Shown here: in pieces, positions 1 through 64,000 of the stretch
Numbering within the stretch: position 1 is the first letter of the stretch
Layout of the letters: each line of letters starts with the position of its first letter
Origin: Cliona cf. orientalis
Lineage: Eukaryota > Porifera > Demospongiae > Clionaida > Clionaidae
Assembly (NCBI GenBank): GCA_963930775.1
Contig: OZ005703.1
Span: forward strand, 7,068,001 to 7,132,000
Direction: 5' to 3'
Length of the DNA: 64,000 nucleotides
Program-made: the position numbers and the translations under genes
Notes under the pieces: model-generated
The model's input: only the letters and a program-made list of their open reading frames with translations
Databases searched by the model: none
Told to the model about the DNA's origin: nothing

Positions 1-427
1 GGTACATGTCCGTGGTCCGTGGCCATAGTTTAGATGTGCCATACATGAATGTCTTTGACTCAGTTCCAGATTTGTACTAATGAGTTTATCAGTTGTGAGC
101 CGTGCCACTCCCATAATAGGAATTTGCCGATAGTCCAATTCCATGACGAGTTAAGAACAATATCGTTGCCTGCTATGATGTAATGTAGCCTCATCCCACC
201 CGGCCCATCCATAGGTCCTCCCATCTATTCAATATTAAATTTGCAGGAGATGCTGAGAAGTTGGGAGGGTCTGGGGGTGCATGAGGGGAGGGGCTAAGTG
301 TGCTAATTAGCATAGCTCTATCAAGTGAAGCTACCATGCACGGCCCTCTCCCTTTACCCAATCTGTTGGTAAAGAATTCACTAATAATATAGGATTTGTG
401 TGAGGATTTTTTTATCATCCTGTTCAG
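1..427. other. Noncoding stretch, probable ASNSD1 intron
   Basis: No exon is recognisable before the acceptor at 426-427. The minus-strand open frame here has no family resemblance and overlaps the ASNSD1 exon, so it is treated as chance. Confidence 0.5.
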
Positions 428-1037
428 GTCATCTGGGTGGGCGGGGCTCCTGGCTGAGGTGGAGATGGACGTCAAGAGACTGGCTAGGAGGAACCTTGGG
501 AGAGACGACAGGTACCGTACATACGGTGTCATTTAGAAAAAAACCTGGACCATTGCAGTACGATATTTCTCTTTTAAGGTGCATTGCCGATCATCATCGA
601 GAGGGTCAGTTTCCATTCCTGGATGAAGAGGTGGTGGCATATCTGCAGCAGCTACCAGTCCACTGCAAGGTGGGTGGGTGCACGCAGTCATAGGATATTA
701 TAATTATTATGAGGCCCTATAATTATTAGCCCAGAGCAGCTGTCTTCAGTTTCACTTTTGGTATCTACTTTTGAAGCTTCATAATAATATAACCCCGTAA
801 CCTCAGTGTACTCCATAGTTTTTGTTTTGTCTAATATAGGCTGACCTTGGTCTGCCGAGAGGTGTGGGGGAGAAGAGGCTACTGAGAGAAGCAGCTGCCA
901 TGCTGGGTTGCCACGGAGCTAGCAAGCTGCCAAAGAGGGCCATCCAGTTTGGCTCTCGCATGGCCAAGCTAGCTGGATCTTCAAACAGTAGAGAGTTGGG
1001 CTCAGACATCTGCAAGAGACTACTACCACAAACTTAA
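428..1037 (+). CDS. ASNSD1: Asparagine synthetase domain-containing protein 1 (ASNSD1-like), 3' end
   Basis: Three last exons of a plus-strand gene, 428..511, 579..669 and 840..1037 (stop TAA 1035-1037), all with AG/GT borders and frame kept through each join. The joined peptide reads [20 protein letters not shown], then [16 protein letters not shown], then [15 protein letters not shown] and [17 protein letters not shown]. This is the C-terminal part of the asparagine-synthetase-like domain. The [11 protein letters not shown] block and the phrase RNLGRDDR are what I know from ASNSD1 rather than true asparagine synthetase. About 124 residues are present; the N-terminal glutamine-amidotransferase-like part would lie before the window. 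Whether ASNSD1 proteins are active amidotransferases is not settled. An AATAAA at 1257-1262 could be its polyadenylation signal. The gene converges on receptor A. Confidence 0.85.
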
Positions 1038-1442
1038 TATTACCTAATATTATGCAATCACGTGTATATACGTACGGTACCTCATAAACTAAGTTATGCA
1101 GTTTTTACATATTATTTTCTGATCCAATTAAAAATTTCAATGTTATAAACAATCTTAATTCTATGGGGACAAGAGCACAATTCACTAAAAAGCCTAGATA
1201 TTTTTGTACAGCATGACTGTGTGTGTACAACATGATCTTAAAAAGAAATTCCAACAAATAAACAAACAAGATATTATATACATGCACACATACAGAATAA
1301 GGGTGACAATCAATAGAGCAGACAATGACAGATCAATACATAATAATCAACATGTAAAATCTATTTACAGAGAAGCTTTAATATGTACACACTTGTGAGG
1401 TGTGGCTAGTTAATTTGAAATTATTACAGCCCTATGGGTGGG
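1038..1442. other. Convergent intergenic region ASNSD1 / receptor A
   Basis: 405 bp between two stop codons on opposite strands. It holds AATAAA at 1257-1262 for the plus-strand gene. For the minus-strand gene I see only a weak ATTAAA (plus-strand TTTAAT near 1377). No coding sequence is visible. Confidence 0.6.
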
Positions 1443-4400
1443 TCACGTTGGAGTGCCCTCTTTCTCATCGTTTTCGTCATGTTTCTTCAATGCTTTAAAG
1501 GACTGAGTTCTACGTCTTGAATCACCATCGATATCACTACAAAAATGAAGCAGAGATCAAGGATAGGGCCTAGGAATATGTCATATACCATAGTTAATCG
1601 AATATAACGCATAATCCAATTTAATGCAAGAAATTAGCATTTTACAAATGCTCATGTTTATATTTTATGAGCGATTGACGACCCTTACTAGAAAAACACA
1701 CGTTTTTCAAAATTATTTTTTTCCCATGCGTTGTATTAGATTAAGTACGGTATGTACACAATCAGTCAGAATCTCTCTCTCCCTCCCTCTCCCTCTCTCT
1801 CCTTTCTTACTCTTTGCTGTTCTTTTTTAAGAAATAGAATATCAATCCTACTGCTAAAATGAGAACCACCAGACCTGCCACACAGCCCACGACAATCCCA
1901 ACAATAGCTCCATCACTAAGAGGGCCTGAATGGAAAATCATACATATAATACAATTATGTGTAAGGCACCTTGTATATACTCACAAACTTAAACTTACGT
2001 CTCACAGGAAGAGTGGCTGTAGATATATTGATGAAGATAGGTTGAGTGTACATAGAAAAAATTAATAAGAGTATGCAATAAATAAATTGAACTTGTTACA
2101 GAGGACACTCAAGTCGGCGCTACATTTAGGGGGGATCCCCCTTTAGATTATCATGTGGCTTTGATATAAGAATTTGCCTCCTTCCCCCTGGTATGCCAGA
2201 AAAGCCAGTTTACCCCCTCTTACATTTATATTAATTTTACATACCGTATTTCTTCTAAAAATTCGGCATGAAAATAATAATATTGCTTTAGCTTCGCTGA
2301 ATTTTTAGAGGTTAATATTCAATATTCTCTCTGCATCCGCATTCCATTCCCGTTTATACTGTATACACATGATGACCTTTGCCGAAAAATTAGAGACTAT
2401 ATTCAATCATTCGGTAAAGGGTGCCGAATAATTAGAAGGGCCGAATTTTTTAGAAGAAATACGGTAATATAAATATGTACATGCAAGTGGTTGCTTACGT
2501 GGTGGTGATGGTACGACTTCGATTACACTCTTTGCTAGCTGCCAGTCTGTTGGATCGCCAAACTCATACACTGGAGGATCACTGCTCACCTGGACACCAG
2601 CACGCACACGAACCTAGAGGGAGATAGTACATGTAGAAGATACCATGTAGTGCACGTGTACATATACATGTACTATAACTTCGTAGTAGGGGTATTATTA
2701 TACACATGTATCTAGTAAATAAAACAAGGATCACTAACGTAATAACCGTATACTGCTACATGCAATATTACTATGCACACACATCCAGTACACCACAAAT
2801 TGAAAGCAGGTGTACTATTCCAATTAATGCACACCAACAAAGTTACATGTACATGTAACAAAATTAACACCAATGCATGTATACCTACCTCATATGAACT
2901 GGCATCTTCCAGCTCTAGAATTGAGAAGAAGTCAAACGTCGCTGAAATGCGTGCGGTCATGATGATGTCCTTGCCCTGGTTTCTGTACTCTATCTGGTAG
3001 ACAACAATCTCTCCGACAGGAAGCTCACTTGCCAGCTTGTCCCACTGAGCCAAGAGCGACTTGTTGTTCTTGGTTCTCGACACGGCTAGATTGGATACTG
3101 TCTCCACTGGAACTGCAAATATACATGTATAAGAAAAGTTGGGGATTAATGCAAGATTGTCCATTGCTGGTAGTTCTGAAGGGCCTCACAGCTAGGGACA
3201 ATAGGCCATTACATTCCAGCTTCATGTAATTGTAAGTGTGACACTGATAAACTTGCGAGGCAGGCTTGGAGATGAGACTACTTATGAAACCTTAAGGTAT
3301 ACGTAAAATGCACAGGTTGCCTACCATTTCCATAGGTGGAGCTGAAAGCGAAAACCTCTGATTCCTCTCCTTCGAGTTCCAAATACGAGGTCCTCACGCT
3401 GAGCCAGTACTCGGTTCCAATGTCAAGACCTACTAACACATATTCCAATCTCCCATTCCGAGACACAGATCCATTCCTTAGCAGTGGTGGCAAATCAGGT
3501 ATAGAATTGGCTGTGGAAGTATTCAATGGAGATTCAGGGGCATCGTCTGTGTAGAAGAGTGTGTATCTGAGCAGGAGAGGGTCTCGGGTGAAATCGGGTG
3601 CAGGGGACCAGGCGACTAGGATTGATGTTTGGTTGAAGGGAGTTGCAGAGATTGTATCGTCAGCTTTAGGGGGGTCTAGGGGGTGCGTGTGTAAGGTCAA
3701 GGTGAATTTTGACATCAATTTGTACGAGTACGTGACACTAAGGGTGTATATTTTTGCTAGGGCCATGCGTATGTACAGACCCCTTCTCCTTCAGGGGTCT
3801 ATAAAGCTCTTTGTAGTATCAAAAAAGCATTCATTCCTGATCTTATAAAGCCTAAAAGGCTATCCAAGAAAATAACTACTACTTAATATGCATAGCCTCT
3901 TCTGGCTAAATATAGATCCCACTGGTAATAATAAACCTCACAATACACAGTAACAGCAGGGCAAATAGCTATACATTGTATGCTCTGTACCCCATGACTA
4001 GCCAACTGGGTCAGGGGTATTTCGCAATAGCTTAGCTAGAACAACACAATATTGTGTTAAAATAGCATTTCCTTTCATATATACTATGTTACCAGCTAAC
4101 TAGCAAGCTACATGTACATGTGCACTTTAGTGCATACCTATACAAACACAGTACAGCCACCTGTATCCAAATTTAGAACAGTCTATTGTTAGAACACACG
4201 CCTTGCCAAAGAGTGACTGTCAAATATGTCTGCAAACATCCAAGACACAACTACACACATGTATCCCTAGTGCTTACAGACAACCTAATGCAAATAGTAT
4301 AGTAGTGGGTGAAAATGCAAGCCCACTACCCTACAACGGCGATGAGAGTGAAATTCTTTCAATAGAAATGTTGTGAAAGTGTATAATTATAAGCTTAGCT

Positions 4401-4672
4401 CTTTCGCTGCTATGTATCAGTCTAAGTTTGTATGCACATGTGCATGCACAGCTAGTGCTAGTGGGCACTGGATCATGAACTATCTATCAGAGGCCCTGTA
4501 CATGTACATGTAGTTGGCCTAGCCCTAGGGGCTTGTACTGTGTATGTAGCTTCACCCATCCCACAATAAGATAGATAAGACTTATCTAGACCAGCCCAGA
4601 TAAAATCAATCCCAACCCTGGATAATAAACCACTTATCCCATAATCCAGTGCAGCTGCCATCGCTAACAACC

Positions 4673-4705
<33 letters not shown>

Positions 4706-7180
4706 GCAAGCTTACCTCTAACATCAAGTCTGATGGTGTATACAGTGTTCTCACCAGTGCTGAGAGCAGCTCGACACTGATAGAAACCTGATAGAAATGT
4801 ATTGAGCTGGAGGGTGCTAGTAGTGATCGAGTCCATTCTAACCCCATCCCTGAACCAGCTGTATGTGGCACTTGTGTCATTGGAGGTGCAAGTTAGGGTG
4901 ACTGACGATCCAGTGCGGATATCACTCTGCTGTGGAGATGTGTCTATTGATGAGATGGTTGGAACTGGAATTGGGGGGAGACATACATGTACAGCATCAG
5001 ACATGTGCATGTCATTCCAATCGTGCATATGCAATGATAATGCAATTCATAAGCTATGCATAACAAAAAGATTGCCACTCCCCCACATCATAACCAATAC
5101 ACACACATAATAACAATCTCTTTCCAAATCTCTACCTGGCATGTCTGTTCCACTGCCTGCCTCCACTAGGCCAATAGCCTCTGAGACCACACCTCCCAAA
5201 CTGTTGTTCACCATACACTCAAACAGGTCGACAGTGTTACCCCCTTGCTGGTTGAATTCACTAATTTCTAGGGTACTCTGTCCTTGGGAGTTTGAAATCA
5301 TTGACTCAGCCGTGTCACCAACCAGATTATCGTTACGACGCCACGAGACGCTCGCGGTGGAGGGCTGGTAGTTGCAAGTCAGCGTACGAGTATCACCCGT
5401 CATTACGAAGCGACTGCCATCGATTGTGATAGAGGTGACCCTGGGAGCTGTATGTGTGTGTGTGGGAGGGGAGGGAGAGAGGGAGGAGGAGAGAGAGATA
5501 GTGAGAGAAATGATATGGAGGTGCTAACGAGTTAACTGAGTCATCACATTCCATATTATAACGTTATCACTGTCATGCTTTATTGAACCTGTAAGGGAAG
5601 TGCTGACACACTACGCACTACCTATACCTTATGTAAGCACATACATGTACCTACTGATGTACTATAATACACGTCATCCCAACCCCCACACACACATCTT
5701 CATACTTCATGAACTCACAAGCTGATCCATACGTGATATGATCACATCGGATTAAAACATGACTTTCTGTCTAGTCATAATGTATAATAGTCAATAATAT
5801 TAATTTTGCTCAACATACATTGCACGTGCAAATTCATGGAACCGAGTCTACTGAAAACCAATATACATGTACACGTGCTACCACACTGTAGTCTACTGAA
5901 ACCAATAATAATTATTATTCAAACTCAGTGGGAACAAATCAAATCTCGTTACAATGGGTGGACTGCCCACTGCCCCCAACCCCTCACTCAACCTTCCCAC
6001 AACCCCTATGGCCCAGTACATACTTGTACATGTACACAGATAGAGTCACTAGCATTGTTTAATATACTCATGGTAGAATCCTTCTAAGGCACACCGCAGC
6101 AGCAACTGTATATAAACAACTGTTTACGTGGTATGCCCTATATACATGTACACAGCAATGAACACGGAAACAAGGGTGGCTATAATATATTTACTCGGTC
6201 AGGACACTGCGTATGGGGAAACAGCTACAGCTGCATAAAAGAAAATTGAAAACAACAACATGCACCCCCCAAAAAATGATGCAAATCCTACGAATTATCA
6301 GCGATACCAAATGCAGGTGCTATGCTGACTGGGCTTTGCGTACACCGCTATCTCTACCATCAATCTTAGAGCGATACCAAGCCAGCACATAGAAAAAACA
6401 CCTGATCATCAGGCAAGGCTGCTTGTAGGACACTACATGTATGTATAAGTCAGAATATTGTCAATAGCCTAGAGGCTCTCTTTGTGTACATGTAGTACGA
6501 GAGAGAGGGGGGAGGGAGGAGAGAGAGGGAAGGAGGGAGAGAGAGAGAGTGGGGGAGGGGGGGGGGTAGTTCAACTTACCATGATTCTGGTAGCAGGCAT
6601 AGGGTAGCGGCTCATTACACATCCGTCGCCGAAGTAGACCATCTTGGCCGATAGCAATACACGCACCATCACCTGGACTCGCTCCACCAGCCGCAAAGTT
6701 ATCCATGTCGGAAAATACAACACTTTCACTCATTTCATCACTCCCTCTCACTAGTACATTATTATTCGTGTCATAGTAGTAGCCTAACCATACGGTATCG
6801 TTGTCTTGTAGTAAGACTTCAAGAAAGCTTCTGAGTGCTTCAAATTGATCAAACTCTTCAAAGGTGGCTAGGCCAGTCAGGCCCCTGGTCGTACAGTTTG
6901 TTTGAGCAGCTTCGTTTGATAATGGTAGATTTTGATCACTGAGTTCTAGACAAGATGTTGGGCTGTACATGTATTGTCCTTGGCTACACCATGGCTGAGA
7001 TGATACAGTAGTGAAGACTGAGTGGGGGGAGAGAGAAAAGGTATTAAATTCAGCACAACCATGATAGTTCCACACCCAAAACACAACGCCTATAAATTTG
7101 AAACGCAGACAAATCTTGGAAGCTGTCTTACCTATATGACTGAAGACGGAGACACACCACAGTAAGCTTTTCCACTCCAT
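1443..7180 (-). CDS. Receptor A: C-type lectin / 2 Ig / 2 FN3 single-pass membrane protein
   Basis: Nine exons: 7180..7132, 7017..6580, 5447..5136, 4964..4716, 3675..3325, 3112..2889, 2613..2499, 1925..1811, 1536..1443; 648 aa. ATG 7180 starts a short hydrophobic leader (MEWKSLLWCVSVFSHI); the longer open frame above it begins only with GTG. Order: signal peptide; CTLD about 20-160 (WLGYYY, CNEPLPYACYQ); Ig about 165-265 (LTCNY, LFECMV); Ig about 267-348 (LTCTS, GFYQCR); FN3 about 350-466; FN3 about 467-578; TM about 586-612; a 36-residue basic/acidic tail without tyrosine motifs. Introns between domains are phase 1, except a phase-0 intron inside the second FN3 (SYE/VRVR). No EPN or QPD calcium-sugar triplet is seen in the CTLD, so classical calcium-dependent lectin activity is doubtful. 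Likely a surface adhesion or recognition molecule; ligand unknown. It is a paralogue of receptor B downstream. Confidence 0.87.
2244..2464. mobile_element. MITE, ATTCGGC family copy 1
   Basis: A 221-bp element in receptor A's 573-bp intron (1926-2498). Its ends are near-perfect inverted repeats (CCGTATTTCTTCTAAAAATT at the left, its complement at 2440-2464) flanked by TA at 2242-2243 and 2465-2466, as for Tc1/mariner-type insertions. No coding capacity. A second copy lies at 38866-39090. Confidence 0.75.
3676..4715. other. Receptor A intron, noncoding
   Basis: A 1,040-bp phase-1 intron between Ig2 and the first FN3 exon. Apart from an (AG)n tract near 4673-4709 and scattered TACATG motifs I see nothing coding in it. 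Confidence 0.6.
5448..6579. other. Receptor A intron, noncoding
   Basis: A 1,132-bp intron between the CTLD and Ig1 exons. Purine-rich tracts lie at both ends (5461-5510 and 6497-6567). No exon is recognisable between them. Confidence 0.6.
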
Positions 7181-7313
7181 GACTTCCTTCGCCCGTTTTG
7201 AGATGGTAAGGGCTTCGCTGCTGGTACAAAACACCTCTCCTTTTGCGCCCTGCCCTTTTTTGTTCTAATTATTCGATAATTGAATTATTTCTCTCGATTG
7301 CGCAATATTTTAC

Positions 7314-7325
7314 TGCGCATGCGCA
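7314..7325. promoter_or_regulatory. NRF-1-like palindrome upstream of receptor A
   Basis: TGCGCATGCGCA matches the vertebrate NRF-1 consensus YGCGCAYGCGCR at every position. The same 12-mer lies 126 bp before the importin-13 start. Function is inferred from the motif only. Confidence 0.55.
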
Positions 7326-7380
7326 ATTTACAATCTAGGCGAAGGGTGGTGGCGACCTTTACCGACTCTGTAGGGCTACA

Positions 7381-7500
7381 TAAGGTAAATGAACCAGTTA
7401 TGAAACAGCGAGTTATAAACTGACTTTTAGGTGAAACTAGATCTAATTAGCTCTTTGTTTCATAACTGGTACATGTTTCATAACCGGTTCACTTCCCTTA
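7381..7500. repeat. 120-bp foldback element
   Basis: 27-bp imperfect terminal inverted repeats: the left end has TGAACCAGTTATGAAACA, the right end the complement of TGAACCGGTTATGAAACA. A further internal copy of the arm (TTTCATAACTGG) lies at 7458-7469. Noncoding. Confidence 0.6.
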
Positions 7501-7915
7501 ATAATATTATATTACAGCTCACGACGTGATGATCAATATTTTGTAGAGATGCAAAGGTTCTTGTAAATAAAAACAAATGCAAGAAATAAAAATAAAATTG
7601 CACAGAGTACCAACAATTCACAATACCAGTAATAGTACAATACTTGATCAACACAGACACACAATGATACATATATGCTTTTCTTGATATACACTGCTCG
7701 GTAGGTACAAAAAAAAAAAAAAAGACAGTATAATAATAAAATAATACGCATATACACACACAGAAGACTACAATCTTTCTGACAACATAAATAATATTCA
7801 AAGGATACAACTGTGTTACGATAATGTGTACTGATGATTGCAAAGGGTTAGTTATGTAAACGAGGATCACAGGTTTTGAACAGTGTGCTGTTTACGTGCA
7901 AACAATGATTATTTT

Positions 7916-30541
<22,626 letters not shown>

Positions 30542-31181
30542 GGCTATTAGAAATTGCAGGGTAATAATAGCTGCACTTGGTACACCCAACGATTCGTGGA
30601 AAAACTAGTTAGGTAAAAACTTTCATGTAGCAAGCACTCTTTTATCTTTAGTCTTGTCTTGGTGCTCCAATTTTACTTTCACTCTCTGGCTAGACTGCTC
30701 TGCTGTCACTAAGTGGAAGCAATTATAAACACTGGCCGCTCACTGAGCCTAGGAATGCAGAGTCATGTAGACACCGATGTTGGTCTATGGCAGAAATGTG
30801 TCGTGTAGGCTAATTACTATACTATTAATATTGTGTAATGGATCTGGTTGACCACTAATTGTATTTGTTCGCCTACGTCAAAATGTGTCAGTTTGCAGAT
30901 GTGATCTAGAGTATACAAGTGCAGAGCGACTGCTGGAAGTGTCCATTGCTCTCTAGAAGTGCAAGCGGGAGTGTCTATATTAAACAGTCATGATACAGTA
31001 CAGCAGCTTGTGCAACACCTCAGCTCAGGCGAAGGCAGCTCCACTGCGCATGCGCATCGCTTTCATGTCAGCAGACAAAAAGAATACGGAGTCAGGCGCA
31101 AAGTCATAGCTAGCTGATGATTGGTAGGGGGTTACCCTCTAAACACACGCTGACAGAGATACGAGGCTGTTGTCTGTCACG
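30542..31181. promoter_or_regulatory. Bidirectional promoter region PDE4 / importin-13
   Basis: 640 bp between the divergent start codons of PDE4 (30541, minus) and importin-13 (31182, plus). It contains an NRF-1-type palindrome TGCGCATGCGCA at 31045-31056. No TATA box is clearly placed. The 5' UTRs must share this stretch. Confidence 0.7.
31045..31056. promoter_or_regulatory. NRF-1-like palindrome upstream of importin-13
   Basis: TGCGCATGCGCA, identical to the site upstream of receptor A, ends 126 bp before the importin-13 ATG. Confidence 0.55.
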
Positions 31182-39542
<8,361 letters not shown>

Positions 39543-40686
39543 GAGGACCCCCTCCCCCCTTCCCCCGGCAGCAGGAGGGCTCCCCCCGGCCAGCTGCTGT
39601 TTAGTGGAAATATAATATTAATAATTTATTGTTTGTTGAAAATTTATCATTGATGTTCTATTATGATTATTTTTATAATTCCCTAATAATTAGACAGTGC
39701 ACATCCTTCTGTTACTATAATAATATTGCATTATTTTTTATAGGAGTGAATTTTTTCTGATCAAGCACTTTAATAATAATGGTATATACGTATTCAATAA
39801 TAATTGTGTTACTGCATCTTCATAATATTATTTGAAAGTATAGTATAATTATTATAACAGTTGGTATATTGATAATTTTTCAGACATGGATTACATGCAG
39901 CACTACTAAGAAAAAAAATAACCCCATCCTCCCATCGACCTTCCGAGCTCTAGGCTGGAACGCTGGTCAGGGTACACTGCAGACTACTGAGGCTTCTGTG
40001 TCACAGCCACAGGGGACCGAAGTCAGCCTATGGTGGATTACCGGTGGATTACCAGGCTTTGTCCAGGATGGTGGGTATTCAAGGGAGGAACCTGGGCGAC
40101 CGCTGACATCGTCTAGCCCCGATAGTCCCTCCCGGAAATCGCTATTTATTGAGCTGGGACAAGCGGTAGCAAAACGCGTATGGGTTACGTTGGAATGTAC
40201 GGACCGTGACGTAATAGCTATGAATATCATTAACTTCACACAGCGGCGCGCGCCAAAGTGTATCTCGGTAACGGAAAGAGTTATGGAGCTGGAACAAAGA
40301 CCAAAATGTAGCTTATAACCAGATGAAAGCAGCTATCATGGTCCTGAACATGCACTTGATACTGCTATAATAATCAGGTAATGCCTTGTATGCACAAGTA
40401 TAATAATTATTTGACTGAAAAATGCCAATGTAGAATAATATTGATCATTTCAGTTTAGAGGTACAACTGATCGATCTATTAATCAGAAAATAACTTATTG
40501 TGAAAGATTGAATAAGTAGAGACATTAGAGAATCATTGCACAAAACTGACAACTGTTAATTAAGTTAATGCATGATTGAGTTGATTGATTGATTAATCAG
40601 GGAATAAAGTGAATTAAATTTTGATCAACAAGCAAAACATAAATCACTACCACGAATACATCACAAAGAAATGCACCTATATTACA
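39543..40686. other. Convergent intergenic region importin-13 / receptor B
   Basis: 1,144 bp between the stop codons of two converging genes. Mostly A/T-rich, probably 3' UTRs. It contains a more GC-rich open stretch at 39884-40318, listed separately. Confidence 0.6.
39884..40318 (+). other. Unassigned GC-richer open reading frame, possible exon
   Basis: An open frame without stops for about 145 codons ends at TAA 40316-40318. It has no ATG near its 5' end but is preceded by a good acceptor (TTTTTCAG, ending 39883). The translation includes SLFIELGQAVAKRVW and FTQRRAPKCISVTERV. I do not recognise a family. It could be a terminal exon of an unseen gene, a retained coding relic in importin-13's 3' region, or chance. 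The opposite strand is also partly open (40239-39967). Confidence 0.25.
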
Positions 40687-43600
40687 TCAAACTACAATTG
40701 CTGAAGGTGGTTCCAATTGCAAATCGTCACTCATCAATAATTCATTACCTTCGACGATCTCTGCCACTGGCGGCAGCTGCTCATAGTCATTAAAAATATC
40801 TGATGCTCCACCGCTTGCAAAAAACCTCTGGCCATCATTATTATTACAGCTACTCGAGTTCAATTCCAAGATGGCATTGGACAGCTCTTGATTGACGTGA
40901 GGTACGGGGCTAATTGTGATGATGGCGGGTGCAAAGGTCACCCGATGGTCGGCCTGCGGCTCTGGAGTCTGGTTGACCAACGAGGACATGGTAGCCGGAG
41001 AGTCTATGTCGTAGTTTCTCGAGTCTACCCCGTCCCGGGTCAGCGTATCGCAGCTGCCCGCATCCGTCCCTCCTGTCGTTATGATGTCAAACGTGGCCAT
41101 CGTACGCACGGGTGCGGGCTCTTCTTCGGGAAATCCTTCCAATCGGTCAAACACTTCAGGAGAACCGCAAGCCTCGAAAGACATCTCGTCAGAAATGTCC
41201 AACTTGTGAAAGTGGTGCGTTGGTATATCGTGTACTTGATCGGTGAAGCCTACGTTCACACTCGATGCGAGAGGAGGTGGCGAGATGACGATGTGCGGAT
41301 CGTGGTGGTTGGTAAAGGGCTCCATCGTGTAGAGGTTCGTGTGCATGCTCGTCGTCGTGTAAGGGCTGTCCACGTCAGTGATGGGCGGAGGAGGGGGTAG
41401 AGGTTGGGGAGATACCGACCCGGATCTTCGCAGAGATTGGTTGCTCACGTTCATCGGCAGCGAACAATTTGCATCGCTACCTCCTCCTCCTCCTCCTCCA
41501 TTACTTCGCACACCACCGTTCTCTTGGTTTCTAATTAGTGCTCCCCCTAGGCCGGCTGCACCATTATTCATAGTACCACTGCCTCTCTCGCTGTTTCTGC
41601 TCCCGAGGACGCTGCTACTGTGGCGGCTCCCTCCTCCTAGTCGGTTGGAGATGGAGAGAGGAGGTGGGCTGGTGCTCGGGCTCGTTGGAAGACTCGTGGA
41701 GATGTTGAATATCTCATCCCTCATCGGGGTTTGCGGACCTTTGCTGCGCTTTCTTCTCTTTCTGTCCTGTATGGAGTACTTGCCCCCTGGCCTGTAGTTA
41801 ATTGTGAAAAAGCACAAAAATATATAATTATTAGTTAGCAAACTATGTAGTAATTATAATATACCATGCATGAAACACCATAATTAGTATAGGTAATAGT
41901 GAGGTTGTATGTTGAATTTGGGTAAAATAGCACTCTGAAATAGGTGTTTGGTTCAAAAATTGTACGAGCGATAGCGAGTACAATTTAATGAACCAAATGC
42001 CTATTTCAGAGTGCTATTTACCCAAATTCAACATACAACCTCACTATCACAGGCTAATAGTATACATACACAAAGTCAGATAGGTATTTCAACTCAGAAT
42101 GGTATTTCAAACTCAGGTGCCTATTTCACTTGTAATACTTGTAATTGGTATACAAGATTTGTATACATCAAAGTACAAGTATACTATTATGCATGCAATT
42201 GAGTGCTATGTAGTAAATTTTTTCGAAGTTGTACTCTTGCATATAATAATTTGGATCGAGCAATAGACTTACTTTTTAAACCAGCAGATAACCGCAATAA
42301 TCACGATCACCACGACAACCGCCACAATCACACCGAGGACTACAAAGATAATTAGCAGGAGCAGCCCCATCGTGGTCAGTCCGCCGCGTCCCTCGGGGGA
42401 GACACCGCCCGTCTGCGGGGGGAGGGAGGTCGGTGCTGGGGGGAGCGTGGTGATCCCGTGGACCCTGATGTACTCACTCCACTCCGACGACGCGAACTGC
42501 GGAGGATCACGAACTATCTGGACCGTCACACGGACACGTACCTGCACGTACGTAGATAGGGGGTTGGAGGAAAAGGAGGTGATGATGTCATGATTACATC
42601 ATACTGATGTACACAACTCTACAGCTTAAGCTAAAGATGGGTTCATGAGTGGGAGATAATTAGATTTATTTTTGCATGCATTTTTTCACCATTTATGGAT
42701 AGCTCTTAATTAGGGAAGGTAAAACAAAGAAAGATAATGCCCCTTATTGGCAATAATATTATTATACCAATGCATGCTACATAGTTGTATCTAATAAATT
42801 ACATAAAGAATGCTTCCCATACCATATTATACCAGGTACAGACAGTACCATTGCAATGATAGTATCGCTCATATACAGTGACACAAAAGTATACACATAC
42901 ACAACACCCTTTGAACAATCGGTGCTTGTTGTGTGAACCTTGATACTCGAGAATCAACAAAAACTTGCGCACCCCCTCCCCCCACACACACATACACATA
43001 CATACAACAACAGTACTGTGATACACAGCTAATATTAATTTTACACTATACTACATGAATCATATTGTACTATGGTAGCTCAATATCGTACAATTAAGGT
43101 AGCTATGCTTTCACGTGTACGAACAATCACAGTACGAAGAGTTATGCACAAACTATTTCCTTGGAGGAAGAAGGTTCAGTCGGTTCAGTTGGTCTTAGTG
43201 GAATTGGTCACTTGGGAAGCACTGATTAGTGAGCAATGTTTTCTCCCACAGGAAATATGCAGAACTACAACGGTATCAGCAGCACAGTGCTGCTCAGGCC
43301 GGCTCGTCCTACTAGCTAACTAGCTAGTTAGAAATCTTTCCTGATGAGTAAGACTTGGGTATTTCAACTGTGGCTTGATCGTAAGAATTTAACCGCTTAT
43401 AACACGTATGCACTGACTAGCAGTGATCAGTCTAGAGAATCTTGTGATTTAAAAAGCATGCACAACAGCTCCCAAGACACTCCTCAGTATGCATACATTT
43501 TTGAATTTTTAAATGCTTGAATATCAACACATAGCTTGAATAAATCACATACACGAGCTAAGCGCTTCATCTAATACTTAAGTACCATAGGTACACGATT

Positions 43601-44298
43601 ACATGCATGCTTTAAACGATAAGAAACTGCCACAACCACACACTGCAGGAGGTACATTAGCATACATCTAGCTGCTGTGTGAAGTATGTGGTTTCCAAGC
43701 ATGGGAACAACAAGCTAGCCCAGCCTAGCTTGTACTCAGCACGCCCCCAGGCGGCTCTGTTTACATGAGAAGATAAGTGCATTGAGCACACAACGGGACA
43801 CGCTCACTTGACCCTGAGGTCAATCGAGCAGCTAATATTGAGACTAAGATCGATCACGATTGCATACCGTTATTAACGAAGGAGCTGCAAATCTCAAGGC
43901 AGTAACTACATTACCAACTTTACCAACATTACCCACAATACCTACAATACCTTAAGAAGGTAAAGTCAGTATCAGTGTTCTCGCTAAAGCGCGGTTGAGC
44001 GGCGCCCCGCCGTGCTATAGAACGCGAAAAGGGGTGGGGCTCTAATGTCACAAGCAATAGCAAGTACACAGAGCATTTGCTAGACGTAGACAGTGCTTAG
44101 TGTGCAGTACAAGTACACAACCACAAATACCTAGCTGTACAAACCACGTGTAGTTGGCTTGTGTAAACTAGCTGCCCACTACACATGAGCTGCTTCTTAC
44201 TGCTGTGTATATAGCCAAGCTGCAGACAGTATGATTTTAACTACATCTACATGTGTATATACTTGATTTGTAATAATAAGAATCTTAGTATATCCTTC

Positions 44299-44330
<32 letters not shown>

Positions 44331-45735
44331 CTCTATAAAAAAGTTCTGGCTAGAACACTGCAGTATTGTGGGTAACGTTAGTAATGTTGGTGTGAATTTT
44401 TAAATGTTTCGAATAATATTATAATATTATTATAAGCACATACATGTAGCCCAACATTACCAATAATACCAGTATTACCCATAATACCTTAAGAAGGTAA
44501 TGTTGGTATTGTGGGTAATGTTAGTAATGTCGGTATAAATATTAAAATATTTCGAATAATAATATTATTATAAGCACATACATGCAGCCCAACAGTATCT
44601 ACAACTAGATCAATATTATTTCTTAAGCAGCTATGGATGTAGCAAGTACGTCTCAAGGGCAATACCTACATTACCTACAATACCAACATTACCTTAATGA
44701 AGGTAAAGTTGATATTGTAGGTATTGCTAGTAATGTTGGTGCAAATTTTTCAGCGTTTACAAGTATCTGGGTTCACTTTGACTATCAGTAATCAGCATCA
44801 ATACCAACATTACCCACAATACCTTAATGAAGGTAATGTTGGTATTGTGAGTAATGTTAGTAATGTTGACGTGAATATTTAAATGTCTCAAATAATTATC
44901 ATTAAAAGCACATACATGTGGCCCAACATTACTTACAATACCAACATTACCCACAATACCTTAATGAAGGTAATGTTGGTAAAGTTGGTATTATGGGTAA
45001 TATGAATTTTAAATGTTTCGGAAATAATAATATTAAAAGCACATACATGCTGGTAATGTTGGTATTCTGGGGTAAGCTTGCCAGGAATCTAATTTTGAGT
45101 CAATTCCTAATAATTTTATGACGTACATTTTTCCTCTAAAGCACTGGTGACATCAGATCTTAGTATCAATACTAACTAGTGTATGATCGGTATCATTTCT
45201 TAAGCGGCAGCTATGGCTGTAGCAAGTACGTATAATCATTTGATTCTACATCACGGCTTCGAGTTCAGTGTAAGAGGACATGTATGCAGTTAATTAAATG
45301 GAATTAAAAGCTAATAACTTTGTACTTCAATTTGTCACAAATTAGTTGAAAATCCTCCCTTTGTGCAAAAGCAATAATAAAAATTCAATGCACCATCGGA
45401 ACCATTGACAATTAGTACTTAAGTGACGCAAAAAATAGCTAGTTAATTAATGAATGGGGTTTACCTCGTAATCTTCTGCGTTGCTAAGGTCACTAATGAC
45501 TTCCAGAGTTCCAGTCGTGTCTCGGCTAACGGAGCTCCCACTTCTAAACACCCTGTACTCGATGTTGTATGTTGCCGTGGTAACCAGTCGGCCCTCGGGC
45601 GTCATGTAAGGCTCCCATTGAATGATCAGGTTCATGTTGTCGTCAGTTCTCTGGACAGTGATGTTGTTGACCCTCTCAGTGGGAGCTGGGGGGGGGGGGG
45701 GAAGAGAGAGAAGTCTATCATTGTCAACTTTTTGT

Positions 45736-45810
<75 letters not shown>

Positions 45811-47406
45811 AGGAATGAGAGAGAGAGAGAGGAGTATACATAGACAGAAGGGAGTGTGCACATGTGCATCGTAAATTGATTACGCAAGATTCAGAGTTAA
45901 AAGAATAAGGCGTCTGAGAGAGCTACAGCTGTTCGATAACCACGACAAATTGCTACAGGCAAACTGATACCACTGTGTGTGCATACAACTCAGCTAACTA
46001 CACATTGCTACTTAACTGCACATACATACATACACACCAAAGTCACTTCACACGAGTCACATGTGCAAGGTCCAGACATACGTACATCACTGGTAGCTTT
46101 ATAGTAGCTCAGAACTACAGATAAGTGTACTACGTAGACGGATTAGAGCGTCTACGTAAATTCGGATTGCAACGGAGGAAAGGATAGCAGTAAACACTTG
46201 GACCCCAGAAATATCCAGCACGGTAAGCACCGTCTTGTAAGAGTTTATATTTGCATGCTCATTTTGTCAACATTTCTACCTTCACTTCACACAAATGCAA
46301 AGGGAACAAGATAGAGTAGAGAAGTGCCACTCTTAGCTAGACTACTCTGATGGGAAGCCCCTGATACTGATTAGTTTTTTTTAATGGTTTGTAGTTAAAC
46401 AGAGTACTAGAATTACTAGCTGCAGATGTTTTTGCTTACGGTTAGGAAAAGTGACGACAGACTGGGAGGTAACATCTGATCTTCCCTGCAGAGAGGTCGC
46501 TACCATGGAAACCTTGTACTCCGTATTGGGCTCTAGACTGGTGATGGTATAGCTCGTCTGAGTCGAGAGGAAGGGTCCAAAGGTCGAACTGACATTATTT
46601 GTGGCATCATGGAACAGTATCTCGTATCTCAGTAGAAGTGGGTGTATCCTTGGGGGCGTGGCCTCGTTCCAGCTGACGTATATGCTGGTGTTAGTGTCCG
46701 GCATAGCTGCGAAGGATACTGGCCCAGGGACACCATCTATTCAAAAATATAAGTGTGTTTGCATGTGACATGCAAGCTTAGGGTAACGAGGTGTTAAAAG
46801 GTGTTGGCATGGTAAAATTTAACAATTCTTGTTATTGCTATTAGTGGCAGAGCCAGGCTAGCTGATTGACACGTTTGGTGGCAAAACTTAACACCGCAAT
46901 TAGCAGGTGTTTACAGGTACACTAATTACTCATTCACACAATAATAATAAACATTGTTCACACCATCCACCCCTCTTTCTCTCTCTCTCTCTTTTCTCCC
47001 TCCTCTCTCTCTCTCTCTCTCTCTCTCTCCTTCTCTCTCTCTCCCTCCCTCCCTCTCTCCCTCCCTCTCTTTCATACATACACCCTTCACTACCTTCTTG
47101 TTCCACTGTGCAGAGGAACACAGTTTGTGAATCTCTTCCATATTTATTCTCGACATGGCACTGGTAGATAGCACTTTCATTGAGTGAAGGAATACTCAAT
47201 CTCGATGTATTACTTCCCGGCACAATTCCATTCGTGATACTGACTCCATTCCGAGTCCAATCCACTGTACTGGGAATGGGAATTCCGCTGAATTCACATT
47301 CCAGACTGGCACTGCCACCGGAAGGAATAGATTGGAAGTTGTCCTCGGTCCTCAGTCCATTCCTGATAGTTGAGAACCTTTCAATCTGAGCTGCAGCTGT
47401 TCAGAG

Positions 47407-47454
<48 letters not shown>

Positions 47455-50400
47455 GGGAAAGATAGTGAAAGCTGATCTCATCTCCAAATTAAATTTTGAT
47501 TTATGTTTAGAGCTACCTAGACAATGGTATAATCATGGTTGCTTACCGTGCACTGTTATCATAGACTTGTAAGAGCCCGAAAGCAGACTGACGTCAAAGG
47601 GGTCCGACCGTGTGCCACAATAGTAGCAGTCTGGTTCACTGAGCGTGGCCGACTCCACCCTATAAACTGGGAACCCCTCGTTTTCTGGGTACGTATAAGA
47701 TAGTACATTTTCTGAATTTGGTCCACGAATATCAAAGACGGTGGTTATGAGGGTGGGTTGGCGTGACTGAGCGGCGGAACACTCCACGCTATATGATTCT
47801 CCTCTGAGTACGGTCAAATTGTGAGGGTTGAGGATGAAGTCCAGAGCAAATTCTGCAATAGATAAAAAAATTCAATCACAGGTGTGCATCTGCAAATTTA
47901 ATAATTACCATAATTATGTATGTAAGCGTTCAGATCAGAAAGAACAACTTTTTTGGCGGTATATGCATGTTCTTAAATATTATGAGTATTAGGTACATAT
48001 ACTAGTGTGCTATGGACGTCGTGCACACAACCTCCAAAATTAACGTGGGAAAGTATGTATATTACTCACCCGTTCCCAATGGTAGCATGGTCAAACTAGC
48101 ACTTTGACTGGTCAATGTTCCTGCCACATTAGACAAGACGCAGTGGTACAGTCCGGCATCAGAGTTCTGTACATTTCGAATGAACAGAGTTCCAGATAGC
48201 TCAGAAACGAACAGCCGAGGTTCAGTTCCGTTGATGATTTGGGTGGAGTCTTTGTACCATGTGACTGTTGGGCGTGGCTTTGATTCGTTACCGTGGCATT
48301 CGAAAGCTGCCATCTGGCCTTTGGGAATGGACAGGTTGCGGGGCATCTCAGTCAAGTTTATCACTGCAATAATTACATAAAACCAATACATTTGAGTTGC
48401 CAATGACATGTAAATGGGCGCTCAATACAAATTTAAGAAGCTAAAACAAGAATGACTGATATGTAAAATTAATCTAGAAAATGGCCATATTTTTGACCTA
48501 CAATGAGGTATGGAACAGAACAGCCAGTGTGATAACAGACCAGAGTGATACTGTACACCCACAATCATGTACACAAACTAACCAGAGCCTGGACAAGCTA
48601 GGCTACAAACAAACAAGGCCTGAGGCTAGCACAACACAACCAAGATCCCTCCCTCCTCCCTCTCCAGGATGTTTACAGTAGCAGCTACTGGTGTGGAATG
48701 CAATATTCAGTAAGTATAGCCAATAATAGACTATAGAAACTATATTATATCTACTACTGGTAACAGTGTAAGTATGTCCAGTAACATACTATTATTAAGT
48801 TTTCATGTGTATGACACAACTATGTAGGTTAGGTTCAGTATGAGTGGCCCACTGCAAAAATGCAATTCACTGTGTACTAGTGGAGGGAAGTTGGTGCTCT
48901 GAGTACTAGTTTATAAAATTCTTTGTATTCCTGCCACTAATTGACCTGAGAGTGATTACGCAAAACCAGCGGATTCCTTCCAACTAAACTGCTAGCAAAG
49001 GTGAGGTAGCCAGCCTACTAGGGCCTAAGACCCAGACTTCAGACTATCTGGTATGAATGTCTAGCTAATTATCGTGTTCAGAGCTATTCTTTGTCCTGGG
49101 CCAATCCCACGTGCACAAGGCTACATATTTATTTCGATAATTTGCATTGAAGGAAGTAGAGTAGACTGGACTTTGCATAGTCTGGATTTTTCCTTGGAGT
49201 TCAGTGTTTCCCCCTAGCCTTGTGCTAACTTAGACTTTTTGCATAGCATGGATTTTTCCTCAGAGCTCACCATTTCCCTTGCTAACTTAAGCTTTTGCAT
49301 ACACTTAGATTTTTCCTCAGAGCTCATGATCACTGTTTCCCCTTGCACACTGTGGATTGTGGATGTGCCCACTCTTAAACAGTTCAACAAGCCACCATTT
49401 GGCAAGCCTCAATAAGTTTGGCACGGAGCAAAAGTTAACGATAAAAACGAGAGTTTAGGGCACACAATTTTGCATACAACTTTGCACAACAAAAAGGACT
49501 GCGCCAAATACGATTTATGAAGGCAACGTGACATTGAATAGTCTCATACTTCTGGCACCAGCTCTTGTTGACATGCAGTTACCAGGAAAAGTAAACTACG
49601 ATAGCAGCTTGCTTGGCAGCTTGGCACTATTACAATATTAAGTCTATGCTTCTTTGAAAGCTAAAGAGCTAGATGATTCATAGCTAATTTGCTCACAACA
49701 TATTATGTACACTCTGATCTCTTAGCACCACTAATACTGCAGGGGAGGCTTGCACGTATTTTACGTACAATATTTATGCTATTTTTCACAGTATTATTCT
49801 CAACAAATAATATTACGGTTAGACTTAATAATATTGTTGTTGCTAGTTATATATTATGCTTCAGAGGTTATTATTACCACTAATGCGGCAAATTAACTTA
49901 ATTATGAGCGATGTCTAAAATTTCACATACACAACTCTTTGTGCGGCAACAGATTAACTAATAAAAAATGGACATTTCTAATCCTTAAACCATTGCACTT
50001 CGATCTCTATATAATTACAGACACCACTGGGACCTCACAAAGCCTCTCAATCAGAGGTAAACTTACTTTAGCAGCAATTATTCTGTATACTTTTCTATGC
50101 AGCTCGGATAATAATATTATGAGGTAGTGGCCTGAATATAATTGGAGGGTTTTCCTCATTTTTAAGAGGTTCTTAATTAATAGGCGGAAGTTCACTGTAC
50201 TATAGTACTGCCTACATACCTAGCTATAAGCTATGAGGCCTCCTCCCTCTCTCCCTCTCCCCCTCCCTCTGCATTTTTCTTGAAAATTGATCTACTTGTT
50301 TACGTAGTTCAATATCACTAGAGCTCAGTTATGTATTGTATCTGGAAAAAAAAAACATCACTAAACTGACCAATCAGATCACAGCCGGCTACAACCAAAG

Positions 50401-53400
50401 TCGTTGCTTATAATTACTACTAATCTTGAAATAGTTATGTGTAGTTGTAAATTTAATTGGCTGAACATTAATTTATTCATGGAGTACATAATAAATACTA
50501 GGAAGTACCTAGGTTCTTGACTGCTTCTTAGATACAAGTCATAGTACTAGTTAGGAATCAATAATTTTTACTAAAATACTTACAGTAGTTTGACATTACA
50601 TTAATAATGGTACAGCTGGTATTGTAAGTAATGTTAGTAATGTAGTTACCCCCAGAATAATTTTTCCTGATAATAAAATTTAATGACGGGCCTACCTGCA
50701 TCCCTAAGTAACCACGAAGCTACAACTGCCGTCCCAGCTTGATTGTTCGCTTGGACCTCGTAAGTTCCCAAGTGTGCTGCTGGGTCGTAGCTCGAGATTG
50801 TCAACGTGGCAATGAGTCCGGTAGAAACTTGGTTGCTGGTTGAAACCGTGATTCCATTCTCTCCTTGTCTGATTCCCATTCCATTAAACTTCCATACCGG
50901 AAACTTGATTCCATTCCCCGATATATCGGCTTGTAGCTGTATATTGGCTTGCGACTGAGCTGCATACACTATGTTAGCGTTGGGCTGCTTGACTGCACTT
51001 GGAGCTGAAATGAAAAAAGAAAAAAAGCATTAAACTTAATGTGTTGGCTCCCTAGCTTGAAAGAAAAAAAGCACAACAACCAGTGTAAGGGCGTGGGGAG
51101 AAGAGGTGTGGAAAAGACAATAGAGGGATCGAGCGAATTAATTATCGACACAAATTCAGGGTACAGATCGTTATGCTTTGTCAGAGTAGGGGTGTGGAGC
51201 GGAGGGGTATGGGGTGGAGGGTGGGGGGTGGGGGGTGTGAAAGAGAGGGTACAGGGGATGAATAGAGAGGGGAGTGAAATAGAAGCTTTTTGGCTGAGAA
51301 TCTTCGGAAAACATGCACTCACATTCATCACCTGCCAAGAAAAGTGAAACGAGATTTTTATCTAATTAGCACCCCATTCCAGAGTAGGAGGTGAACATTT
51401 TGTCACTTGAATAGCCATTCAGGGAACAATGGCCTATAGAGCTACAGGTACACACCATGGAGTGGTTTGCAAAAACATCTTAAGACATAATCTCGATCAC
51501 GTTAGTGAGTATTGGGGTTTACAAAATAGTGTATAGTCTAGAACCCCTATTCTCTAACGCCATCATTTTTCATCGGCTAACTCCCTTCCTCCGGCCCCCC
51601 ATCCATTCATCGTACGTACCCTCTCGATCCCTACCTATAAGTTCATCTTACATGCTATAAGCTATGCCTGCATCTCTACAGAAAGTTGATCGATGCATGC
51701 ACGGCACAGGCACTTTGTGTGAAAAGAATGTCAACTGTCACTTGTAATGAATGAGAGACAAATACCCTCCCCCTTTGTTGGCAAACTGGACTAGCTGAAA
51801 TTCCAGACACCAACTGGCCAGAATCTAATCTACTTATCCAAGCACCTAGCTAGCTAGGTAGGTACATATGTATGTTGTATATTGTGCTACTAGGTAGTGT
51901 TGGTCTCAAGGCTAAGGCACTTGAAGGGGGAAATGGAGTAGTGTGTCCACTGAATGTATCCTGAAGCTCAATACCCAAAACAATGGGCAACTCAATCCAG
52001 CCATTAAGCCTTACCAAATGTCAACTAATAAACACGATGCAAGCTTAATAGCAAGCAAATAACTCCCCCACTAAATTCTAGACTTACCATTGTACACTAT
52101 AGTGCAGATAAATGGCAGTTCACTAGTACACGAAGCAACAATAAATTTCCCATTCTCCATTCCAACGCACGAGCGGTCGTTTCCAGAAGTGCTCCCATTG
52201 AAGTTGCCATCATCTAAGACAACTCCAGGAGCCTCGTTGCCTTCTAGTCCGATTCTGGAACCGGAACTGGAATACCGGTATCCGATCCACAATCTCCGCG
52301 ACTCGTTGAGGCCTCCGAGGTACCTCGAGAGAAGTTCAAAGTTCGTCTCGTTTTCGGTCGTCGTGAGTTCTCCACCTAGCACGCTGCAGTAACCATGAGC
52401 AGAGTCAAAGTTTCGTCTGTCGTTGACGATGGTGAAGCAGGAAGAACAAGCATCACTAGGGTAGGGGTAGTGATCAGGGGGACACTGAAATGCAGCTGTA
52501 ACTATATGATGGGAGAGAGGGGGAAAGGGGGAGAGAGAGAGAGAGAGAGGAGGGGGGAGGGGGAGAGTGTGTGGAGGAAGAGAATGTGAGTGAGTGTGGG
52601 ATGTCAGACATTATCTAATCCCAGCCTCTTGATAAACTGGGAGTGGCCTGATAACATTAGTGGTCTGTGACCTACAGACTAATTTGGCTGGAAGGGCTGC
52701 TGGTGCACTTTGGCTAGGCTCTGAGGGAAAACAGTAGCTACACCTGTGCATGCAGGAGTGGGGGATTTCACACTCAATGCAGCCCCCCACTCCCCACAAA
52801 GCAGAAGACTTCACAGATTGATTAGTCATATCATGGTTAGATGGGGCTTATGGTAGTGTGCAGTGGTTTTCACCTGTGGGATTATAATATGATATTAGAT
52901 ATCAGCAGTGTAGGAAATTGTGACCATAAAAATAATCCCAAACACATTTCACTTTCTCCATCTGGAAAAAAAAAACCTTCAGTAGTTTTTCCCTAGCTAT
53001 ACTATAGTGACAACAAAGCCTTAGTTAGGTAAGGATAAGGCTATCATCAGTCTATATATAGTACCTCTAGTACAGATAAGGAGATGGAGGGATTAATAAG
53101 CTATTTCTACCCTATTATGACATCATCACTAACTGAGGCAGGCACAATTCCCAACAATTTGCAGATATTTCCTCTCCCTTGTCAGCCATTATTGCTGGCA
53201 ATCTACTCAACTACTGGGCAGCAACCTTTAGACCTAGAGCACCTGACTGGTATGTATGCATGTGCAGTAGTAGCTATAATAATCTATTTGATAGCAATAA
53301 GGTGCACTCAAAACAAGCAAATAGCTCAATAATAGGGGCCCACTTTACATCACAATTCCACAAACTAATCAACTACTGTAGCAACTGCAGCTGCCTACAC

Positions 53401-54354
53401 TGTATACTGAGATGAGAAAACTTCAAAAAGGCTCAATACTATTACGTAAGCTTGAGGACCACCGGCCGGAGTGCAGTATTGGACATGGGTATGGTTCCCC
53501 CCTCCCCCCTCCTCCCTGTGGGAATATTCAAGTTAATGGTGTATGTCTTCAAGATTAGTGCTGGCAGAAGCTATCCAGGGGGTCAACCTAGGGATAGCTC
53601 TAGTTTATAATCATAGCTACTACATACAAGTGTTAGCTGACTATATGAAGCCATTTGCTCACTAAGTCTGCAAGTAGGCCTGCATGTATACAAAGAGAGT
53701 TCGTTCTCAGATAATAGTCATAATTAGATATTTAGGAGCTGGTAAGGTGAGAAAAACATTATGCCACCTCTTTATGACTTGTCTCCTGTTTGCACCACAC
53801 CACTTGGCATGCTTGCTATTAGCTGCTAATAAACAGCGACTAGCACCTCTCACTGCTGGAACACTGGTGCGAAAGAGCAGGCAAATAAATCAACAGACCA
53901 CTACACCACAAGTACTCGATGACTTTGGTGTGGTTTGTTCGAGGGTTTATCTAAGAGATTCTTTCCTATCTGAACGTTCCTAGTGAGCCGAAATCCACAG
54001 TATTGATTGCATAATATCACCACACCATCTATGCTTAATAAAACTCTTCAAAAGGATTGCGTTAATATCTTTCAAGAATTAATGGCTCGTGCGGGGGCCT
54101 TGCCATTATTAAATTTTGATCATAGGTTTCATTAAAAAACAGACGCACGCGAAGCATATTCACCGCAACCCAAGGTCTCCCTCTATTCTACTGTTCTAAA
54201 ATTTCATCAACTCACCACCGATTGCAGAGGCGACGTAGATCAAGCTTAGCAGTCTTGCTACGCTGAAACTGGCTGCGACAAAGCTCGCGTCTGAGCGGCT
54301 TGATGGTGGAGAACAGCTACTGCTTCTTCTCCTTTCGTTTCTCGGCTTTCTCAT
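40687..54354 (-). CDS. Receptor B: C-type lectin / 4 Ig / 2 FN3 membrane protein with long tail
   Basis: Ten exons: 54354..54216, 52495..52088, 51004..50696, 48363..48070, 47852..47547, 47396..47094, 46736..46440, 45685..45465, 42541..42273, 41791..40687; 1,216 aa. Order: Ser/Arg-rich start then hydrophobic leader (SVARLLSLIYVASAIG); CTLD about 48-182 (LWIGYRYSSSG, CTSELPFIC); Ig about 183-285, 286-383, 384-485 and 486-586; FN3 about 587-685 and 686-778; TM about 818-847; cytoplasmic tail about 848-1216. The tail has basic KKPGGKYSIQDRKRRKR at the membrane, a seven-glycine run, PQPLPPPPP, and tyrosines in SPYTTT, NLYTME, RNYDID and NDYEQL. No kinase or phosphatase domain. Extracellular introns are phase 1 except the phase-0 YE/VRVR site shared with receptor A. 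An in-frame ATG at 54459 would add 35 residues; 54354 gives a better leader. The CTLD lacks EPN/QPD. Likely an adhesion or recognition receptor. Confidence 0.87.
41897..42047. repeat. Long near-perfect hairpin element
   Basis: Arms of about 58-60 bp (41897-41954 and 41988-42047), for example TTGTATGTTGAATTTGGGTA and its complement, with very few mismatches around a 33-bp spacer that itself begins and ends TTGTAC/GTACAA. Lies in the receptor B intron between the TM and tail exons. Confidence 0.8.
43906..45072. repeat. Inverted 9-bp minisatellite (ACATTACCM / KGGTAATGT)
   Basis: Five units near 43906-43975, 44449-44545, 44660-44735, 44800-44870 and 44920-45000. Each has one to several ACATTACCM 9-mers, a TTAATGA or TTAAGA turn, then the complementary GGTAATGTT 9-mers, so each folds into a hairpin. 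Units are joined by a conserved spacer containing AAATGTTTCGAATAAT and AAGCACATACATG. A remnant lies at 50593-50650 in another intron of the same gene. Confidence 0.8.
44300..44329. repeat. Poly-C run
   Basis: 30 consecutive C in the receptor B intron. Length may be imprecise in assembly. Confidence 0.8.
45737..45834. repeat. (AG)n tract near a receptor B acceptor
   Basis: Purine repeats in the intron before FN3 exon 45685..45465; (CT)n on the gene's strand. Confidence 0.85.
46975..47080. repeat. CT-rich tract in receptor B
   Basis: Imperfect (CT)n on the plus strand just past the donor of exon 47396..47094; on the gene's strand it is purine-rich, an exception to the usual orientation. Confidence 0.8.
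47404..47451. repeat. (AG)n tract at a receptor B acceptor
   Basis: Begins about 8 bp from exon 47396..47094; (CT)n on the gene's strand. Confidence 0.85.
48364..54215. other. Large receptor B introns
   Basis: Introns 48364-50695 (2,332 bp), 51005-52087 (1,083 bp) and 52496-54215 (1,720 bp) separate the signal, CTLD and first Ig exons. Apart from the 9-mer remnant at 50593-50650 and purine-rich DNA at 52514-52580, I see no exon or element I can support in them. Confidence 0.55.
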
Positions 54355-54927
54355 GGCTTCGAATGACACGCTCGAGCTCATCGAGTAGCTTACGGATTCT
54401 ATATTTATGTAATCAGGGAGACGGTTGAACGTCTTTATAAACCCATCATGCGTATTCATCGAGGTTTATCGCGTAAACACACGTGTATGGCTTGTGGGCG
54501 CGCATGCACTCGCCGGAAATTGAATCGTAATACAGGCGGGGTTACAGTTCAACATCCCTGAAGATGCTTTGGTAAACATGCGTTTTACGCCCCGTATAAT
54601 TAATGATATTATAATAGTTTTGTTATCATAGAACGAGACTTGCAAACTGTAAAGAAAGTGCGAGATTTTAATAGAAATTGAGACAAGCTTCATAACAATA
54701 ATATACAATCATGATAATACTATCATACACACACAAATAAACATAAAATGTCTGCAACGAACGAAAAAGAATATAAGAATAATTACATACATCGGATTAA
54801 TTTCTGAGTAGGTTTGTGAACTTAAAAATAAAAAAAAGAACCACCCAACATGACCGCTACATGCAAGCGATAGTCAATAAACATAATATGTGACAGAAAA
54901 CAGATAATGATGATAATGGTATGATAC

Positions 54928-54958
<31 letters not shown>

Positions 54959-55024
54959 GAAGATATATACCAGAGTATAATGTCATTATTGACGAAAAAT
55001 GTGAGAGAATAAGTATCAGTGCCT
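54355..55024. promoter_or_regulatory. Receptor B promoter region / LKB1 3' flank
   Basis: 670 bp between tandem minus-strand genes. A partial NRF-1-like site GCGCGCATGCAC lies at 54498-54509 and an ETS-type CCGGAA at 54512-54517, 144-160 bp upstream of ATG 54354. The rest is A/T-rich with an (AG)n tract at about 54935-54959, probably LKB1 3' UTR. Confidence 0.5.
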
Positions 55025-58000
55025 TTACTGCTGGGCACAGCCTGATTTGCTGCTCTGTTTTTTGAGTTTGCTGTGTTTTCTCCGCCGTTGGCCCGACGGC
55101 TTGAAGTTTCTCAGCCCATCCACACTTTTCGACATCGGGAACAGAACTACAGGCAGCAAGCAAGACAAGACAGATTCATTAATAATATTTAGCTATCCAA
55201 GCATGTTAATAGGTAATTATAAAAATAAGTGTATGAATACAATAACAAAAAGCAATATTACCGTAAAGCCAGAAATATTGGCGGGAATTAAATTTGGTGA
55301 TTGAGCCCACAATCACTGTTGCAAGAATATTAGCAGATTTAAATTTGGTGTTTCGGTACAGGATTGCCATACATATAATTATATGCGAGTAGGAAATTTT
55401 GGTAGATTTTAATTTGGCGGTTGTATTATAGACCGTCAAATCACCAAATTTTCCAGCTATACAGTATAAGATAAAGCAATCAACCAAATCATCTGGTACA
55501 TTACTCCCAGAAATCAATGTTTATTATTACCAGCCACCTTCGATCTAATTAGATAATTAGATTATCAATCCCTTTGATTACTCATCCTTTACTTGCATTA
55601 TATAATATACCTTACATATATTATTAGCGCTATATTATATTATAATTATTATTTCCTAATTGAATTTGTAGCTAGCTGTGTTTGAGTACACAGGAACGTT
55701 GTTGCCGCGGTTATGTATATGGTCCAGACTTCATACCCACGGCCCACTCTGTACAGACTTAACCAGAATTACACACATGATCATAGCAACATTGGCTCTC
55801 AGCTACATGTACATGTAGTCCAAGAGTGGCAGCTAGAATTATAGAAAACAATGAAGATTCTCAATCTCTGTGGACAATTTCTGTTTGGTGTATATACGTA
55901 CTTCTTGCCGTCTCTTCGACTAGATGCTCTAGTAATCCTTGGAGAAAAATGAAGCGAGGTATGTACATGAATGACAACTACATGTTTACTTGTTTATAGA
56001 CACCGATTATTGCATACTTAGAACTAAATTTTTTTTGGTTAAAAGAGAGAGCCCTGAGACATCTAATGAGCATATTATGGTACAATTTAACGTAAGAAAT
56101 CAGCAGTTGACGAATTCTCATAACATCTAGATATGGCGCGATTGACGATCTTTACCAGAAAAATATGCGTTTTCCAAAAATTGAATTTTTTTTCCATGCT
56201 CCATGCATTCTATCACATATTCAGTTACGGTACACATATTATTATTATCAGTGAGACTGAGATTTTGGGATACTTCCCTATTAAGTTTGCCATACTCTAT
56301 TATGGTATCTGGACCTACCAAGAAAGGGTGTGGGGCAGCTCATTGAATTTAAGTGCACTTTGAGCATGGCCCAAAAGAACAGTACACAAGGCAATGGCAG
56401 CCATTGAGACCTAATTAATTAGGGTAATTAAAGGACCTGGGGGGGGGGGGTAAGAGGACTCGTTCAAACGCTGACAGTGGTCTTGCCCAGTGCACTGTGT
56501 GGCTGGGGTTCATTGAGTTAGCGTGAACCAGGAAGACTTCGTGCCGATTTGTTGTGTGCTTCTGTGGAGCAGGGTTTAGCTCAAACAGGAAGCCAGACTA
56601 ATCTAGTGGCCAGCACAGATTCCCCCCCTCCCTGCCTCCCCCTCACCCACAACCAGATTAACTAAAGTGAATCTGCAGGGCAAACTCCTCTGAAGCAGAC
56701 TCAAAACAAGGGTGCAAAACAAAGAGGCAAATTCACACAATTAAGAAGAGACCACTACACCACAAGTAAGCCTTCCTGTGGGTTGTCCTCCAGTTCCCCT
56801 AATTAAAACAACAATGGCTTTGAAAACCACTGCTATACTTTGTAAAGACCCCAAAATATAAAATTTAATGTAACATCTCTCTTTCCTTCACACCCCTCTC
56901 TCCCTCCCTCCATCTATCCATACTTAGTCTAAATTAAATTGACTCACCATTTTCTTGTGATGAAACTCTTGATCTTCTCTGTACGATACTGTCTGCTGAT
57001 CTGTCGGCGGAGTGCACTGAGGCCATGCTCTGGGCCTCACAGCTGAACAGGTCGTCCTCGCTGATCGAAGACCACGGCTGCTCCTGGAAGATATCACCTA
57101 CAGCGCAGCACAAAAATTAATTATAAGACAACTATCAATACTGACGATTTATGATCCTTTGTCTAATAACATGATATCAATGATCCCATCATCTTCCCAG
57201 GCCCAATTCCCAGCTTTCCTATAATAATATTATTGCTGCTTCCTGCTCTGGTAGAACGAAATTTTAATTTTACTTAATATTGACCGTAACAGTACAGGTG
57301 TACCCCACAGGCTTGTGATGTGATGGGAATCAAGAAGTGTTAAAGCCACCTCAATGCCCGAAAGATCTTTAGATTTACACTAGCACCATTTCCCATAGGA
57401 AATACAGCAGTTCTAGCATTACAATGAGAGGAATCATGAAAATGGTTTTTAAATGGAAATTCCTGAACCGAACATAATGTTACAACTTAAAAAGGCAGGT
57501 TTGACGCAGGCAGATACGGTTCAAATGGGCTGGTAGGTGCTTGGCATCTGTGAAATAGCTGCCAATGTATAAGTACACCTACGTAGGTACGTACACATAG
57601 CTAGGTCTAAAGCTCTTTAGCTTTCTGTCTTTTGTCTGGGAATAAATCGACTAGAGAAGACCAAACAAGGAAGGGAAGACACCATGAAATGCAAAGATCA
57701 AGAAATACTTTTGCAAAGTACAACTACATGCACTTCAGTGCTTTTAGTATAATGTTATCATCTGAGGCTCCTACTATCATGACAGCCCCCTTCTTCTTAA
57801 AACTACACAAATTAATTATGGCTAAATATGACCATAGCTGTGTATTAACTTGAGGTACATACATGTACATCGGTACTATGCATAGATCTATGGGAATGCA
57901 AGGAATTCAGGGTTACTTTGAACTAGATAGCTGCTGCTTTAGTGATATCTTCCATTCGATGTACTCATACGCAATAATTATGTTTTTTTGAGGAGGAAAT

Positions 58001-61000
58001 CCCACCACGATAAGAACTATCCAACTACACTACCGTCAATGAATCAATGATTTAATCACACTCGTTCCAAGCCACATTGATTTCTACTCACAATAATCGA
58101 TAACAGGTGCATAAAAATTCTATTGTAATAACTACGTATCTTACTGGCAGTGGCTCCTCTGTCAAGAGTGTTCATCCCACCACTGCTGTCGTCGACACCA
58201 TAGTTGAAGAAGGCCTCAAGGTAGGGGAGCACGGTCGTCCCCCGGTAGCGATCCTCGCTGTCTGGGTAAGGCTGGAACCTCACGATGTCCGCTGGGAGGG
58301 GCTTTGAGTGCTTGTACACAAACCACCTGATCAGCGGGGGGAAAGGAAGGAAAGGTACATTGTACATGTATAATAATTATGATAATTGTTTCATGGTGCT
58401 CGACTTTGTATTTAATACAAACACAACTGACAGTCACACATAATTATTATCTTAGTTTTGTACACCTTTTTATTATAATGTTATTGTTGCAGCAGCATGG
58501 GACAAGTACATGGGATCTAGCTCCATAGACTAGCTAGTGGCAAGATAGATAATGTAGATAACCCAGGCACCCCCTCCCCCCCCCCCCCCCAACCCCTGTA
58601 TGAAGCATTGCAAGTGCTAGCCAGGATAGACCAGCTAAGGGTGGGACAGATGGATAGATCTGGGTAGGGACAGGGAGAGGTCAGCGATGAACATGGAACA
58701 TACAATAAAACAAAAGCTAAAAAGCTTAAGCTGGGGCCACCACCCCTTCCACCTACCTACCTACCTACCCACCTACCTAGTACAATGGGACAGAATAGCA
58801 TTGGCATTCACGTCGAGTTAAAAGGTAGCCAGCCACGGAACATGCTGCATACATGTCGTTCTCCCACGCTCTACACTGGTTGGGTAGCGCCTACGTACAT
58901 GTACATGTACATGTACATGTATAGGTACAGATATGTTGGGCCTACGAATTAGATACGCATACACCCCTATCCTTACTTGGAACTACATACACTGTCCTTC
59001 CCAGTTTATACTTTTGAGCGCTAACTATAAGGGCCGTCAGTTGGCATCTCCCTTTGATCTTGAAGTAGGTGGAGCTTGAAAGCTTTGATGTGGTTACTTA
59101 TTCCTTCAAACAAGGATATCCTCCCTCTACTCCTTAAGAAAGCTATGCTGGACTCCATGACTGTATAGATGTACATATATGCACTGCAATTATAGCAATA
59201 ACACTAGGCTCCAGAATTATTGCATGAATTATACTCTTGTCTAAAGAGAGAAATTCCACAGATTACCAACCTGTTTACCAATTTATTTGTTGTTGTTGTC
59301 GACATAGTATTACATGTACATAATATGATCGTCTGAATTTACTAAAGTAATACAACCATTGGCAGTGTTTATACACAGAGGTAGTGTCATTATCTATCGC
59401 TCTCAGCTTAGCGGTGTAATGGGATACCGCTGTGGACATAGACTCGGTGCTTTGAGCCAATGAGCTACTTTGGTGATCGCTTTGAAGGTTCATTGCCAAA
59501 GAGATAGCGCTACAACTGAATTTAATTCATTAGTTGTATATAGCGGAACCATTCTAAGAGAATAGCCCTGATATGTACATAGCTACAGTGTACATGAATA
59601 TCTACATATGTAGCTCATATACAGGTAGTTGACCTCTGTTCATCATTGGCCTACTTTATGATGACCCAACCCCTTCCCATAGCCGGCAAATTGCCTATAA
59701 AAACTTTGGTTGCTAGGCAACTTCCAACAAATAATAATATTGTCAATGGCTTAAGCCCTTGGTATTGTACAGTCTACACATGTATTCATGTCTATTCCTA
59801 TATATACACGAATCTAAACATCCTAGCATGCATAATCCTATTAAAAGCAAAAAAATTTACATAATACAGAGTTCTCCCTAAAGCACGTTAGAGTGGTGCT
59901 GCATTACCTAGATGTGCCTTAATTTTAATTTTATTTCCTTTGTGAGGTGGTTATTTTTTAAATATAAACCACGATTTCACTTTTGATGACTTTCAACCAT
60001 TAATACCACACTGGATTAAAATCTAATGAGCTGGGGAGAACCCTACCATTGTTCTCCCCAGCATACCTAAGGCATGTCGGCCCAACAAGCCTTCAGTACA
60101 GAATTCCCTTTGATGTGGGAATAGTGCTAAAATCCACAAGCTTTGATGTGGCCACAGTCTCCACCCAAGCTATGCCCTATTATCATGCTTTAAATTTTGC
60201 CTGGGGGTTATGCATAGGGTAGAGAGAGTGTAGTGCAGTGAGTGGATGAGCTTACAGGTGTGTTCTGATCTCTGGAATGCTAAATCTCTGCCCGGGGTCT
60301 TTTCTGAGCATGCCCCGTAGTAGGTCTTTTAGGTGAGGTGAAAGGTCGGGAGGTATCTCGAAGACGCCCGTCGCTATGACACCAAACAGCCTGTAGAGGT
60401 TGTCACCCTCAAAGGGAAGCTTGCCAGTAGTGAAATTAAATCTGCATGTCAAAAAGTACTGTAGTGACTGTGACGACCATTACCATATCAATCACATTAG
60501 GTATAGGTCGTCAGAAAAGCAGGCCAGGTTCAAAGTACAGCGTCAATAGTAGGTATAGGTCGTCAAAGTAATAGAGTAAGGGAATGAAGAGGAGAGGAGA
60601 GAGAGAGGGGGGGGGGGGGAGAGAGGGAAGAAGGAGAGAAAGACTGAGAGACTACACTAGATTTACAATGTGACTCCAGCCGCCCATATGTCTGCCTTGA
60701 AGCCCGAAAAAGAGTCGTGTCCCAGTGCTATCTCGGGAGATTGGAAGGCCGGGGTGCCCTGAGATGACGAACACTGGTCACTGCGCTCAAACTGACCCAG
60801 CTCCTACGAAAAAAGGATAACAACATTAACCATACCAATCACTAGCTGCCAACATTCGGTCAAAAAATACTCCAGAACACCATATACATGTATGTTGACA
60901 TTGTCACCACGATAAATTTTCGCCAATTTCGTCACTTGCTATCATTGGCGAAAATTTAACCCGGTTGAGCCCAAAATCGCTATTGCAAGAATATTAGCGG

Positions 61001-62878
61001 ATTTAAATTTGGCAGTTCGGTACAGGATCGCCATACCTATACATGTATATGAGAGTAGGAAATTTTGGCAGATTTTAATTTGGCGGTTGTAACATAGACC
61101 GCCAAACTGCCAAATTTACATGTAATTCCCCACCAAATTTTCTGGCTATACGGTATAAAAAAATTTAGCTATATTATTGTACATAGCTCACCTCAGCTAC
61201 TCCAAAGTCACTAATCTTGACAGTTTCGTCAGTCGTGAGCAGCAGGTTTCCCGGCTTGATGTCCTTGTGGATAACCCCTCGCCCGTGGAGGTACTCCATC
61301 CCATCCATCAGCTGAACAAAGTACTTGTGGGCCTGCCACGTTGGAAACTTGTTCCCGGGAGCTTTGTCGAGCATCTCCTGTAGACCTCCGACACAGTACT
61401 CCAACACCATATACGTGGGGCAACCAAGAGTCAAGAAAGTAAACTTCTTAAAAACTGATGCATTATAATAATATTGTATTACATTATGGTGAGGGTAGAG
61501 TACTACATGTATGTAAAAGCATTGTAGCAAGCTGAACAGATTCAGGAGCATTACAATTCCCTGAATTCCGTACGCTTTTAAAAATTAGCTTAGAAACAAA
61601 CACATACACATAATTATACTTAGATTCACACACATACGTATACACCCTAATACACAAGTATGCAGAGAGAGAGAGAGAGAGTCAGTAAACTGAAGGAATG
61701 AAGGAAGGCCATCAAACAGCAATCTGATAACAGACAAAGCTCCAAGCAAAAACTGTAAACAAAACATAAAATACCACTCCAGCAGCATGTCACACAAGCA
61801 CAGATATCAGCTAGCGCATAATATAATATATATACCCAAGTAATAATTCACACGTACAACACATCAGTGGCGTCTCTAGGCAATTGTTTAACTGGGTGCA
61901 AGTTATCGAAAGTAACCGCACAGGTGGATGCATAAAGCTAGCAAAAGTGTACTATAGTATACACGACATGCATCCCCCTGGCGACACCACTGCAACACAT
62001 TATGATTATACACGTATAATGCAAACAAAAGGTAATGTATAGTGTACACTAGTACAGTGGAACCCCTCTATAAGGACACCACTGAAATGAGGATATCTCC
62101 TTTAATCAGGTTACTTCAAGCTGTCCCAAGGGTGTCCGGAATAAAGAGGTTCCACTCTATTTATCAACAAAGCATAATGTATGCAATGAAATTAATTCCT
62201 ACTCCATAGGACACACTGAACCCAGGCAGTGGGGAAGAAGACAATATTAGCCACAGGTCTATAGCCACAATAGTGGAGTAGCCCTGGAAATGCACAGAGG
62301 GCAGAACCACAACTCAATTAGGAAGAGGTTCATTATAATATACTATATACAGGACTCATGGGGGACCCTTGAAAAAAATAAGGACATCTCGAGCCAATAA
62401 ACAATGGCCCAAAACAGAGAGGTACATGTATATACCACTGCAGAAGAAGGCCTTGGTTGAATGTGATCCAACACATCTCTCGTACATAATGTATCTACTC
62501 CATTCCCCAATAATTACACTGTACATCGATGCTTATGTATATACATAATATTGTACATGCTCCAGATTACATCGGTGGAGTCGGAATAGTTCCGTTTGGC
62601 TACAAGGGGAAGTTGTGGACGATCAACTGTTTACAGGTTTCAGGCAGATACGTAGCTAGATAGATAGACCATGTAGGGATATTGGGAAGCCACCTCATCA
62701 CAATGCAAGTCCAGACCATTGCTTATAGGGAGCAGTACAATGTATAGTATTGACGTTGTACATACAAAGTATGCATTTCTAGCTGGAGCAACTGTTACTG
62801 TAGTACACAATATATGCTTGCAGGGGGGGGGTATGTTTATGTTGGTCCCCCCCCCCCTCTCCCTCTCTCTCTCTCTCC

Positions 62879-62910
<32 letters not shown>

Positions 62911-63005
62911 TCCAAGGATATAGTTTCTGTTTGTCTGTGTCCTCAAACGTCTCTATCAAACTGATGACATTCTTATGGTGCACCCTTTTCAATATCTTGA
63001 TCTCC
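55025..63005 (-). CDS. STK11: LKB1 / STK11 serine-threonine kinase (first exon outside the window)
   Basis: Seven exons: 63005..62922, 61414..61192, 60803..60667, 60441..60256, 58326..58145, 57097..56948, 55146..55025; about 361 residues. The ATP-binding N-lobe exon is not in 63006-64000 and must lie beyond. Kinase landmarks: [31 protein letters not shown], catalytic loop [71 protein letters not shown]; these are LKB1-specific rather than general kinase. The C-terminus is basic ([13 protein letters not shown]) and ends CAQQ, a CaaX-like prenylation box comparable to CKQQ in vertebrates, with a possible basophilic-kinase serine just before it. LKB1 works with STRAD and MO25 to activate AMPK-family kinases. 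The first intron seen is of the AT-AC type. Confidence 0.95.
55147..60255. other. LKB1 downstream introns
   Basis: Introns 55147-56947 (1,801 bp, with a MITE at 55261-55464), 57098-58144 (1,047 bp) and 58327-60255 (1,929 bp). A sequence at about 56143-56230 resembles 1674-1760. No further exon is recognisable. Confidence 0.6.
55261..55464. mobile_element. MITE, TATAGCCGGAAA family copy 2
   Basis: A 204-bp relative of 37790-38016, flanked by TA at 55259-55260 and 55465-55466, in an LKB1 intron. Ends and internal AAATTTGG modules are diverged. Confidence 0.65.
60471..60513. repeat. TGACGACC micro-hairpin, copy 3
   Basis: A 43-bp inverted repeat, TGACGACC at 60471-60478 and GGTCGTCA at 60506-60513, in an LKB1 intron. 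The right half (GGTATAGGTCGTCA) is repeated at 60552-60565. Confidence 0.6.
60900..61153. mobile_element. MITE, TATAGCCGGAAA family copy 3
   Basis: Shares GAGCCCAAAATCGCTATTGC and GCGGATTTAAATTTGG-type blocks with the other two copies, and the end GGCTATACGG followed by TA (61154-61155). The 60900 side is diverged or rearranged, so that border is approximate. Confidence 0.6.
61415..62921 (-). other. U12-type AT-AC intron of LKB1
   Basis: A 1,507-bp intron. On the gene's strand the 5' splice site is ATATCCTT (62921-62914), the intron ends CCCCAC (61420-61415), and a U12-like branch motif TTTCTTGAC lies at 61438-61430, its adenosine about 16 nt from the end. No AG acceptor fits the conserved join; with AT-AC the protein reads KQKL/YMVLEYC, matching human KQKM/YMVMEYC. 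Confidence 0.88.
62053..62159. mobile_element. Short CAGTGGAACC element
   Basis: About 107 bp with inverted ends TACAGTGGAACCCCTCTATA and the complement of TAGAGTGGAACCTCTTTATT; lies within the LKB1 AT-AC intron. TA-type flanks. Noncoding. Confidence 0.65.
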
Positions 63006-63257
63006 CTGCAAGGTAGTGGGAAAGATGAAAAAAATGAGAGAAGGAGAGAGGGAGGGGGAGGAAGAGAGAGAGAGAGAATGAGACAAATTATTCAAGATCT
63101 CCCCTTAGACCAAGTTGGGTTCAGTGGGATTTGTGGTAAGCCCCACATGCATCCTACATGTGGCTTACCACAGGTGCACAACATCAAACCACTACCAAAC
63201 CCCCAAAACTGCTGAGCTGTACAGAACCAAGGGTCACACCACAAAGCATGAAAGAGA

Positions 63258-63295
<38 letters not shown>

Positions 63296-64000
63296 CCCCT
63301 ACTATCCACCTTGGCTCTAGTTCTTACAAGCATGTGTTCACCAACTGGCATTTTAAGCCAAAACTGGCTCAATACACTGTTTGTAATGTAATTTCATTGC
63401 TTTTGGCCGTATTATTATGTCACAATTGATGCAAGCATGCATCCAATAATATTATCTCAGGGTCCGCCAGAGGGTCTACTAGCATATCACTATGACAACA
63501 TGTCACATCGTGTACATGCAGCATAGTCATGTGATGCGATACAAGCCGTAATTTCATTGTTTCTTGGCTGTGCAATAACATAATGTTCAATGCAACGGCG
63601 TGCTATATATTGACATAGCTACATTGTATTAGCTGAGGGAGGTTGGCTGTGGTAGCATGGGTAACGGGCACGAATCAGGCATAACATATGCCCACCCCCA
63701 CACAGTAACACATCTGGCCTGGTCTGGTCTGTAGTGTACAAAAATATTACTGTTATGTTATTCATGGGAGTGCAAAAGTAGGTACACGACCATGCATCCT
63801 TAAACAGGAGACTCTAACATCCGAGCCAGATAAACCCTATAGATAGATATGAGCATCAGGCTTCATTACTTAACTACATATTAGAGAGGCACCCTCCAAA
63901 TACGGATACACATAAAATTTTATAGAGAGATTGCAAGATCTTTCCCCCTGCATATATTATATAGCAGTTCTAGGGTATTATGGATATATTAATTTTGACC
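63006..64000. other. LKB1 intron 1 (partial)
   Basis: Upstream of the second LKB1 exon; no kinase N-lobe exon is found. It holds an (AG)n-rich stretch at 63020-63077 at the acceptor, a small hairpin at 63132-63172, and (CT)n at 63260-63292. Confidence 0.6.
63132..63172. repeat. Small hairpin
   Basis: TGTGGTAAGCCCCACATG is followed by a 7-bp loop and the complementary CATGTGGCTTACCACA, missing two C. In LKB1 intron 1. Confidence 0.6.

Follow-up and report, generated by a model that had tools for sequence, protein, structure and literature searches.

Minor introns are evolutionarily conserved with respect to their host genes, their positions and their subtypes (PMC8280824), and a survey of such introns covering over 3000 genomes is available (PMC10639083). 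For their removal, U11 and U12 take the donor and the branch site jointly, after which U6atac displaces U11 and forms the active core with U12 (PMC8199999). The closest described system to the locus presented here is intron 2 of human STK11 (LKB1), a U12-type intron of 823 bp located at r.374_375 (c.374|375), with Met125 as the first residue altered upon its retention (PMC12366057), and AT-AC according to the title of a cited paper. Among the literature matches listed, which comprise titles and the beginnings of abstracts and few subscription papers, neither a minor intron in a sponge LKB1 gene nor a sponge U6atac sequence was reported; the word 'sponge' does not occur in the main texts of PMC10639083, PMC6865273, PMC7367187, PMC2846911 and PMC2831892, nor does 'Amphimedon' in those of the first three. 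Given this known conservation (PMC8280824), a minor intron in sponge LKB1 is an attractive yet expected case, deep minor-intron conservation being already known, and the part of our data that specialists might not expect is a C at position 14 of U6atac.

Here we describe in the sponge Cliona cf. orientalis what we consider, with a probability of roughly 95%, to be a U12-type (minor-class) AT-AC intron in LKB1, orthologous to human STK11 intron 2. The window, i.e., the whole stretch of DNA analysed, comprises 64,000 nucleotides (7068001-7132000) within a genome of 216.8 Mb in 149 contigs, and the features of the locus are compiled in Table 1. Judged by homology, the gene carrying the intron is LKB1, because the joined sponge protein scored 395 bits against human STK11 (residues 111-414), compared with 162 bits for the best non-STK11 kinase. 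No second LKB1 copy was found among the 150 of 1116 genome candidates that were scored, and the other matches with E <= 1e-20 were two kinases with 37% and 30% identity. Exon 1, which measures 614 nt when counted from the putative start codon, is located just outside the window, at the window-equivalent positions 64853-64240. The exon upstream of the intron had been given as 84 bp in a preliminary description of this DNA and indeed measures 84 nt (63005-62922), which we take to be the length of human STK11 exon 2 as well. Going by the human exon lengths, sponge exon 3 presumably corresponds to human exons 3 and 4, exon 4 to human exon 5, and exon 5 to human exons 6 and 7, and two human introns further downstream presumably have no counterpart in the sponge.

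Table 1 Features of the LKB1 locus (positions in the window) and further loci of the same genome.
Feature	Location	Strand	Length	Details	Basis
LKB1 exon 2	62922..63005	minus	84 nt	ends CAGAAACT; phase 2 at 3' end	alignment to human STK11
LKB1 exon 3	61192..61414	minus	223 nt		
LKB1 exon 4	60667..60803	minus	137 nt		
LKB1 exon 5	60256..60441	minus	186 nt		
Next LKB1 exon, start only	58200..58326 (start 58326)	minus			assigned by eye
Putative U12-type AT-AC intron	61415..62921	minus	1507 nt	starts ATATCCTTGG, ends TTGCCCCAC	
5' splice site ATATCCTT	62914..62921	minus		+9 = G	
Branch-site element TTTCTTGAC	61430..61438	minus		presumed branch A = 61431	predicted pairing with U12 stretch
3' splice site AC	61415..61416	minus			sequence
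Short U12-type intron, GTF2H3	L042			GT-AG	junction homology
Short U12-type intron, OXCT1	L044			GT-AG	junction homology
Short U12-type intron, V-SNARE	L040			GT-AG	junction homology
Short U12-type intron, myosin VII	L052			AT-AC	junction homology
Short U12-type intron, EIF2A	L053			AT-AC	junction homology
U6atac, first copy	L007:1501-1625			C14	
U6atac, second copy	L008:1501-1626			C14	

Both ends of the intron, the initial AT and the final AC, are fixed by the reading frame together with homology. Its donor, previously called a perfect U12 AT-AC donor, is perfect over the eight positions of ATATCCTT but deviates at the ninth, where it has G and T is usual in U12 donors. The branch-site element TTTCTTGAC differs by one change from the consensus TTCCTTRAC, and the distance of 16 nt assigned to it earlier is correct when counted from the presumed branch A (61431), but not for the element as a whole, which is separated from the 3' end of the intron by 15 nt. 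The last bases of the intron are CCCCAC, and the stretch at its 3' end reads TTTCTTGACTCTTGGTTGCCCCAC. While ATATCCTT occurs twice per strand in the 64 kb window, TTTCTTGAC followed by YAC 6-16 nt further on occurs once, namely at the end of the LKB1 intron, and the combination of donor, branch site (loosened to TTYCTTRAC) and AC within a span of up to about 2 kb was found zero times on the plus and once on the minus strand. The probability of these motifs appearing by chance at the homology-fixed boundary is approximately 2.4e-5 (donor) x 0.0007 (branch site) x 0.06 (AC), independence assumed.

Comparison with the human gene places the two introns at the same point. The sponge intron interrupts codon 233 past its second base, and Leu233 is aligned opposite residue 141 of chain 8vsu_C, which we take to be STK11 Met125, as this chain has 449 residues and is 16 longer than the human protein of 433. 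The alignment contains a single gap, approximately 80 residues upstream of the intron point, and none around or past the junction. With the human side taken from PMC12366057, codon (sponge 233, human Met125) and phase are identical, which upholds the claim that the intron occupies the same codon as the human U12 intron, and the presence of an AT-AC intron at 61415..62921 is in turn borne out by the motifs, the homology-fixed boundary and this match in codon and phase. Human and sponge introns are alike in gene, codon, phase, AT-AC termini and U12 type, whereas they differ in length (823 nt vs 1507 nt) and the sponge intron has its own features in the G at donor +9 and the branch site TTTCTTGAC. 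Moreover, all five sponge LKB1 junctions determined match the human ones in codon and phase, where for junctions other than c.374|375 and c.735 the human positions are assumed from exon lengths. The latter two positions are given in PMC12366057.

From the comparison of both genes, common descent of the sponge LKB1 intron and human STK11 intron 2 is most likely. We regard it as improbable that only the position is ancestral and that a minor intron with GT-AG ends acquired AT-AC termini separately in the human and the sponge lineage, since two parallel switches are less parsimonious than zero and AT-AC introns reportedly convert more rarely than GT-AG ones, although subtype switching as such is on record, with 36 clusters containing both subtypes (PMC2831892). 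It is considerably less probable still that the major spliceosome removes the intron at GT-AG sites close by, with the AT-AC motifs being incidental: the LKB1 donor has C at +5, in contrast to the G carried at this position by the U2-type AT-AC introns of sodium channel genes (PMC2831892). A scan of the boundaries, covering donors between 44 nt upstream and 59 nt downstream and acceptors between 120 nt upstream and 59 nt downstream, did yield 26 in-frame, stop-free GT-AG pairs, mostly from a GT repeat just within the intron, but 24 of these alter the length of the kinase-domain stretch that AT-AC use aligns gap-free to human, and the other two keep the length but swap 13 residues or turn MVLE into PWMC (human MVME); none of the 26 in-frame pairs reproduces the conserved protein. 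Finally, that a minor intron was inserted twice, independently, at one and the same base is barely credible in view of the five out of five junctions agreeing with human in codon and phase, part of the human positions being presumed. Returning to common descent, we infer from the two lineages compared that the intron may have been AT-AC without interruption since the ancestor of sponges and bilaterians. A minor intron relevant to disease, together with its rare termini, would then most likely date back to a common ancestor of sponges and humans; the sponge intron accords with the view that minor introns of the AT-AC subtype resist conversion, and offers a clean marker for the phylogeny of animal introns.

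The preliminary description had proposed looking for minor-class snRNA genes in the same genome, and this search succeeded for three of the four RNAs: two genes for U12 (113.7 and 112.4 bits, with 147 of 149 bases alike), one for U11 (95.4 bits) and two for U6atac (106.7 and 79.7 bits) scored above the respective Rfam cut-offs, whereas for U4atac one candidate was obtained with 48.0 bits vs a gathering cut-off of 53. The 5' end of this candidate is predicted to form a 10-bp stem II with U6atac from the same genome, in which bases deviate from the consensus on both strands, and a 7-bp stem I between the two RNAs is predicted as well. In the same searches for U11, U12, U4atac and U6atac, none of 14 control genomes gave a match, and U6atac patterns were, as expected, absent from bacterial and archaeal genomes and viral contigs. 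All six snRNA genes show an AACC(C)ACA-type element and a TATA-like box upstream (read by eye), and the branch-pairing stretch of U12 as well as the AAAAGGG stretch of U11 are identical to the Rfam consensus. Among protein components, the CHHC finger was matched four times, one match (L085) resembling U11-48K by its motif, and this short family also matched one of the 14 control genomes. The SCNM1 zinc finger was not found in the sponge genome, which is uninformative, as there was no match in the control genomes either. For CENATAC, which reportedly favours the splicing of minor introns with AT-AN termini (PMC8280824), three collinear matches cover model positions 1-148 of 330, and two of them end in a stop, as at exon ends. 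Together, the sponge resembles other animals in its U11, U12 and U6atac genes and in having CENATAC and a U4atac candidate, and differs at U6atac position 14, which is C in both copies vs G in the consensus. With this gene set, the sponge would have a functioning minor spliceosome. About 0.6 kb from one of the U12 genes we additionally observed a long hairpin (L001:2236-2364) matching microRNA precursor models below cut-off; these models presumably belong to plant families, and the hairpin is probably a MITE-like inverted repeat.

With these components, LKB1 transcripts would be spliced at the AT-AC boundaries by the following route. U11 would pair with the CCUU of the LKB1 donor and U12 with UUUCUUGAC, then U4atac/U6atac.U5 would take over from U11 at the donor and the intron would be cut out, the exons joining CT and G to a leucine codon. 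As the termini of the intron are AT-AC, CENATAC would be expected to assist its removal. In the sponge, the contact to donor position +6 would be made in the U11 step only.

This last point derives from the U6atac sequence itself. Both copies read GAAACGAGAGAAGG compared with GAAAGGAGAGAAGG in the Rfam consensus, with C instead of G at position 14 and G at position 15, and to our knowledge, as in the Rfam consensus, G14 is near-universal. Searching the genome with position 14 left open and up to three mismatches revealed only the two C14 copies and none with G14. Lying within 2.7 kb of each other and being nearly identical in the sequence upstream, the copies are not independent. In the second one (L008:1501-1626) the upstream elements are kept, the 3' stem-loop is absent and a T5 run follows directly after GGCAA; this copy may be in decay, or may give rise to a truncated RNA.

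In CHO cells, U6atac GG14/15CC gave partial rescue of a CC5/6GG donor, and rescue was almost complete when U11 GG6/7CC was added (PMC4980772); because of these rescue data, with the pairing being antiparallel, G14 of U6atac is expected to face donor +6. The pairing of U6atac G14-G15 with donor C5-C6 is not intact in the sponge, where C14 is unable to pair with +6 of the LKB1 donor, and the U11 bases facing +5 and +6 are intact. Of the two G-C pairs between U6atac and the donor, the sponge has apparently lost one. With C14 in place of G14, the predicted energy of the isolated duplex was -4.0 instead of -5.5 kcal/mol for the LKB1 donor, and -4.1 instead of -8.2 kcal/mol for the GTF2H3 donor, values that serve as a rough guide, as some of those for C14 come from another pairing register. 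At the same time, +6 is C in LKB1 and in five other homology-supported minor introns of this genome. We lean slightly towards the reading that the sponge minor spliceosome works with the G14 to C exchange in U6atac, one G-C pair being naturally gone, and that its introns keep the +6 C, apparently for U11. A dramatic interpretation of C14 is tempered by the report that minor introns can have T in place of one C of +5 or +6 (personal communication in PMC2846911), so that some weakening of this contact is tolerated elsewhere as well. If the reading of a U6atac short of one G-C pair is true, +6 would be held by U11 alone and the helix between U6atac and the 5' splice site would be looser than mammalian suppressor experiments suggest; if genuine and expressed, C14 would represent a natural experiment separating the share of U11 from that of U6atac in 5' splice-site recognition.

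A genome-wide search for patterns of short U12-type introns, in which any base was allowed at +6, gave 92 places vs 95 in the reversed control, i.e., no overall excess. We examined 70 of the 92, the other 22 consisting of four with C at +6 and 18 with another base, several of them visibly repeat copies. In 69 distinct candidates, with near-identical repeat copies still among them, a purine (R) at +1 was present in 23 of 28 with C at +6, 3/10 with G, 9/20 with A and 8/11 with T (Fisher, C vs rest, p = 0.006). A compensating move of minor introns to G at +6, which would have suited C14 of U6atac, was rejected. The joined frame was open for at least 20 residues on each side in 12 of the R+1 candidates with C at +6 and in seven with another base. 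Pfam, applied to nine of these 12, gave four matches above cut-off across the junction (OXCT1, EIF2A, GTF2H3, V-SNARE), and the solved-structure search, covering five of the nine only, supported OXCT1, EIF2A, GTF2H3 and myosin VII and returned no match for V-SNARE. Six of the seven candidates with another base (five distinct peptides) were searched with Pfam only, without any match across the junction, the zinc finger match of L073 lying wholly past it; the comparison is hence uneven, and by Pfam alone amounts to 4/9 vs 0/5. One C+6 peptide outside the 12 (L048) had no Pfam match, and L049 (DHHC, below cut-off) was left out of the count. For the V-SNARE intron, a GT-AC reading was discarded, as using an AG located 6 nt beyond gives a better protein when judged against relatives.

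Besides the minor introns, the genome contains a gene resembling silicatein, a protein of siliceous sponges, which supports a siliceous sponge as the source of the DNA. In two papain-family loci (L110 and L114), serine takes the place of the active-site cysteine (GASYAF), and a 57-residue stretch of L114 has silicatein alpha as its best solved relative (90.5 bits), followed by an engineered-looking entry 'CATHSILICATEIN' (73.7 bits) and papain-family proteases at about 72 bits and below. Clusters of intron-rich papain-family matches, some of them with silicatein-type serine active sites, are located at C19:4508728-4580694 and C12:3668297-3674660.
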